A DNA stretch of 64,000 nucleotides. It comes from an uncultured Methanobrevibacter sp. (GTDB lineage: Archaea; Methanobacteriota; Methanobacteria; Methanobacteriales; Methanobacteriaceae). Under the pieces are notes generated by a model. That model saw only the letters and a list, made by a program, of their open reading frames with translations, was not told where the DNA came from and did not search any database. Location of the stretch: contig CACYJH010000006.1 in NCBI GenBank assembly GCA_902774685.1, forward strand, positions 1 through 64,000, in the 5' to 3' direction. Made by a program: the position numbers and the translations under genes. This document shows, piece after piece, positions 1-64,000 of the stretch (position 1 is the first letter of the stretch; every line of letters begins with the position of its first letter).

Positions 1-225
1 AAGCTTCAATGCCAAACTTTTCATGGATTCCACATATTTGGACTGGTCATCTGTATAAATTGTTTTCAAAGCTTCCTTTTCTATTGGAATTCCTATTAGA
101 ATGCTGTTTGGATACTCTTTAGGAACGTTTTTAATACCTTCTAAACTAGCAAAACCAACTACTTCTGCTCCTTTTGATTTAAGAAACTCTTCTATTTCTC
201 TTGAATTTTCCTCTTCCAAATTCAT
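1..225 (-). CDS. Partial protein, N-terminal part resembling epoxyqueuosine-reductase-like Fe-S proteins
   Basis: The reading frame starts at an ATG at 225, reads leftwards and is still open at base 1, so only about 75 N-terminal residues are present. The start is preceded by a GGAATGAT-like ribosome site. The protein begins MNLEEENSREIEEFL and continues with SKGAEVVGFASLEGI and then PNSILIGIPI. An early 'GAxxVGFA.L' strand followed by a hydrophobic 'ILIGIPI' strand resembles the N-terminus of epoxyqueuosine-reductase-like and related archaeal 4Fe-4S proteins. The Fe-S cysteines that would settle this lie outside the window, so the family call is tentative. Confidence 0.45.
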   Translation of the reverse strand, partial: MNLEEENSREIEEFLKSKGAEVVGFASLEGIKNVPKEYPNSILIGIPIEKEALKTIYTDDQSKYVESMKSLALKL

Positions 226-324
226 CAAATCATTCCATTTATCTTATTATTTTGCTAGATTATATGAATAAATATGATTTTTATACCTTTAAATATATTC
301 TTTACTTAGTTTATTCAATTAGAT

Positions 325-945
325 TTAATTTAAAATATCTAAATCTGTTTTTTCATACCTATTATGGCCTTTTAAACTCTTCTTATGCTTCCAACATTTT
401 ATGGCATCTTCTAATGTTTTATCATCATTGTCATTGAAGAAATCCCTTATGTATTGATTGTATTGGAATTGCTTGCCTATTTTAGTTTTTTCCTTTGAGT
501 TTTGAAGTTCATGGTATGCATCGATTGCATCCTGATAAGTTTTATCCGGATTAGCCTTTAACCATTTTTGGAATTTAACCTTAAATTTGAATCCTTTTCC
601 TATTTCATTTTCAAAGAATTCTCTCTTATCTTCACTGCATTTGAAGTTATCTCCTAAAATTGAATCCAATGTAATTTCTTCAGATGCAGAATTTTTGTTT
701 AATTTAGTCTTAGGTAACTTATTTTTATCTTCAGTATGTTTAGAATCATCTAAGGATTTTCCTGTATCAAGATAGTAGACGATCCTTTCTTCCAATTGAT
801 TCTTGCTTCCGCTTACTTTCAATCCTTCCTTTTTACAGAAGTCCTTTAATTCCTCTTTTAAAAAATAGTATTCCTTGAAGTCTTCACTTTTCAAGTCTTT
901 TGTTAGCTGTGGTCTTGGAGTAGTTTGCATGGTATTTTTTGGCAT
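325..945 (-). CDS. SAP domain protein with DUF6434-type C-terminal domain
   Basis: A 206-residue, lysine- and glutamate-rich soluble protein. Residues about 22-62 form a SAP-like helix-turn-helix (LKEELKDFCKKEGL, then SGSKNQLEERI), a fold generally used to bind DNA. After a low-complexity polar linker (about 63-90), residues about 95-200 contain FFENEIGKGFKFKVKFQKWL and a related second stretch with FQYNQYIRDFF; this paired pattern is typical of the DUF6434 region found behind SAP domains. The molecular role of the family is unknown. It lies 29 bp downstream of the HemK2-like gene on the same strand and could be the last gene of that run, although its function looks unrelated. Confidence 0.7.
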   Translation of the reverse strand: MPKNTMQTTPRPQLTKDLKSEDFKEYYFLKEELKDFCKKEGLKVSGSKNQLEERIVYYLDTGKSLDDSKHTEDKNKLPKTKLNKNSASEEITLDSILGDNFKCSEDKREFFENEIGKGFKFKVKFQKWLKANPDKTYQDAIDAYHELQNSKEKTKIGKQFQYNQYIRDFFNDNDDKTLEDAIKCWKHKKSLKGHNRYEKTDLDILN

Positions 946-974
946 GATATCATCAAAATAAATATAAATTAGTT

Positions 975-1565
975 TTAGATCTTATATGCATTAATCAAAA
1001 CAATCTCTTCAAAGAAGAACTTTTCACTTGCAGCTATTTCTGCAACGAACCCATTCCTGTCAAACATATTCAATGTTCTGTCATTGTCAGATAATGATGA
1101 CTGTATTATCTGGACAATTCCTTTATCGTTTAAATGATTTGACACTTCATTAATGAATCTATCAATAACTTTCCTTCCATTTAATCCACCATCAAATGCA
1201 TAATTTAAATCGCCATCAATAATATCGTCAGAATCGGTAGGTAGATAGGGGAGGTTAAATAGTATAACATCAAACTTTTCATTTTTCACTGGTTCAAAGA
1301 GGTCGCCGAACTCAAGTCTTATGGTGCTGATATTGTTGAGCTTGAAGTTTTTCTCAGCAAGTTCAAGAGCATTGTAGTTGATGTCTGTTGCTGTAACGTC
1401 ATCTGTGAGCAAACTTGCATACATTGAAACAAGACCTGATCCAGTTCCTATTTCAAGAACACTTTGTCCTTCTTTGATTTCAAGGTTTTCAGCCAATAAA
1501 AAAGTGTCATCTGAAGGAATGTAAACCATGTCATCTGTTTCTATTTCAAATTTTCCCATTTTCAT
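975..1565 (-). CDS. HemK2/Mtq2-like class I methyltransferase (probable release factor aRF1 glutamine methyltransferase)
   Basis: A 196-residue class I SAM-dependent methyltransferase without the N-terminal helical domain of bacterial PrmC, so the short archaeal/eukaryotic HemK2 (Mtq2) type. Motif I is LEIGTGSGLVS (about residue 37), the acidic end of strand 2 is ATDIN, and the catalytic motif is NLPYLP, the NPPY variant that contacts the substrate glutamine. In eukaryotes and archaea these enzymes work with Trm112 and methylate the GGQ glutamine of the class 1 release factor. Start at 1565 (MKMGKF) lies behind a GAGG-type site. It is 73 bp downstream of ksgA, a common archaeal arrangement. 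Confidence 0.85.
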   Translation of the reverse strand: MKMGKFEIETDDMVYIPSDDTFLLAENLEIKEGQSVLEIGTGSGLVSMYASLLTDDVTATDINYNALELAEKNFKLNNISTIRLEFGDLFEPVKNEKFDVILFNLPYLPTDSDDIIDGDLNYAFDGGLNGRKVIDRFINEVSNHLNDKGIVQIIQSSLSDNDRTLNMFDRNGFVAEIAASEKFFFEEIVLINAYKI

Positions 1566-1638
1566 AATAATCCTCAGTAATATGATCTTTCAATTTTTAT
1601 GCCCCTATTCATTGAGCTATTTCAATTTTAACATTTTT

Positions 1639-2538
1639 CTATTTAAGGTGGTCTTTCAATAAGATTGACAGTTCCATAATGCTTTCAGGAGATAGATTTA
1701 TTGTTCTCTCCAGCAGCAGTTCCTTCACTTTAGGATTTTCATCCTCTAAGCTGTTGAGTATTGCTTTCAATTCTTTCTTGTCCTTAAATCCAATTATGTG
1801 TCTTGAATCAATAAGCGCATTTTTTGATTTCTTATTCCTGTGTTGGAACATTGCCTTGACTACTTTTGAATATACTTTGTAGGTTTCATCATCTATTGCA
1901 AATTCCTCATCGTCGATTTTTATGGATTTGATGTTTTTTGGCTTTAACTGCACAACAGAGGAATCTACCTTTGGAGATGGTATGAATGATTCAGGAGAAA
2001 CCTTTGTCAGGAACTTGACTTCTGCTTTGAAGTATAACATGGCAGAAAGTCTTGAATATTGCTTAGTTCCTACCTTTCCGTTCATCCTATCTGCAAATTC
2101 CTTTTGATACATTAAGATTGCAAGGTCAAAGTCAGATTTTAGGAATTTGAAGCTGATAGGTGAAGATATCTGATAAGGAAGATTTGATACAATTTTATTG
2201 AACTCTGGAAAATCTACCTTTACTGCATCGCCATTGATGAGCTCCACATTGTCTATGCCTTCCTTTTCCAAACGTTTCTGCAGTATATTAAAAATAGTTG
2301 TGTCCTGTTCGATAGCTATTACATGCTTTGCCTTTTTGGCAAGTTCAATTGTAAGTGTTCCTATTCCAGGACCAATTTCAAGGACTGTATCCTCTTTTGT
2401 AAGCTTCGCATATTCAATGATCTTCTTTCTTTTGAAATCATCTATAAGGTAATTTTGACCTAAATTCTTATTCAATATAATCCCATTTTCGTTTAGAATC
2501 TGTTTGGTTTCTTTAGCCAAGGATATTTTTTCAGTCAA
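1639..2538 (-). CDS. ksgA: 16S rRNA (adenine-N6,N6)-dimethyltransferase KsgA/Dim1
   Basis: The 299-residue protein carries the full KsgA/Dim1 signature: NLGQNYLID near the N-terminus, SAM motif LEIGPGIGTLT, and catalytic NLPYQISSP. The enzyme dimethylates two adjacent adenines in the 3'-terminal hairpin of 16S rRNA during small-subunit maturation. The C-terminal third is the small helical domain with the typical FxPxPxVDS motif (FIPSPKVDSSV). The start codon is TTG at 2538, preceded by AAAGGTGAT at good spacing; no ATG fits as well. It lies between DUF655 and the HemK2-like gene in a conserved archaeal ribosome-biogenesis run. Confidence 0.97.
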   Translation of the reverse strand: MTEKISLAKETKQILNENGIILNKNLGQNYLIDDFKRKKIIEYAKLTKEDTVLEIGPGIGTLTIELAKKAKHVIAIEQDTTIFNILQKRLEKEGIDNVELINGDAVKVDFPEFNKIVSNLPYQISSPISFKFLKSDFDLAILMYQKEFADRMNGKVGTKQYSRLSAMLYFKAEVKFLTKVSPESFIPSPKVDSSVVQLKPKNIKSIKIDDEEFAIDDETYKVYSKVVKAMFQHRNKKSKNALIDSRHIIGFKDKKELKAILNSLEDENPKVKELLLERTINLSPESIMELSILLKDHLK

Positions 2539-2651
2539 ACAATCACCTTTCGAGCCTTAAAATAGTAGTGTTCATGTTTAGAAATAATAATAAAAATAAA
2601 AAATAAAAAAAAGAGAAATGAGTCTAACTCTATCTAAGAGTTTACTCAAGA

Positions 2652-3389
2652 TTATTCTTTGCTTTCAGTTTTAGGTTTGTTTTGAGGTTTCTTACCTTTA
2701 TTGTTAGGTCTTCTGCCTCTTCCCCTATTGTTTCTTCCTTTGCCTCTGCCTTTACCGTATTTCTTTCTTTTGTTTGCAGGGTGTCTGGAAGGAACTTGGG
2801 TAAACATATAATATTTGCTTTTACCTCTTTTGACGGTAGTGGTATCAAGTTCTAACCTAACTCTTTTTGCAAGCATATCCACAGGATCTCCAAGGAGAGG
2901 GACCCTTTCCTTCAAGTCTTCAAAGTTTTTGAAAGGTTCCTTTTCACGTTCTTCCAAAATCATTTGAGTGTGCTTTTTACCGATACCTGGGATTAACTCC
3001 AATTTGTGCATTTTGATGTTGAGAGAATCGATTTCATTGAAGAATTTTATATAGATGTCTTCCTTTTCGGAAATGATTTCTTTGATAGCATATTCCAATT
3101 CGATTCTAGCGGTTGCAGTTAAGTTTTCAAAGTCTAATAATCCTTTTACTCTATTTACTTTATCCCTTTTTCCAGATCCTATATAGACTTTGTCATGAAT
3201 ATCTAAATCAATACCTTCTTTAGGTGTAACTTCGATTAATGTGAATTTGTCTACTCCAAGAGCTTGTGCAATAGGTTTGCCATGAGCATTTGGTCTTTCT
3301 GGATTTACGTACCCAAATTTAAGATAATCTAAAATTATAACATATTCTTCTTTTTTTGGAGTAGGATTATCAATGTTTGGATTATCCAT
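2652..3389 (-). CDS. DUF655 family RNA-binding protein with basic tail
   Basis: A 245-residue archaeal DUF655 protein. The N-terminal half (EEYVIILDYLKFGY, then PIAQALGVDKFTLIEV) is an OB-like beta domain; residues about 130-190 carry a helix-hairpin-helix, LELIPGIGKKHTQMIL followed by FKNFEDLKERV; the last 45 residues are an Arg/Gly/Lys-rich tail (KGRGKGRNNRGRGRRPN). HhH plus RG-rich tail suggests nucleic-acid binding, probably RNA given the neighbours rpl21e, rpoF and ksgA. Exact function is unknown. The start at 3389 follows AGAGGTGA at 5 bases, with a TATA-like element on the minus strand near 3500-3515. Confidence 0.9.
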   Translation of the reverse strand: MDNPNIDNPTPKKEEYVIILDYLKFGYVNPERPNAHGKPIAQALGVDKFTLIEVTPKEGIDLDIHDKVYIGSGKRDKVNRVKGLLDFENLTATARIELEYAIKEIISEKEDIYIKFFNEIDSLNIKMHKLELIPGIGKKHTQMILEEREKEPFKNFEDLKERVPLLGDPVDMLAKRVRLELDTTTVKRGKSKYYMFTQVPSRHPANKRKKYGKGRGKGRNNRGRGRRPNNKGKKPQNKPKTESKE

Positions 3390-3793
3390 ATTTTCACCTC
3401 TTATCTATCATTGTTTATTAGTCAGTAAATTAATTAGTGTCAATTAGTGTCAATCAATATTTGTCCTCATAATTGACCATTAATAATTTCCCTCAATTTT
3501 TTTATAAATTTTATTTTACTTTTTGTAAATTTAATATAATATTAGTATATTTTTATTTTATTAATATTTATAATTTTTTTATTTTTTATTAAAAATGGTT
3601 TAAAAAATAGATAAAAAATAGAAGTTAATAAAAAATGGAATAAAATAGAATTTTAAAAAAATAGAATAAAAAGAATTTTTTAAAAAATAGTTAATTTAAA
3701 AAAAATTTTAAAAGTAGTAAAAATTGTTAAAAAAAAGTAAATCGGCTTTGAAGAATAAAAATAGAAAAATAGGATGAATATAAAAAAGATAAA
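3390..3793. other. AT-rich intergenic region with a likely DUF655 promoter and a 10-bp direct repeat
   Basis: No gene is visible in this 404-bp gap. A minus-strand TATA-like stretch around 3500-3515 (AATTTATAAAAA) suits transcription of the DUF655-ksgA run. At 3432-3451 the decamer AATTAGTGTC occurs twice in direct tandem. From about 3540 to 3790 the DNA is almost pure A/T homopolymer runs with no hairpin that I trust. Confidence 0.4.
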
Positions 3794-4147
3794 TTATTCA
3801 TCTTCTTTAATTTCATATTTTTCTAAGATTTCAAGAATTTCCTTCATTTCATCGTTTGAAGGAGCGTTTCTTTCTTTTGCGAAAACTAATCTTAAGTCAG
3901 CCATGTCTCTAGGTAAAATATCTGCTACACGAACAGCTACTTTGTAGTCAACATAAGCTTCAAGTTCTTCGATTAATTTTTCAGTATCTTCAAGGGAAAG
4001 TTTTGTTAGACTAGTTGCATGCTCTAAAGTCAAGTTCTGTTCATAGCTGAGTTTCTCATCGCCATGATTTTCTTTGAATTCTTCAAGAATTTCTTTAACT
4101 TTAGCCGCAGGTATTGGTTTACTTTCTAATGTTTTTTTCCCAATCAT
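3794..4147 (-). CDS. rpoF: DNA-directed RNA polymerase subunit F (Rpb4-like)
   Basis: The sequence MIGKKTLESKPIPAAKVKEI followed by the helical HRDC-like region (LTLEHATSLTKLSLEDTEKL) and DILPRDMADLRLVFAKER matches archaeal RpoF/Rpb4. It forms the stalk of archaeal RNA polymerase with RpoE (Rpb7). I prefer the ATG at 4147 (117 residues), preceded by AGAGTGAG, because family members begin at this MIGKK. An upstream GTG at 4156 overlapping the rpl21e stop would add three residues. It sits directly behind rpl21e and is surely co-transcribed with it. Confidence 0.93.
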   Translation of the reverse strand: MIGKKTLESKPIPAAKVKEILEEFKENHGDEKLSYEQNLTLEHATSLTKLSLEDTEKLIEELEAYVDYKVAVRVADILPRDMADLRLVFAKERNAPSNDEMKEILEILEKYEIKEDE

Positions 4148-4152
4148 TGTAC

Positions 4153-4443
4153 TCACTCTTGTAATTTTAAGTGTTCTGGAGTAACGATTAATTCTTTTGC
4201 TTTATTACCATCTTTTAATGCAAGTATGTAAGCTTTACCTTTTTTGTCCACTACTTTAGCGGTTTTTCCATGGAATCTGGAATGAGGTTGTCCTTTTTGA
4301 ATACTTGGGTCGATGATAATATGTACCATATCACCGTTATCGAATTGTTGAATTCTTCTGGTGATTGGGTTAGAACGACCAGGTCTTACTCTTTTGGTCA
4401 ATTTTTTTCTACTTCTACTTTTAAATCCTCTGGATCTTTGCAT
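4153..4443 (-). CDS. rpl21e: 50S ribosomal protein L21e (eL21)
   Basis: A 96-residue, strongly basic protein starting [20 protein letters not shown], with the SH3-like barrel sequence [20 protein letters not shown] and [18 protein letters not shown] that defines ribosomal L21e. It is a structural large-subunit protein. AGAGGT precedes the ATG. The order pus10-rpl21e-rpoF-DUF655-ksgA is common in euryarchaea, which supports the call. Confidence 0.97.
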
Positions 4444-4870
4444 TTTTATACCTCTTTAATATTTATAAAACCCATCATTTTATATCTTTTTAAATAGCTA
4501 GTAGCCAAGCATAATATTTAAGTTGAATACTATAGCATAAGCCCTTCGGTTTAGCTATTCATTGTAAAAGCCAATATATAAGTGTTATTTAGACTTAGCC
4601 TTAACCGTAGGTTTAATTGATTAAAACATATCTAAATTTTATATATTGAAAGAAAAAAATATCAAAAATATTATAAAATATCATAAAATTTTAGTGACTG
4701 GATTTCAGCATTAATCCAATCTTCTATTTTTGATAGTAATAAACTATATATTTTAAGATATTAATAAACTTTATGTTTTTTAGGATTAATCTATGAAACA
4801 TATAAAAAAAGATTCCGTTTTTTATGAAATGTGAAATATTAAAAAAGTTGTTTTGAAGATGGATTTGATT
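4444..4870 (-). promoter_or_regulatory. Intergenic region with probable rpl21e promoter and leader hairpin
   Basis: No gene is visible in this 427-bp gap between pus10 and rpl21e. On the minus strand a TATA-like CTTATATATTGG lies at about 4572-4583. Roughly 25 bases downstream is a hairpin: ATAGC (4532-4536) pairs with GCTAT (4554-4558), and AAGCC (4539-4543) pairs with GGTTT (4548-4552) around a CTTC loop. If transcription starts near 4550 the rpl21e mRNA would begin with this hairpin and carry a leader of about 100 nt. A second possible TATA element lies nearer the gene (TTTAAAAAG at about 4486-4495). Confidence 0.35.
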
Positions 4871-6124
4871 TTATTTGATTCCAACTTCAATCACATCCAA
4901 TTCTGCACAGATTGCCTGTGTGCCAAGAACTTCAGTTACGCTTGGATTGGATCTTCCTTCATCAGATGAAATGAGCTCTTTGATGTACAATCCGCCTTCT
5001 GTTTTTATGATCATTTCAAAGGTCTTTGAGTCGATGAACTTGGTTTCAATGTTCTTGACTTCCTTTTCTCTGATTTTGTCAGCTCTTCTATGTGATACTC
5101 TTATTGGAGTCCTTTGCTGGATGATATGGAGAGACTGCAGTTTTTCCAAATCCTCTTCCTTGATGTCATCCTCACATTTTACAAGAGCCCTATAGACTTT
5201 GTATGTGTCTGGAGAGGATACCTTTATCTCTGCCTTTCTTTTTCTTTCAGTGAATTTAAGGTTTAGATACTCTGTTTTTCCTTTTGCAGAAACTGCAACT
5301 TCATCAGCTATTTTTTCAAGGTCTATCTTTCTTATCTTAGGTTCCTTTATCTCAAGTACGAATGGACGGCCTGTTCCCAACATTCTAACGTCAATGTCTT
5401 CCCTTCCGGCACCGTGGAACTTGGCTTCATAACCGTTTGTATGCTTAAGCACCACTTCAGATAAAAGCTCTTCAACTGATTCGGGGTATTGCTTTCCAGT
5501 AAAGTTACATTCCTCACATCCTCTGCCTTTGCATTTTGTGCAAGGCCATTTAGTTTGAGGAATTCCTCTTATAAGCTTTCGGTATCTTCCTTCAATAAAG
5601 ATAGGATTGATTTGAAGTCTGACTTTGATAGGATTTTCAATATCTTCTTTTAAGATTCTTCTAAAATCAACCATTACAAGAACATCTTCACCATCAAAGT
5701 CAACATTCTGCTCGAGATTTGCTTCAAGCAATTTGCCGATTTCCCTGTTGACTTCCTTTTTGATTATTTCCACATTGAAGTCAAACTTGTCGCTGATTTC
5801 TTGGTCTGTTTCAACAATTTCCTTAGGCAATTTGCAGCCTACAACAAAAGTGTCAAATTCTACATTGAGGAATTCTATTTTTTCATTTACCAAATCAAGA
5901 ACTTTGGTGTTGACCTTATCAAAGAGATCATTGCAGATTACACATTTTTCATCATCAATGGTGTAAGGTTCTAGATTGAGGGCTTCTCTTATCTTAATGC
6001 CTCTATCTTCATTTCCATCACCTTCTACACAGTCTGAAAATTTACGTCCAAGGCAATGATTACAGATTTTTCCATCAGTATGATTTATCAATTCTTCTGC
6101 TTTGTTTAGTATTTCTTGATTCAT
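4871..6124 (-). CDS. pus10: tRNA pseudouridine(54/55) synthase Pus10
   Basis: A 417-residue archaeal Pus10, which makes pseudouridine 54 and/or 55 in the T-loop of tRNA. The N-terminal part has zinc-type cysteine pairs (CNHC at about 19-22, CVIC at about 61-64) and a THUMP-like region; a second zinc-finger-like stretch, CTKCKGRGCEECNFTGKQYP, precedes the catalytic domain. The catalytic aspartate lies in GAGREDIDVRMLGTGRPF. The C-terminal part contains TEGGLYIKELISSDEGRSNP as in other Pus10 proteins. Start at 6124 follows AAGAGGA. It lies between ffh and rpl21e, its usual euryarchaeal neighbours. Confidence 0.96.
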   Translation of the reverse strand: MNQEILNKAEELINHTDGKICNHCLGRKFSDCVEGDGNEDRGIKIREALNLEPYTIDDEKCVICNDLFDKVNTKVLDLVNEKIEFLNVEFDTFVVGCKLPKEIVETDQEISDKFDFNVEIIKKEVNREIGKLLEANLEQNVDFDGEDVLVMVDFRRILKEDIENPIKVRLQINPIFIEGRYRKLIRGIPQTKWPCTKCKGRGCEECNFTGKQYPESVEELLSEVVLKHTNGYEAKFHGAGREDIDVRMLGTGRPFVLEIKEPKIRKIDLEKIADEVAVSAKGKTEYLNLKFTERKRKAEIKVSSPDTYKVYRALVKCEDDIKEEDLEKLQSLHIIQQRTPIRVSHRRADKIREKEVKNIETKFIDSKTFEMIIKTEGGLYIKELISSDEGRSNPSVTEVLGTQAICAELDVIEVGIK

Positions 6125-6254
6125 TAAATTCCTCTTGAAAAATAGTTAAAAAATAAATTCAATTATTTAAAATAAGTATTATCTTTATTATTTTAAAAAA
6201 TTAATCAAATTATAAAATTAATTAATGAAATAAATGGGTGAAATAGGATTAATC

Positions 6255-7595
6255 CTATTTCATGAATTGGCCCATAAGCCTATTCATAGCTCCTCCACCT
6301 ACTCCTCTACGTCCAATACCTTTCATCGCTTTCTTGGTATTGTTATAGTATCTCAATAATTCCTTAACGCTGCTCTCGTCTACACCGGAACCTCTTGCGA
6401 TTCTTTGAATACGAGATTGCTTGATTATTTTAGGGTTGAGCATTTCTTCCTCTGTCATTGAGGACATTATGATCTTGAACTCATTGATCTTGTCTTCAGT
6501 CATTTGGCTTGCTTCTTTAGGTATCTTTCCACCTAAACCTGGAATCATGTTCATGACCTGTTGCATAGGGCCCATGCTGTTCATCATGTCAAACTGATTT
6601 TGCATATCCATAAGGGTGAACTTACCGCTGAGCATGTTGTTCATGGTTTTGGTAGCGACATCCTCATCAATCACTTCTTCTGCCTTTTCGATAAGGCTTC
6701 TGATGTCTCCCATACCTAATAATCTTGAGATGAATCTTTCAGGATCGAATGCTTCAAAGTCATCGATTCTTTCACCGGTACCAATGAACTTGATTGGTGC
6801 GCCAGTTTCAGCTACTGCAGAGAGAGCTCCTCCCCCTTTAGCAGTACCATCTAATTTTGAAATGATGATTGAACCGATATCGGTTGCTTGTGAAAATGCC
6901 TTAGCTTGTTCTCCAGCTTGCTGTCCGATAGTACCATCGATAACGAGAATGGATTCATCCGGTTCGATGATCTTATCCAACTTATTCATCTCTTCGATAA
7001 GGTCCTCTTCGTTCTTATGCCTACCTGCAGTATCGAAGATAATGATCTTTTGGTTTTTGAATTGCTTCAAACCCTTTTCAGCAAGGTCTAATGCATCCTT
7101 ATTTTCAGGGTCTCCATAAAGTTGGATTTGCAAGTCTTCAGTCAATTGCCTTAACTGTTCATATGCTGCAGGTCTCCAAGTGTCTGTACATACAATTGCT
7201 GGAGAGAAACCTTTTCTTTGAAGGTATTTGCATAATTTACCAATTGTAGTGGTTTTACCACTACCTTGTAATCCTAAGAACAATATTTTAAATGGCTTTT
7301 TATTGATTTCAAGCTCTTTTGCTTCACTTCCAAGCAAATTAACCATTTCTTCATAGATAATTGTGATTACATGTTCCCTTGGTGTAATTCCTTTTGGCGG
7401 CTCTTCATTAAGTGCTCTTTCTTCGATTGTTTTTGATAATTTTAAAACAAGATTAATGTTCACGTCAGATTGAATTAAAGCTCTTTGAATATCTTTTACA
7501 ACTTCTTTAACAACCTTTTTGTCAATAACACTCATTCCTGCCAATTTTTTCATGGTGTTTGTAAGGTTTTCTCCTAAACTTCCTAACATTGACAT
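6255..7595 (-). CDS. ffh: Signal recognition particle protein Srp54 (Ffh)
   Basis: A 446-residue SRP54 GTPase. The N domain (residues 1-90) is followed by the G domain with P-loop [11 protein letters not shown]2 region [12 protein letters not shown]3 DTAGRH and G4-type [11 protein letters not shown]. The methionine-rich M domain (about 300-446: [20 protein letters not shown]) binds 7S RNA and signal sequences. It targets ribosome-nascent chain complexes to the membrane with FtsY. The start at 7595 follows AAAGGAAAAG. It is transcribed away from hpt; the 270-bp divergent gap 7596-7865 is AT-rich and must hold both promoters. Confidence 0.98.
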
Positions 7596-7865
7596 ATTAT
7601 CTTTTCCTTTTAGATTGTTTTAATTAATAATTATTTATTGTTTTTGATAAGTTTTAATGATTCGATAAATAGTTTATTTTTAGTTTATTAATAGTTTATC
7701 TTATTAACTTTAATGTATAAATTAATATTATATAAAAGTTTATTTATCTTTTATTATAAAATTATTGATATGAGTAAATAAATTTATTGGGATTTAATAC
7801 TGAATTTCAAAGAGATTTAGTTTGATAAATATATTTTATGTTTATAGTAGTTAAGAGGTTTTAAA

Positions 7866-8432
7866 ATGCTTGAAAAATTAGTGGAATCATTAAGAAATGC
7901 GCCAGTTGTTAAAAAAGGGGATTATAATTATTTTGTTCATGGTATAAGTGATGGAGTCCCTGCATTGGATCCTTGTGTCTTAAAGGAAATTGCACAAGTA
8001 TTAAAGGAAAGATTGGATTTGTCTGGAGTTGACAAGATTGTAGGCGTTGAAGCGATGGGTATTCACATTGCAACTGCATTGGCTTTGGAAACAGGCCTTC
8101 CTTTTGTTGTCATTCGTAAAAGGGAATATGGTTTGGAAGGAGAGCATGAAATATTGAAGCACACTGGTTATGCAACCTCTAAATTATATGTCAACGACTT
8201 GAGGGAAGGAGACAATATCATTTTGGTCGATGATGTGGTAAGTACTGGAGGAACCCTCACTGCTTTAATAAAAGAATTGAAGATTATGGGAGTTAATTTG
8301 GTTCACACCGTCGTAGTTGTAGAGAAAGGTGAAGGTAAGAAGATTGTAGAGGAAGCTACTGGTGAAGAAATCAAGACTCTTGTAAAATTGGATGTAGTTG
8401 ATGGAAAAGTAATTGCAGATTCATTGATATAA
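7866..8432 (+). CDS. hpt: Hypoxanthine/guanine phosphoribosyltransferase
   Basis: A 188-residue type I phosphoribosyltransferase for purine salvage. The PRPP-binding loop is ILVDDVVSTGGT (about residues 119-130); the region VGVEAMGIHIATALALETGL and FVVIRKREYG match the archaeal HGPRTase subgroup. It converts hypoxanthine or guanine plus PRPP into IMP or GMP. The start is an ATG at 7866 behind AAGAGGT; a TATA-like AAATATATTTTATG lies about 30-40 bases upstream. It appears to be a single-gene unit divergent from ffh. Confidence 0.93.
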   Translation: MLEKLVESLRNAPVVKKGDYNYFVHGISDGVPALDPCVLKEIAQVLKERLDLSGVDKIVGVEAMGIHIATALALETGLPFVVIRKREYGLEGEHEILKHTGYATSKLYVNDLREGDNIILVDDVVSTGGTLTALIKELKIMGVNLVHTVVVVEKGEGKKIVEEATGEEIKTLVKLDVVDGKVIADSLI

Positions 8433-8557
8433 TCAGTTTTTTACTATTATATCTTATATTTTATTTTTTATTTTTATTTTTTGATTCTTAGTCTGAAACC
8501 TTGGATTTAATTAGGATTAACCTGTTTTTATTTTAAAATATTAAATTAGTTGATAAA

Positions 8558-9565
8558 ATGGCATTATATGATATGGAACTAAAGAGAGTTATAAAAAAAA
8601 TCAACTCTTTGAATGTTAGGAATGTAGGCTTGCAGTTTCCGGAAGGCCTTAAGATGCAGGCAATAGCTCTTGCTCGCGAGATTGAAAAGCAAACAGATGC
8701 TACTGTCATCGTATCTGCAGATCCTTGCTTTGGAGCCTGTGATGTTTCTGATAGGAAAATGAATGGAATCGTGGATTTCATTGTTCATTATGGACACACC
8801 CCTCTCCCACTTAAATACAGCATTCCTACAATGTTTATTGAAGCCAAAGCTAATGTCAAGGTTAAGGATTATTTGGAGGAAGCATTGGAACAGCTGCAGG
8901 ATTATTCCAAAGTGGCAATTGCAACAACAGCCCAACATCTTCATTTGCTTGATGAGATTGTTGACTTTTTGGAGGACAATGGTAAGGAAGTGGTTATAGG
9001 TTCTTCAAGAAGTACAAGGAAAGGTCAGGTATTGGGATGCAATTTCGCTTCCATTAAGAATTTAGGTGCTGATGTTTACTTGTTTTTAGGCAGCGGCAAT
9101 TTCCATCCTTTAGGAATCTACTTATTCACAAAAGCTCCTGTGTTGGCTATTGACCCATACAGTGGTGACATTCGTGAAATGAGTGCCTATGCAGATAGGA
9201 TCTTAAGAATCAGATTTGCAAGAATTGTAAAGGCAAGAGAAGCTACAAAATGGGGAATCATTGTATCTTCTAAGGAAGGTCAATATAGGATGAAATTGGC
9301 TAAGGAACTTAAGAAGCTGATTGAAGATGAAGGAATGGAAGCTTATATTCTGCTTATGGATCATGTCAATCCAGATGTTTTGCTTCCATATATGGAACTT
9401 GAAGCATTTGTTGTAACTGCATGTCCAAGGATAGCTATTGATGATTCTCAGATGTATAAGAAACCTGTCATCACTCCTAAAGAATTGGAGATTGTTTTAA
9501 ACAAAAGAGAATGGGAAAAGTATCAATTGGATGAGATTCTATTTGAAGATAGATACTACCAATAA
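8558..9565 (+). CDS. dph2: Diphthamide biosynthesis enzyme Dph2 (2-(3-amino-3-carboxypropyl)histidine synthase)
   Basis: A 335-residue archaeal Dph2, the non-classical radical-SAM enzyme that transfers a 3-amino-3-carboxypropyl group to a histidine of elongation factor aEF2, the first step of diphthamide formation. The three cluster cysteines, spread over three similar domains, are visible as [12 protein letters not shown] (about residue 57), [10 protein letters not shown] (about 162) and [12 protein letters not shown] (about 290). Length is usual for the archaeal homodimeric form. The gene lies 125 bp behind hpt and ends before a T-rich stretch. Confidence 0.95.
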
Positions 9566-9941
9566 TTTTTTTATTTCTTATTTTCTTATTTTCTTCTATT
9601 ATTATTTATTATTCTATTATTTTCCATTATTTTCTTATTTTTTAATTGTTTTATAATCTAAAAACTAACTCTAAAAACCGAATTTTTTATATATTACTAA
9701 AAAACATAAATAATTTACATATAAATAATAGACAATTTTATGAAAATTTTGCGTATCATATTTTTTATAATAAATTTTATAAACGGAATTGTAAAATTTA
9801 GAATTTAGATTCGTCCTCTTGATTTTATAAATGGAATTATAAAGTCTAGAATTTAAATTCATTGTCTTGGATTTTATAAATGGAATTATAAAATCGGATT
9901 TAAAATTGAAATATGGCTTAATGGCCAAATGAGGTGTTTAG
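9566..9941 (+). promoter_or_regulatory. Intergenic region upstream of csl4 containing a 48-49 bp tandem repeat
   Basis: No credible gene is seen here. About two and a half copies of a 48-49 bp unit start at 9774, 9822 and 9871, each opening with ATTTTATAAAYGGAATT and followed by TAGAATTTARATTC. The copies differ at a few positions. Each carries a TATA-like TTTTATAAA, so the csl4 promoter may itself be part of the repeat. The minus-strand frame across it has a matching 16-residue repeat and no convincing ribosome site, so I treat it as non-coding. Confidence 0.5.
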
Positions 9942-10508
9942 ATGAAAATTGAATCTGGAGATTTTGTAATGCCTGGTGATTTTTTAAGTGTAAGTGAACA
10001 ATTTTTGCCAGGTCCAGGAGCATATGAAGATGATGGAAGTGTTAAATCAGGTGTTCCAGGAAATGTATTTATAGATGTTGAAGAAAAGGAAATCTCTGTA
10101 ATATCAAAATCCGGCGGCCCAAACTTATTGAGAGTTGGAGATATTGTATACGGTGAAGTGAAGGATGTACGTGGACAAAGAGCTTTAATTACTATTTATG
10201 CTAAAAAAGGAACCAACCGTGAATTGGCTCTTCCTTATATGGCAGCTATTCATATCTCTCAAGTAACTCCTGGATACATTGATAAACTTACAGACGCTTT
10301 TAGAATTGGAGACTTAATTGAAGCAAAAGTTGTTAAGATCATGGGAGACAACCTTGATTTGAATACTGAAGACATCACTTCAGGTGTCGTAAAGGCTATG
10401 TGTACCAAATGCAGAACCTTTATGGATCCTTGCAATGAATCTGAAGTATACTGTCCTGTATGTGATAGAAAGGAAAAAAGAAAAGTTTCTAAAAATTATG
10501 ATTATTAA
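9942..10508 (+). CDS. csl4: Exosome complex RNA-binding protein Csl4
   Basis: A 188-residue archaeal Csl4, cap subunit of the RNA exosome. The N-terminal domain starts MKIESGDFVMPGDFL; an S1 RNA-binding domain spans about residues 65-145 (GDIVYGEVKDVRGQRALITI, then HISQVTPGYIDKL); the C-terminus is a zinc ribbon with CTKC and CPVC (about 150-173). It recruits substrates and DnaG to the Rrp41/Rrp42 ring. AGGTG precedes the ATG. rpoL follows after 58 bp, so the pair is probably an operon. Confidence 0.96.
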   Translation: MKIESGDFVMPGDFLSVSEQFLPGPGAYEDDGSVKSGVPGNVFIDVEEKEISVISKSGGPNLLRVGDIVYGEVKDVRGQRALITIYAKKGTNRELALPYMAAIHISQVTPGYIDKLTDAFRIGDLIEAKVVKIMGDNLDLNTEDITSGVVKAMCTKCRTFMDPCNESEVYCPVCDRKEKRKVSKNYDY

Positions 10509-10566
10509 ATTTTAATTGAAAATACAGACTTGTAGTTGTTTATTTAATTTTTAAGGAAAAGATAAC

Positions 10567-10839
10567 ATGGAAATTGAAGTTGTTAAAGATACCAAATTAG
10601 AACTTGAAATGATTATTCATGGAGAAAACCACTCTCTTTGTAATGTTTTAAGAAAATATCTCATGGAAGATGATGATGTAGAATATGCGGTTTATGGTAT
10701 TGACCACCCACTTACCGGTGAACCTATCATGACCATTAAAACCAAAAGAACAAAAAGACCAAGAGACTCTCTCTTAAGAGCAGCTCAAAGATTAAAAGAA
10801 GAAACTGCTGAATTTAAAGAATTAGTCGAAGGAATATAA
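10567..10839 (+). CDS. rpoL: DNA-directed RNA polymerase subunit L (Rpb11-like)
   Basis: A 90-residue protein with the Rpb11/RpoL dimerisation fold: MEIEVVKDTKLELEMIIHGE, then NHSLCNVLRKYLMEDD, the assembly motif that pairs with RpoD. It is part of the archaeal RNA polymerase assembly platform. The gene is preceded by TAAGGAAAAG and lies directly behind csl4, a common archaeal pairing. A strong hairpin lies 7 bases after the stop. Confidence 0.96.
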   Translation: MEIEVVKDTKLELEMIIHGENHSLCNVLRKYLMEDDDVEYAVYGIDHPLTGEPIMTIKTKRTKRPRDSLLRAAQRLKEETAEFKELVEGI

Positions 10840-10846
10840 CCCAAGC

Positions 10847-10869
10847 TTTTTGAGCCTTCGGCTCAAAAA
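10847..10869 (+). terminator. Strong hairpin after rpoL
   Basis: A perfect 10-bp stem, TTTTTGAGCC (10847-10856) with GGCTCAAAAA (10860-10869), closes a TTC loop, making it the strongest hairpin seen in the first 20 kb. A T-rich stretch follows about 10 bases later. It probably marks the 3' end of the csl4-rpoL transcript, by termination or RNA stabilisation. Confidence 0.65.
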
Positions 10870-11027
10870 CCTTGACCAAAACTTTTTCTCTTGATTGAAT
10901 TGTTCTAATCTTTTTATTTTTATTTTATTCATTATTTTGTCTTCTTTTATTTTCTGATTATTCTATATTTAAAAAAATTATTGATCTTTTAATTATTAAT
11001 TATTGATTTTATTTTTGGGGTGATAAT

Positions 11028-11447
11028 ATTAAATATAAAATTCCATCATTGACTGTTGATATTTTTATTTTTAATGAAAACCACGAATTTATACTTATTC
11101 AAAGGAAAAATGATCCATTTAAGGGCTATTGGGCATTACCTGGCGGCTTTGTAGATTATGGTGAAACTACTGAGCATGCTGCAATAAGGGAAGCAAAGGA
11201 AGAGACATCAATTGATGTTGAACTGATTGGTTTGCTCAATGTCTATTCTGAGCCGGACCGTGACCCAAGAAGGCATACAGTATCTGTAACTTATTTAGCT
11301 CGTGGAAACTTTGATGATGCAAAAGCAGATGATGATGCTAAGGATATTGGTGTATATTCATTTGATGATTTGGATGATTTAGATATTGCATTTGATCATA
11401 TGACAATTTTAAATGATGCTAAAAAATATTTGGAAAATAAAAGTTAA
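11028..11447 (+). CDS. NUDIX hydrolase, probable ATT start codon
   Basis: The protein carries a complete Nudix box, GGFVDYGETTEHAAIREAKE followed by ETSI, and the preceding FKGYWALPGG, so it hydrolyses a nucleoside diphosphate linked to another moiety; ADP-ribose-type substrates are typical of the subgroup but unproven. There is no ATG before the conserved N-terminal strand. The best start is ATT at 11028, four bases after GGGGTGAT (11017-11024), giving IKYKIPSLTVDIFIF at the N-terminus, the usual beginning of the family. The TTG at 11049 would cut into the first strand and has no ribosome site. Confidence 0.85.
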   Translation: MKYKIPSLTVDIFIFNENHEFILIQRKNDPFKGYWALPGGFVDYGETTEHAAIREAKEETSIDVELIGLLNVYSEPDRDPRRHTVSVTYLARGNFDDAKADDDAKDIGVYSFDDLDDLDIAFDHMTILNDAKKYLENKS

Positions 11448-11938
11448 TTCTTATTTTTCATTTTCTTTTTTTTCTATTTTTTATTTCTATAGAATTTTTA
11501 AATTCATTTTAGATTATTGTTAAAAATTTCAAAATTTTTCTAAACTAATACTCTCATTTTTTCATAATTTTTTTAAAAAAATTATAAATTTTTTACTATT
11601 TTTCAATCTACTTAATATTTGTTTTTATTATTATCTTTTACTAAATTTTTACAATTTTTCTTAATTTTAAGGCGTTTTTTACCCTATTTTTAAATTAAGT
11701 TTAAATACTATGACATTAAAACATAAGTTATAAGGATGTTATATAGTTTAATCATTTACGAAATTTATGAACTGAAGTTTTAAAATTTTTTAAGCTGAAT
11801 ATATGTAGGTAAATGTTTCAAGGATTATAATTATAGGAGATTATAATCGCATTAGTTTTGTTTGAAATTTGTTTTTTAAAAAATTTTTTAATTTTGGTTT
11901 TTTAAAGAGTAGTATTAGTTAATTATGGAGGTTGATTT
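11448..11938 (+). promoter_or_regulatory. tfs upstream region: TATA-like element, long leader and 9-bp inverted repeat
   Basis: No gene is seen in this 491-bp gap. A TATA-like TTTAAATACTA occurs at about 11699-11710, which would give a leader of about 210 nt. In the leader GATTATAAT (11823-11831) and ATTATAATC (11840-11848) form a perfect 9-bp inverted repeat around TATAGGAG. It could be an operator or a hairpin that holds a Shine-Dalgarno-like GGAG in its loop. The region before 11690 is plain A/T-rich sequence. Confidence 0.35.
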
Positions 11939-12274
11939 ATGGAATTTTGTCCTAAATGTGGTGGTATGATTCTTCCTCAAAAAGATGGAGACGATGAGGA
12001 CGCTCCTATTGTATTAAAATGTTCCACCTGTGGTTATGATTCATCTGAAGTAGATAAGACTGAATATTCAGTTGATAAAAAAGTGGAATCTACTGAAACC
12101 GTTATAATGAGAGGAGATGAAAGCGGTTTACGTTCTACTGTAAGAGAAATTTGTCCTAAATGTGGGCATGATCGTGCTTCCTATGAATTGCTTCAAACTC
12201 GTAGTGCTGATGAGGCACCAACCCGTTTCTTCACTTGTGAAAAATGTGGTTATAAATGGAGAGGATATGATTAA
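11939..12274 (+). CDS. tfs: Transcription factor S (TFIIS-like RNA cleavage factor)
   Basis: A 111-residue protein with two zinc ribbons: CPKCGGMIL...CSTCGYD at the N-terminus, similar to RpoM/Rpb9, and CPKCGHDRASYE...CEKCGYKWRGYD at the C-terminus, the TFIIS type. The loop RSADEAPTRF contains the acidic pair inserted into the RNA polymerase active site to stimulate cleavage of backtracked RNA. GGAGGTTGAT precedes the ATG. It appears to be transcribed alone. Confidence 0.97.
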   Translation: MEFCPKCGGMILPQKDGDDEDAPIVLKCSTCGYDSSEVDKTEYSVDKKVESTETVIMRGDESGLRSTVREICPKCGHDRASYELLQTRSADEAPTRFFTCEKCGYKWRGYD

Positions 12275-12456
12275 TTCTGTTTAAATTAATCGTATCGATT
12301 TATTAACTTTTATTTAACTTTTATTTTAGTTTTTAATTAAATATTTAATGTTTATTATTCATTTAATCGTATTTATAACGATTTTACTAAGGATATTATG
12401 GTGTGTTAAAAAGTTTATGAGTGAGTATTCTTAGTATTTTTAAGTAAGGAGATAAA

Positions 12457-14127
12457 ATGTCTAATTCAAAAAACAATATGGAAGAAGGTTCCAATGGAAC
12501 CGATGAATCAGCTCCCAGAGCTAATGATTCCACTTCTAATAAAAAAACTAGATTTACTAAATCTAAATCCATCTCTGAAGTTTTCAATGAATTGGAATTT
12601 GAGGATGACATTTCTGAAGATTCCTACTCTGATGATTCTTCTGTAGATGAGATCATTCCTATTCATAATGAATATAAGGATTTAGAATCTGATGCTTTCG
12701 ATGAAGAGTCTATTGAAGGTGGAGTAATTATCAATCCTGATTTAGATGCTTTGGATGAAGCAAATCTTGAAGAATCAGCTGAAATTGAAGATTACAATCT
12801 TGATGCTGATGAAGAAGATGATGCAGATGTATTTAGTGAATCTACTGAAAGTATTGAAGATATAGATGATGAAGATTCTCTCGTCTCTCTAAAAGACAGT
12901 GATGATGTATTAGCAGATGAGGATATAGACGAGAATATCGGCCAATCTTCTCAAGGTGTATTGATTAATGATGAGAAAAAATCTATAAAGGTTTCAGATA
13001 AATCCTTTGATCTTTTCAATTCATCTACAATCATAACTATCGTTGGTTTTATTGTAGGTTTAGCTATTCTTTTAATAGGAATTACTTATTATGCTTCAAG
13101 TTCTGATAGGGTAGTGGATAATGTTTTATCCGGTGAAACCGCAGGGCTTGCTATTTTCTTAGTTATTATTGGACTTATTATTATCGGATTTTCTTTATTG
13201 AAGTTCTTCTCTTCTTCAAAGTCTTCGTTGATAATCGATACGTTCAACAGCATTAAAAGTATTGATTATGACGATATAAGCGATGATGTTATTTCTCGTG
13301 ATGACTTTGATGCCATCTTTGGCATGTTTAAAAGAAATAAAGATTCTGATTTTTCCGATAACGGCGATAATGACAAATCTGTTGATTCCTCTAAAGATTT
13401 AGATGAGAACGATAAGGATGATAAAGTTTCTGATGATGATATCGATTCTTTGTATTCCGAATCAAATTTAACTTCTCAAAAAAATCAATCTTCTTTTAAA
13501 GAGCATGAAAATGCCGATTCAACAGAAGTTCTTGATGATAACGATGATGGAATCGATGAGATAATCCCTATTCATTCCAGACTAAACGAACAATCTGCTG
13601 AATCTGATTTGGAGGACAAGTATTCCAAATATGATTTCGAAGATGAATCTGAGGATTACGATTTGGTTGATGAGATTCCTGTTGAAGAAGATTTGGATGA
13701 AGAGTCCCTCGATGATTCATTTGATGCCAATGATGATTTTGATGAAGTTGAGGAAGCTCCTGTCCAAGAGGAAACCGTTCTTGTAGATGATCAAAGTCCA
13801 ATCGAAGAAGAATCAGAAATCATCGACAATGCTCTTGAGGAAAACATTGAAGAGGATGCTAATTCTGACTTAGAACTTGAAAGAAATAATGAATTGGAAG
13901 ATAAGTATTCCAAATATGATTTTGATGATGACGATGACTATGAGATGGAGGAGCCTGCTCCTTCAAAACCTCAATTTAAAAAGTCCGTTGATTTATCAAA
14001 ATTCGATAGTGATTCTTTAAGTGAAGAGGAGTTAGCTGAAAAAGAAAGGAAAGCTCAAGAATTGGCTGAGAAAAAAAGAAGAATAATCGAAGGAACCAAT
14101 TTTGATAACAGTTTAAGAAAAGAATAA
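12457..14127 (+). CDS. Highly acidic membrane protein of unknown function with internal repeats
   Basis: A 556-residue protein I do not recognise. It is dominated by Asp, Glu and Ser. Two hydrophobic helices lie at about 192-216 (IITIVGFIVGLAILLIGITY) and 232-252 (AIFLVIIGLIIIGFSLL), which would place both acidic arms on the same side of the membrane. Short repeats recur: DEIIPIH about residues 63 and 369, and LEDKYSKYDF about 385 and 481. The C-terminus is a charged helix with a Glu/Lys/Arg pattern. AAGGAGATAAA precedes the ATG. It lies between tfs and pcn, so a link with transcription or replication is possible but unsupported. Confidence 0.8.
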   Translation: MSNSKNNMEEGSNGTDESAPRANDSTSNKKTRFTKSKSISEVFNELEFEDDISEDSYSDDSSVDEIIPIHNEYKDLESDAFDEESIEGGVIINPDLDALDEANLEESAEIEDYNLDADEEDDADVFSESTESIEDIDDEDSLVSLKDSDDVLADEDIDENIGQSSQGVLINDEKKSIKVSDKSFDLFNSSTIITIVGFIVGLAILLIGITYYASSSDRVVDNVLSGETAGLAIFLVIIGLIIIGFSLLKFFSSSKSSLIIDTFNSIKSIDYDDISDDVISRDDFDAIFGMFKRNKDSDFSDNGDNDKSVDSSKDLDENDKDDKVSDDDIDSLYSESNLTSQKNQSSFKEHENADSTEVLDDNDDGIDEIIPIHSRLNEQSAESDLEDKYSKYDFEDESEDYDLVDEIPVEEDLDEESLDDSFDANDDFDEVEEAPVQEETVLVDDQSPIEEESEIIDNALEENIEEDANSDLELERNNELEDKYSKYDFDDDDDYEMEEPAPSKPQFKKSVDLSKFDSDSLSEEELAEKERKAQELAEKKRRIIEGTNFDNSLRKE

Positions 14128-14513
14128 TTTTCTTAAATCTGTTTTTATTTTATTTTATATTATTTTATTTTTGCCTTCTCTTTTTTATTTACTTAGAGTG
14201 TATGCTCGCATTTTTTTAAGATCAAATTTTATTTTAATATTTTTGTAAGATTTTTATCTATTTTTTTTCGAATTTTCATATTTAATCATTATCTAATTTA
14301 ATTAATTTTCATAAAATTTTTCTAATTCGTTAGAATTTTTCATGTTCAAATTTTTTTAAAAATTTTCACTTTTGATTAGATTTATAAATGATTAAATACT
14401 ATATAATATTATAATAAAATATACAATTTTATTTAATCAAAAAAATTAAATTATGCATTATTTTTATAAAATAAACAATCAATGCTTAAAATTAAATCAA
14501 GAGTTGATTTTTA
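14128..14513. other. AT-rich gap upstream of pcn
   Basis: No gene is seen in 386 bp. A T-rich stretch follows the upstream stop. TATA-like sequences (TTTATAAAT near 14380-14388 and TTAAATACTATATAATATT near 14392-14410) probably serve pcn. The only symmetrical element noticed is a weak hairpin, TTCTAA-TTCG-TTAGAA, near 14320-14340. Confidence 0.3.
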
Positions 14514-15248
14514 ATGTTTAAAGCTGAGTTAAGTGATTCAAGTATTTTAAAAACCAGTTTTGATGCTATTTCATCAATTGTTGATGAAGTACAAATCCAA
14601 ACTGATAGTGAAGGTTTTCGTTTAGATGCCTTAGACCGTAGTCACATTACCTTTGTTCATCTCGAACTCAAATCCAGTTTATTTGATGAGTTCATTTGCG
14701 ATGAACCTGAAAAGATCAATGTTGACACTGATGAGTTAATGAAAGTATTAAAACGTTCCAAAGCTAATGACCGTGTTTTAATGTCATTAGATGAAGGAAA
14801 TCTTATTCTTACTTTTGTTGGTGAAGCTACAAGAACTTTCAAGATCAGATTGATTGATATTGAATATGATTCACCTGCACCTCCATCATTAGATTATCCT
14901 ACCGAGTTTGAGATTCCTTTCACTCTCTTGAAAGACTCAATCCAAGATATGGATATCTTCTCTGATAAAATCACTTTAATGGTAGATCAAGAAAACTTCT
15001 ATGCATCTGCTGAAGGTGAGTTTGGAGATGCAAACATTGAATATTTACATGGTGAAAAAATAGACACTAAAGCTAAATCCATTTTCTCTTTAGAAAAAAT
15101 CAGAGAAATGCTTAAAGCAGACAAATTCTCTGAAATTGCAACCATCTCCCTTGGAAATGACATGCCATTAACACTTAGTCTTAAAATGGTATCCGAAGAT
15201 GGGGAACTCAGTTTCTTGCTTGCTCCAAGAATTGAATCTGAAGACTAA
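14514..15248 (+). CDS. pcn: DNA polymerase sliding clamp (PCNA)
   Basis: A 244-residue PCNA, the trimeric clamp that tethers DNA polymerase, ligase and FEN1. Diagnostic stretches are [20 protein letters not shown] (residues about 31-50), the interdomain connector region with [14 protein letters not shown], and the C-terminal [15 protein letters not shown]. Length and two-domain layout are normal. The stop is followed at once by the palindrome ACTAGATTAATCTAGT (15253-15268). The gene starts the pcn-gins-rpl44e-rps27e-aIF2-alpha-nop10-PAC2 run. Confidence 0.97.
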
Positions 15249-15252
15249 ATGG

Positions 15253-15268
15253 ACTAGATTAATCTAGT
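15253..15268. repeat. 16-bp perfect palindrome after pcn
   Basis: ACTAGATTAATCTAGT is a perfect palindrome four bases after the pcn stop codon. As RNA it would form a short stem with almost no loop. No T-run follows directly, so it is more likely a protein site or mRNA 3'-end structure than a classical terminator. Confidence 0.4.
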
Positions 15269-15451
15269 ATAAAAGCTTAATAAACTCTAAAATAAATTAA
15301 TTTACCTTAAATTAATTTATTTATTTATTTTTTTACACCATTAACAAATTTATACATTATTGACTTTATTAAACCAATTAGTATTTAGAAAATGTGATGA
15401 TTATTAACGATAATCTTAGACTTTAAATTTATTTTTATTTAGATGATTATT

Positions 15452-16918
15452 ATGCAAGGCGACTTTTTCCAAGTTTTACGCAGAGTTCAAAAGGAGGAAC
15501 GTAATAAATCTTCTCTGGCGAGAGTAGAAAATGATTTCTATAAGCAGTTACGTGATTATATTAGAAATCTCGAGCGTTCTGTAGCTAGCGATCCTTTTGG
15601 AAATGAGCAATTGTTATTGAATAATGCTCAAAGGATTGCAACTGAAATCTGTGAACTCAGGGAGTCTAAAATTACAAAAGCCGCTAACAATAATATCTAT
15701 AGGTCTTTTCTTTTGTTTAAAAAGGACAATCCTCAATTTGACCTCTTGGATACAACTCCATTGAATCTTACCGATGAAGAGGAAACCTTATATTTCGCAT
15801 TGATGGATGCTCTTAAGAGCCATAGATATAGAATTTCATTAGATGAATATGCTGAAGAAGGTTCTCTTGATGGAACTTCATTGGAAGATGAAGGAGAGGA
15901 ATATGATAAAGATTTTGATGAAGATGGAGAAACTGGTTTTGTAGAGGATTCTTATGAATCCGCCCGAGCCATTGAGTCTGAAAGTTCTGTTGATGATGAT
16001 TTGGAAGATGAGATTTCTGATGCTCTTGGAGAGTCTGATGAGGTTTTAAATAGATTGAACCAAATTAAAAACGCTAAAGTGGTTACCGATGAAAAGTATG
16101 AAAACATTGATAAGCAGGTAGCTAATCAAAAGTATCCTGGTCGAACTGCTGCAGTTGATGCTCAAGAGGATGTTCATGAGGAATCTGTACATGCCTCTGT
16201 AGAAGAGACCCAAGGCTCTGTTGAAGAAGTTCCAGTAGATCCAGAGGATGTCTATGTAGAGGATGACAGCCAGTTTGAGGTTCAAGTTGATGTTGAAGAA
16301 CCGAAAGAGGAAGTCCAATCAAATGAAAGTTCCAAGCCTAAGAGCATAACATCAGATAACATCAATGATATCTTCAAAAATCCTGATAGCCAATTTGTGG
16401 ATTTAGATAAGTTGGAACCTAATTATGATGATGACTATTATAATGCAATCGCTGCAGGATCCGATTATGCCCAACCATCTGAAGATGACTTCAATCTGAT
16501 ATTTGCAAAACCGAAAAAACCTAAGGCAGAAGCGGTGCCTGAAGAGAGCAAAGCTGATGAAAAAGAGCCAGAAATTAAGGAAGATAGCCTTTTTGAGCCT
16601 AAATCAGCACGATCTGAACTTGGATTTTCATCAGGTCTTGATGTAAAGCAAACTAAAGATATGCCTGAAAAGGGTTTTGATAAGCCAGTAGAAAAAGAAG
16701 ATGCTCCTAAGAAACCTGTTGATAAAACAAGAGGAGGAGTCTTTGCTAGGGATGAAATAGAGAATGCCACTGTTGTCATCAGTGAAAATCTTGGTGAGAT
16801 GGTAGGTATTGATGGAAAGGTATATGGTCCTTTCCTTGAAAATGATGTAGTGATCTTGCCGAACATAACTGCTCAAATTCTTATTGATAACAATAAGGCA
16901 AGTTTAGTCAAGCATTAA
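15452..16918 (+). CDS. GINS complex protein (Gins51-type) with a long acidic insertion
   Basis: The N-terminal 130 residues (QGDFFQVLRRVQKEERNKSS ... FYKQLRDYIRNLE ... RESKITKAA) form the helical A domain of archaeal GINS, which joins Cdc45/RecJ-like protein and MCM in the replicative helicase. The C-terminal 50 residues (VVISENLGEMVGIDGKVYGP, then FLENDVVILPN) form the small B domain. Between them lies an acidic, low-complexity linker of about 300 residues, so the protein is far longer than a typical archaeal GINS subunit. ATG at 15452 is preferred; ATG at 15443 is three codons upstream. Position after pcn is the usual archaeal context. Confidence 0.88.
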   Translation: MQGDFFQVLRRVQKEERNKSSLARVENDFYKQLRDYIRNLERSVASDPFGNEQLLLNNAQRIATEICELRESKITKAANNNIYRSFLLFKKDNPQFDLLDTTPLNLTDEEETLYFALMDALKSHRYRISLDEYAEEGSLDGTSLEDEGEEYDKDFDEDGETGFVEDSYESARAIESESSVDDDLEDEISDALGESDEVLNRLNQIKNAKVVTDEKYENIDKQVANQKYPGRTAAVDAQEDVHEESVHASVEETQGSVEEVPVDPEDVYVEDDSQFEVQVDVEEPKEEVQSNESSKPKSITSDNINDIFKNPDSQFVDLDKLEPNYDDDYYNAIAAGSDYAQPSEDDFNLIFAKPKKPKAEAVPEESKADEKEPEIKEDSLFEPKSARSELGFSSGLDVKQTKDMPEKGFDKPVEKEDAPKKPVDKTRGGVFARDEIENATVVISENLGEMVGIDGKVYGPFLENDVVILPNITAQILIDNNKASLVKH

Positions 16919-17371
16919 TTCCATTAATCATTTAAAAAATTCCATTAATCTATTAAAAATTATCTTTTTTATATAAATTATTATATAATACAAAGGTTTA
17001 TATATAGATTATAATCATATATAATTAATGTATCTATAATAATATGATATTTTCTTATTTTAAAATATTTTTTTAATTATTAGATTCTAAGATTTACAAT
17101 TTGTTAAATCTTTTTTTAAAGTTTTTAAACTTTTTAGTTTATTCTATAATGATTTAGATTATTTGATGTAAAAATATTTTATATAAGGATGTGTAGATGC
17201 TCTCATGCTCGTAGGAAACTGAAAAATGTTCTTATTAGTATGTTATAACTTATCCTCATGCTAAATGGAAACCTAAACAGTTCCAATTGGTTTGTTGTAA
17301 TTATTTATTATATATCTGTTAATTAAGTTCTAAAAGTCTTTTAACAGAGAAAATTATTAAAGGTGAAGAAA
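16919..17371 (+). promoter_or_regulatory. Leader region of the rpl44e operon with imperfect tandem repeat
   Basis: No gene is seen in 453 bp. A TATA-like AAAATATTTTATATAA lies at 17171-17185, implying a leader of about 160 nt before rpl44e. Inside the leader two diverged copies of a 53-bp unit start near 17203 and 17256: both read TCATGCT, four variable bases, GGAAAC, and continue with alignable sequence to about 17305. The first copy contains a CTGA that resembles a D box, but I see no matching C box. Confidence 0.4.
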
Positions 17372-17566
17372 ATGAAAATGCCTAAAGAAAAAAGAACTTA
17401 CTGTCCACATTGTAAGAAACACACTATGCACGAAGTTCACACTTCCAAAAAGAGAAAAGCTAGTGAGTTAAAATGGGGACAAAGACAATTCAGAAGAGTT
17501 ACCGCAGGGTACAGAGGTTATCCAAGACCATTACCAGGTGGTAACAAGCCGGATCTTTCAGAGTAG
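17372..17566 (+). CDS. rpl44e: 50S ribosomal protein L44e (eL42), C-terminally truncated by an apparent internal deletion/frameshift
   Basis: The 64-residue product [20 protein letters not shown] ... [20 protein letters not shown] is clearly L44e, a large-subunit protein that contacts the E site. Family members are about 92-95 residues with a second CxxC near residue 72. Here the frame ends DLSE-stop after GGNKP. In another frame, 17548-17592 reads [14 protein letters not shown]-stop, which matches the usual L44e C-terminus, and its stop overlaps the rps27e ribosome site as expected in an intact operon. About 20 codons including the second CxxC therefore appear lost, with a length not divisible by three. 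Start is ATG 17372 behind AGGTGA. Confidence 0.85.
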
Positions 17567-17601
17567 GAAAACCTGAATGGGTATCTAACTAGGTGATTTG
17601 T

Positions 17602-17781
17602 ATGGCAAGTAATGGTAGAGGTAACTTTTTAAGAGTTAAATGTTTAGATTGTGATAACGAACAAATCATTTTCGATCGTGCAGCTTCTGATGTAAAATGT
17701 ATCATCTGCGGTAAAACCATCGTTAAATCCCGTGGTGGAAAAGCTAAAATCATGGCTCACATCGATGAAGTTTTAGATTAA
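17602..17781 (+). CDS. rps27e: 30S ribosomal protein S27e (eS27)
   Basis: A 59-residue zinc-ribbon ribosomal protein: [20 protein letters not shown], then [10 protein letters not shown], giving the two CxxC pairs of S27e. The ATG at 17602 is five bases after AGGTGAT (17591-17597); a GTG at 17593 in the same frame lies within that ribosome site and is rejected. Co-transcribed with rpl44e and followed by aIF2-alpha after 143 bp. Confidence 0.95.
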
Positions 17782-17924
17782 GCTTAAAATTATTAATGGC
17801 TAATTAATATTCTATAATTAATATTTATTAGAATTATATTCTATTATTAGTCGTTATGTGATCTTAGAATAAAGATAGGTAATTTCAATTACTTATCTAA
17901 ACTATTTTTATTTCGGTGTTTTAA

Positions 17925-18707
17925 TTGGTAAGAAAAAGTCAAGAATGGCCAGATGAAGGAGAACTTATTGTAGGTACTGTCTACAAAGTTGTTAACTATG
18001 GTGCATTTGCTAACTTAGAAGAATACGCAGGTAAAGAAGCTTTTATTCATATTTCTGAAGTTTCTTCTGGTTGGGTAAAAAATATTCGAGATCATGTAAG
18101 AGAAAATCAAAAGATTGTTGCTCGTGTTTTAAGAGTTAATCCTAAAAAAGGTCATGTGGATGCTTCCTTAAAAAGAATTAGAGAAGACCAAAGGACTAAA
18201 AAGATCCAACAATGGAAAATTGAACAAAAAGCTGAAAAATTCTTAGAATTAGCTGCTAAATCTTTAGATAAAGACTTGGATACTGCTTATGATGAAGTGG
18301 GATATGAGCTTATGGATATCTTCGGTGATATCTATGGGGCATTTGAAAGTTCTGCTGAAGAAGGAGCAGAAACCCTTACTGAAGAAGGAATCAGCCAAGA
18401 ATGGGCTGATGCCATAACTGAAGTTGCTGTTAAGAACATCCAACCACCTGAAGTTCACATCAGTGGATATGTAGACATTAAGAACTACAACCCAGATGGT
18501 GTAGAAGTTATTAAGAAAGCACTTATGGCAGCAGAAGCTGAAAACATTGAAGTTCAATGTGTTGGAGCTCCTCGTTACAGAATTACTGTAACTTCTACTG
18601 ATTATTTGGTTGCTGAAAAGCAATTGAAAGAAGCAGCTGAAAAAGCTATTGCTATTGTAGAGGAAGCAGACGGTAACGGAGAATTCTTACGTGAAATTGA
18701 AAATTAA
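17925..18707 (+). CDS. eif2a: Translation initiation factor aIF2 subunit alpha
   Basis: A 260-residue aIF2-alpha. An N-terminal S1 domain ([20 protein letters not shown], then [20 protein letters not shown]) is followed by the helical domain and a C-terminal alpha-beta domain ([20 protein letters not shown]) that binds the gamma subunit. The trimer delivers initiator Met-tRNA to the small subunit. The start is TTG at 17925, six bases after GGTG; no ATG is available before the conserved 'WPDEGEL' region. nop10 follows after 12 bp. Confidence 0.96.
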
Positions 18708-18719
18708 TTAGTGAATCAG

Positions 18720-18890
18720 ATGAAAATGAAAATGAAGAAGTGTCCTGTTTGCAATATTTACACACTTAAACCTCAATGTCCAAATTGCGGTGGAGATTTG
18801 AAAGTGATTTACCCACCTAAATTTTCTGTTGAGGATAAGTATGGTAAATACCGTAGGCAATTAAAGAAAGAGATGCTTAATAAGGAATAA
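18720..18890 (+). CDS. nop10: H/ACA ribonucleoprotein protein Nop10
   Basis: A small, easily missed gene of 56 codons. The product starts MKMKMKKCPVCNIYTLKPQC and continues PNCGGDLKVIYPPKFSVEDK then YGKYRRQLKKEML. The CPVC...CPNC zinc ribbon and the PPKFSxEDKYGKYRR motif are diagnostic of archaeal Nop10, a core subunit of the H/ACA RNP with Cbf5, Gar1 and L7Ae that makes pseudouridines in rRNA. Several in-frame starts are possible (GTG 18711, ATG 18720, 18726, 18732); 18720 is chosen. It stands between aIF2-alpha and the PAC2 gene, the standard archaeal order. Confidence 0.95.
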   Translation: MKMKMKKCPVCNIYTLKPQCPNCGGDLKVIYPPKFSVEDKYGKYRRQLKKEMLNKE

Positions 18891-19008
18891 TAAAAGTTTT
18901 TAATTAGCAAGCTATTGTTAGTTTAAAAACCATTATTCTATTTTTTCTATTTTTTTAGATTTTACGATTATTATATTATTTATTAAAATGTTCTTTTATG
19001 GTGATCTC

Positions 19009-19800
19009 ATGAGAACAACTCAATTTAATGTATTAGAAGAAGTTAGTTTAAACAATCCTATATTTATTGAAGCACTTCCTGGAATCGGTCATGTAGGAAA
19101 ATTAGCAATTGACCATGTAATTGATGAATTGGAAGCTACTAAATTTGTGGAAATCTATTCTCCATACTTCCCACCACAAGTTCTTGTTGGTGAAGGAGGA
19201 ATTGTAGAGGATATGACAAATGAAATGTACTACTTAAAGTCTGCAGGTGCAGATGAAAGGGATTTCATATTTTTAGTAGGCAATTGTCAAGCTTTAGCAC
19301 CTGAAGGTCAATACGAACTCTGTGGTTCTATCCTTGATTTTGTTGAATCAAAAGGAGCTAAAGAGTTTTATACTTTAGGCGGTCTTGCTACTGGTCAACC
19401 TATCGAAGGTACCGATGGCCGTGTTTTAGGTGCTGCTACCGATGAGGAAATTATTGAAGTACTCAAGGAAGCGGATGTTGAAATCAGATCTGCTGATGGT
19501 GGTATCGTTGGTGCTTCTGGTTTATTCTTAGGTTTAGGTAGACTCAGAGGAATGAAAGGAGCTTGCTTAATGGGTAAAACTCCTGGTTATTTCATTGATG
19601 CTGAAGCAGCTGAAGCTATTTTGCAAAAATTAGCTATTCTTGTAAAACTCGAAGTAAGTACTGAAGAGTTAGAAGCAAAAGCTGAAGAGATTCGTGAAAT
19701 GATTTCCCAAGCTCAGCAAATGGAGCAAGAAATGCTTCAAAGAGCAATGGGTCAACAAGCACCACAACAAACTCAAGATGACCTCAGATACATAGGTTAA
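19009..19800 (+). CDS. PAC2-family protein, probable proteasome assembly chaperone
   Basis: A 263-residue PAC2/PbaB-type protein. The N-terminal half contains [20 protein letters not shown], the core of the PAC2 fold, and [11 protein letters not shown]; the central part has [20 protein letters not shown] and [20 protein letters not shown]; the last 60 residues form a charged coiled coil with a Gln-rich tail. Archaeal homologues help assemble proteasome alpha rings. The ATG at 19009 follows GGTGAT; the ATG at 18988 would add seven hydrophobic residues and lacks a ribosome site. Confidence 0.9.
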
Positions 19801-20134
19801 TTGTATTTTAAAAAAATTATATTTGATAGCTATTGTTTTTTAGCTATTTTCTTTTTTTATTTTTTATTCAATTTTTATTCTACTATTTTTTCAATTTTTT
19901 ATTAATTTTTTGATTATTTTTGCATATTTCTTAGTACTGTTTCATAATTATAAAACTATTTTTTAAATAATTTTTTATACTTTGTAAAATAGATATAATA
20001 AAGTATTATAATAATTATAATAATTTAAAGTTTTTTTAAAAAATCAAAGAAACTAATTTTAATCTTTTAATAATTACAAAAATCAAATAAAAATTAAATT
20101 AGATTTACATTTTATAATAATTAGGAATGATATT
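19801..20134. other. Intergenic region between the PAC2 gene and the YchF-like gene
   Basis: Apart from the hairpin at 19826-19860 this 334-bp stretch is A/T-rich, with several TATA-like sequences between 19970 and 20030 that probably drive the YchF-like GTPase. No further gene or repeat is seen. Confidence 0.3.
19826..19860 (+). terminator. Hairpin plus T-rich tract after the PAC2 gene
   Basis: ATAGCTA (19826-19832) pairs perfectly with TAGCTAT (19841-19847), followed by TTTCTTTTTTTATTTTT. It lies 25 bases after the stop and marks a likely 3' end of the pcn-to-PAC2 run. Confidence 0.55.
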
Positions 20135-21322
20135 ATGCTTCAAATTGCAGTTACAGGTAAACCGAATGTAGGAAAATCCTCATTTTTTAATTCAGCCACT
20201 GCATCTCAAGTGGAAATGGCTAATTACCCATTTACAACCATAGATGCAAATAAGGCTGTTGCTCATGTTATCAGTGAATGTCCGTGCAAGGAAATGAATG
20301 TCACTTGCAATCCACACAATTCTCAATGTATTGATGGAACAAGATTGATTCCTATAGAATTGATAGATGTTGCAGGGCTTGTTCCAGGAGCTCACGAAGG
20401 AAAGGGACTCGGAAACAAGTTCTTGGATGACTTGATGCAAGCTAAAGTTTTCATTCATGTAATAGATGCTTCAGGTTCTACAGATGCAGAGGGAAACCCA
20501 GTTGATCCAGGTTCACATGATCCATTGGAAGACATCGAGTTCTTAGAACATGAAATCGTCATGTGGATGTATGGAATCGTAAGCAAGAATTGGGTAAGGC
20601 TTATCCGTAAGGTTGAAGCTGAACATTTAGACATTTCCAAGGTCCTTTTTGACCAATTGTCTGGTACTGGAATTCTAATTGAAGATGTAATTGAAGCTTT
20701 AAGAACTGTAAATCCTAATTACGGCAAATGGGAAGATGAAGACTTGATTGAATTTGTACGCAATCTCTTGAATATTGCAAAACCTTCCCTTGTAATTGCA
20801 AACAAGGCAGATTTGCCTGGAGCACGTGAAAACATTGAAAGAATGCAAGAGAAATATCCTCGTGTAATTCCAACATCTGCGGAATCCGAGCTTGCACTTA
20901 TGAATGCTACAAGAGCAGGATTGATTTCATACATTTCTGGAGACAGCAGTTTTGAAATCATAGATGAAAGCAAATTGAATGCTAATCAAATCAAGGCTTT
21001 GGAATATATTCAAACCAATATCCTTGATGTTTATGGCAGCACTGGTATTCAAAAGGCATTGAATACTGCAGTATTTGAACTTTTAGACATGATTGTTGTC
21101 TATCCTGTAGGAGATGAGCACAAGCTTACAGACCAAAAAGGAAATGTGCTCCCAGATGCTTTCCTAGTGCCTAAAGGTTCAACTCCTCGTGAATTTGCAT
21201 ATATCATTCACACAGATATCGGTGATAAGTTCATGCATGCGGTAGATGCAAGAAAGAGCATGAGAATTGCAAGTGATTATGAACTTCAAGACAGAGATAT
21301 AATTAAGATTGTTACACACTAA
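20135..21322 (+). CDS. YchF/Obg-family GTP-binding protein with TGS domain
   Basis: A 395-residue archaeal OBG/YchF relative. G1 is [12 protein letters not shown]3 is [20 protein letters not shown] and G4 is NKAD; the C-terminal 75 residues form a TGS domain ([20 protein letters not shown], then [12 protein letters not shown]). Between G2 and G3 there are cysteines ([18 protein letters not shown]) typical of the archaeal subgroup. The proteins bind the ribosome and hydrolyse ATP or GTP; cellular role in archaea is unsettled. cfbD follows after 11 bp, so the two are co-transcribed. Confidence 0.92.
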
Positions 21323-21333
21323 AAGGTGATAAA

Positions 21334-22440
21334 ATGATGCATCCACGTCCAAGCCCAATTGCTGCTTCCTTATACACATTAAGAGACTTAAATGCTGATG
21401 TAATTGTAATGCATGGTCCTCATGGCTGTTGCTTTAGAACAGGTAGGCTCCTTGAAAGTGATGGTGTTAGAGTTGTTACAACAGCTATGGCTGAAAATGA
21501 TTTTATTTTAGGTGCAGGTGAAAAGCTTCAGGAAACCTTGCAAGAGGCTTATGATACCTTCAATCCAAAATTAATGGGTATTGTAGGAACTTGTGCTAGT
21601 ATGATCATTGGTGAAGACTTAAAGGAACCAATTGAAAACCTTGGCCTTGATTGTGTTATCCTGCCTGTGGAATCTCACGGTGGTTTCGGTGAAGGGGACA
21701 ATACAGAAGGAGCTATTGCAGTGCTTAATGCTGCTGTAGAATATGGTGTAATTCCTCAAGAGGAAGCTGATCGTCAAAATGAAATGCTAAGGCTTGCAAC
21801 ACATGTTGAAAAGACTCGTGGAATGGCACAAGGAAAATACATCAAGCCTAATTTTGGAGACAGCAAGGAAAAGGTAGCAAAGATTATTGTTAAAGCAATT
21901 CAAGAAGGTAAAAAGGTAGCATTTGTATTGAATGCTAAAAAAGAAACCTCTTATCTCTTTGCAGACATTCTAAATTGCGATTTCTCTCCACTTCTTGATG
22001 GAGCAGAGTCTAATAAGGATATAGAGAATCTTCATTTCATTGCTAATTTGGATGAGAACATTGGTCTTCCAAGAATCAGACAGCATGCAGTTAATATAAC
22101 TAAGGAACTCAATGAAACTGGAATTGATATTGAATGCATTACCGGAGGATTAGATGAATACCCAATCACTCCAAGAAAGGCAGAGGAATATCTTAAGGAA
22201 ATCAAGCCAGATTTAGTGATTGTTGCAGGGGTTCCACATGCATTGTATGTTGAAGAGCTTGACTGTGAAACCATTGCAGTTACAGATGGTCCAAGACTTG
22301 TTCAACCGCTTAATGAATTAGGGTACTCACATGTCATAGCTGAATTAGATGCTCATTCTAAGACATTAGGTGTAGATGAGATTGTTGATTCAGACTTTGG
22401 TATGATGATACGTTCAGTTATTGAATGGGAGCTTGAATAA
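21334..22440 (+). CDS. cfbD: Ni-sirohydrochlorin a,c-diamide reductive cyclase catalytic subunit CfbD
   Basis: A 368-residue nitrogenase-like (NflD) protein. Cluster-binding cysteines lie in [14 protein letters not shown] and [29 protein letters not shown] is also typical. With the NifH-like CfbC it performs the six-electron reduction and ring closure that yields seco-F430, the penultimate step of coenzyme F430 synthesis for methyl-coenzyme M reductase. This is a strong methanogen marker. AAAGGTGAT precedes ATG ATG at 21334. cfbC is not in the window. Confidence 0.93.
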
Positions 22441-22593
22441 AATTAATATTTGTTTGTTTAACTATCATTTTAATTAATCGTTATTTTAATTTAAATTATA
22501 GAATAATTTTTTCCAAAAATAGTTTAATATATTTATCAAAAATTTCAATTATTTAAAAAATTTCAATTTAATATTTTATTTGCAGGTAATTTT

Positions 22594-23187
22594 ATGATTA
22601 CAATTATTGATTATAAAAGTGGAAATCTCAGAAGCATTTCCAATAGCTTTAAAAAGATAGGTGTTGAAGCAATCATTACAAGCGATCCGGCTGAGATTGC
22701 AAATGCTAAACATCTTGTTCTTCCAGGAGTAGGCGCTTTTGGAACAGCTATGGAAAACATCGAACCTTTTAAGGATGTGATTTTCGAACATATTGATGAT
22801 GGAAAGCCATTTTTAGGTATTTGCTTAGGTCTTCAAGTGCTTTTATCCTCAAGTGAGGAATCTCCAGGTGTAAAAGGGCTTGACATTTTCAAAGGCCATG
22901 TCGCTAAGATTCCAGAAGGCAGAAAGATTCCTCATATGGGCTGGAATCAATTGAAGCAAGTTAAAGAATGCCATATTTTAGATGGTGTCGATGGCAAGGA
23001 CTTTTATTTTGTACACTCTTATCATGCTGTGCTTGATGATGATAGCAATTTGTCCGCAGTTGTTGATTATGGCATTGATTTAACTGCTGCAGTATCAAAG
23101 GATAATGTATTTGCAACCCAGTTCCACCCAGAAAAAAGTGGAGTTCCAGGTTTGAAAATACTTAAGAACTTTGTTAATTTAGAATAA
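22594..23187 (+). CDS. hisH: Imidazole glycerol phosphate synthase glutaminase subunit HisH
   Basis: A 197-residue class I glutamine amidotransferase. The oxyanion strand LVLPGVGAFGTAME, the nucleophile elbow FLGICLGLQVL and the catalytic His-Glu pair in ATQFHPEKSG are present, as is YFVHSYHAV, which is specific to HisH. It supplies ammonia to HisF in histidine biosynthesis. The gene stands alone here, with its own GCAGGT ribosome site and no other his gene in the window. Confidence 0.95.
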   Translation: MITIIDYKSGNLRSISNSFKKIGVEAIITSDPAEIANAKHLVLPGVGAFGTAMENIEPFKDVIFEHIDDGKPFLGICLGLQVLLSSSEESPGVKGLDIFKGHVAKIPEGRKIPHMGWNQLKQVKECHILDGVDGKDFYFVHSYHAVLDDDSNLSAVVDYGIDLTAAVSKDNVFATQFHPEKSGVPGLKILKNFVNLE

Positions 23188-23363
23188 ATTATTCTACTTT
23201 CTTTTTTTAAATTATTTTATTTATTCTATTTTTTCTCTTAATTTTTTTATTTATCTTAATTTTTTAATTTTTTATCATTTTTTAATTTTTTTAGAAAATT
23301 TTCATTGATTTTTTAGTAAATTATTTAAATAACTGTGCACATATTATCTTTGGGGGAGATAGT

Positions 23364-23984
23364 ATGGGAAAATTTAAATTTATAGTTTTACTTATTTTCG
23401 CTTTTGTTTTAGTATGTGGAGTTGTTTTAGTTGTAGATGCACCTACCTCATTTGATGATTCTCAAACTCTTATACCTACTTCTGATGCAAATGTAGATGC
23501 AGATGCATCCAATTGTGAGGATGGGTCATGTTTAATTGATTCCAAAAAAACTGAGGATAATTCCAGCAAAAAAACTGCAAAAAAAGATACTAAGAGTGAA
23601 AAGTTCGATTATGATTCAAAATATTATGAAGTGTCTTACATTGAAGGATTGTACTTCTGCAATGATTTAGAACGTGCATTCAAGGATGCTAAGGCACATC
23701 ACAGGAATGTGATGATTGTGTTTGATGGGGCTGCATGCATCTATTGTGAATATCTCAAGGAGGATACCTTAACAGATGCTGCTGTTCAAAAGGAAATAAA
23801 TGATAATTACATTATATTGATTACACAAACAAGTGAAAGTCCAGAACTTACATCTCAATTAAATATTTATGGAACTCCTACAACTGTTGTTTTAGATGGA
23901 GATGGAAATGAACTAGGCAGAATTGAGGAGTATGAACCTCCAGAGGAATATTTAGCTCATTTGAAAGAAATCAGCGGAAATTAA
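23364..23984 (+). CDS. Secreted or membrane-anchored thioredoxin-fold protein
   Basis: A 206-residue protein with an N-terminal hydrophobic segment (FIVLLIFAFVLVCGVVLVV, about residues 6-24), a polar Asp/Ser/Lys-rich spacer to about residue 75, and a thioredoxin-like domain. The active site is CIYC (about 130-133), and the cis-proline motif is GTPTTVVLDGDG. This resembles the thioredoxin domains that take electrons from CcdA/DsbD. GGGGGAGAT precedes the ATG. The next gene, 24 bp downstream, is a CcdA-like membrane protein, so the pair probably moves reducing equivalents across the membrane. Confidence 0.85.
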   Translation: MGKFKFIVLLIFAFVLVCGVVLVVDAPTSFDDSQTLIPTSDANVDADASNCEDGSCLIDSKKTEDNSSKKTAKKDTKSEKFDYDSKYYEVSYIEGLYFCNDLERAFKDAKAHHRNVMIVFDGAACIYCEYLKEDTLTDAAVQKEINDNYIILITQTSESPELTSQLNIYGTPTTVVLDGDGNELGRIEEYEPPEEYLAHLKEISGN

Positions 23985-24008
23985 TATTTGATAATGGGAG
24001 ATTTTAAA

Positions 24009-24629
24009 ATGGAGATAATGCCGATTATTTCATTTTTTACAGGAGTAATTTCAATATTATCTCCTTGTATCATACCTACCATACCAATTATTGTAGGATT
24101 CAGCTTAAAGACCAAATCAAAAGCGGAAATATTGTCTTTTATACTTGGATTATTTAGCATTTTCACAATAATCATCTTTTTGACAGGGTTCTTTACAGCT
24201 ATTCTCTACAAATATATCATTTATGTTAGGGTAATTGCTGCAGTTATTCTATTGGTTATGGGAATATTGATGTTTTTTGATTATACTTTGTCCTTCAAAT
24301 CGATGGGTGCCAGATCCGGTGGAGGCATAATAAATTCATTTATTTTAGGATTCATGACATCAATCGCTTGGGCTGATTGCTATAGTGCATATCTCATTTC
24401 TCTTATAACCTTGCTTGTAAGTTCAAATAGTCCATTATATGCAGTTGGGAATATACTTATTTACGTATTAGGATTTGCGCTCACTTTGCTTGCATTATGT
24501 TTGGCGATTTCAAGAATCGATTTGGAGAAATTGATTTCCAAGGCAAGATACCTCCCTAAAGTATTTGCAATTTTGATTATTATTGGGGCTATTTATTTGT
24601 TTTACATCTCTTTACAGGTATTTTTATAA
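24009..24629 (+). CDS. CcdA/DsbD-like membrane electron-transfer protein
   Basis: A 206-residue, six-helix membrane protein. The first helix holds the conserved SPCIIPTIPI and a later helix has SIAWADCYSAY, giving the two membrane-embedded redox cysteines of CcdA. These proteins carry electrons from cytoplasmic thioredoxin to an outside thioredoxin-like partner. The ATG at 24009 lies behind GGGAGA and is preferred over TTG 23988 and ATG 23994. Its partner is the thioredoxin-fold protein just upstream. Confidence 0.85.
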   Translation: MEIMPIISFFTGVISILSPCIIPTIPIIVGFSLKTKSKAEILSFILGLFSIFTIIIFLTGFFTAILYKYIIYVRVIAAVILLVMGILMFFDYTLSFKSMGARSGGGIINSFILGFMTSIAWADCYSAYLISLITLLVSSNSPLYAVGNILIYVLGFALTLLALCLAISRIDLEKLISKARYLPKVFAILIIIGAIYLFYISLQVFL

Positions 24630-24840
24630 TATTTTTTCTTTTTTGCTATTTTTTACTCTTTTTTATTCTTTTTTATTCTTTTTTTATTTAATTTCAAACT
24701 TAAAAATCAAATATTATATACTGAATAAAATAAATATAATTACATAAAGATTATAAAATTATTAAATTTTTTTCATTTTTAGATAATTTTAATAATTAAA
24801 TAATTTTAAATAATTCTAAGATTTTTAAGTGGAGATTGAA

Positions 24841-25533
24841 ATGATTTACTCAAAAGAAATTGAAAATATGTGTCCTGTTCATAAGGGAGCAGACCATGGT
24901 CCTGCACCAATCCCTGAAGAAGGCAGATGGGTAAAATCCAAGGAAATCAGTGACATTTCCGGACTCACTCATGGTATCGGATGGTGTGCACCTCAACAAG
25001 GATGCTGCAAATTAACCTTAAATGTTAAGGAAGGAATCATCGAAGAGGCATTGGTGGAAACTCTTGGATGCTCTGGTATGACTCATTCTGCAGCTATGGC
25101 TGGTGAAATTCTTGTTGGAAAGACAATCCTTGAAGCATTGAATACAGACCTTGTATGTGATGCAATCAACACAGCTATGCGTGAATTATTCTTGCAGATT
25201 GTATATGGTAGAACCCAATCAGCATTCTCTGAAGGAGGTCTTCCAATTGGAGCAGGCCTTGAAGATTTAGGTAAAGGTCACAGATCCCAAGTTGGAACCA
25301 TATACTCAACTAAAGTGAAAGGTCCAAGATACTTGGAACTTACTGAAGGTTACATCACTGAAATAGGTCTTGACGAAGACGATGAAATCATTGGATACAA
25401 ATACATCAATATGGGTGTAATGCTTGACCTCATCAAAGATGGAACAGATCCAATGGAAGCTATTGAAAAGGCAAGCGGTCAATACGGCAGATTCGAAGAT
25501 GCTGTCAAGAAAATCGACCCAAGGAAGGAATAG
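24841..25533 (+). CDS. Iron-sulfur cluster assembly scaffold-like protein (partner of GGGtGRT)
   Basis: A 230-residue protein resembling NifU-N/IscU-type scaffolds: GLTHGIGWCAPQQGCCKL and VETLGCSGMTHSAAMAGEIL carry several cysteines, and TAMRELFLQIVYGRTQSAF follows. The N-terminus has CPVHKGADHG. The ATG at 24841 follows GTGGAGAT; the upstream GTG 24829 is part of that site. The 11-bp gap to the GGGtGRT gene shows co-transcription. Proteins of this pair are usually annotated together, but I know of no established function. Confidence 0.75.
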   Translation: MIYSKEIENMCPVHKGADHGPAPIPEEGRWVKSKEISDISGLTHGIGWCAPQQGCCKLTLNVKEGIIEEALVETLGCSGMTHSAAMAGEILVGKTILEALNTDLVCDAINTAMRELFLQIVYGRTQSAFSEGGLPIGAGLEDLGKGHRSQVGTIYSTKVKGPRYLELTEGYITEIGLDEDDEIIGYKYINMGVMLDLIKDGTDPMEAIEKASGQYGRFEDAVKKIDPRKE

Positions 25534-25544
25534 GGGGAATAGTA

Positions 25545-26543
25545 ATGAGTTTATTTGAAAGTTATGAAAGAAGAATTGATCAAATTGTTCCTGTTCTTGA
25601 AAAATATGGCATTAAAGACCTTGAAGAGGCTAAAGCAATCTGTAATGAAAAAGGATTCAATCCATATGACATTGTAAAGTCTGTTCAGCCAATCTGTTTT
25701 GAAAACGCTTGTTGGGCATACACTTTAGGTGCAGCTATTGCAATAAAAAAGGACTGCAAAAAGGCAAGTGATGCTGCAACTGCAATCGGTGAAGCATTGC
25801 AGGCATTTTGTATTCCTGGAAGTGTAGCAGATGACAGAAAAGTAGGTCTTGGTCATGGTAACCTTGCTTCAATGTTACTCTCTGATGAAACTGAATGTTT
25901 CGCTTTCTTGGCTGGTCACGAAAGTTTTGCTGCAGCAGAAGGTGCAATTGGTATTGCAAACTCTGCAAACAAGGTTAGAAAAGAGCCTTTAAGAGTTATC
26001 TTAAATGGGCTTGGAAAAGATGCCGCTTTAATCATCTCAAGAATCAATGGATTCACTTATGTTCAAACAGAATTCGACTACTTCACCGGTGAAGTGAAAG
26101 TGGTTAGAGAAAAGGCTTATTCCGATGGTGAAAGAGCAAAAGTAAGATGCTACGGTGCTGACGATGTAAGGGAAGGTGTAGCTATCATGCACCTTGAAGG
26201 TGTTGACGTATCAATCACAGGTAACTCAACAAACCCTACAAGATTCCAACACCCAGTAGCTGGAACCTATAAGAAGGAATGTGTACTTGAAGGCAAAAAA
26301 TACTTCTCTGTTGCTTCTGGTGGAGGAACCGGCAGAACCTTGCACCCAGACAATATGGCAGCAGGTCCTGCATCCTATGGTATGACTGACACTTTAGGAA
26401 GAATGCACTCTGATGCTCAATTTGCTGGTTCAAGTTCCGTACCTGCCCACGTAGAAATGATGGGACTCATTGGTATGGGTAACAACCCTATGGTTGGTGC
26501 AACTGTAGCAGTTGCAGTGGCTGTAGAAGAAGCTTTAAAATAG
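25545..26543 (+). CDS. GGGtGRT family protein
   Basis: A 332-residue protein with the motif that names the family, SVASGGGTGRTLHPDNM (about residues 252-268). It also holds QPICFENACWAYTLGAAIAI, GLGHGNLASMLLSDETECFA and a Gly/Ala-rich C-terminus. It is predicted soluble. The family is widespread in anaerobes, usually beside a scaffold-like gene as here, and has no established activity. Multiple cysteines and the neighbour suggest an Fe-S-related role, which is an inference. AGGGGGAATAGT precedes the ATG. The stop codon lies in a terminator-like hairpin. Confidence 0.88.
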   Translation: MSLFESYERRIDQIVPVLEKYGIKDLEEAKAICNEKGFNPYDIVKSVQPICFENACWAYTLGAAIAIKKDCKKASDAATAIGEALQAFCIPGSVADDRKVGLGHGNLASMLLSDETECFAFLAGHESFAAAEGAIGIANSANKVRKEPLRVILNGLGKDAALIISRINGFTYVQTEFDYFTGEVKVVREKAYSDGERAKVRCYGADDVREGVAIMHLEGVDVSITGNSTNPTRFQHPVAGTYKKECVLEGKKYFSVASGGGTGRTLHPDNMAAGPASYGMTDTLGRMHSDAQFAGSSSVPAHVEMMGLIGMGNNPMVGATVAVAVAVEEALK

Positions 26544-26568
26544 ATTTTTTAATCTATTATTTTTTCTT
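26541..26568 (+). terminator. Hairpin plus T-rich tract at the GGGtGRT stop codon
   Basis: TAGATT (26541-26546) pairs with AATCTA (26551-26556) around TTTT, followed by TTATTTTTTCTTTTT. The stem includes the TAG stop codon itself. It is a likely transcription end for the two-gene unit. Confidence 0.5.
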
Positions 26569-26703
26569 TTTAATTTATTTTTCTCTTTTTGTTATTTTTT
26601 CTTCAATTATTAGAAATACTTTTTTTAACTTTAAAACATTATCTATTTAATAATTAATCTATCATCATTAATTATTTAAATGTTAATAATATAATATATT
26701 TTT

Positions 26704-28116
26704 ATGATTTCATTTTTTATTTGTTTATTTGCATTAATTTTATCATATTTTATTTATGGTCATTTTTTAGAACGTATCGTTGGTGTTGATGAAACTCATG
26801 TGACACCTGCATATAGATTAGAAAATGGCGTAGATTATGTTCCAATGAATAAATATAAGAACCTATTGATTCACTTTCTTAATATTGCAGGTTTAGGTCC
26901 TATATTTGGAGCTATTCAAGGAGCTTTATTCGGTCCTGCTGCATTCTTATGGATTGTGCTCGGTACAATATTCATTGGTGGAGTGCATGATTTCTTCTCT
27001 GGAGTCATGTCCGTACGTAAAGATGGTTTATCTATGCCAGATATCATTAGTGAGTATTTAGGCGATACCGTTCGAAAAATTGTTGGTTTTATTATAGTCG
27101 TTACAGGTATTCTTGTGGGAGCTGTTTTTGCAACAGGTTCTGCAGATTTGCTTTCAAGTTTAACAGGTGTTGAAACACATATTTTGCTAGTAATTATTTT
27201 TGCATATTTCCTTATCGCTACCTTGCTTCCTGTTGATAAGATTATTGGTAAGATTTATCCAATATTTGGAATTGTATTCCTTATAATGGCTGTTGTTATG
27301 ATTTCTGCATTGTTGATGAACCCTCATTATACAATTCCTGAATTTACAACTCCTGGGCTTTATTTAACTACAAAATCTATCTTCCCATTCTTATTTGTTA
27401 CTATTGCTTGTGGTGCGATTTCAGGTTTCCATTCATCCCAATCCCCTATTGTTGCAAGATGTATGGAAAATGAAAAGGACATGCGTTTGGTATTCTACGG
27501 TGCAATGGTTGTAGAAGGTATACTTGCATTGATCTGGGCAGCTATTGCCATGGCATTTTTCCATGGGCAACCTCAATTGGCTGTTATTTATGGTGCTACA
27601 CCTGCTGTTGGTGTAAACGAGATGGCTACAACATTGGTTGGCTCTATCGGTTTGGTCCTTACAATCATTGGTGTTGTAATATGTCCAATCACTACTGGAG
27701 ATACTGCTTTACGTGCTGCTAGAATAACTGTAGCAGACGGTTTTAAATTGGATCAAAAGACTTTCATGTCAAGATTGAAAATAGCATTGCCTTTATTTAT
27801 TCTATCATTTGCATTGACATTCGTTGACTTTTCATTGATTTGGAGATATATGGCTTGGGCTCAATTGTTCATTGCTGTGGCAGTATTGCTGGCTGCAACT
27901 GTCTATCTGATTGAAAATAAAAAGCAGTTTATTATTACATTCGCTCCCGCTATCGTATGTTTGGTAATAGCTATTGCATATATTCTACAAGCTCCTGAAG
28001 GATTGAGATTGGATTCATTTATATCTAATCTGATTTCTGTAATCATAACAGCTATTTTCAGCGTGTACTTTATTTTCAAATACAGAAAACCATCAAAGGA
28101 TTCAAATGAAGCTTGA
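26704..28116 (+). CDS. cstA: CstA family transporter (carbon starvation protein, peptide/pyruvate-type)
   Basis: A 470-residue multi-helix membrane protein of the CstA family: GLGPIFGAIQGALFGPAAFL, GGVHDFFSGVMSVRKDGLSM and SGFHSSQSPIVARCMENEKD are all diagnostic. Bacterial relatives import peptides or pyruvate; the substrate in methanogens is unknown. It is shorter than the roughly 700-residue bacterial CstA and matches the short form, which lacks the extra C-terminal region. No clear ribosome site precedes the ATG, so it may be leaderless or weakly translated. Confidence 0.92.
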   Translation: MISFFICLFALILSYFIYGHFLERIVGVDETHVTPAYRLENGVDYVPMNKYKNLLIHFLNIAGLGPIFGAIQGALFGPAAFLWIVLGTIFIGGVHDFFSGVMSVRKDGLSMPDIISEYLGDTVRKIVGFIIVVTGILVGAVFATGSADLLSSLTGVETHILLVIIFAYFLIATLLPVDKIIGKIYPIFGIVFLIMAVVMISALLMNPHYTIPEFTTPGLYLTTKSIFPFLFVTIACGAISGFHSSQSPIVARCMENEKDMRLVFYGAMVVEGILALIWAAIAMAFFHGQPQLAVIYGATPAVGVNEMATTLVGSIGLVLTIIGVVICPITTGDTALRAARITVADGFKLDQKTFMSRLKIALPLFILSFALTFVDFSLIWRYMAWAQLFIAVAVLLAATVYLIENKKQFIITFAPAIVCLVIAIAYILQAPEGLRLDSFISNLISVIITAIFSVYFIFKYRKPSKDSNEA

Positions 28117-28135
28117 TTGAATCCTTTCTTTTTAT
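28095..28135 (+). terminator. Hairpin plus T-rich tract at the cstA stop
   Basis: AAAGGATTCAA (28095-28105) and TTGAATCCTTT (28117-28127) form an 11-bp perfect inverted repeat with an 11-nt loop that contains the cstA stop codon, followed by CTTTTTATTTTTT. It is a good terminator candidate. Confidence 0.55.
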
Positions 28136-28151
28136 TTTTTATATTTTTTAG

Positions 28152-28243
28152 AATATTTTTAATATTCTCTTTTTCTTATTTTTTTATTAGTTTTTTTATT
28201 AGTTTTTTTTTAATATTTTTAATATTCTCTTTTTCTTATTTTT
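28152..28243. repeat. 32-bp direct repeat in T-rich sequence after cstA
   Basis: A 32-bp sequence beginning AATATTTTTAATATTCTCT and ending in a T-run occurs at 28152-28183 and again at 28212-28243, 60 bp apart. It is low-complexity DNA and probably arose by slippage or local duplication in the gap before the ferredoxin gene. Confidence 0.6.
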
Positions 28244-28301
28244 CATCATTTTTTAAATTCATTAATAAAAACTTATTAATTTGTTTTAATAAAGTAAGTT
28301 T

Positions 28302-28553
28302 ATGGGATTATTTTCATTTTTTAAGAAAGATAAGGTTAAAGAAGTTAAGGAAGAATCTCAAGAGTCTCATATTGAGATTAATAGAGAAAATTGTAAAGCT
28401 TGCCAGAGATGCGTTTCAGTCTGTCCGAATAACAGTTTTATTATTGTTGATGGCAAATCATCCTTGAAAGAGAATCATATTTGCAGAGACTGTAAGGTAT
28501 GTGTAGCAGCTTGTCCGAATCAGTGTATAAATTTTGTAAATTTTAAATCATAA
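28302..28553 (+). CDS. 2[4Fe-4S] ferredoxin
   Basis: An 83-residue protein with a Lys-rich N-terminal extension (MGLFSFFKKDKVKEVKEES) and two classical cluster motifs: CKACQRCVSVCPN and CRDCKVCVAACPN. It is a low-potential electron carrier. The gene is 58 bp upstream of the AIR-synthase-like gene; whether they work together is unknown. The +1 frame across the same region (28117-28467) is a Phe-rich shadow. Confidence 0.92.
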   Translation: MGLFSFFKKDKVKEVKEESQESHIEINRENCKACQRCVSVCPNNSFIIVDGKSSLKENHICRDCKVCVAACPNQCINFVNFKS

Positions 28554-28611
28554 TTCTAATCATATTTTTAAAAATTGTTTTAAATTAATATTTTACTAAA
28601 ATGGTGTAAAC

Positions 28612-29985
28612 ATGGATATAGAAGGTTTTGTAAGAGGAAGACTTACCAAAGGCGAAGATGAAGAAGAGCTTAAGTCTATCCTTGCAGAAAGAATAAGAGA
28701 ATTTAAGGACATTTCTGATGAACATTCAATATTGATGGCTGAAAGTGTCATCGATGAAGTCAAGACCACAATGGAGCTTAACAATACTGAAGATGAATTC
28801 TTAAAGGACATCATCACTGTGCCAAAGGCAAATGTCGGCATGGGAAAGATGGGTGTAGGTTCCCGTGGTGCAGGAGACTTCTTTGTACATAGAAAGATTG
28901 CACAGATTGTAAAAAGTGCAAATGTCCAATCTGTAGTTGACCCAAATGCTCAGGATGATGGAGGGGTTGTTAAGGTTCCTGCTCCTGGAGATGATGTTTA
29001 TATAACCACTGCAGTTGATGGAATTCATTCAAGACTTAGTGAATATCCATTTTTAGGCGGGTTCCATGTAACAAGAGCTACCTTAAGGGATGTCTGTGTA
29101 ATGGGTGCAGACCCAGTAGCTATTCTAAGTGACCTTCATCTTGCTGATGATGGGGATATAGGTAAACTCTTTGATTATACTGCAGGTGTATGTGCAGTGT
29201 CTGAGCTTATTGATGTTCCTCTTGTTGCAGGAAGTACTCTACGTGTAGGTGGAGATATGGTCCTTGGTGACAGGTTAGTCAGTTGTGTAGGAAGCGTAGG
29301 TGTTTCACAGTATCCTCCAACTGCAAGAAAAGGAGCAACTGATGGAGATATCATTCTTATGACTGAAGGTGCCGGTGGTGGAACAATCACTACAACTGCA
29401 CTCTATAACGGTTACTTTGATGTTGTTTGGGATACAATGAACATCAGTTTCGTCAAGGCTTCCAAAGCATTGTTTGCAGCAGATTTAGTAAAAGACGTTC
29501 ATGCAATGACTGATGTAACCAATGGTGGTCTTAGAGGAGATGCTCATGAGATTTGTGAGACAACTGGTGTAGGATTGGAGTTCTACCATGACAAGATCAA
29601 GTCCACTGTAGCACCAAACGTATTGAACATGCTTGAAGATTTGGATATTGATCCTCTTGGAGTTTCCACTGATTCACTTATGCTTGTAGTTCCTCCAGAA
29701 ATTGCTGAAGATGTCAAGAAGGTAGTTTCTGATGTAGGAGTATACATTACAGAAATCGGTGAGGTAAACAATAATGGTTCCCCTATCCTTCTTAAGGAAG
29801 ATGGAACAGAAGAAACTTTAGTTCCATTATTCAGAGAAGCTGCATATACCAAAATCAAGAAATTGGTTGGAGATACAACTCCTGAAGACTTTGAAATCAT
29901 GAAGGAAAAAGTCCAAAAGGCAGCTGATGAATCCATTAAGAAGAAAGAAAGAGTTATTGATTATATTTTGTCAAACAATAAATAA
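28612..29985 (+). CDS. AIR-synthase-related protein (PurM/HypE/SelD superfamily)
   Basis: A 457-residue protein of the PurM-like ATP-binding superfamily. After a helical N-terminal extension of about 75 residues, the conserved DDVYITTAVDGIHSRLSEYP, TRATLRDVCVMGADPVAILS and SDLHLADDGD (metal-ATP binding) precede the C-terminal AIRS_C domain (DVTNGGLRGDAHEICETTGV). Such proteins activate substrates as phosphates; methanogens carry several paralogues of unknown role, some tied to hydrogenase or cofactor maturation. I cannot assign a substrate. GGTG precedes the ATG. Confidence 0.85.
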   Translation: MDIEGFVRGRLTKGEDEEELKSILAERIREFKDISDEHSILMAESVIDEVKTTMELNNTEDEFLKDIITVPKANVGMGKMGVGSRGAGDFFVHRKIAQIVKSANVQSVVDPNAQDDGGVVKVPAPGDDVYITTAVDGIHSRLSEYPFLGGFHVTRATLRDVCVMGADPVAILSDLHLADDGDIGKLFDYTAGVCAVSELIDVPLVAGSTLRVGGDMVLGDRLVSCVGSVGVSQYPPTARKGATDGDIILMTEGAGGGTITTTALYNGYFDVVWDTMNISFVKASKALFAADLVKDVHAMTDVTNGGLRGDAHEICETTGVGLEFYHDKIKSTVAPNVLNMLEDLDIDPLGVSTDSLMLVVPPEIAEDVKKVVSDVGVYITEIGEVNNNGSPILLKEDGTEETLVPLFREAAYTKIKKLVGDTTPEDFEIMKEKVQKAADESIKKKERVIDYILSNNK

Positions 29986-30068
29986 TCATAATTTTTTCAA
30001 TCTTTTATTTTTAAATTTTAATTATTTTTATAGATTTTTATTCTTTTAAAATTAAATAGGTGATATAA

Positions 30069-30479
30069 ATGGTAGAAGGTGCAGAAAGAATAGATGAATT
30101 TATGAATGAAGCAAAAGTGTTTTTCTTGGCAACTGTTGACGGAGACAAACCAAAAAACAGACCTTTAGGTTTCCATTTGCTTAAAGATGGTAAGCTTTAC
30201 TTTGGAGTAGGAAACTTTAAGGATGTCTATAAACAAATGCAGGAAAATCCTTATGTTGAAATTGTAGCTCTTGTAGAAACTGATTTCCTAAGATACTATG
30301 GAAAAGCTGTATTTGAAGAAACCTATGATATGGCAGATGCTATAGTTGCAGGAAATGAATTCTTGCAAGGAATCTATAATGATGAAACCGGTTTTAAATT
30401 AGCTATTTTCCACTTGGAAGAAGCTACTGCGGAAATCCGTGATGTAACCGGTAAAATCAATGAATCCTATAATTTCTAA
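30069..30479 (+). CDS. Pyridoxamine 5'-phosphate oxidase-like flavin-binding protein
   Basis: A 136-residue split-barrel protein: FLATVDGDKPKNRPLGFHLL followed by GKLYFGVGNFKDVYKQMQEN is the typical PNPOx-like FMN-binding pattern. Members include flavin- or F420-dependent reductases of unknown substrate; true PdxH residues are not obvious. AGGTGATATAA precedes the ATG. It appears to be a single gene. Confidence 0.88.
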   Translation: MVEGAERIDEFMNEAKVFFLATVDGDKPKNRPLGFHLLKDGKLYFGVGNFKDVYKQMQENPYVEIVALVETDFLRYYGKAVFEETYDMADAIVAGNEFLQGIYNDETGFKLAIFHLEEATAEIRDVTGKINESYNF

Positions 30480-30545
30480 TTAATTTTTTTTATTTTTTAT
30501 TTTTTTTCTATTTTTGATATTCTTTGAAACTAAAGGCGTTTATTT

Positions 30546-30938
30546 ATGGGTTTATTAAAAAATTTTTTTGGAAGTTTTAAAAAGCATGAAGAATTGGAAT
30601 TGGCTAAAGGATTTAAAGCGGAATATGAAGTCAAAAACATGGAAAATATGAAATCCTTTGTTGATAAATTTGTTGATCATTATCCGGATTCTTATTATGC
30701 TTCTTGCTCTATGGTGATTTATATCATTCTTTTGTATAAAGAAGATCCTTTTAAAGTGCCTCCAAATAGGCTTAATAACTTAAGCATCATGGAGAGAAAT
30801 ATAAAATTCTTTGATAGCCTTGGCACTGACTCATTAGATAAAGAAGAGTTGGAACTAAGGCAATGGTACAAAACCGAAGTTCAGAAAAATGTCAAACTTA
30901 TGGAATCAGAAGGATTAAGATTTTCAGCTGATGAATAA
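30546..30938 (+). CDS. Hypothetical small soluble protein
   Basis: A 130-residue protein I do not recognise. It begins MGLLKNFFGSFKKHEELELA, a short amphipathic start, and continues as a mostly helical, charged sequence with one hydrophobic patch (YASCSMVIYIILLY). No catalytic motif is visible. An inverted repeat (AGTTCAT 30941-30947 with ATGAACT 30962-30968) follows the stop. Confidence 0.7.
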   Translation: MGLLKNFFGSFKKHEELELAKGFKAEYEVKNMENMKSFVDKFVDHYPDSYYASCSMVIYIILLYKEDPFKVPPNRLNNLSIMERNIKFFDSLGTDSLDKEELELRQWYKTEVQKNVKLMESEGLRFSADE

Positions 30939-31086
30939 TCAGTTCATCAAAAATCTCGTTAATGAACTAAATTAGACCATTGCTTTTTTATTTTTTCATT
31001 TTTTTATTTTTTTTTTTATTTTGATATCTAAACTGTTTTTTATTCTATTTTTTTAAAGTTTCCTTAGATATTTATTTGCAAGTATA

Positions 31087-31112
31087 TTTAGGTATACCAA
31101 AACTTTATATTT
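31087..31112 (+). promoter_or_regulatory. 16-bp near-palindromic operator and TATA box before the methyltransferase gene
   Basis: TTTAGGTATACCAAAA (31087-31102) is centred on the perfect palindrome GGTATACC and runs into a TATA-like CTTTATATTTT. The same 16 bases occur at 41365-41380 before the copper genes. The form resembles sites of DtxR/MntR-type metal regulators, with a TTAGG half site, but the regulator is not identified. The distance from operator end to ATG is 79 bases here and 81 there. Confidence 0.65.
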
Positions 31113-31180
31113 TATTAGTTAAAATATTTAATTAGATATTAAATTTCTAGTTAAACTAAAATTATAATGTAGGTGTTAAA

Positions 31181-31876
31181 ATGGGATTCTTTGAAAATAT
31201 GGGAAATCCACAAGGTAAATTAGGAAACATTCAATTAAAATCAATGAATAAGGAACACACTCCTGTTTCTCTATGGGGATTGAAACATTTAGATATCTCT
31301 CCAGATGACATTATATTGGATGTAGGCTGTGGTGGGGGGATGAACATTAATCGTATGGCTCAAACTGCAAAGAAGGTTTATGGTGTAGATTATAGTATTG
31401 AAAGCGTAAATCTTTCCCGTGAAGTCAATGAAGATCTGATTGTCCAAGGTCGTGTAGAAGTTTTGGAAGGCAATGTTCAAAGCTTGCCTTTTGAAGACAA
31501 TACATTTGATATTGTAACTGCTTTTGAGACTGTTTATTTCTGGCCAGATATAGAAAAATCATTTGGTGAAGTTAAAAGAGTTCTAAAACCAGGGGGAATG
31601 TTTTTAATTGGATGTGAAACTAATGGTGCAGGATTCTTTATGAGGCTATGTGAAGGATTAATGAACATGACCGCTTATACGGATGTTGATTTGTGTCAAT
31701 TTTTGGAGAATAATGATTATAAAGATATAAAAGCATATTTAAGAGATGGGAAATCCAAAAAAGAGACAATCAAATATGAAGGAAAGGAGATTACAATTGA
31801 TGATGATTATGACCACTTTTCATTTTCAGACAGATTCGTTCAATGGATGACTGTAACTGCTAAAAAAGAGGTTTAA
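31181..31876 (+). CDS. Class I SAM-dependent methyltransferase, shares operator with copper genes
   Basis: A 231-residue methyltransferase. SAM motif I is ILDVGCGGGMNINRM (about residues 44-58), motif II ends YGVDYS, and the post-I region reads LPFEDNTFDIVTAFETVYFW then VKRVLKPGGMFLIGCE. This is the Methyltransf_11 type, acting on a small molecule, lipid or metalloid; the substrate cannot be read from sequence. The GTAGGTG ribosome site and the operator at 31087 are notable: its promoter closely matches that of the copper chaperone at 41461, so a metal-related role is likely. Confidence 0.88.
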   Translation: MGFFENMGNPQGKLGNIQLKSMNKEHTPVSLWGLKHLDISPDDIILDVGCGGGMNINRMAQTAKKVYGVDYSIESVNLSREVNEDLIVQGRVEVLEGNVQSLPFEDNTFDIVTAFETVYFWPDIEKSFGEVKRVLKPGGMFLIGCETNGAGFFMRLCEGLMNMTAYTDVDLCQFLENNDYKDIKAYLRDGKSKKETIKYEGKEITIDDDYDHFSFSDRFVQWMTVTAKKEV

Positions 31877-32084
31877 ATTATCTTTATTTTAACTATTTTT
31901 TTTTAAATTTCAACTCTTTTTAAATTTATTTTTTTTAAATTTAACATTTTTTTCTGCTTCCTGAATTATTTAAAAATATTTATTTATATTAAAGTCTAAA
32001 GTATTACTATATAATAATATAAGGGCGTTATATTATTACAAAGTAGTTGATTTTTATTAAGATATAAATATTTAGGTGACACAA

Positions 32085-33872
32085 ATGGAAAATGAAATCA
32101 TTGCAGCAATGATGGCTTCTACATTAGATATGGATAATTTGACCAGCGATAGGATAGAAGCTTTAACAAAAGGACATGGTATGTTAAATCTTGCAGCTAT
32201 TTGTTCTGCAAACTCTATTGCAAATGATGTCTTGAGAGGAACAAATATAATGTTAACAGATGAGAATGTTGGCAGGCTTCCTATTGATGATATTTTAAGA
32301 AAAGCAATTGAAGCAGCAGAAGAATGTGGTGCAGATGCAGCAAATGCAGCATTGATCAGTGCAGCATTATGTTATTTTGCAGGAACCAATGCACAGGCAG
32401 GAGTGCCTGCAGGAAACAGAAAATTAGGTGCTATGGCAAGAATTATTGCTGGTGTAGACCGTTGTGGTGTTCTTGCAATCCCTACTCCAAAAGCAAACAA
32501 TAGGATATCCGGTTATGCAGCAGTAAGAGCAGTTTATGATGAAGTATTCAATAATACCCTAACTCCTATTGAAGGGGCTATTCTTCCTTTAGGTGTAGGT
32601 GGAGGTCCATTGTATGGGCATAATGCATTAGGGGAAGATATAGGGTTCTCTGAACTTGCTAAAAAAGGTGCATATGCAGGAACCAAAGGAATGTTAACTG
32701 CATATTCAAATGTAGGTATGCCTCCAAGTCCAATAATCGCAGCTATCTTTGGTGTAGCAGCTATCTTGGAAATTGTTCACCCTGATTCTGAAGTTGCAGA
32801 GGAATATGGTGAATTCTTTGTAGCAAACAGTGCCTATGTTGCAGGTTTAGGTGCTTGTGAAGCAGCAGGTTTGCCTGAAAAATTGCATATTAGAGGAACT
32901 GGTGAAGAATATGATACTGCAACTGTTGTAGGTGACTTTGGAGTAATCATGAAAGACATTGGAGGTCCTAGTGTAGTTGGTATGATTGCATTTGAAGAAA
33001 TGCTTTCAGCATTTGAAGAATCATTAGCTATTGGTGCAGGATTCTCTGGTGGTCCATTGCAACCACCTTTAGGTCACATGACTGCAGATGCGGTACTTGC
33101 GCTTAAAGTCTTACTTGCAAATGATGGGAATGTTGATAAGGCTGCTGAAGCTATTAAAGATGTAAAATCTAATTTCTATCTTGAGCCAACAATAGCTAAA
33201 ATAGCTACAAATACCATTGCTCGTAAATCTGAACAAGTTAGAAGAGGACCAGTTACAAAAGCTATGATTTTGGCAACTGAAGGTGCATTGACTGGAGAAA
33301 CTTTAAGAATTGCAGAATTTACTTACAATAAGCTAAATGAAGGAATGACCCTTAAGGAAATCACCAAAGCTCTTGATGATGAAAAACTTAATAATGTTCA
33401 AACTGCAGCTTCTGGTTTGTTTAGTGGCATGATGGGCAAGGATATCCAAATCAACATTACTAATTATTCTGGAAGATCACGTAGAAAAGAAAATCCATTC
33501 TTAGACAATTATCCTGGATTTGACACTCGTGCTGATGTAGAAGTAACTATTGATGGAGAAAAAATAGTATTTGAAGAATTAGCTAATAAGATTTTGCCTG
33601 ATGCTATGCTAAATAAAAAAATGGATATATTGGAAGCTGTACCTCTTGCAGCAGTTCCTATTACTGAATTGCAATTATGTGGTCACACAATTATCAATGT
33701 AATTGTTCCTGCAGCTGTTGCAGGTGCTATGGGTTATGCTGAAGGCGATTTAAAAACCATTGCAAAAGAAGCAGTTCGTGGAGCTTATGTAACATCTTCT
33801 ATTCCTGGAGGAATGGAAAGGGCTATGGATGCAGCAAAACGTGCAGCTACTATAATGAAAGATTTAAATTAA
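32085..33872 (+). CDS. Conserved-looking Gly/Ala-rich protein of unknown function
   Basis: A 595-residue protein I cannot assign. The ATG at 32085 lies five bases after AGGTGA; the GTG at 32076 is inside that site. It has many Gly/Ala helices: GVPAGNRKLGAMARIIAGVD, LPLGVGGGPLYGHNALGEDI, SGGPLQPPLGHMTADAVLAL and IPGGMERAMDAAKRAATIMK. No signal peptide is present and the hydrophobic stretches look like buried helices rather than membrane spans. The look is of a large cytosolic enzyme. A terminator-like hairpin separates it from the LarC2-like gene 96 bp downstream. Confidence 0.75.
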   Translation: MENEIIAAMMASTLDMDNLTSDRIEALTKGHGMLNLAAICSANSIANDVLRGTNIMLTDENVGRLPIDDILRKAIEAAEECGADAANAALISAALCYFAGTNAQAGVPAGNRKLGAMARIIAGVDRCGVLAIPTPKANNRISGYAAVRAVYDEVFNNTLTPIEGAILPLGVGGGPLYGHNALGEDIGFSELAKKGAYAGTKGMLTAYSNVGMPPSPIIAAIFGVAAILEIVHPDSEVAEEYGEFFVANSAYVAGLGACEAAGLPEKLHIRGTGEEYDTATVVGDFGVIMKDIGGPSVVGMIAFEEMLSAFEESLAIGAGFSGGPLQPPLGHMTADAVLALKVLLANDGNVDKAAEAIKDVKSNFYLEPTIAKIATNTIARKSEQVRRGPVTKAMILATEGALTGETLRIAEFTYNKLNEGMTLKEITKALDDEKLNNVQTAASGLFSGMMGKDIQINITNYSGRSRRKENPFLDNYPGFDTRADVEVTIDGEKIVFEELANKILPDAMLNKKMDILEAVPLAAVPITELQLCGHTIINVIVPAAVAGAMGYAEGDLKTIAKEAVRGAYVTSSIPGGMERAMDAAKRAATIMKDLN

Positions 33873-33893
33873 ATTATATTTTTAAACTGATTT

Positions 33894-33935
33894 GGCTTGG
33901 AGGTCCGAGCCATCATTAGTTTTTTTAATTTTTTC
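33894..33935 (+). terminator. Hairpin plus T-rich tract after the unknown 595-residue gene
   Basis: GGCTTGG (33894-33900) pairs with CCGAGCC (33905-33911), one G-U pair, around AGGT; a run of T follows within 10 bases. It lies between the stop at 33872 and the LarC2-like start at 33969, so it may end most transcripts or attenuate the second gene. Confidence 0.6.
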
Positions 33936-33968
33936 TTCATTATAAATCTTATCTGGCAGGTAGTTTTC

Positions 33969-34469
33969 ATGCTAATAATGACTACAATTGATGATTTGCC
34001 TCCTGAAGGCATTCCATATATTACAGATAAAATAATGGATAGCGGAGCTAAAAATGTTCATATAATCAATGCTCTTACTAAAAAAGGAAGGATGGAGTAT
34101 ATTGTACTTGTTGATTTTGAAGAGGAATACTTCGATGATATTTCAAGTCTTTTAGCTTTAGAATTCGGTACAATTGGTATGAAAATCTTTAAGCATGAAC
34201 ATAAAAAGTTCCCATATGAATTAATTGAAAAAAAGGTCTTAATCAATATCAATGATTCTTCTTTAGAATCTGTTGCTAAAATAAAGTATTTATTTAGTGA
34301 TGATAATAAATTAATCTCATTAAAAGCGGAATATGAAGATTTGAAACTTTTAGCAAAAGAGTTAAATCAAAAAGGTTTTGATATTTCCTTTTCTAAATTA
34401 AAAACCATTATTGAGGCGGAAGCTTATAAAAATCCAATTGATTCAGAGTCAATTTTAATAAGTTTGTAA
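33969..34469 (+). CDS. LarC2-like (DUF111 C-terminal) protein, stand-alone
   Basis: A 166-residue protein resembling the C-terminal half of LarC, the CTP-dependent nickel insertase that finishes the nickel-pincer cofactor of lactate racemase. Supporting stretches are IDDLPPEGIPYITDKIMDSG, KNVHIINALTKKGRMEYIVL and LALEFGTIGMKI, which line up with the LarC 'anidDmtpE', 'KKGRPg' and 'eTtTiGiR' patterns. The LarC1 half is not visible anywhere in the window. ATG 33969 follows CAGGTAG; ATG 33978 is also possible. Confidence 0.65.
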   Translation: MLIMTTIDDLPPEGIPYITDKIMDSGAKNVHIINALTKKGRMEYIVLVDFEEEYFDDISSLLALEFGTIGMKIFKHEHKKFPYELIEKKVLININDSSLESVAKIKYLFSDDNKLISLKAEYEDLKLLAKELNQKGFDISFSKLKTIIEAEAYKNPIDSESILISL

Positions 34470-34655
34470 TTATTTTTTTAATTATTATTTTTTTATTTTA
34501 ATCTTTTATTTTAATTGTAATTTACATTTTTATTGCTATTTTTCAATTTAAATCAAAATTCTAATCTTAAATCAATATTAAACTCATTTTAATGCTTTAA
34601 AAAGCTTTTTATATGATTAAATCAAATATAATCTTACAATAATTCATGTGATTTT

Positions 34656-35111
34656 ATGTTTAATTTAATCAAAGACAATAAGGGATTCATATCTTTAATT
34701 GATGCACTGCTTTCCATTTTCATATTGCTTTTGGTTCTCATTGCTTTCAATATGGTGGTTGATATTGATCTTCCAAGCTTAAGTGAGGAAAACAATGCTT
34801 TCAAAACAAGCCAAGACATTATGGAAATCATGTCATCTAAAGTAGATGGCAGAGACCATAGTTTAATTGAGAGGATATCATTTATCTTATCTAACAATAA
34901 TGATTCAATTTCATCAAAAAGAGAAGCAAAGGCTTTATTGGATGATTTCTTTTCATCTTATCTGGATGATGGTCATCATTATGCATTTATGGAAACAAAT
35001 CACTTGAATGGAGAAGTATTGTCTTCCAACGGAGACTATGAAAGTTCAGACAGAGTCAATGTAGCTATTAGAAACTATGGAAATTACTCATATAAATTAT
35101 ACTTGTTTTAA
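34656..35111 (+). CDS. Type IV pilin-like protein (class III signal peptide-like N-terminus)
   Basis: A 151-residue protein starting MFNLIKDNKGFISLIDALLS followed by IFILLLVLIAFNMVV: a short charged leader, a KG-F cleavage-like site and a long hydrophobic helix, as in pre-pilins processed by archaeal EppA/FlaK-type peptidases. The usual archaeal QXSXE is altered to FISLID. The remainder is a polar domain ending in the hydrophobic NYSYKLYLF. Likely a pilus or pseudopilus component on the cell surface; the partner genes are not in the window. Confidence 0.65.
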   Translation: MFNLIKDNKGFISLIDALLSIFILLLVLIAFNMVVDIDLPSLSEENNAFKTSQDIMEIMSSKVDGRDHSLIERISFILSNNNDSISSKREAKALLDDFFSSYLDDGHHYAFMETNHLNGEVLSSNGDYESSDRVNVAIRNYGNYSYKLYLF

Positions 35112-35233
35112 TTACTCCCTTTCTCATTCCATTATTCAAGCCAAGATTTATATATTGGAATATACTAATATAATTATGTTATAATAGTACCTTACTTATT
35201 TTAGACTATTTTTACTATTTTTCATTTGTTCCT

Positions 35234-35307
35234 GCCCTGGTGGTGTAGCTTGGATAACACGTGGGACTGCGGATCCCATTCCCCGGGTTCAAATCCCGGC
35301 CAGGGCA
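35234..35307 (+). tRNA. tRNA-Arg (anticodon GCG)
   Basis: A complete cloverleaf without intron. The acceptor stem GCCCTGG (35234-35240) pairs with CCAGGGC (35300-35306), with discriminator A at 35307. The D arm contains AGCTTGGATAAC. The anticodon stem TGGGA/TCCCA encloses CTGCGGA, so the anticodon is GCG, reading CGU/CGC arginine codons. The T arm has CCGGGTTCAAATCCCGG. CCA is not encoded. It stands out as GC-rich against AT-rich flanks. Confidence 0.97.
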
Positions 35308-35380
35308 ACTGATTTTAACTTTTTTAAGGAATTAATAAATCATTAATTTATATTTATCATTTTATTCAAGAGGAATAGCT

Positions 35381-36739
35381 ATGCTTAATGCAAATACTTA
35401 TGTTACAGAGGAAGAAGGTGTCGGCGGTACAATCAGAAACAGATGGGAAGACTTTTATGTTGAGGAAATCCCTGAAGTGATTCCTGATGGAGAAGGTCCA
35501 AACATTTACATTTGGATTGAAAAATTAGGAAGAACCACCCTTGATGTTTTGCTTGATATTGCAAGGGACCTTCATATTGACAGAAAAAGAATGGGTTTTG
35601 CAGGAATGAAGGACAAGAAAGCTATTACTCGCCAATGGATCTGCATAGCCAATATGGATTCTGAAGAGCAATTCAATCAAGTCAAGGCATTGGAAGGTAC
35701 CATTCACAACACTGAATTCCTAAAGGTTGTAAGAGGAAGAAAAAAGCTAAGAATGGGCCAACTTAAAGGAAATAAGTTCAGAATCTTGGTGAAAGACATT
35801 GATGGAATGGACTCAGAAGATGCTGAAGAAAGAAAATTAGCTATTGAAGATGCAGCTAAAAGGGCAGATGCCATTTTAAAGACACTTGAGAAAACTGGTG
35901 TTCCTAATTACTTCGGCTGGCAAAGATTCGGAAAGCCAAGAACCAACACTCATTTGGTTGGAGAAGCACTCATTCAAAATGACTTGAAGGAAGCTGTAAG
36001 AAGATATATCGGTAATCCTTCTCCAGAAGAGGGTGAAGAAGCTAGGGCAGCTCGTCAAGCTTATGATGATGGAGAATGGGAAAAGTCATTGGAATTGATG
36101 CATCATGGAATGCGTTATGAAAAGATGATGCTTAAGGTTCTCATCAAGGAAGAAAAAAGAGCCATTAGAAAGATTGCTGAAAAGGAAGGAATCGAACCTG
36201 AAGAAGTAGACAAAACTCAATTGGAATTATCAGATAAGGCTTATAAGAATGCAATTCATGCACTTCCAAAGCCACTTCAAAGAATGTTTGTTCATGCTTA
36301 CCAATCATTCTTATTCAATGCTGCAGTAAGTGAACGTGTAGCTATGGGAATGGACAAATACATTGAAGGAGATATCGTTATCGATAAGGAAGAGAGAATT
36401 GTAAGGGATAAGACCAATGAAGAGTTTCAGGAAATGGTCTCTTCCTTTGAAATAAACCAGACCTGTCCATTGTATGGTACAAAAGTTCCTTTTGCTGGTG
36501 GAGAAGTGGGCAAGATGGAAGAGGCTATTTTAGACAGTTATGGATTGACTAAAGCTGATTTTGAAGTTCCTAAAATGCCTCGTTTAGGTAGTCATGGTTT
36601 AAGAAGAGCTATGAGATTCCAAGTATGGGATGCAAGTGCAGTGGCAACTGATGATGGTGTGATGTGTGAGTTTTCCATTGATAAGGGGTCTTATGCAACT
36701 GCAGTCCTAAGAGAAGTTATGAAAAAGGACGTTTATTAG
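35381..36739 (+). CDS. truD: tRNA pseudouridine(13) synthase TruD
   Basis: A 452-residue archaeal TruD. The N-terminal IRNRWEDFYVEEIPEVIPDG and catalytic RMGFAGMKDKKAITRQW (Asp in MKDK, about residue 78) are diagnostic, as are NYFGWQRFGKPRTNTH and the C-terminal GSHGLRRAMRFQ. It makes pseudouridine 13 in tRNA. The length includes the archaeal TRUD insertion domain (about 190-310). The gene starts 73 bp after the tRNA-Arg and converges on cytX, leaving only 16 bp between the two stop codons. Confidence 0.96.
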   Translation: MLNANTYVTEEEGVGGTIRNRWEDFYVEEIPEVIPDGEGPNIYIWIEKLGRTTLDVLLDIARDLHIDRKRMGFAGMKDKKAITRQWICIANMDSEEQFNQVKALEGTIHNTEFLKVVRGRKKLRMGQLKGNKFRILVKDIDGMDSEDAEERKLAIEDAAKRADAILKTLEKTGVPNYFGWQRFGKPRTNTHLVGEALIQNDLKEAVRRYIGNPSPEEGEEARAARQAYDDGEWEKSLELMHHGMRYEKMMLKVLIKEEKRAIRKIAEKEGIEPEEVDKTQLELSDKAYKNAIHALPKPLQRMFVHAYQSFLFNAAVSERVAMGMDKYIEGDIVIDKEERIVRDKTNEEFQEMVSSFEINQTCPLYGTKVPFAGGEVGKMEEAILDSYGLTKADFEVPKMPRLGSHGLRRAMRFQVWDASAVATDDGVMCEFSIDKGSYATAVLREVMKKDVY

Positions 36740-36755
36740 TCCTGATCTTTTTTTT

Positions 36756-37967
36756 TTAAATGTGAACACTATCACCTTCAAATCTTTTTTTCAATATTGG
36801 AATATATGCAATCACTGCAGATATTATAATGGCAAGTAGTGTAGGTCCAAGGAAAATTGAATCCATATTTACTGTCAGTTGATATACGATAAATCCTCCA
36901 AACCATGCAAATAGGTTCCAGTACCAGATTCTTGAATTCCCATTCTCTTCCTTTGAAAGATAAAATGAAACCATAAGCACTGCAGCCATAGGAGCAAATA
37001 CAGAAGCGATAAGATATAAGAATCCGATGTAGTGATCCATTATTCCAGAAATGGCCAGTATTGCACTTAAGAAACTCACTACAACTCCTGCAATTCTTGG
37101 ATTGATTTTGTTAAAGATTGCTTTTGAGGATTCTCCTGCAGAGTTTGCCGCTACAAAGTTGGAGGTTACAGTTGAAAGCACAAGAATAATCACTCCTGTA
37201 GCTCCAAGACCTGCCATAAGGATTGATTGTGCAATGCTTGTTGTTCCAATGCCGACAATTTCCATACCTAAAACATACATCCAAAGACTTGCTAAGGTAT
37301 ATGCCACTGCAGAAACCATTGTTCCATTAATAGGATTTTCAACATCTTTAGTATAGTCTGAAATTACAGGAAGCCAGGAAATAGGCATTGCAATTGATAT
37401 TTCAAAAATGTTCCAAAAGCTTAACGGTGCAGAATTTGCACTTGCAATAGATGCAATCGGCAATGCATTTGAAATGTCTCCTCCTAACAACTTGACTGAT
37501 AGGATTGCAAGGAGTATTGTTAGCACCACCATCATGACAGTGGTTACTTTGGATAAACGATAAAGTCCGACATAAACCCATATTGCAATAATTACTGAGA
37601 GGATTATGCATGTTAGAGTGAAGGAAATCGGTAAATTCAATCCCATCATCGCTGCTGCACCTTGTGCATTCAGTACAGCTACCCATGCTATAAGTTGCAT
37701 CACATTCAATGAGGAAAAGAATTTGGAACCATAATTGCCAAAAGTGGATCTAATGGTTTCCATTGCATTCACTCGTAGGTGTGCACCTACTAAACCTGTA
37801 AAAAAGAGTAATATTCCACCTATAATGTGTCCAAGTACCAATGGAATCCATATGGAATCAATTGGTGTTGAGGAAGCAAGCTGTATTCCTGCTTCTATTT
37901 CTGAAACAGAGATTGCAACTCCAAACCAGATAACTCCATTTGAAAAAAGACCAGTTCGATTTTCCAT
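36756..37967 (-). CDS. cytX: CytX-type NCS1 transporter, probable hydroxymethylpyrimidine uptake
   Basis: A 403-residue, roughly 12-helix transporter of the nucleobase:cation symporter-1 family. The N-terminal FSNGVIWFGVAISVSEIEAG and IGGILLFFTGLVGAHLRVNA, and the SWLPVISDYTKDVENP loop fit the CytX branch, which is linked to uptake of the thiamin precursor HMP. It lies 80 bp downstream of pdxY on the same strand and is probably co-transcribed with it, suggesting salvage of a pyrimidine or pyridoxal-type precursor. I saw no thiamin riboswitch upstream. Confidence 0.82.
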   Translation of the reverse strand: MENRTGLFSNGVIWFGVAISVSEIEAGIQLASSTPIDSIWIPLVLGHIIGGILLFFTGLVGAHLRVNAMETIRSTFGNYGSKFFSSLNVMQLIAWVAVLNAQGAAAMMGLNLPISFTLTCIILSVIIAIWVYVGLYRLSKVTTVMMVVLTILLAILSVKLLGGDISNALPIASIASANSAPLSFWNIFEISIAMPISWLPVISDYTKDVENPINGTMVSAVAYTLASLWMYVLGMEIVGIGTTSIAQSILMAGLGATGVIILVLSTVTSNFVAANSAGESSKAIFNKINPRIAGVVVSFLSAILAISGIMDHYIGFLYLIASVFAPMAAVLMVSFYLSKEENGNSRIWYWNLFAWFGGFIVYQLTVNMDSIFLGPTLLAIIISAVIAYIPILKKRFEGDSVHI

Positions 37968-38047
37968 GTTTTGCCTACTTTAAAGGTGGATTTAATAAAA
38001 TATTTTCAAATATATTTTTATTTTTTAACGATTAAAATTTTTGTTCT

Positions 38048-38890
38048 TTAAAATTTCTTTAACAAATCGTAAAGTTCAGGGATTGCCTGTTCGAATTTAA
38101 CTCCATAAGTATGAGTTTCATCACCAATTGTCTTTTCAATTGCCTTTTTGGTAAATTCTCCAGCAACTTTTGCTGCAGAAGAAGGAGTTTTGCCTAACAT
38201 GGTTGATCCAACAAATGATGAAGCGAAGACATCACCGGTTCCGTGAGATACGTAATCCACTTTGTCATTGAATACAATATCAATGGTGTCTTCCTGTTTA
38301 TCTACGATGATCATTCCCATTTTCTTATCCTCTTCATACCCTTTTAGGATAACATATCTTTTTGTAAATGCTCTAAGTTCATTAGCCATTTCAAGCATTT
38401 CCTCTTTGGAGAATGTTTCTTTCCATGGTTTATGGAGGATATAACAAGCTTCAGTTGTGTTAGGGAGTATATAGTCTCCTAATTTACAAAGTTCACCCAT
38501 CGCATCTGCAAATTCCTGGTCAAATCCATTGTAGAATTCACCATGGTCTGCCATAGCAGGGTCAACAAATACAAGTCCACCATCTTTTAATCTTGATTCT
38601 ATGATGTCTTTAATATAATCCAATTGCTCTTTTGATGCAATGAAACCAGTATAAATGGCATCAAATGATATTCCTTCCTTTTCCCAATGTTTTCTGATTT
38701 CAGGAAGGTCTTCAGTTAAGTCTCTGACAGTAAAGTCTGTGAAACCTGAAGTGTGTGTAGATAGAACAGCAGAAGGAAGAACTGCAGTTTCTATTCCAAA
38801 AGCAGAAATTACTGGAAGTGCAACTGTTATTGAGCACTGCCCATAACATGATATGTCTTGAATGGTTAAAATTTTTGTTGTGTCACTCAT
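38048..38890 (-). CDS. pdxY: Pyridoxamine/pyridoxal kinase-like protein (PdxY/PdxK family)
   Basis: A 280-residue ribokinase-fold kinase. The start TKILTIQDISCYGQCSITVA, the central DAIYTGFIASKEQL and VFVDPAMADHGEFY, and the catalytic anion-hole motif DYVSHGTGDVFASSFVG mark pyridoxal/pyridoxamine kinases. It phosphorylates B6 vitamers; enzymes of this family can also accept HMP, which is relevant because cytX follows. An unusual 16-bp perfect palindrome lies about 120 bp upstream in the divergent region. Confidence 0.88.
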   Translation of the reverse strand: MSDTTKILTIQDISCYGQCSITVALPVISAFGIETAVLPSAVLSTHTSGFTDFTVRDLTEDLPEIRKHWEKEGISFDAIYTGFIASKEQLDYIKDIIESRLKDGGLVFVDPAMADHGEFYNGFDQEFADAMGELCKLGDYILPNTTEACYILHKPWKETFSKEEMLEMANELRAFTKRYVILKGYEEDKKMGMIIVDKQEDTIDIVFNDKVDYVSHGTGDVFASSFVGSTMLGKTPSSAAKVAGEFTKKAIEKTIGDETHTYGVKFEQAIPELYDLLKKF

Positions 38891-39011
38891 TTTTTCAATC
38901 CTAAATATTTTTATGATTACAGTTTATTACTATTTTATTTTTAGTATATAATTATTTTTGTAATTAACTCAATTTACTTCTAATAAAATCCTAACAACTT
39001 TGTAAAAAATC

Positions 39012-39027
39012 TATAACAATTGTTATA
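39012..39027. promoter_or_regulatory. 16-bp perfect palindrome between pdxY and the phosphomevalonate dehydratase gene
   Basis: TATAACAATTGTTATA is a perfect palindrome in the 296-bp divergent gap 38891-39186, just upstream of a TATA-like TTATATAAATA (about 39036-39046). It is a good candidate operator for one or both directions. No regulator gene is adjacent. Confidence 0.4.
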
Positions 39028-39186
39028 TATCTTATCTTATATAAATATTTGGTAGATGGTATTAAATGATACAATATCTAATTTAAAAAATTTTTATAAT
39101 AGTATTGATATATTAATTATAATTAAAGATAATTTTTAAAGAGTTATCAAATATTTAATAATCAATTTATTTTCACATGTGATTTT

Positions 39187-39576
39187 ATGATAGAATGCAG
39201 AAATATTTCTAAAGGAAAGGCAGAAGGGGAATTAATAGTATCCAGTGAAGCTATTAGTTTTTTAGGTGGAGTAGACCCTGAAACCGGTATTGTAATTGAT
39301 CCAAATCATGAACTCAAAGGCCAATCCATTAAGGATAAGGTACTTTTCATTCCAGGAGGAAAAGGTTCCACAGTAGGTTCTTATGTAATCTTCCAAATGA
39401 TGAAAAACAATACAGCTCCAAAAGCGATTATTTGCCTAAAGGCAGAACCTATTATAGCTACTGGTGCTATTATGTCTGATATTCCAATGGTTGATTCTCC
39501 ATCAAGTGTTGAAGAATTGGTAAATGGACAAATGGTAGAAGTAGATAGTGATAATGGTAAAATAACTTTATTATAA
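39187..39576 (+). CDS. Phosphomevalonate dehydratase small subunit (aconitase X swivel domain, DUF126)
   Basis: A 129-residue protein starting [20 protein letters not shown], with [20 protein letters not shown] and the cluster-adjacent loop [16 protein letters not shown] characteristic of the AcnX small subunit. Together with the large subunit it dehydrates phosphomevalonate to trans-anhydromevalonate phosphate in the archaeal mevalonate pathway for ether-lipid isoprenoids. The large subunit is not in this window. An amidohydrolase follows after 75 bp. Confidence 0.92.
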
Positions 39577-39635
39577 TCAATATAATCAATAAATCAATTT
39601 AATCAATTTAATCAATTTCAACAATCAATAATCTA
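39577..39635 (+). repeat. Short tandem repeat of an AATCAATTT-like unit
   Basis: The gap between the two genes contains six to seven copies of AATCAAT spaced by 8-10 bases, some as the 9-mer AATCAATTT. It looks like a slippage-prone microsatellite in an intercistronic gap; the ribosome site GGGGTGAT lies just after it. Confidence 0.6.
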
Positions 39636-39651
39636 TTAATGGGGTGATTTT

Positions 39652-40890
39652 ATGTCATCAATTTATATTAAAAATGTAAATATTATTAATCCTTTTAGTG
39701 AGGAACCTCTTAAAGAGCGTCATGTTTTAATTGAAAACGGCAGGATAAAGTCTTTGCATACAGAGGAATCCTCATTATACAAGGACCATATTGTCATAGA
39801 TGGTGAAGATGATTATCTCCTGCCTGGTTTTATAGATTCACATGCTCACATAATGGCAAATGGATTTCATAAAGAGGATATAATGAAAGACCCCCTTTCA
39901 TACTACTTTTATAATGCAGTATCCAATATGAAAGCAACCATTGATGCAGGAGTAACCACTGTTCGTGATACTGGACTTGCAGACATTGGAGTTAAGATGG
40001 CTCAAGAAAGAAAGATATTCCCTGCTCCAAGATTGAACATTTCAATCAAGCCTTTAGCTATTACCGGTGGACATTTTGACCATTATTTAAATTCAGGCTT
40101 TGATATGGAAATTACATATCCTGGGTTCCCAGTAGGAACCTGTGATGGCGTTGAAGGGGTTTTAAGAAAAACCCGTGAAGTGATTAGGGCTCGTGCAGAT
40201 TTCATTAAAATCATGGCAAGCGGTGGAATTCTATCTCCATATACCTCTCCAGACATTGCACAATTCAATAAAAAGGAATTGAAGACCATTGTTGATGAGG
40301 CTAGAAATCATAATTTAAAGGTAGTTGCACATTGCCATAGTAGGGAAGGAATTGAAAGATGTGCAAAGGCTGGCATAAAATCCATTGAACATGGTACCTT
40401 CATTGACAAGAAGACTTCACAGCTTCTTGCAAAAAAGAGAGTGTATCTCACTCCTACCTTGGTTGTTCACCACACACTTATCAAAGAGGGATTCCCTGTT
40501 TGGGATAATTTCGCAGATGACAAGGTGAAAAAACTAAAAGAAGTTGTTAAAATTCAAAAGGAAAATATTTCCACTGCTTATGAAGAGGGAGTAAGTTTCC
40601 TAATGGGTTCTGACTGTGGTGTAATAGATCATGGAAGAAACCTTGGTGAATTGAAATATCTTGTTGATATAGGTTTAAGCCCTCTTGAAGCTATTCAAGC
40701 AGGAACAATTGAAGGGGCTAAATTCTTCAATCAGGAAAATGAATTAGGTTCAATTGAAGAAGGAAAAATAGCTGATATGATCATTGTTAAGGAGAATCCT
40801 ATTGATAAGATAGAATCCTTGGCAGATAATGACAATATCCTAACAGTAATTCAAGATGGAAAGATATTGAAGCATAAACCTATCTATTGA
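39652..40890 (+). CDS. Metal-dependent amidohydrolase
   Basis: A 412-residue amidohydrolase-superfamily protein. The metal ligands appear as LLPGFIDSHAHIM (HxH), lysine in RADFIKIMASGG, histidines in LKVVAHCHSREG and IKSIEHGTFID, and aspartate in FLMGSDCGVID. The C-terminus returns to the small beta domain (GSIEEGKIADMIIVKENPID). The pattern is nearest to the imidazolonepropionase/Xaa-Pro dipeptidase-like group; the substrate is unknown. GGGGTGAT precedes the ATG. Confidence 0.92.
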   Translation: MSSIYIKNVNIINPFSEEPLKERHVLIENGRIKSLHTEESSLYKDHIVIDGEDDYLLPGFIDSHAHIMANGFHKEDIMKDPLSYYFYNAVSNMKATIDAGVTTVRDTGLADIGVKMAQERKIFPAPRLNISIKPLAITGGHFDHYLNSGFDMEITYPGFPVGTCDGVEGVLRKTREVIRARADFIKIMASGGILSPYTSPDIAQFNKKELKTIVDEARNHNLKVVAHCHSREGIERCAKAGIKSIEHGTFIDKKTSQLLAKKRVYLTPTLVVHHTLIKEGFPVWDNFADDKVKKLKEVVKIQKENISTAYEEGVSFLMGSDCGVIDHGRNLGELKYLVDIGLSPLEAIQAGTIEGAKFFNQENELGSIEEGKIADMIIVKENPIDKIESLADNDNILTVIQDGKILKHKPIY

Positions 40891-40953
40891 AAAAATAGCA
40901 GTAAAAATAAAAAAAATTGATGAAATGATGCGAAAATAAGTAAAAAAGTAAAA

Positions 40954-40978
40954 AAGAGATAATGGATCATTATCTCTT
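40954..40978. terminator. Bidirectional hairpin between convergent genes
   Basis: AAGAGATAATG (40954-40964) and CATTATCTCTT (40968-40978) form a perfect 11-bp stem with a GAT loop. On the minus strand it is followed by TTTTTTACTTTTTT, a good terminator for the small gene at 40983; on the plus strand it lies 64 bases after the amidohydrolase stop. Confidence 0.65.
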
Positions 40979-40982
40979 AAAA

Positions 40983-41234
40983 TTATTTTCTTTTGAAAAT
41001 TCCCATTATTTTGTTTAGGATACCGGTTGCAAGAAGACCTGCACCGATAGTGTAGATTGTTTCAGCTTGTGCCTTATCTACGCCTAATTTTTCAGCAATC
41101 AAGTTAACTATGACGTCTTTACCTTTGTCTCCACCGATAAAGTTGCTTTGGAAAATTTCGTTAACCATACCGCCTTGGTCTTCGGTCAAGTTAGCTTGTT
41201 TCATCATTTCTTGAATAAAATCTGCTTCGTTCAT
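40983..41234 (-). CDS. Small hypothetical protein
   Basis: An 83-residue protein starting MNEADFIQEMMKQANLTEDQ. The first 55 residues are predicted helical and acidic, with AEKLGVDKAQAETIYTIGAG, followed by a hydrophobic Gly-rich stretch and a basic end (NKIMGIFKRK). The outline resembles small DUF937-like proteins, but I do not claim membership. It has its own terminator and is transcribed divergently from the copper chaperone. Confidence 0.7.
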   Translation of the reverse strand: MNEADFIQEMMKQANLTEDQGGMVNEIFQSNFIGGDKGKDVIVNLIAEKLGVDKAQAETIYTIGAGLLATGILNKIMGIFKRK

Positions 41235-41364
41235 AATATTTTATATATACTTTATAGTATTAATATTAAACTGATTTATATTCATTTGTATTTTATTTTT
41301 TTCACCATTTTTTAAGTGTTCATTCAATTTTTTTCACTATTTTTTTGAAAATGATTTCAATTTT

Positions 41365-41390
41365 TTAGGTATACCAAAAACTTATATTAA
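41365..41390 (+). promoter_or_regulatory. 16-bp near-palindromic operator and TATA box before the copper genes
   Basis: TTTAGGTATACCAAAA (41365-41380) is identical to the element at 31087-31102 and runs into ACTTATATTA, a TATA-like sequence. The start codon of the copper chaperone is 81 bases from its end. The position directly upstream of TATA would let a bound repressor block TBP/TFB. Confidence 0.65.
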
Positions 41391-41460
41391 TGTGGGTATA
41401 TATATTATATCATAACATAAATTATTATAATTTTAAAAAATTTTTTTATAGGTGAAACTT

Positions 41461-41673
41461 ATGGCAATCGATAAAAAAGAAGTAAAAGTCGTTGGAATGC
41501 ACTGTCCTTCATGTGCAAAAGCTGTTGAACTTTGCATGATGGATTTAGATGGTGTAGAATCTGCTGTTGTAGATTTAGACGCTAACAAAGTAGAAGTTGA
41601 ATACGATAATGAAAAAGTTTCTGATGTGGATTTAGCTGGTGCAGTTAAAGAAGCAGGATTTGAAGTAGAATAA
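41461..41673 (+). CDS. copZ: Heavy-metal-associated (HMA) domain protein, probable copper chaperone
   Basis: A 70-residue single HMA domain: VKVVGMHCPSCAKAVELCMM with the GMHCxxC copper-binding loop, then VESAVVDLDANKVEVEYD. It probably shuttles Cu(I) to the ATPase encoded 138 bp downstream. The ATG at 41461 follows AGGTGA; GTG 41452 is part of the ribosome site. The shared operator upstream indicates metal control. Confidence 0.9.
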   Translation: MAIDKKEVKVVGMHCPSCAKAVELCMMDLDGVESAVVDLDANKVEVEYDNEKVSDVDLAGAVKEAGFEVE

Positions 41674-41811
41674 TTAAAATAGTTTTTCAGCTATTTTTTT
41701 TATTTTCATATCTTTTTACATTATATTTTTCATTGTTCATTTTTACTTTAATTTTTTATAAACTATTTTTTATTTTTTTATTATTCATAATGATTAATTG
41801 GGGGAAATTAT

Positions 41812-44283
41812 ATGGCTCAAAAAGAATTGGATATTCCTGTAGATGGTATGCACTGCTCTTCATGCTCTTTGCTTGTAGAGAAATCACTCGGTAAGCTTGA
41901 TGAAGTGGAATCCATCAATGTGGACTTAAACACAAATAAGGCGCATATGGTATTGAACGATAAGATTTCTCCTGATGTCATTGACAAGACTGTAGAGTCT
42001 GTTGGATTTACCGTTCCGAAAGATGAAGTCGTAATTCAGATTGATGGCATGCATTGCGCTTCATGCGTCAACAATGTGGAAAGGTTCTTGCCACGTGTTG
42101 ATGGCGTAGTTGAGGCCAATGCCAACTTATCCAATCAAAAGGTCACCATCAAATACTATAGGGACATGCTGAATCTCAAGGAGATTCAAAAAACCATTGA
42201 AATGTTGGGATTTGAATACATAGGCCTTGATGGCGAACTTGATGTAATGGATGAAGAGGAAAGATACCAAAAGGATCTAAGAGGCAAATTATACAGAATC
42301 ATTGTCGGTCTTTTCTTTGCAGCAATATTGATGGCTATAATGCATTTCCATTTTACTATTCCTCCATTGACTATGGGGCAATTGTCCTTGATAATAGCTA
42401 TTTTCCCATTCTGCTATGTAAGCTATCCAATTTTAAAGGCAGGTTGGAACTCCTTTAAACATAAGAACTTGGATATGGATGTAATGTACTCAATGGGTAT
42501 TCTTGTAGCATTTGTATCAAGTGTACTCGGTACCTTTGGAATAGTCCTCGATTCAAGCTTCATGTTTTATGAATCTGCAGTGATGTTGCCTTCCTTCTTG
42601 ACAATCGGCCGTTATCTTGAAGCAAGAGCTAAGAGAAAAACCTCATCTTCCATCAAGGAGCTTATTGGTCTTCAGCCAAAAACAGCCACTCTTGTAACAA
42701 CTGATGATGAAGGAAACACAGTGGAAAAGGAAATAGACATCGAGGATATTAATATCGGTGACATTTTACTTGTAAAGCCTGGTGAAAAGATACCTGCTGA
42801 TTCCATTGTAGTTGATGGTGAAAGCTATGTTGATGAAGCGATGATTACAGGGGAACCTGTTCCTAAACTTAAAAAGGCAGGAATAGATGTTTTCTCAGGT
42901 ACAATCAATCAAGATGGTGCATTAAAGGTTGAAGCACAGAAGATAGGCTCTGAAACAGTTTTATCACAAATCATTCAGCTTGTGGAAAAGGCGCAAGGAT
43001 CCAAACCTCCTGTACAAAGGCTTGCAAATAAGATTGTGTCATGGTTTATACCTGTTATCCTTACAATTGCCATCATTGTATTCCTATTATGGTACTTTGT
43101 AGGCCATTCAGGTTTATTGTTTGCTCTTACATGTCTCATTTCAGTTCTTGTTGTTGCATGTCCATGTTCACTTGGTCTTGCTACCCCAACAGCGGTTACT
43201 GTAGGTGTCGGAAGAGCTGCAGAGTATGGAATATTAATCAAGAATGGGGAAACTTTAGAAAGTTCCAAAGACGTTGATGTATGTGTATTTGACAAGACAG
43301 GAACCATTACAGAAGGTAAGCCTGAAGTGGCAGACATTGAAACATTTGATATGGAAGAGGGCAAGTTCCTCCAAATATTGTCAAGTGTTGAAAACAATTC
43401 AAATCACCCAATTGCCAAATCCATATTGAACAGATTCAAATCTGACAATATCAAATTGGCAAATGAAGGCAAGGATGATCTCCCTCTATTTGCTGTAGAT
43501 GATTTTGAAAACATTACAGGTAAAGGTTTAAGGGCAAATGTAAATATTGATGGTGAAGAAAAAGCTGTTTTGGCAGGTAACCTTAAGCTTATGGAAGCAG
43601 AAGAAGTGGAAGTTTCCCAAGAGGTTTTAGATAAGTTCAATGCATTTGTAGATGATGCAAAAACAACCATTGTAATGGCTGTAAATGGTGAAATAAAAGG
43701 AATCATCACATTGATGGATAAGATAAAACCTAGCTCCAAAAAGGCTATTGATGAACTGCATAAGATGGGCATCGAAACATATATGCTTACAGGAGACAAT
43801 GAAAAGACAGCTTCTTCCGTAGCGAATGCTGTTGGTATTGATAATGTAATGGCTAATGTGCTTCCTAATGACAAGCTGGATAAGGTTCAAGCACTTCAAA
43901 ATGAGGGCAAAAGGGTCTTATTCGTTGGAGATGGAATCAACGATGCTCCTGCATTGTCTCAGGCAGATGTCGGTGTAGCTATGGGAAATGGTACTGATAT
44001 TGCTATGGAAAGCGGTGACATTGTAATCATGGAAGGAGATCTTGAAAATGTAGTGGCTTCCATACAGTTCTCTAAAAAAGTCATGACAAGAATTAAGGAA
44101 AACCTTTTCTGGGCATTTGCATATAATATGTTGCTTGTTCCTGCAGCAGCTGGACTGCTATTCCTATTGTTTGGCATAGTGTTTAGGCCGGAATGGGCAG
44201 GACTTGCTATGGCATTAAGTTCAGTTACAGTGATTAGTTTATCACTGCTATTGAAACGTTATGTGCCACCAATCAAAAGATAA
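41812..44283 (+). CDS. copA: Copper-translocating P1B-type ATPase
   Basis: An 823-residue copper ATPase. Two N-terminal HMA domains carry GMHCSSC (about residue 14) and GMHCASC (about 83). Eight membrane helices follow, with the transport motif VACPCSLG, phosphorylation site DKTGTITEGKP, TGES-equivalent ITGEP, and hinge GDGINDAPALSQADVGVAMG. The CPC motif with Cu-type flanks supports Cu(I) efflux. A short spacer with its own GGGGG ribosome site separates it from the chaperone. A clear terminator follows. Confidence 0.97.
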   Translation: MAQKELDIPVDGMHCSSCSLLVEKSLGKLDEVESINVDLNTNKAHMVLNDKISPDVIDKTVESVGFTVPKDEVVIQIDGMHCASCVNNVERFLPRVDGVVEANANLSNQKVTIKYYRDMLNLKEIQKTIEMLGFEYIGLDGELDVMDEEERYQKDLRGKLYRIIVGLFFAAILMAIMHFHFTIPPLTMGQLSLIIAIFPFCYVSYPILKAGWNSFKHKNLDMDVMYSMGILVAFVSSVLGTFGIVLDSSFMFYESAVMLPSFLTIGRYLEARAKRKTSSSIKELIGLQPKTATLVTTDDEGNTVEKEIDIEDINIGDILLVKPGEKIPADSIVVDGESYVDEAMITGEPVPKLKKAGIDVFSGTINQDGALKVEAQKIGSETVLSQIIQLVEKAQGSKPPVQRLANKIVSWFIPVILTIAIIVFLLWYFVGHSGLLFALTCLISVLVVACPCSLGLATPTAVTVGVGRAAEYGILIKNGETLESSKDVDVCVFDKTGTITEGKPEVADIETFDMEEGKFLQILSSVENNSNHPIAKSILNRFKSDNIKLANEGKDDLPLFAVDDFENITGKGLRANVNIDGEEKAVLAGNLKLMEAEEVEVSQEVLDKFNAFVDDAKTTIVMAVNGEIKGIITLMDKIKPSSKKAIDELHKMGIETYMLTGDNEKTASSVANAVGIDNVMANVLPNDKLDKVQALQNEGKRVLFVGDGINDAPALSQADVGVAMGNGTDIAMESGDIVIMEGDLENVVASIQFSKKVMTRIKENLFWAFAYNMLLVPAAAGLLFLLFGIVFRPEWAGLAMALSSVTVISLSLLLKRYVPPIKR

Positions 44284-44300
44284 AGTTAAAAAAAATAGTT

Positions 44301-44326
44301 GAGGATATGTTTTTATCCTCTTTTTT
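44301..44326 (+). terminator. Intrinsic-type terminator after copA
   Basis: GAGGATA (44301-44307) pairs with TATCCTC (44314-44320) around TGTTTT, followed at once by TTTTTTAT. It lies 17 bases after the copA stop. Confidence 0.65.
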
Positions 44327-44441
44327 ATATTCTTTTTTTAGAATTTTGATAATATTTTATCAAGATAAAGTACTTCTTTTAATAAATTTTTAAGATATTC
44401 TTATCTAAATAAAATTTCTTTTTTTAATAATTTTTCAATTA

Positions 44442-45290
44442 TTATTCATTGTTTTCTTCTTCTTTCAAATCACTACTCTTATCAGAGTCATTGTTCCTAA
44501 TCAACTCTTCTAATTCATCAAATCTTTTATTGAAGTGTCTTGAGAGAAGTGCCGTAGTTAATGTAGCTGTACCTACTCCAGATAGGATGTATCCTCCCCA
44601 AACAAGGAATAGGCTATTTAATTTACCTATGACACTATCCCCTAATACAGCATAACCATTACTTGTAAATGCATTTGAAACCATTACCAAAGAATCTAAC
44701 AGATCTTTTCCTTCGGTAAATGATGTGAAAATAAAACTGATAAATACAAGTCCAAATAATAATAGGATACTTATTCCTAATCCATTTGATTCTGTAAAAT
44801 GAATAAACTTGGTGTAATAGATTTTTATTACATATGCCAATCCTATAAAGTGAAGAACTAATAATATTAATATCAGTATTGCCGGTTCATCAAAGGTCAT
44901 ATGTGCAAATGAAGATAATGGAAGTAATAGTATAAAGATTAATTTTTCCATTTTGCCTTCTTTTTTAATTGCCAAACAAGCAATTAATGATGCAACTATA
45001 TCAAAAAATATGAAATGCACGTAAAACTCAGTTGTAGCCCAAAATATTAATGAATAAATGATATCTACAAAACAAATTGTCAAGATGATTAGATAAAATA
45101 CTTGCTTTAAGGTTTGAGTCTCTTCTTCAGGCAGATATTCTCTTGAATTCAATAGCCTGTTATGCCTAAATTTCAATATGTATCTAAGAAGATAGGAACT
45201 TCCAAAATAAAGTGCCAGAAATACCAATACATATACGATTAGGAATACCAAACGTTCATAGGGTCCTAAAAAACTAAATATTCTATCCAT
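44442..45290 (-). CDS. Membrane protein with channel-like pore region, partner of TrkH
   Basis: A 282-residue, multi-helix protein encoded 68 bp downstream of trkH on the same strand. The N-terminal 190 residues hold about six hydrophobic helices. The last part has a pore-helix-like segment, LLDSLVMVSNAFTSNGYAVL, followed by a helix LNSLFLVWGGYILSGVGTAT and a charged tail (SRHFNKRFDELEELIRNN). The order of pore helix, filter-like SNGYAVLG and inner helix recalls two-TM potassium channels, but TVGYG is replaced. It may be a divergent channel or a Trk accessory subunit. The cytosolic tail is acidic. Confidence 0.7.
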   Translation of the reverse strand: MDRIFSFLGPYERLVFLIVYVLVFLALYFGSSYLLRYILKFRHNRLLNSREYLPEEETQTLKQVFYLIILTICFVDIIYSLIFWATTEFYVHFIFFDIVASLIACLAIKKEGKMEKLIFILLLPLSSFAHMTFDEPAILILILLVLHFIGLAYVIKIYYTKFIHFTESNGLGISILLLFGLVFISFIFTSFTEGKDLLDSLVMVSNAFTSNGYAVLGDSVIGKLNSLFLVWGGYILSGVGTATLTTALLSRHFNKRFDELEELIRNNDSDKSSDLKEEENNE

Positions 45291-45358
45291 GCTTCTCCTC
45301 TGTATCTTTTCAATATAATATTTCTGTTTTTATCTTAATTAAATTAACTTATTTTATT

Positions 45359-46816
45359 TTACAATGATCTTTTTATCAACTTAAGGGTTTGTTTGAAACT
45401 GCCGTATCCCAGTTTGATTGTTAGTAGGATAGGAATTATCTCCAATCTTCCTAACCACATTAAAAATATCAGCATTGCTTTTGGAAGGGTGTCTAGGCTT
45501 GCATTAATTACGCCTGTACTCAAACCTACATTACCTATTGTGGATGTGACATCAAACAATGCATTCATTGGATTGTCTGTATAAAAAGACATTATTATCC
45601 ACCCAATCAATAGGAAGAACAGATAGACTGCAATATAGGATGAGGATTCCTTCATTTCCCCTTCACCTATTGTCTTCTCAGATATCTTGGTGTTTACAAC
45701 TCTTCCTGGAGAAACAACGTTTAAAACGGTAAGATTTATGCTTCTCAAGACAGTGATTACCCTAATAAGCTTTACAGCACCTACTGTTGATCCGGAAGAA
45801 CCACCCATAACCATCAATGCCATTATGACTATCAAAACTGAAGGTGCCCATGATGCCAATTCACTTGAAGTTGCTATATTTGCACCTGTTGTTGTAATTG
45901 CTGAAACGATATGGAATACGACATTCATAGGAGCCATATGTGTAATCAATGCAACTATTATTCCACTAATCACAATGCTTATAATCATGAATCTGAATTG
46001 AACATCCTTTATCAGAGCAAAGCTTTTGGCCTTATACATCTTATAATGAACTGTAAAGCTTGTTGCACCTAATATCATCAGGAACATTGTTATTATGTAT
46101 ATCATATCATTGTTGTAGAATCCAACATTTGCATTTTTTATGGACATTCCACCAGTTGATATTGTTGTAAATGTCAGATTCACTGCATCAAAAAGAGGAA
46201 GCCCTGCTAGAACGTAGAGGAATATTCCTATTATGGTATAAATACCATATATTTGGATTGTTTTATTAAGTGTATTTCTTATATTTGGTTTTATCCTGTC
46301 TTCTCTTGCCTCTGACTTATATAATTTAAAAGCAGAAGTTCCTGGCTTGATGAGTACACTTATAAAGATGATTACTACTCCTAGGCCTCCAACCCATTGT
46401 TCCAAACTTCTTAAAAATAGTATAGACATTGGCAAGGATTCCACATCACTGATCATGGTCAATCCACTGCCTGTCCATGCAGAAATGTTTTCAAAAAAGG
46501 CATCTATGAATGACATATCCAATATCAGCATCATGATCAATGCAGCTACAAATCCTGCCCATAGCCATGCAATACTTGATATGAGCATACTATGCTTAAA
46601 CTTAAGCTTGTCATATTCCCTAAATTTATAAACAAAAAGATATCCTAATCCAATTGAAATAAAAGGTGGAATCAAACCGATTGGATAACGGAATTCCATA
46701 GAGAGAACATCTACGATTATAGGAACCAATAGCACTGCACCTATTCCAATCATGATATTTCCAAGATAATGCAAAATAATCTTAATATCTTGTCTTGACA
46801 GATAGTTTAACCTCAT
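45359..46816 (-). CDS. trkH: TrkH-family potassium uptake protein
   Basis: A 485-residue membrane protein with the four pore repeats of the Trk/Ktr/HKT superfamily: ISAWTGSGLTMISDVESLPM, FTTISTGGMSIKNANVGFYN, SAITTTGANIATSSELASW and DVTSTIGNVGLSTGVINASL, each with the filter glycine. It takes up K+, normally under control of a TrkA/KtrA RCK protein, not present in this window. It is divergent from trpE across the 310-bp gap 46817-47126 and is followed by the channel-like gene, probably as one operon. Confidence 0.93.
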   Translation of the reverse strand: MRLNYLSRQDIKIILHYLGNIMIGIGAVLLVPIIVDVLSMEFRYPIGLIPPFISIGLGYLFVYKFREYDKLKFKHSMLISSIAWLWAGFVAALIMMLILDMSFIDAFFENISAWTGSGLTMISDVESLPMSILFLRSLEQWVGGLGVVIIFISVLIKPGTSAFKLYKSEAREDRIKPNIRNTLNKTIQIYGIYTIIGIFLYVLAGLPLFDAVNLTFTTISTGGMSIKNANVGFYNNDMIYIITMFLMILGATSFTVHYKMYKAKSFALIKDVQFRFMIISIVISGIIVALITHMAPMNVVFHIVSAITTTGANIATSSELASWAPSVLIVIMALMVMGGSSGSTVGAVKLIRVITVLRSINLTVLNVVSPGRVVNTKISEKTIGEGEMKESSSYIAVYLFFLLIGWIIMSFYTDNPMNALFDVTSTIGNVGLSTGVINASLDTLPKAMLIFLMWLGRLEIIPILLTIKLGYGSFKQTLKLIKRSL

Positions 46817-47126
46817 AGATTCACCTTTAGAACATTCTCACTTGAATATGGGTTTTGAATAATTCACTTATTTTTTATTATTTTTCTTATTTTAAAATTG
46901 TTATTAAAATTGTTATTCTTATTTTAAATATTGTATATTATTATATTTGATATTATTAAACTTTTTTATAGATTAATTGTAATGCTCCATTTAAATTATT
47001 TTACTTTCAATATAATGTACATTTTTATACAACAAAGATTTAAATAGTACATTATACATAATAAAATATACATTTTATAATAATTTATAAATAAATTAAT
47101 CAATTGTTTAAAAAGGAGATTAAGAA
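46817..47126 (+). promoter_or_regulatory. trpE control region with TGTACA-like TRP boxes
   Basis: In this 310-bp divergent gap an exact TGTACA (47016-47021) is followed by near copies TATACA (47026-47031), AGTACA (47046-47051), TATACA (47053-47058) and TATACA (47067-47072). The first three starts are 10 and 20 bp apart, about one and two helical turns. A TATA-like TTTATAATAATTTATAAA lies at about 47074-47091, then AAAAGGAGA before the trpE ATG. TGTACA is the known TRP box of the TrpY repressor in Methanothermobacter; trpY itself is not in the window. Confidence 0.6.
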
Positions 47127-48785
47127 ATGTTTTACCCCAATATAGAAGAAGCAAAAGAAATAGCTAAGGATAAATCCTATAAAAGGATTCCTATTAGCTA
47201 TGAGATATTTTCAGATAGCAAAACTTCAATAGAAGTTTTAAGAAGACTTAGAATATTAAGCAATCACTGTTACATGTTAGAAAGTGTTGAAGATTCTAAA
47301 AATTGGGGTAGATACAGTTTTCTTGGATTCAATCCTATTCTTGAACTTACTTGTCAAGATGGGGACCTTAGCATCAAGGGCAAATCAAGTTTCAGTGATT
47401 GTGAAATTGAAGACAGTCAAGAGAATTGTTTTAATGTTAAAACAGATAATCCAGGAGAATATATTCGTCAAATCGTAGAGGAAAACAAATCTCCAAAACT
47501 TGAAGGAATGCCTCCTTTTTCAGGTGGTTTAGTAGGTTATTTTTCATATGATTACATAAAGTATAGTGAACCGTCACTTGTTTTGGATGCTCAGAATCAG
47601 GATGCCTTTAAAGATGTTGATTTAATGCTTTTTGATAAGGTGATTGCCTTTGATAACTATAAGCAAAAAATCGTTGTCATTGTCAATATGGAAATCAACA
47701 ATGAGGATAATGAAAATGCTGAATCTTCTCTTGAAGAAAGTTATGATGATGCATGCAGATCCATTGAAGACATAATCCGTATCATTAAGGCGGATAATAT
47801 TGTTGATTTGTTGGATGATGACTTCAATCATCATTTAACCAATAAAAAGACAATAGAAGCTAGTCAAAAAATGAATGAAATTGATTCATTTGAAGAAATG
47901 GACAAAATTAGAAAGGAAATCACCAAACATTTGCCTTTTGAACTCAAATCAGATTTCAGATACCTCTTTTCAGAAGAAGAGTACTGCCAAATGGTGGAAA
48001 ATGCTAAAGACTACATAATAGAAGGAGACATATTTCAGGTGGTTCTATCAAATAGGATTGAAGCGGATATTGAAGGAAGCCTGTTTGATGTTTATAGGGT
48101 TCTTAGAACTACAAATCCTTCCCCTTATATGTTCTATTTCTCAAGTGATGATATAGAGATAGCAGGTGCAAGCCCTGAAACTCTTGTAAAACTTGTTGAC
48201 GATCAGATTTACACTTTCCCTTTAGCTGGAACCCGTCCGAGGGGAAAAACAGATGAAGAAGACAAAGCATTGGAGGAAGAGTTGCTTGCTGATGAGAAGG
48301 AATTGGCTGAACACAATATGCTTGTTGATCTTGGAAGAAATGATATTGGCAAAATAAGTGAGATAGGTTCAGTTAAGGTAAATAGGTACATGGATATTGT
48401 ACGTTTTTCCCATGTAATGCATATTGGTTCAACTGTTGAAGGCATTCTAAGGGATGACCATGACTATTTGTCTGCAATAGATTCGATCTTGCCTGCAGGA
48501 ACATTGTCTGGAGCCCCTAAGATAAGGGCATGTGAGATAATCAATGAACTTGAAGACAATAAGAGAGGGATTTATGGTGGAGCTATTGGCTACATTGACC
48601 TCACTGGCAATTTAGACACCTGCATTGCGATAAGGATAGCATTTGCAAGGGATAATAAGGTATTCATCAGAGTTGGTGCAGGAATAGTTGCAGATAGCGT
48701 TCCTGAAAATGAGTTTATAGAATGCAATAATAAGGCAAAAGCGGTTATGAATGCTTTAAAAATATCAAATGGAGGAATAGAATAA
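47127..48785 (+). CDS. trpE: Anthranilate synthase component I
   Basis: A 552-residue TrpE. The N-terminal domain carries CYMLESVEDSKNWGRYSFLG, containing the tryptophan-feedback LLES-type motif (MLES here). The C-terminal chorismate-binding half has IEGDIFQVVLSNRIEADIEG, PYMFYFSSDDIEIAGASPET, LAGTRPRGKTDEED and GAIGYIDLTGNLDTCIAIR. It forms anthranilate from chorismate with TrpG. A polar region around residues 190-260 is longer than in many homologues. First gene of trpEGDCFBA. Confidence 0.97.
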   Translation: MFYPNIEEAKEIAKDKSYKRIPISYEIFSDSKTSIEVLRRLRILSNHCYMLESVEDSKNWGRYSFLGFNPILELTCQDGDLSIKGKSSFSDCEIEDSQENCFNVKTDNPGEYIRQIVEENKSPKLEGMPPFSGGLVGYFSYDYIKYSEPSLVLDAQNQDAFKDVDLMLFDKVIAFDNYKQKIVVIVNMEINNEDNENAESSLEESYDDACRSIEDIIRIIKADNIVDLLDDDFNHHLTNKKTIEASQKMNEIDSFEEMDKIRKEITKHLPFELKSDFRYLFSEEEYCQMVENAKDYIIEGDIFQVVLSNRIEADIEGSLFDVYRVLRTTNPSPYMFYFSSDDIEIAGASPETLVKLVDDQIYTFPLAGTRPRGKTDEEDKALEEELLADEKELAEHNMLVDLGRNDIGKISEIGSVKVNRYMDIVRFSHVMHIGSTVEGILRDDHDYLSAIDSILPAGTLSGAPKIRACEIINELEDNKRGIYGGAIGYIDLTGNLDTCIAIRIAFARDNKVFIRVGAGIVADSVPENEFIECNNKAKAVMNALKISNGGIE

Positions 48786-48827
48786 TTGGACTAAATCAAA
48801 GTTCAATTACTGTTTAAAGGTGATTTA

Positions 48828-49397
48828 ATGATTTTATTGATAGACAATTATGATAGTTTTGCATATAATCTGTTCCAATTGCTTGGTGAAGTAAATCCGG
48901 ACATAGTGGTCTATAGAAACGATAAGATATGCATCGATGAAATTAGAAAGATGAATCCAGAAGCAATCGTATTGTCTCCAGGTCCTGGAAAGTGTGAAGA
49001 TGCAGGAATTTGCATTGATGCAGTAAAGGAATTTTATGATGAGATTCCAATTTTAGGGGTCTGCTTAGGTCATCAGTCAATCTGTACAGCATTTGGCGCT
49101 AAGGTTTCCTATGCAAAAAGGCTAATGCATGGAAAGTCTTCAAGAATTTCTTTAGAGAACGATCCTATTTTCAATGGTCTTTCTAATGAAATAACTGTTG
49201 GCAGATATCATTCTTTAAGTTTGTTGGAGGACACTCTTCCAGACTCATTGGAGATTATTTCGAAAGCAAAGGATGATGGTGAGGTCATGGCTGTAAAGCA
49301 TAAGGAATATGATGTTTACGGGCTTCAATTTCACCCTGAATCAATATTGACACCAGATGGATTAAGGATCATAGAGAATTTTTTAAATAAAATATAA
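48828..49397 (+). CDS. trpG: Anthranilate synthase component II (glutamine amidotransferase)
   Basis: A 189-residue class I amidotransferase: ILLIDNYDSFAYNLFQLLGE, oxyanion PEAIVLSPGPGKCEDAG, nucleophile LGVCLGHQSICTAFGA and catalytic HPESILTPDG. It gives ammonia to TrpE. It starts 42 bp after trpE behind AAAGGTGAT. The stop codon overlaps the first copy of a 41-bp direct repeat. Confidence 0.96.
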   Translation: MILLIDNYDSFAYNLFQLLGEVNPDIVVYRNDKICIDEIRKMNPEAIVLSPGPGKCEDAGICIDAVKEFYDEIPILGVCLGHQSICTAFGAKVSYAKRLMHGKSSRISLENDPIFNGLSNEITVGRYHSLSLLEDTLPDSLEIISKAKDDGEVMAVKHKEYDVYGLQFHPESILTPDGLRIIENFLNKI

Positions 49398-49486
49398 ATA
49401 ATCGAATGAATTAACATTAATTGGGAATATTTTAAATTAAATATAAAATAATCGAATGAATTAACATTAATTGGGAATATTTTAAA
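49396..49486. repeat. 41-bp perfect direct repeat between trpG and trpD
   Basis: The same 41 bases, with core AATCGAATGAATTAACATT, occur at 49396-49436 and 49446-49486, a 50-bp period. The copies fill nearly all of the 108-bp trpG-trpD gap and are identical, which points to a recent local duplication. Confidence 0.9.
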
Positions 49487-49505
49487 AAAACAAGAAAGGG
49501 ATTTT

Positions 49506-50513
49506 ATGATTAAGGAAGCTATTTTAAAAGTGTATAAACATGAGGATTTAACATATGATGAGGCTTATGAGACAATGGATGAAATCATGAGCGGCAAAGC
49601 AAGTGAAGTTCAAATGAGCGCATACTTAACTGCAATGTCCATGAAAGGGGAAACAATTGATGAGATTACTGCATCTGCTGAAGCTATGAGGGCTCATTGT
49701 GTAAGATTATTGAATGATGAAGAAGTTTTGGAAATCGTTGGAACTGGGGGAGACGGTTCAAACACTTTTAATATTTCAACAACATCCTCCATTGTGATTT
49801 CAGCTGCAGGTGTTCCTGTGGCAAAGCATGGAAACAGATCCGCTTCAAGCAAATGTGGTGCAGCAGATGTATTGGAGGAGTTAGGTGTAAACATTCACAT
49901 AAGTCCTGAAAAGAGTTTAAGCTGCTTAAAGGAGATTAATTTATGTTTCTTGTTTGCTCAGAATTATCATTTGTCAATGAAATATGTTGCAGGGGTAAGA
50001 AAGGAGCTTTCCATCAGAACAATATTCAATATTTTAGGACCATTGACCAGCCCTGCAGGTGCTTCAATGGAAGTGTTGGGAGTATATGAAAAGGAACTTA
50101 TTGAACCACTTACAGATGTATTGAAGAATTTAGGGGTCAAATCTGCTATGGTAGTTTATGGATTGGATGTGATGGATGAAATCTCTGCAAGTGATAAGAC
50201 TGCGGTATGTGAACTTAAGGATGGTGAAACCAGAACATATGAGATTTCTCCAGAGGATTTCGGAATGGATATTTCATCCAAAGAAGACCTTGTAGGTGGA
50301 GATGCAAAGGAAAATGCTGAAATCACTTTAGCTGTTTTAAATGGAGAAAAAGGACCTAGGAGAAATGCTGTTCTTTTAAATTCTGCTGCAGGATTATTTG
50401 TTGCAGGCAAAGTGGATTCATTGGAAGAAGGGATAAGCTTAGCTGAAGAAGTCATAGATTCTGGAAAGGCATTGAATCAGCTTGAAAGGTTTATTGAGGT
50501 TACAAACAGATAA
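49506..50513 (+). CDS. trpD: Anthranilate phosphoribosyltransferase
   Basis: A 335-residue TrpD. The PRPP-binding glycine motif is VGTGGDGSNTFNISTTSSIV, followed by AKHGNRSASSKCGAADVLEE, and RTIFNILGPLTSPAGASMEV. It adds phosphoribose to anthranilate. Here trpD is third in the operon; in Methanothermobacter the order is trpEGCFBAD. AAGAAAGGG precedes the ATG. Confidence 0.97.
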   Translation: MIKEAILKVYKHEDLTYDEAYETMDEIMSGKASEVQMSAYLTAMSMKGETIDEITASAEAMRAHCVRLLNDEEVLEIVGTGGDGSNTFNISTTSSIVISAAGVPVAKHGNRSASSKCGAADVLEELGVNIHISPEKSLSCLKEINLCFLFAQNYHLSMKYVAGVRKELSIRTIFNILGPLTSPAGASMEVLGVYEKELIEPLTDVLKNLGVKSAMVVYGLDVMDEISASDKTAVCELKDGETRTYEISPEDFGMDISSKEDLVGGDAKENAEITLAVLNGEKGPRRNAVLLNSAAGLFVAGKVDSLEEGISLAEEVIDSGKALNQLERFIEVTNR

Positions 50514-50544
50514 TTATCATAGATTTTAATTTTTATGTAAACAG

Positions 50545-51333
50545 ATGATTCTTATGTTAGATAAAATTGTTGCAAAGACTGAGGAAAGGTTGATTGAAGC
50601 AAAAAACAAGAAGTCTTTGGAGGAACTGAAGGAGGAAGTGTCCAAGTTAGAGATTAATGATGATTTTCCTTTTAAGGAAGCTTTGAAAGACCCTGAAATT
50701 GCAATCATTGCGGAAGTCAAGAAGGCTTCCCCTTCAAAAGGACTGATTGCAGAGGATTTTGATTATATTGAAATAGCAAAGGAATATGAACAGGCTGGAG
50801 CTTCAGCAATATCAGTCTTGACAGAACCATATTTTTTCCAAGGATCAAACGATTATCTCAAGGAAATTTCTGAAAATGTCCAAATTCCAATTTTAAGAAA
50901 AGACTTTACCATTGATGAGTATATGATATGGGAAGCTAAATCAATAGGTGCTTCAGCCATCCTCTTGATTGTTTCAATATTGGATGATGTTCAATTGAAG
51001 GAATATTTGGATTTGGCTCATGAATTAGGGCTTTCAGCGATTGTTGAAACCCATGACGCTGAGGAAATCAAATCTGCAGTGGATGCAGGCGCTCAGATTA
51101 TCGGTGTTAACAATAGAAATTTAGCCGATTTTACAGTAGATATTGATAATAGCATTAACTTACGTAGCCTTGTAAGTGATGACATAACATTTATTTCCGA
51201 AAGTGGAATCAAAACAAAGGAAGATGTTACAAGATTAAAGGAGAACAATGTTGATGCGGTTTTGATTGGTGAAACCTTAATGAAAAGTGATGATAAAAAG
51301 GCAATGATTTTTCAGTTGAAAAACGGTAATTGA
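50545..51333 (+). CDS. trpC: Indole-3-glycerol-phosphate synthase
   Basis: A 262-residue TIM-barrel enzyme. EVKKASPSKGLIAEDF holds the catalytic lysine, and further markers are ILRKDFTIDEYMIWEAKSIG, VETHDAEEIKSAVDAGAQII, GVNNRNLADFTVD and ISESGIKTKEDV. It closes the indole ring. Start is ATG 50545; an ATG at 50554 is also possible. It lies 31 bp after trpD. Confidence 0.96.
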   Translation: MILMLDKIVAKTEERLIEAKNKKSLEELKEEVSKLEINDDFPFKEALKDPEIAIIAEVKKASPSKGLIAEDFDYIEIAKEYEQAGASAISVLTEPYFFQGSNDYLKEISENVQIPILRKDFTIDEYMIWEAKSIGASAILLIVSILDDVQLKEYLDLAHELGLSAIVETHDAEEIKSAVDAGAQIIGVNNRNLADFTVDIDNSINLRSLVSDDITFISESGIKTKEDVTRLKENNVDAVLIGETLMKSDDKKAMIFQLKNGN

Positions 51334-51396
51334 TTTGGAGATTAAAAGGTGATTGATTTTTCTGCTGAAAAAAGCTAATTTTTTTGGAGTTTAAGA

Positions 51397-52050
51397 ATGG
51401 TTAAGATAAAGATTTGTGGAATGAGACGTTTGGAAGATATTGAAATGGCAAATAAGTATAAGCCAGATTATATTGGGTTTGTTTTTGCTGAAAGTCCACG
51501 TAAAGTATCATATGAGCAAGCAAATGAATTATCAAGCCATTTGGATGAAGATATTGTTCCTGTTGGAGTGTTTGTAAATGAGCATATGAAACTCATCGTA
51601 AATCTATTCAAAGATGGAATAATAAGAATGGCTCAGCTTCATGGAGATGAGGATGAAAATTATATAAGGAACTTAAAAGATAAATCAATTGAAGAGACAG
51701 GTAAAGAAATACCGATTATTAATGCAATTGAAATTAAACCCAATGATGTGAATTGCGATAATTCTAATGAAAAACTATTGGAGTGGCGAGATTCCTCATC
51801 TGATTATTTTATATTGGACAGTGGAAAGGGGTCCGGCAAAACATTTGACTGGAGTCTCATCGATAGGAATAGTGAATTCTTTAAGAATTCCATCTTCTTG
51901 GCTGGAGGTCTGAGCAGTGAAAACTTGACTTTAGCCATTGATGAATTCAATCCATTTGCAGTTGATTTAAGCAGTTCTGTTGAAACAGATGGATTCAAGG
52001 ATGAAGAGAAAATTAGAGAAATAATTGAGATTATTGATAATTACAGGTAA
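51397..52050 (+). CDS. trpF: Phosphoribosylanthranilate isomerase
   Basis: A 217-residue TIM barrel: KIKICGMRRLEDIEMANKYK with the catalytic Cys, DYIGFVFAESPRKVS, MAQLHGDEDENYI with QLHG, and the phosphate site AGGLSSENLTLAIDEFNPFA then VDLSSSVETDGFKD. It performs the Amadori rearrangement between TrpD and TrpC. A polar insertion around residues 95-130 is slightly longer than usual. Follows trpC by 63 bp. Confidence 0.95.
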   Translation: MVKIKICGMRRLEDIEMANKYKPDYIGFVFAESPRKVSYEQANELSSHLDEDIVPVGVFVNEHMKLIVNLFKDGIIRMAQLHGDEDENYIRNLKDKSIEETGKEIPIINAIEIKPNDVNCDNSNEKLLEWRDSSSDYFILDSGKGSGKTFDWSLIDRNSEFFKNSIFLAGGLSSENLTLAIDEFNPFAVDLSSSVETDGFKDEEKIREIIEIIDNYR

Positions 52051-52087
52051 CATATTAATTTTTATATTTTTAAATTGGAGTTAAAAC

Positions 52088-53272
52088 ATGAGTAGAGGAA
52101 GATTTGGAGTTCATGGTGGACAATATATGTCTGAAACACTAATGAATGAACTCTTGAACTTGGAAAAGCAATACAATCATTTTAAGGAAGATCCTGAATT
52201 TGTAGAGGAATTGAACACTCTATTGAAGGAATATGCAGGAAGACCTTCCTTATTATACTATGCAAAGAGAATGACAGAGGATCTTGGCGGAGCTAAGATT
52301 TATCTGAAACGTGAAGACCTAAACCATACCGGTGCACATAAAATCAACAATGTGCTCGGCCAATGTCTCCTTGCCAAAAAGATGGGCAAGACCAGAGTCA
52401 TTGCAGAAACAGGTGCAGGTCAGCATGGAGTGGCAACAGCTACTGCAGCAGCCCTTCTAGGTATGGAATGTGAAGTCTTTATGGGTGAAGAGGACACCAA
52501 GCGTCAAGCATTGAATGTATTTAGAATGGAGCTTCTTGGAGCAAAGGTCCACACTGTTACAACAGGTTCCAAAGTCTTGAAGGATGCAGTGAATGACGCA
52601 TTCAGAGAATGGATTTCAAGAGTTGATGACACTCATTATGTAATCGGTTCTACAATGGGGCCACACCCATTCCCAACAATCGTAAGGGATTTTCAAGCGG
52701 TTATTAGTGAAGAGATTAAAGAGCAAATATTAGAGCTTGAAGGAAAGTTGCCAAATATGGTTATTGCCTGTGTTGGCGGTGGAAGTAATGCTATGGGGGC
52801 ATTTTATAACTTCTTGGAAGATGAAGATGTGCAATTGGTTGGTGTTGAAGCTGCAGGAAAGGGAATTGATACAGAATTCCATGCAGCGACAATAGCTAAG
52901 GGGGAGCTTGGAATTTTCCATGGAATGAAATCATATTTCTGTCAAGGAAACTATGGTCAGATTTCTCCAGTTTACTCAATCTCTGCAGGGCTTGACTATC
53001 CTGGAATCGGACCTGAACATGCTTATCTGCATGATATTGGAAGGGCACAGTATGTTTCAGCAACTGATGATGAAGCGGTTGAGGCATTTGAATACTTGTC
53101 AAGAATGGAAGGAATCATTCCTGCTATTGAATCATCTCATGCAATAGCACATGCCATGAGAGTTGCTGGGGATATGGATAAGGATGATATAATTGTAATT
53201 AACGTATCTGGCCGTGGAGATAAGGACGTAGCAGCCATTGCCCGTTATAAGGGAGTTGAATTATACGAGTAA
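52088..53272 (+). CDS. trpB: Tryptophan synthase beta chain
   Basis: A 394-residue TrpB1-type protein. The PLP lysine lies in [39 protein letters not shown] and the phosphate loop [15 protein letters not shown] region are typical, as is [20 protein letters not shown]. It condenses indole with serine. TGGAG precedes the ATG and trpA follows at once, as expected for the alpha2-beta2 complex. Confidence 0.97.
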
Positions 53273-53290
53273 TTGTAGGGGATGTTGAAA

Positions 53291-54076
53291 ATGAGTGATA
53301 AAAAGGATATAAAAATTGCAGATGCATTTAAGGATGGAAAAGCTTTCATTGGATTCTTGACTGCAGGAGACCCTACAATTGAGAAAACAGTTGAATATGT
53401 TTTGGCGATGGAAGAGGCAGGATGTGACCTTGTTGAGATAGGAATTCCATTTTCAGATCCTGTTGCTGAAGGGCCTGTTATTCAGGAAGCAAACATCCGG
53501 GCACTGTCAAACAATACAAATACTGATGATGTATTTGAAGCAATCAGGCAAATCAGGGAAAAGTCTGATGTGCCCCTTGTATTTTTAACCTATATCAATC
53601 CAGTGTTCTATTATGGTTATGACAAGTTCTTCAAAAGATGTCAGGAATTAAATGTCTGCGGTATTATTTCACCGGACCTTCCTTATGATGAAAAGGATGA
53701 AATTCTCGAAGTGACTCAAAAGTATGGCATTGATATAATAAGCCTTATTGCACCAACTTCTAAAGAGAGAATTCAGATGATTGCAAGGGAAGCAACTGGA
53801 TTTATTTACGTTGTTTCATCATTAGGGGTCACTGGAATGCGTAGTGAGATTAGAACTGATTTAGAATCAATTTTAAGTGATATAAAAGAAGTTACGGACG
53901 TTCCTGCTGCAGTGGGTTTTGGTATCAATACTCCAGAACAGGCAGAAAATATTGCAAAAGTGGCCGATGGTGTTATTGTAGGGAGTGCAATTGTAAATAT
54001 TATTGCAGAGCATGGAGAAAATGCAAGAGAGCCTCTTGTAAATTATGTCAAATCAATGAAAGATGCTATTTTATAA
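53291..54076 (+). CDS. trpA: Tryptophan synthase alpha chain
   Basis: A 261-residue TIM barrel: FIGFLTAGDPTIEKTVEYV, LVEIGIPFSDPVAEGPVIQE with the catalytic Glu and the following Asp region, GIISPDLPYDEKDEI, and FIYVVSSLGVTGMRSE. It releases indole from indole-3-glycerol phosphate. ATG 53291 suits the GGGGATG site; the in-frame ATG at 53282 is too close to it. Last gene of the trp operon; a T-rich region follows. Confidence 0.96.
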   Translation: MSDKKDIKIADAFKDGKAFIGFLTAGDPTIEKTVEYVLAMEEAGCDLVEIGIPFSDPVAEGPVIQEANIRALSNNTNTDDVFEAIRQIREKSDVPLVFLTYINPVFYYGYDKFFKRCQELNVCGIISPDLPYDEKDEILEVTQKYGIDIISLIAPTSKERIQMIAREATGFIYVVSSLGVTGMRSEIRTDLESILSDIKEVTDVPAAVGFGINTPEQAENIAKVADGVIVGSAIVNIIAEHGENAREPLVNYVKSMKDAIL

Positions 54077-54218
54077 TAGCAACTTTCAATATTTTTTATA
54101 CTTATTTTTGTTCTATTTTTTCATTTAATTAAAAACTTTTTTCATTAATTTAAAACTATTTTTTTTAATTAATTATTATTTTAAATTAAACTTTTTAATT
54201 AAAATCCAATTTTATATT

Positions 54219-56045
54219 CTATTTTATGGTTATGGAAGATTTTTTTGCAGATTCATAGCGATAATGAACCTTCTCCACAACACCCTTTACAGTATCATAA
54301 GCCCAAACTTGCTTAAAGTATATGGTCACTTTATGTGTTCCTTTGCTTAATGATTTGGTGTTGATCTTCACAGTTCCCTTTTTATCGGTTTTTAGGTTAT
54401 AATCTTTGTATTTTGTTCCAGTATAAACCCTGATTTTTACCTTTTTATATTTCAAGACCTTTCCAGTTGCCTTGTTTTTGAAATTAGCATAGAAATATTT
54501 TGATTTCTTATATTTGGCACTGACTTTAGGGGCTTTCACAGTCAAAGGAATAGTTTCTTCAGGGTAGCCGGAAATCATTATAGGGTATTTTTTGGAATTT
54601 GCAAAGCTGAAATAAAATTTAACTTCTGAAAAATCCCCTCTTTTGATTTGGGAGATGACTTCGAAAACAGCTTTTCCGTTTTTATTGGTCTTTTTAGTCA
54701 TTACAAGAGTTTTTTCTCCCTTATTATATGGATAATATTTTAGTTTTAATCTTATGTTTGCACCTTTCACAGCTTTATTTGTCTTCTTATTAATCAATTT
54801 CACAACAAAATAATTGCGTTTTCCATATTCCTTTATTGTGTATTTGTATTTGCCCATAACAAGATTGCTAATGTCTAGTTTAGGGGTCATGTAATCGCAA
54901 TTGATTAATAGGTTGTTTTTAGCTTTATTTGAGCCTATAATACAATTAGTTAGTTTTATAAGTCCCTTGAAAGAGTATTCTTCAAAATCTATAATGTTTG
55001 GTATTACTTCAATTACAGCTCCGCTTTTTGCAGAGTTGTTGGTGAATTGACTTTTCTGCATTGTAAGATTTCTTGTAAGAGCTATTGCCCCTCCTTCTGT
55101 CACTGCAGAATTGTGCTTAAATACAGTATTGTTTATATAGGCTTTTTCAAAGTCTATTAGCAAAGCTCCTCCATAAGGATAGACGATATGATAATTCGGA
55201 TCGTTTGTAGCGGTTACAACTCTGTTTTTATAGAATTTGCAGGAGCTGATGTATAATTTGTCTCCATGAGGCATGTCATCATAATCTTCACAGCAGATTG
55301 CCCCTCCACTATTTGCAGTATTTGATGTGAATTCTGAATTCAAGACTTTTAAGTTTGCGCCAGAGTATATTGCTCCTCCACACCTTGCAGTGTTATTTTT
55401 AAAGTATGATTTTTCAATTATTGCAGAATAAGCCTTAAACTGATTGGCATATAGGTATATTGCTCCACCTAATTTAGCCTTATTGTTTTTAAAATCACAA
55501 TTTTTCACAGTAAATTTATTTTCAGAGTATATTGCGCCTCCTAAATCAGATTTTCCATTTATTAAATTTAGATTTTCTAAAACTACTCCATTTGCTGTAA
55601 TGTTGAATATTCTAGAAAGGGCTTTGGCATTTAGAGTAGCTTTTCCATTTATTCCCTTAATGGTTAAGTTTTTATTGATGATGATTTCTTTTGAATCTCC
55701 AATATAAGTTCCATTTAACTTAATTGTTGAACCTGCTTCTGCATTGTCTATTAAGTTCTGTATATCTGAGAAAGTTTGTTGGTCATTTGAACTGTTTGCA
55801 GGTTCTGATGGTTGGATATTTGGATTATCTGGATTGTTTGTGTCCCCATCACCTTCAGGATTTGTGTCATCTTGAGTATCCCCTTCCTCATATAACAAAT
55901 CAATATTTCCATCATCCTGATTTTGGTCTATTGCATTCAAGTCAAAATCATTGTCTTGCATGATGTCTTCTGATGCAGACACCGCTCCAAGACTTATCAT
56001 AAGAATGAAAAATATTGAAAAGAAGAATAATTTTTTATTTTTCAT
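54219..56045 (-). CDS. Adhesin-like surface protein with right-handed beta-helix and C-terminal Ig-like domains
   Basis: A 608-residue secreted protein. The signal peptide is MKNKKLFFFSIFFILMISLG then AVSA. A polar Asp/Asn/Pro linker (about 28-85) leads to beta-helix repeats (about 90-385) of the Chlamydia-PMP type: CDFKNNKAKLGGAIYL, YFKNNTARCGGAIYS, EFTSNTANSGGAICC, QFTNNSAKSGAVIEV. Two Ig-like beta domains follow (about 395-485 and 505-608). No cell-wall anchoring motif is visible. Such proteins are abundant in gut Methanobrevibacter and bind surfaces or partner cells; the ligand is unknown. Confidence 0.88.
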   Translation of the reverse strand: MKNKKLFFFSIFFILMISLGAVSASEDIMQDNDFDLNAIDQNQDDGNIDLLYEEGDTQDDTNPEGDGDTNNPDNPNIQPSEPANSSNDQQTFSDIQNLIDNAEAGSTIKLNGTYIGDSKEIIINKNLTIKGINGKATLNAKALSRIFNITANGVVLENLNLINGKSDLGGAIYSENKFTVKNCDFKNNKAKLGGAIYLYANQFKAYSAIIEKSYFKNNTARCGGAIYSGANLKVLNSEFTSNTANSGGAICCEDYDDMPHGDKLYISSCKFYKNRVVTATNDPNYHIVYPYGGALLIDFEKAYINNTVFKHNSAVTEGGAIALTRNLTMQKSQFTNNSAKSGAVIEVIPNIIDFEEYSFKGLIKLTNCIIGSNKAKNNLLINCDYMTPKLDISNLVMGKYKYTIKEYGKRNYFVVKLINKKTNKAVKGANIRLKLKYYPYNKGEKTLVMTKKTNKNGKAVFEVISQIKRGDFSEVKFYFSFANSKKYPIMISGYPEETIPLTVKAPKVSAKYKKSKYFYANFKNKATGKVLKYKKVKIRVYTGTKYKDYNLKTDKKGTVKINTKSLSKGTHKVTIYFKQVWAYDTVKGVVEKVHYRYESAKKSSITIK

Positions 56046-56276
56046 TTTGTTTCCCCACTTAATTATTAGTGAATATTAATTTATTTAATATGGTTAATTA
56101 AGTTATCTATTTAATATTTGCATGAGATTAATGAAAAAAGTTCTAAGTTAGTTAAAAAAGATGAAAAATAGTTAGTTAGTAGATTTAAAAAATAAAAAAT
56201 AAGAAATAGTTAGTTAATAAATTTGATTTAAAAAATAAAAAAATAAAAATTGTTTATTTTTATAATTTGGTTTTCA
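56046..56276. repeat. A-rich gap with two imperfect copies of a ~40-bp unit
   Basis: Around 56165-56200 and 56203-56245 the sequence AAATAGTTAGTTARTA followed by an A-rich TTTAAAAAATAAAAAA stretch appears twice. It is low-complexity DNA between the transporter and adhesin genes, with no gene. Confidence 0.45.
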
Positions 56277-57767
56277 CTAAAATCTTTCTGCAGACTCTTC
56301 CCATTCTGGGTTTTTTGCAGGAAGACGAGTGAATACTATTGTTGATATTACCAGCACTGCCAGTGTAATAACCATAGATATGAGAGAGGCTGTAGTTTCA
56401 CCATAATAGAGGTCCACTAAACCACCTAACCATACGATTGATAGGATTATTGGCAGTAAGTACTTAACAATAAACAGCCATTTAGGACCAATCTTAATTG
56501 TTTTGCTGTTTCTATTAAGGGTATCAATAAGGTTTTCAGCTTTAAATACCCAAGCAAGAACGATACACTCGACAATCACACCGAAAACTATTGCTCCTTG
56601 ATTGATGATTGTATCTACAGAATCCAAGAGCAATTCACCATATGCAGTTGCATAAAGCATTGAAATTATGGCTCCTACGATGCATAAGATGGTCATGGTC
56701 CTTTTACGTGTCAATCCGAACTTATTTTGTATTGAATAGGATAAAGGTTCGATAGTTGATAAAATGCTTGTAATTCCAGCAATGTAAACTGCTATGAAGA
56801 ACATTGGACCTAAGATGCTTGCCCAAGTTCCTATTGCATTGAATGCTGTTGGATAAACGATGAATATCAATCCTGCACCTTGAGTTACCAATTGTTCCAC
56901 TGCTGTACCTGTTTGAAGTGACATGTATCCAAGAATTGAGAATACTCCTAATGCACAGAAGTTTTCAAATAAACAGTTTGCAAAGGCAACAGTAAATGTG
57001 TTGGTGATCAAATCTGTATCATCCTGTGTATAGCTGGCATAGGTAAATGCAATTGACATACCTAAGCTTAGTGAAAATACGATTTGGCCGAAGGCACCTA
57101 ACCAGATTCCGAAATCAAATAATGAAGACCAATCCGGTTGGTACAATTCACTTAATCCAATGCTTGCTCCAGGAAGCATAAGGGAGCTTATAACAATAAT
57201 GATCATAATGATAAAGAGCAGTGGCACTAAAATCTTGGAAACCTTACCTAAACCTGCTTCAAGGTCACGATGGGAAATTGACCAAACCAATCCCCAGCCG
57301 ATAAGCATTGCGATTGCAATTATTGGGATAAATGTAAGGAGTCCAGTTGGAGAACTTGAAACCTGTAGAAGGGAAGTGTTGAAGAATGTATTAGGGTCGG
57401 CACCCCAACCTTTAAAAAAGCTTAATATGACATAGATTCCATCCCAACCGAGAATGGCTGAGTAATATATCATGATTATGAATACCGCTATAGGCAAGAA
57501 CCAGCCGAGGTATTCCCATTTTGCATGGATTGATTTGATTGCTTTTGCAAAAGAAGCGCTGAAGTGGTACCCTACACCATACTCCAAGATTAAAAATGGG
57601 AGACCTAATACTAAAATAGCGAATATATAAGGGATGTAGAATGCTCCACCTCCATTATAGTACAGTACATACGGATATCTCCAAATGTTTCCAAGACCGA
57701 CTGCAGAACCGATCATCGCCAAGACAAATGATAAGTTGCTGCCCCACTGATTATTGTTAGACATCAT
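56277..57767 (-). CDS. Sodium-dependent transporter (NSS/SNF family)
   Basis: A 496-residue transporter with 11-12 helices. The first helix carries the NSS signature SNLSFVLAMIGSAVGLGNIW followed by RYPYVLYYNGGGAFYIPY, the Na+ and substrate site. Prokaryotic NSS proteins import amino acids such as tryptophan, leucine or tyrosine with Na+; the substrate here is not readable from sequence. GGTGTA precedes ATG-ATG; the second ATG (57764) has better spacing. Confidence 0.94.
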   Translation of the reverse strand: MMSNNNQWGSNLSFVLAMIGSAVGLGNIWRYPYVLYYNGGGAFYIPYIFAILVLGLPFLILEYGVGYHFSASFAKAIKSIHAKWEYLGWFLPIAVFIIMIYYSAILGWDGIYVILSFFKGWGADPNTFFNTSLLQVSSSPTGLLTFIPIIAIAMLIGWGLVWSISHRDLEAGLGKVSKILVPLLFIIMIIIVISSLMLPGASIGLSELYQPDWSSLFDFGIWLGAFGQIVFSLSLGMSIAFTYASYTQDDTDLITNTFTVAFANCLFENFCALGVFSILGYMSLQTGTAVEQLVTQGAGLIFIVYPTAFNAIGTWASILGPMFFIAVYIAGITSILSTIEPLSYSIQNKFGLTRKRTMTILCIVGAIISMLYATAYGELLLDSVDTIINQGAIVFGVIVECIVLAWVFKAENLIDTLNRNSKTIKIGPKWLFIVKYLLPIILSIVWLGGLVDLYYGETTASLISMVITLAVLVISTIVFTRLPAKNPEWEESAERF

Positions 57768-57876
57768 TACACCATAAATATAATTTTTTTATCTTAAAAC
57801 TTAACTAAATAACCATTTGTCATTGAAATTATATTAATGTATGTTTTTTATGCTATTCTTGAATCAATAATCATGC

Positions 57877-59241
57877 TTAAGTTCCGAACTTTTCTCTCAC
57901 TTTCTTGATTGTGTATCTTGCAAATGTGAAGTTTAAGATACTTGCAAGAATTCTTCCTGTTGCAAGACCTGTCCAAATACCGACTAGTCCCCATCCTAAC
58001 ACTATTCCAAAAGTGTATGTTGCGGTGACTGTAAAGATTACCTCTCTGATGATGGTCCACATCAAGCTCATGGTTCCTCTACCAATTCCTTGATACATGA
58101 AACTGGAGGTCATTCCCGCTCCGGTGAGAGGGAGACAAAGGCTGGCAATTCTTAGGAATCTTGTAATTTCAGGCACTAAAACTGATGTTTCTTTAGTGTA
58201 TGCAAACAATGTTGCAAGTTGTGGTGCAAATGCAATAAGAATTATTGTCACAGCTGTTCCAAATGCTATACCAAATTTAACCCCATATAAATGAGCTCTT
58301 GATAGGTAATCTCCATTTTTAGCACCATATGCACTTCCGGAAACTGCAGCCACTGCACTACCGATAGCGGTAAGAGGCATTATTGCAAATAGGTATAATC
58401 TTTGACCTGATGTAAATGATGCAATACCGTATTCTCCTCCAATTGTTGAGATGAATATTAAATATAGGCTTACTGCAAAGGACATCATGAACATGTCCAT
58501 TGATGCTGGAATACCTACCTTTAAGATGTCTTTAGCTATTTTTGAATCGAATTGGAACTCTTTTAGGTTAACATTCACATAGGTGTCCTTTTTGATGAGT
58601 ATCCAGTATAGGATTACAGATGCTGATCCAAGAGCACTGACAATTGTTGCAAGGGATGCTCCTGCAGAACCTAATCCCATTACATAAATGAAAAGTGGGT
58701 CAAGAATTGCGTTGAGGGTTACAGACACAATCATTGCATACATTGCCCTTTTCATATCTCCTTCACCACGAAGGATACCGCTTCCTCCGTTACCGAACAT
58801 AAATGCAATGAGACCTAAGAATAAGGGGGTTCCATATTTAATACCTTCTGCAAGGTTTTGTCCACTTGCTCCATAAGCTCTAAGCAAAGGTTCCTGAACG
58901 GATATTAAGATTACTGTAAGAATGATTGAAGCCACTAAAAATATTAAAAGAGCATGAGCTGCAGATTTGTTGGCACCTTCATGGTTTTTAGCACCTACAA
59001 ACCGACTTATGCTACTTGTAGCACCGCTTCCAAGACCTACGCTCACACCATTCAATATCATGAAAATAGGTGTTACAAAACCGATTCCAGCTATTGCAGC
59101 CTGTCCAAGCCCTGCTACCCAAATACCATCTATGATATTGTATGATGCTGTAAGTAGCATGGATATCATAATTGGGATAGCAAGTTTTTTCACTGCTGTT
59201 TCTGGATTTCCCCTCATTAATTCTACATTTTTATTTGCCAT
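57877..59241 (-). CDS. MATE family efflux transporter
   Basis: A 454-residue, 12-helix MATE protein in two matching halves. LAIPIMISMLLTASYNIIDG then IWVAGLGQAAIAGIGFVTPI in the first half and LKVGIPASMDMFMMSFAVSL in the second are typical. It exports cationic compounds by Na+ or H+ antiport. It lies 110 bp upstream of the NSS transporter on the same strand. Confidence 0.94.
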   Translation of the reverse strand: MANKNVELMRGNPETAVKKLAIPIMISMLLTASYNIIDGIWVAGLGQAAIAGIGFVTPIFMILNGVSVGLGSGATSSISRFVGAKNHEGANKSAAHALLIFLVASIILTVILISVQEPLLRAYGASGQNLAEGIKYGTPLFLGLIAFMFGNGGSGILRGEGDMKRAMYAMIVSVTLNAILDPLFIYVMGLGSAGASLATIVSALGSASVILYWILIKKDTYVNVNLKEFQFDSKIAKDILKVGIPASMDMFMMSFAVSLYLIFISTIGGEYGIASFTSGQRLYLFAIMPLTAIGSAVAAVSGSAYGAKNGDYLSRAHLYGVKFGIAFGTAVTIILIAFAPQLATLFAYTKETSVLVPEITRFLRIASLCLPLTGAGMTSSFMYQGIGRGTMSLMWTIIREVIFTVTATYTFGIVLGWGLVGIWTGLATGRILASILNFTFARYTIKKVREKFGT

Positions 59242-59291
59242 TTTATCCCCTATAAAAAAATAATGACTATTTTTTTATTTATTTTTCTTAT

Positions 59292-59975
59292 TTAAATTAA
59301 TTTTTGTTGTTTAGGTTTAATCTGCCAATCAATCTCCTTTAAACTGTTTTTCTTTAGGAATTCATTAGCCAATTTGAAATGATTGCATCCAAAGAACCCT
59401 CTTCTTGCAGAGAATGGACTTGGATGAGAAGATATTAGCACTAAATGATTAGGATTTGTAATCAGTTCCTTTTTGAGTTCTGCCTGTTTTCCCCATAACA
59501 GGAAAACGATAGGATGATTTTGTTGATTTAAGATGCTTATTACATTGTCTGTAAATGTCTGCCATCCACATTTGCTGTGTGAGTTTGCATTTCCCTCTTC
59601 AACAGTGAGCACTGTATTGAGTAGGAATACTCCCTGTTTTGCCCAGGATTCAAGGCAACCGGATTCTGGAATTGGATAACCGTATTCAGATTCTATTTCC
59701 TTGAAGATGTTTTTTAGGGATCTTGGGATTGGATGCCCTTCAGGTGTTGAGAATGCAAGACCGTGAGCTTGTCCCTCTTCATGATAAGGGTCTTGGCCTA
59801 AAATGACAACTTTCACATTATCTATTGGACATAACTTGAATGCATTGAATATTTCTTCTTTTGGAGGATAGATTGTTTTTGTCTTATATTCTTCATCTAT
59901 AAATTCCTGAATTTTTATGAAGTAATCTTTATTGAATTCTTCCTCTAAAACATTGTCCCATTCATTTCCAATCAT
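59292..59975 (-). CDS. ung: Uracil-DNA glycosylase, family 1 (Ung)
   Basis: A 227-residue Ung. The catalytic water-activating motif is VVILGQDPYHEEGQAHGLAF (Asp in GQDPYH) and the C-terminal DNA-intercalation motif is SSHPSPFSARRGFFGCNHF; GVFLLNTVLTVEEGNANSH is also conserved. It removes uracil from DNA. Family 1 is the bacterial/eukaryotic/viral type; most archaea rely on families 4 and 5, so this gene was probably acquired from bacteria. Base composition does not differ visibly from its neighbours. Confidence 0.95.
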   Translation of the reverse strand: MIGNEWDNVLEEEFNKDYFIKIQEFIDEEYKTKTIYPPKEEIFNAFKLCPIDNVKVVILGQDPYHEEGQAHGLAFSTPEGHPIPRSLKNIFKEIESEYGYPIPESGCLESWAKQGVFLLNTVLTVEEGNANSHSKCGWQTFTDNVISILNQQNHPIVFLLWGKQAELKKELITNPNHLVLISSHPSPFSARRGFFGCNHFKLANEFLKKNSLKEIDWQIKPKQQKLI

Positions 59976-60072
59976 AAAATCACTTAAATATTTATTTTGA
60001 TTATACTCTTTTTAATCCTAATAATTTTTATTAATTCTTTAATGATTTTCTTTAATATTTTTTAATCTTTAA

Positions 60073-61176
60073 TTATTTCTTTCCAGTCACTTTATCTAAA
60101 TATGGAATCTTATCGAATATTGCTAAAATAATCAGGCTGATTGCTGTTGTAAGGATTACCAAAACAGGAATCCAAATCAGTGGGTGTCCATTTGAAAAAT
60201 TGATCACTTTAATCAAGTTCATTTTCAAATCATACAAAACCAAATAGTGGACAAGGTAAATTCCATAACTGTAATTGCTTATTGTTGTAAATGCATTTCC
60301 TAAAGCCTTATTCTCCATATCTTCAAAATGCTTGGTCTTAGATAGGTATTTGAATAGTAAAAATGCATTTGCAGACATGAATAATATCTTTAAATTGAAA
60401 TAGCTTAATGCTACGAACTTATGGACCAAATGAGACCTTGGTACAACGAAACCGAATATGTACCAAAGATATGTGCCAACAAAGAGCAGTGCTGTAATTA
60501 TTATAAGATATTTCCTATCGATTCTTTTTTCCAAAAAGTCAGAGCTTGCCAAAAAGTATCCAATCACAATATAAGCTAAAAATGAAAGGTAATAGATTAA
60601 TTTAGAGTTATATGGGTTGAATGAAGTGAAATTGCATATTCCTATATAGATTACAGAAATCACTGCAAGTACTGCAATGAACTTTTTTGAGAAATCCTTG
60701 ATTCTGCTTTCTTCCATTTGAATGATCTTATTTATGATGAATATTCCGATATAAGCGATTATGATCATCCAAACGAACCATAAATGCACTCCAATGGTTC
60801 CGGATTTTCCAAAAAAGATAGCTATTGCATTGCTTAAGTTGAATCCATGGTATATGTGAATGCTTGTATAGATTATATAAATCAATACCCAAAAGAGGAA
60901 AGGAATGAATAATCTTGATAATCTCTTTTTAAAGAATTTTGTCAAGGTATCCTTTTTCCCTATAAGAAGCGCTCCACTAAGCATAACAAAAATAGGTATT
61001 GAAAACTCTCTGAAGCAGTCAAAGAATGCTGAAATATAGAGATTTGGACTATTGATGTCTCTTGTAACAAAGAATACAGATACATGACAGAATACGATTC
61101 CGATGATAGCTATTGCTCTTAATACATCGTAATAGAATATTCTTTTGGATTTTCCTAAATTTTCAGCATTGTTCAT
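60073..61176 (-). CDS. Acyltransferase family 3 membrane protein
   Basis: A 367-residue, about ten-helix protein: IFYYDVLRAIAIIGIVFCHV with the conserved D-x-L-R and the catalytic-type His, then FSIPIFVMLSGALLIGKKDT and LSRLFIPFLFWVLIYIIY. The family O-acylates sugars of surface polysaccharides, glycolipids or peptidoglycan-like polymers. With the adhesin-like gene nearby, a surface-glycan role is plausible. Confidence 0.9.
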   Translation of the reverse strand: MNNAENLGKSKRIFYYDVLRAIAIIGIVFCHVSVFFVTRDINSPNLYISAFFDCFREFSIPIFVMLSGALLIGKKDTLTKFFKKRLSRLFIPFLFWVLIYIIYTSIHIYHGFNLSNAIAIFFGKSGTIGVHLWFVWMIIIAYIGIFIINKIIQMEESRIKDFSKKFIAVLAVISVIYIGICNFTSFNPYNSKLIYYLSFLAYIVIGYFLASSDFLEKRIDRKYLIIITALLFVGTYLWYIFGFVVPRSHLVHKFVALSYFNLKILFMSANAFLLFKYLSKTKHFEDMENKALGNAFTTISNYSYGIYLVHYLVLYDLKMNLIKVINFSNGHPLIWIPVLVILTTAISLIILAIFDKIPYLDKVTGKK

Positions 61177-61305
61177 AAGATTACCAATTTTGTTTTTTTT
61201 TTAAATCAATTTTATATTTATTTCTTTATTTTCAAAGCCTTTAATAGTTTTCCAGATTTTTATGATTGTTCATTTTTTTCATTTTATAAAATTGTTCAGT
61301 GTACT

Positions 61306-62043
61306 TTATTTCATCACTCTATTTAGAATAAAATACATAATTTTTCCAAAGAGCTTTTTGAAAATTCCTAAATTAACATCTGGAGCAAATTCGTAGTTCA
61401 CCAAACCTGTGCTTTCCCAATATTCCTTATCCTTTTTCATTGTATCGCTTTTTGGAGCCATAGCTCTCCAAACATTGTAGAAAATGATGTCTCCAATTTT
61501 TGGGGAATGGAGCTTTTTGCTACTTACATCCTTATGGAACTTTTGAGAGATCTTATTTATCTCTTCTGTGTTGATTTCCTCTTTTCCGCCAAATGCATAT
61601 TTTATTTGATATATCTTATTGAATCCCCAATGCCTTAATGTTTCATCAATGTAGTTAGCTACGTCCTTTTGGCCAGCTCCTGCTGTAGATACAACAACAA
61701 GTGCTTTCTTATCAAAGAATTCTGGTCTGTGATATATGTATGCAGTATGGTCAAAGAAGTTTTTAAGGAGTGCAGTAACATTCATTGCATAAACTGGGCA
61801 TGCTATTATGATTCCATCTGCCCATCTGATCTTTTCTATGATTGGATTCACTGTTTCGTGGTGAGGACAGTTTTCCTCTCCTTCCATAATGCATTTGAAG
61901 CAGCCATTGCACATAGGGATCTTTTCCTTCATCAATTGCACTTCTTCAAACTCTGCATCTTCTCCTAAATTTGTTTTTGCCTGTTTAACCATGCTCCATG
62001 TATTTTTCTTTCTTGGAGACCCATTGATAATTAGATATTTCAT
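61306..62043 (-). CDS. Flavodoxin-like NAD(P)H/FMN-dependent oxidoreductase
   Basis: A 245-residue protein. The N-terminal FMN-phosphate loop is MKYLIINGSPRKKNTWSM; a cysteine cluster MCNGCFKCIMEGEENCPHH and the flavin-contact segment IIACPVYAMNVTALLKNFFD then HTAYIYHRPEFF follow. This is the NADPH-dependent FMN reductase-like (iron-sulfur flavoprotein-like) group. The C-terminal 60 residues form an extra basic domain (FNKIYQ..., then IFKKLFGKIMYFILNRVM). It is 28 bp downstream of the TetR-GNAT gene and probably in its operon. Confidence 0.88.
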   Translation of the reverse strand: MKYLIINGSPRKKNTWSMVKQAKTNLGEDAEFEEVQLMKEKIPMCNGCFKCIMEGEENCPHHETVNPIIEKIRWADGIIIACPVYAMNVTALLKNFFDHTAYIYHRPEFFDKKALVVVSTAGAGQKDVANYIDETLRHWGFNKIYQIKYAFGGKEEINTEEINKISQKFHKDVSSKKLHSPKIGDIIFYNVWRAMAPKSDTMKKDKEYWESTGLVNYEFAPDVNLGIFKKLFGKIMYFILNRVMK

Positions 62044-62071
62044 TTTAACACCTTCAGATAATTTTATTTTT

Positions 62072-63397
62072 TTATATGTCTAATTGTCCTTCAAGGACCT
62101 TTTTTTCTTTATATTCAAATCCTTCATCAAACTCATCAACCCTTTCCTCATCAACATCAAAGACCTTTGGGTTGTTGAATATTCCCTTATCGTAATCAAA
62201 ATCATTAAAAGTCTTTTCAAATATTTTTATCATGAAAAATGGATTCTCTTCATCAAGATCTGTTCCTTCCAGGAAGAAATTGTACTTTGATGCACTTTCA
62301 AATCCGAATCTGTGGTAATAGTCTTCATCGCCGATTACAAAAACAAATGGGATATTCATTTTTTGTGCAAGATTCAAAGTGTATCTTATAATTTTAGACC
62401 CATATCCATGGCTTTGATGTTTGCTGTCTATAGCTATTGGGCCAAGAACTGTGGCTTTTCCACTGCCTTCATTCACCTTAATGTCAACTCCATACCTATT
62501 TTCCTTGTAAAGGTCCAGTCTTCCGTTTGAATAGTTTATATGGCCTATGAGCTCATCATCCTTTTCAATCACATATGCCAAATCCTTTATGAAGCTTGAA
62601 TCTTCCCTTAATTTATGGACGATATAATGTTCATAAGCTCCTGGCCTATAGACATTCCAAAAGGCATCCCTTACCAGATTTTCCACTTTTGAATAATCCT
62701 TCTCCTTTTCCAATCTGATATGTCCATCATTTGGGATTTCACCATCATTATTATTATCTTCATCATCATTTTCTTCCATATCGATCTTAACGGAATTGAA
62801 TAGAAGCTTCATATGTGCTGTTGTTCTTCTTTCGAAATCCTTTAGGAATGTCTTATCATCTTCTGGATAATTTATTATGAAATGTTCATATAATAGGAAC
62901 AGTCCATAGTAATAGAATGATTCTGCAAGTTGCTTGATGTCAGCATCCCTTCTGATGAAATTCTTTTCCTTCATCACTTCAAACAGGTCTTCCCATCCAT
63001 CAATTGCATAGCCTATAATCGCTTCCTTTACAAAATTCTTTATCTTTTCGTTATGATATGATTCCACAAGAAAGATTCTTGTGATTTTCATCATCTTCGC
63101 TTCGGAAAGTTTTGAGATGAATCTGTCGCTTCCTTCCTTATAGAACTGCTCAAAATCCATATTCAATTTTTCTCCAGATTGCATTACAGGTGCTTCTTCC
63201 TTAAGCATTTCCTTAATGTAATAGTTTAATATGGATTCTAAAATGGATTCCTTGCTATTATAATGATTATAGATGGAACTTTCTTTTATTCCAACTTCTT
63301 TAGCTATTTGCCGTATGGAAACTCCATCATATCCTTTTTGTGAGAATAAGTCAATGGAAACATCAAATATCTTTTCCTTCGTATTTTTTTCTGCCAT
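62072..63397 (-). CDS. TetR-family regulator fused to a GNAT acetyltransferase
   Basis: A 441-residue fusion. Residues 1-50 are a TetR helix-turn-helix (IFDVSIDLFSQKGYDGVSIR, QIAKEVGIKESSIYNHYNSK), followed by a helical ligand-binding domain to about 205. After an acidic linker (MEENDDEDNNNDGE), residues about 225-400 form a GNAT domain with the acetyl-CoA loop SKHQSHGYGSKIIRYTLNLA and the DEDYYHRFGFESA motif of N-acetyltransferases. No stop or frameshift lies between the parts. Two ACTAAC/GTTAGT palindromes upstream suggest autoregulation. The reductase gene follows at once. Confidence 0.88.
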   Translation of the reverse strand: MAEKNTKEKIFDVSIDLFSQKGYDGVSIRQIAKEVGIKESSIYNHYNSKESILESILNYYIKEMLKEEAPVMQSGEKLNMDFEQFYKEGSDRFISKLSEAKMMKITRIFLVESYHNEKIKNFVKEAIIGYAIDGWEDLFEVMKEKNFIRRDADIKQLAESFYYYGLFLLYEHFIINYPEDDKTFLKDFERRTTAHMKLLFNSVKIDMEENDDEDNNNDGEIPNDGHIRLEKEKDYSKVENLVRDAFWNVYRPGAYEHYIVHKLREDSSFIKDLAYVIEKDDELIGHINYSNGRLDLYKENRYGVDIKVNEGSGKATVLGPIAIDSKHQSHGYGSKIIRYTLNLAQKMNIPFVFVIGDEDYYHRFGFESASKYNFFLEGTDLDEENPFFMIKIFEKTFNDFDYDKGIFNNPKVFDVDEERVDEFDEGFEYKEKKVLEGQLDI

Positions 63398-63650
63398 TTT
63401 CTCCCCTTGAGCTGATGTTAATGCTTATTTGATTTTTTAAAATTACTATTAAACTAACACTTGTTAGTTAAATTCATATTGTATTTTTATTTTCTTTATT
63501 AATAAAACTAACGATTGTTAGTATAATTTTTAAAAAATAGTTTTTTTTAAAGTTTTTAGTAAAAATGTTTAAAAAAGTAATATGAGTTGTTTTTTCATAG
63601 TTTTAGTAAAAATGTTTTAAAAAAGTAATATGATAAAAAATAGCTTAGAA
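63398..63650 (-). promoter_or_regulatory. Promoter region of the TetR-GNAT gene with two operator palindromes
   Basis: AACTAACACTTGTTAGTT (63452-63469) is a perfect 18-bp palindrome and ACTAACGATTGTTAGT (63507-63522) is a second, near-perfect copy; their centres are 54 bp apart, about five helical turns. Both share ACTAAC-N4-GTTAGT, a form typical of TetR operators. They lie 55 to 125 bases upstream of the TetR-GNAT start. Confidence 0.75.
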
Positions 63651-64000
63651 TTATCTATTTTCACTATTGAATACGATGTATGATTTGTTGAATCCCAATA
63701 TCTCATCGAATTCAAATTTGCAGTTCAACTTGGATAATTCTTCAATATTTTTTGATTTCATAAGATCATCATTTGAAAATGGATTATACATGGTTCCTTC
63801 AGTAGTAAATGCGACACGAAGCTCATCATCTATTAACCTTATTGTAATGTAAATTTCTTCAAGATTTGGATTATTCTCAAAAATATCATTGCATATATCA
63901 TTAATTGAATTTGAAAGAACTACTGCATCATCATTTAGTTCATCTTCAATGGCAAGCAATGTTTCATTGGATTCCTCATCCAAATACTTATAAATTTTTC
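63651..64000 (-). CDS. C-terminal fragment of a protein ending in a histidine-kinase-like ATPase domain
   Basis: The frame ends at 63651 and is open to the right edge of the window, so this is the last 116 or so residues of a longer protein; the TTG at 63983 is unlikely to be the start. The visible part (NPNLEEIYITIRLIDDELRV, AFTTEGTMYNPF, LGFNKSYIVF) resembles the end of a HATPase_c domain of the anti-sigma/serine-kinase type: a strand, a D-x-E-L turn, a glycine and 'YNP' loop, and a final N-x-Y-I-x-F strand. The N-terminal domain is outside the window. Confidence 0.55.
   Translation of the reverse strand, partial: KIYKYLDEESNETLLAIEDELNDDAVVLSNSINDICNDIFENNPNLEEIYITIRLIDDELRVAFTTEGTMYNPFSNDDLMKSKNIEELSKLNCKFEFDEILGFNKSYIVFNSENR

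Follow-up and report, generated by a model that had tools for sequence, protein, structure and literature searches.

A TetR-GNAT fusion protein with paired predicted operators in Methanobrevibacter, derived from a tetR-gnat-isf operon

Autorepressors of the TetR/AcrR family, such as TetR, QacR, RutR and EthR, combine an N-terminal helix-turn-helix (HTH) with an all-helical ligand domain and have palindromes in their own promoters. The archaeal protein described here shares this layout, its own-promoter palindromes being predicted operators, but differs in carrying a C-terminal catalytic-type GNAT domain and in acting, apparently, at no promoter other than its own, which has an archaeal TATA box. 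The best sequence and structure matches of this GNAT domain are YhbS-type proteins (E. coli YhbS, 4rs2; Brucella, 4zbg), which have the same acetyl-CoA loop; unlike these, it is joined to a repressor and has a C-terminal extension that runs to residue 441. The third component of the system belongs with the Isf proteins of Methanosarcina thermophila and Trichomonas, with which it shares an FMN_red domain containing a compact CX2CX2CX7C motif (PMC3164229), whereas here it is the product of an operon partner gene and is longer (245 aa). Other sensor-GNAT fusions are known, such as mycobacterial PatA, whose sensor domain binds cAMP (PMC4964394); in the present protein the sensor is a DNA-binding repressor, and the likeness is one of domain layout that does not imply allostery of the GNAT. 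RNA-seq of M. ruminantium with lauric acid lists several GNATs and regulators (PMC5816558).

The closest counterparts are the tetR-gnat-isf operons of smithii-like Methanobacteriaceae, which encode homologous proteins in the same order behind the same operators, but in which TetR and GNAT are two separate proteins with a short or overlapping gene junction in place of the acidic linker seen here. No description of a TetR-GNAT fusion was found in the open literature searched. What appears to be new is that TetR and GNAT are combined, that this came about repeatedly and that the combination has native operators in Methanobrevibacter; the domain families, the logic of the operon and the evolution from operon to fusion are of already known kinds.

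The fusion gene and its Isf partner

The gene lies in a 64,000-nucleotide stretch of DNA from an uncultured Methanobrevibacter sp., the whole of which was analysed and is referred to below as the window. Its features and those of the adjacent isf gene are as follows.

62072..63397, minus strand: TetR-GNAT fusion gene, 441 aa, the fused form being common to 12 genomes of the genus
62783..63397, minus strand: TetR domain, residues 1-205, with the HTH (residues 10-55) at 63233-63370
62720..62782, minus strand: acidic, fast-evolving linker, residues 206-226 (length variation, pLDDT, high dN)
62075..62719, minus strand: GNAT (YhbS-like) domain, residues 227-441 (Pfam, AF2, PDB match, dN/dS)
62399..62416, minus strand: acetyl-CoA pyrophosphate loop QSHGYG, Q328-G333 (alignment of 61 rows)
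63402..63408, minus strand: ribosome-binding site AAGGGGA, 5' of the start codon (read from the sequence)
61306..62043, minus strand: Isf-type iron-sulfur flavoprotein (FMN_red) with C45-x2-C48-x2-C51-x7-C59, the third ancestral operon member

The first-pass annotation had described one continuous frame encoding a TetR repressor, an acidic linker and a GNAT domain with an intact acetyl-CoA loop, and this description is confirmed. A single uninterrupted frame encodes all 441 residues, in which Pfam recognizes TetR_N at residues 10-55 (5e-14; 52 bits against a curated cutoff of 24) and Acetyltransf_9 at residues 227-368 (6e-8). The Q/RxxGxG/A loop of the GNAT superfamily is present as QSHGYG, with Q328 and G331 retained in at least 97% of the 61 relatives aligned. 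The structure prediction that the annotation had proposed returned a TetR-type N-terminal half and a YhbS-like GNAT. In the whole-protein model, the confidence of which is moderate (pLDDT 64.5), the N-terminal half resembles TetR regulators, and these are also the best Foldseek matches of its helical ligand domain (TMt 0.6-0.8, on the same moderately confident model). The GNAT domain modelled alone reaches a pLDDT of 90.7 (AF2, 40 sequences); its predicted fold is closest to that of E. coli YhbS (TM 0.68/0.82), and the Brucella GNAT with acetyl-CoA is also among its PDB neighbours. Between the two domains, pLDDT falls below 50 at residues 207-223, and this linker is hypervariable, with high dN and a length that differs greatly among relatives. 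Between fused orthologs, dN/dS is 0.03-0.09 for the TetR domain and 0.09-0.15 for the GNAT domain, and, judging from such sequence comparison, purifying selection acts on the latter, which indirectly favours a GNAT that is active in acetyl transfer.

The isf gene starts 28 nt beyond the stop codon of the fusion gene. It had been annotated as a flavin reductase in the same transcription unit. A shared unit is supported by the conserved order tetR-gnat-isf, but the name says too little: the product combines an FMN_red/flavodoxin-like domain with the compact CX2CX2CX5-7C cysteine motif, the defining signature of Isf (PMC3164229), and is better called Isf-like because the C-x2-C-x2-C-x7-C form of the motif is invariant in all 58 relatives compared. 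A search of the PDB found no close sequence match for this protein.

Inclusion of the neighbouring MATE transporter in the unit was considered and is not supported: a MarR-family gene precedes MATE in several relatives, and the unit conserved across genera is tetR-gnat-isf only. The genome of the window lacks this MarR-family gene (region 57877-59292), which close relatives (e.g., G005) have between uracil-DNA glycosylase and MATE. On the other side of the fusion gene, positions 63651-64000 of the window, continued to 65420 in L037:8652-10421, encode a MATE-like protein of 589 aa. Its C-terminal part is unassigned except for a weak likeness, at the end, to the anti-sigma ATPase RsbW (0.005 with NCBIfam); this is possibly an unusual MATE fusion.

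Paired predicted operators and local autoregulation

The promoter region of the fusion gene contains the following elements.

63507..63522, unstranded: upstream operator (predicted), exact palindrome ACTAACGATTGTTAGT that directly adjoins the TATA box
63496..63506, minus strand: TATA-box-like TTTTATTAATA, directly downstream of the upstream operator, with TTTATATA at the same position in relatives
63453..63468, unstranded: downstream operator (predicted), exact palindrome ACTAACACTTGTTAGT, close to where transcription is expected to begin

The two ACTAAC-N4-GTTAGT palindromes reported earlier are exact 16-bp matches and lie 54 bp apart, i.e., 5.1 helical turns. The TetR-family trait of a palindromic operator at the repressor's own promoter is present, as sites predicted from sequence. 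About 0.03 exact sites are expected by chance per genome, and the chance of a pair within 400 bp is about 1e-11. Of the 50 relatives that have an orthologous TetR, 46 retain both sites with no more than one mismatch in either, and in 44 of these 46 a TATA box of the TTTATATA type begins right after the upstream one. The five-turn spacing that had been remarked upon holds for this promoter and for most of the window's genus (51-54 bp), but it is lineage-specific: the spacing differs in the smithii-like genus (29-50 bp), so the system as a whole keeps no fixed helical phase.

Control of a wider regulon was considered as well and is not supported by a genome-wide site search. The 2.07-Mb draft genome that includes the window has no exact palindromes beyond these two, and in 10 other genomes the exact sites are confined to the tetR-gnat promoter, the one exception being G076, a genome without the locus, where they lie at the promoter of a TetR paralog. 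Two conserved operators, one at the TATA box and one near the start, strongly suggest a local autorepressor, of a kind that would bar transcription factors or polymerase from its own promoter, and local autoregulation by the TetR half is well supported at the sequence level because the predicted operators sit at the fusion-gene promoter only. The genes that the fusion protein turns on and off are very probably just its own small set, which is probably a detoxifying one.

The second TetR paralog, which is about 40% identical (promoters in L148-L157 and L142, L158-L160), shows one operator-like site of another type, near CCTAACGAACGGTAGG, in those checked genomes that have the tetR of the locus, and in G098 too; in the four genomes where this tetR was not found (G076, G071, G095, G101), it has the ACTAAC-N4-GTTAGT pair. 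This suggests that operator specificity has diverged between coexisting paralogs. In other genera of Methanobacteriaceae (L052:5897-7414, L054:6921-7955, L147:3625-4710), a TetR paralog is directly followed by a DUF116 or radical SAM protein, and the TetR-DUF116 pairs are often in frame with a single stop codon between them. At L036:2399-2414 (L126 represents the same region of that genome), a one-mismatch operator lies upstream of the gnat of a gnat-isf pair without an adjacent TetR, and this site is possibly a relic or a target of another TetR.

Distribution and repeated origin of the fusion

The search for the same fusion in other archaea, also proposed earlier, found it in 12 species-level Methanobrevibacter genomes of the window's genus, mostly at 72-92% identity, one of these genomes being a single contig of 2.94 Mb, and in three genomes of the smithii-like genus; when 152 genomes of the phylum were searched with profiles, none turned up outside these two genera. 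In the three smithii-like cases (G084, G092, G105) the fused protein is short, 406-409 aa, and its linker only a few residues long. Overall, tetR, gnat and isf are separate in about 31 genomes, tetR and gnat are fused in 15, gnat-isf only is found in eight, and tetR-isf only in four. The approximately 31 genomes with separate genes belong to the smithii-like genus, in which tetR and gnat are adjacent or overlapping, isf follows directly and the operators are the same; all eight gnat-isf loci, which have no adjacent TetR ortholog, and three of the tetR-isf loci, which lack the GNAT, are also from this genus. No full-length match pointing to spread by plasmids or phages was found, PADLOC gave no match suggestive of a role in anti-phage defence, and the neighbours of bacterial relatives of the GNAT gave no clear functional clue.

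The origin of the fusion from an ancestral three-gene operon, tetR-gnat-isf, is clear. The tree of the TetR proteins requires three changes of state, and the AU test rejects a single clade, and with it a single origin, for all fused rows (p=6e-6) as well as a single clade for the three short fusions (p=4e-46); by these sequence comparisons, there have been at least three independent fusion events. The gap between tetR and gnat in unfused pairs is mostly -44 to +12 nt. Loss of the stop codon between the adjacent genes was probably the route, and it is the simplest one because several unfused pairs already share a frame with only one stop codon between them. In the window's genus, parsimony alone does not decide between fusion and fission; we read the direction as fusion because the outgroup TetRs are unfused, stand-alone GNATs occur and loss of a stop codon is simple.

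In G011, the TetR ends after a linker-like tail, and the repressor, the operators and isf are kept but the GNAT is gone. The 103-nt gap before isf in this genome reads NNETIRLEEKN, the start of the GNAT, in one frame, which indicates that deletion of the enzyme postdates the fusion. Given that this genome keeps everything except the GNAT, the repressor probably works without it.

Proposed function and alternative readings

We regard as reasonably probable the reading that [TetR-GNAT]-isf is an autoregulated two-gene operon that is released by an inducer and whose GNAT and Isf products consume the signal. The TetR half would bind as a dimer to the two operators, one abutting the BRE/TATA and the other near the start site, and would thereby block assembly of the preinitiation complex and hold down expression of its operon. 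Release would follow when a small compound, probably a reactive or toxic one, occupies the ligand domain, and the amounts of fusion protein and Isf would then rise; the GNAT half may then acetylate an amine, either the inducer or its product, while Isf would reduce an oxidised or electrophilic partner, and once the signal is consumed repression would return. The covalent joining would set a 1:1 ratio of sensor to enzyme, and neither activity would require it.

The compound to which the operon responds is probably reactive or toxic. That the inducer is detoxified is plausible, by analogy, because of the ancestral tetR-gnat-isf operon and the Trichomonas Isf homologue, which reduces O2 and detoxifies the nitro drugs metronidazole and chloramphenicol (PMC6006210). 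A consistent but unproven scheme is that a nitro or quinone compound is sensed by TetR and reduced by Isf, and that the amine so formed, or a related one, is acetylated by the GNAT. No established substrate of YhbS was found, and the detoxifying role of the GNAT thus rests on context.

The joining itself might be a near-neutral loss of a stop codon, after which the domains act as the formerly separate operon products did and gain nothing beyond co-expression. This is a possibility to be taken seriously, if a tentative one: the short or overlapping and in several cases in-frame junctions, the hypervariable linkers and the loss of the GNAT in G011 all speak for it, but the same pair has been fused independently at least three times, is joined in every one of the 12 loci of the genus that have a GNAT, and has both domains under strong purifying selection. 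Conversely, coupling might have selected for covalent joining on these three or more occasions, with a ligand or acetyl-CoA on the GNAT altering operator binding by TetR, or with the GNAT acetylating TetR; such a true bifunctional sensor-enzyme seems rather unlikely to us. There is no obligate link between sensing and acetylation, because loci without the GNAT and loci without an adjacent TetR ortholog both occur. A specific auto-acetylation switch, in which the GNAT modifies a lysine of its own TetR so that DNA is released at high acetyl-CoA and the protein reports the metabolic state, has a precedent in E. coli RutR, another TetR-family protein, which loses DNA binding upon acetylation of K52 or K62 and the N-terminal tail of which is enzymatically acetylated (PMC10891134). 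In the alignment, the invariant K49 of the fusion protein is the counterpart of RutR K62, but the counterpart of K52 is E39, which is not a lysine. Moreover, lysines of the K49 type are common among TetR proteins, TetR and operators persist without the GNAT in G011, and the two are separate proteins in most relatives, all of which makes the switch distinctly improbable.

Protein acetylation, which the first-pass annotation had offered as the alternative to detoxification of the inducer, finds no direct support in these data. It is highly improbable that the fusion protein is a promoter-tethered acetyltransferase with a nearby chromatin or transcription protein as its target. TetR would indeed place the GNAT at a single promoter, and the GNAT superfamily contains protein acetyltransferases (PMC4964394), but the GNAT is untethered in the commonest state among relatives, YhbS, the closest fold, is not an established protein acetyltransferase, and no target was found. 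Finally, the first-pass annotation had raised the joining of two genes by a sequencing error. Nothing except the two-gene state of relatives favors such an artefact of sequencing or assembly, and we consider it ruled out because the same fusion recurs in 12 independent species-level genomes, including the single-contig one.

The locus provides a clean natural series in which an archaeal transcription factor and an enzyme pass from operon to fusion: the genes are separate in some genomes and fused with a short or a long linker in others, and in one the enzyme has since been lost, with the same operators throughout. Methanobrevibacter is a dominant methanogen genus of the rumen and gut. The compact, apparently single-target repressor/operator promoter is native to this genus and might serve as a genetic switch if its inducer is found.
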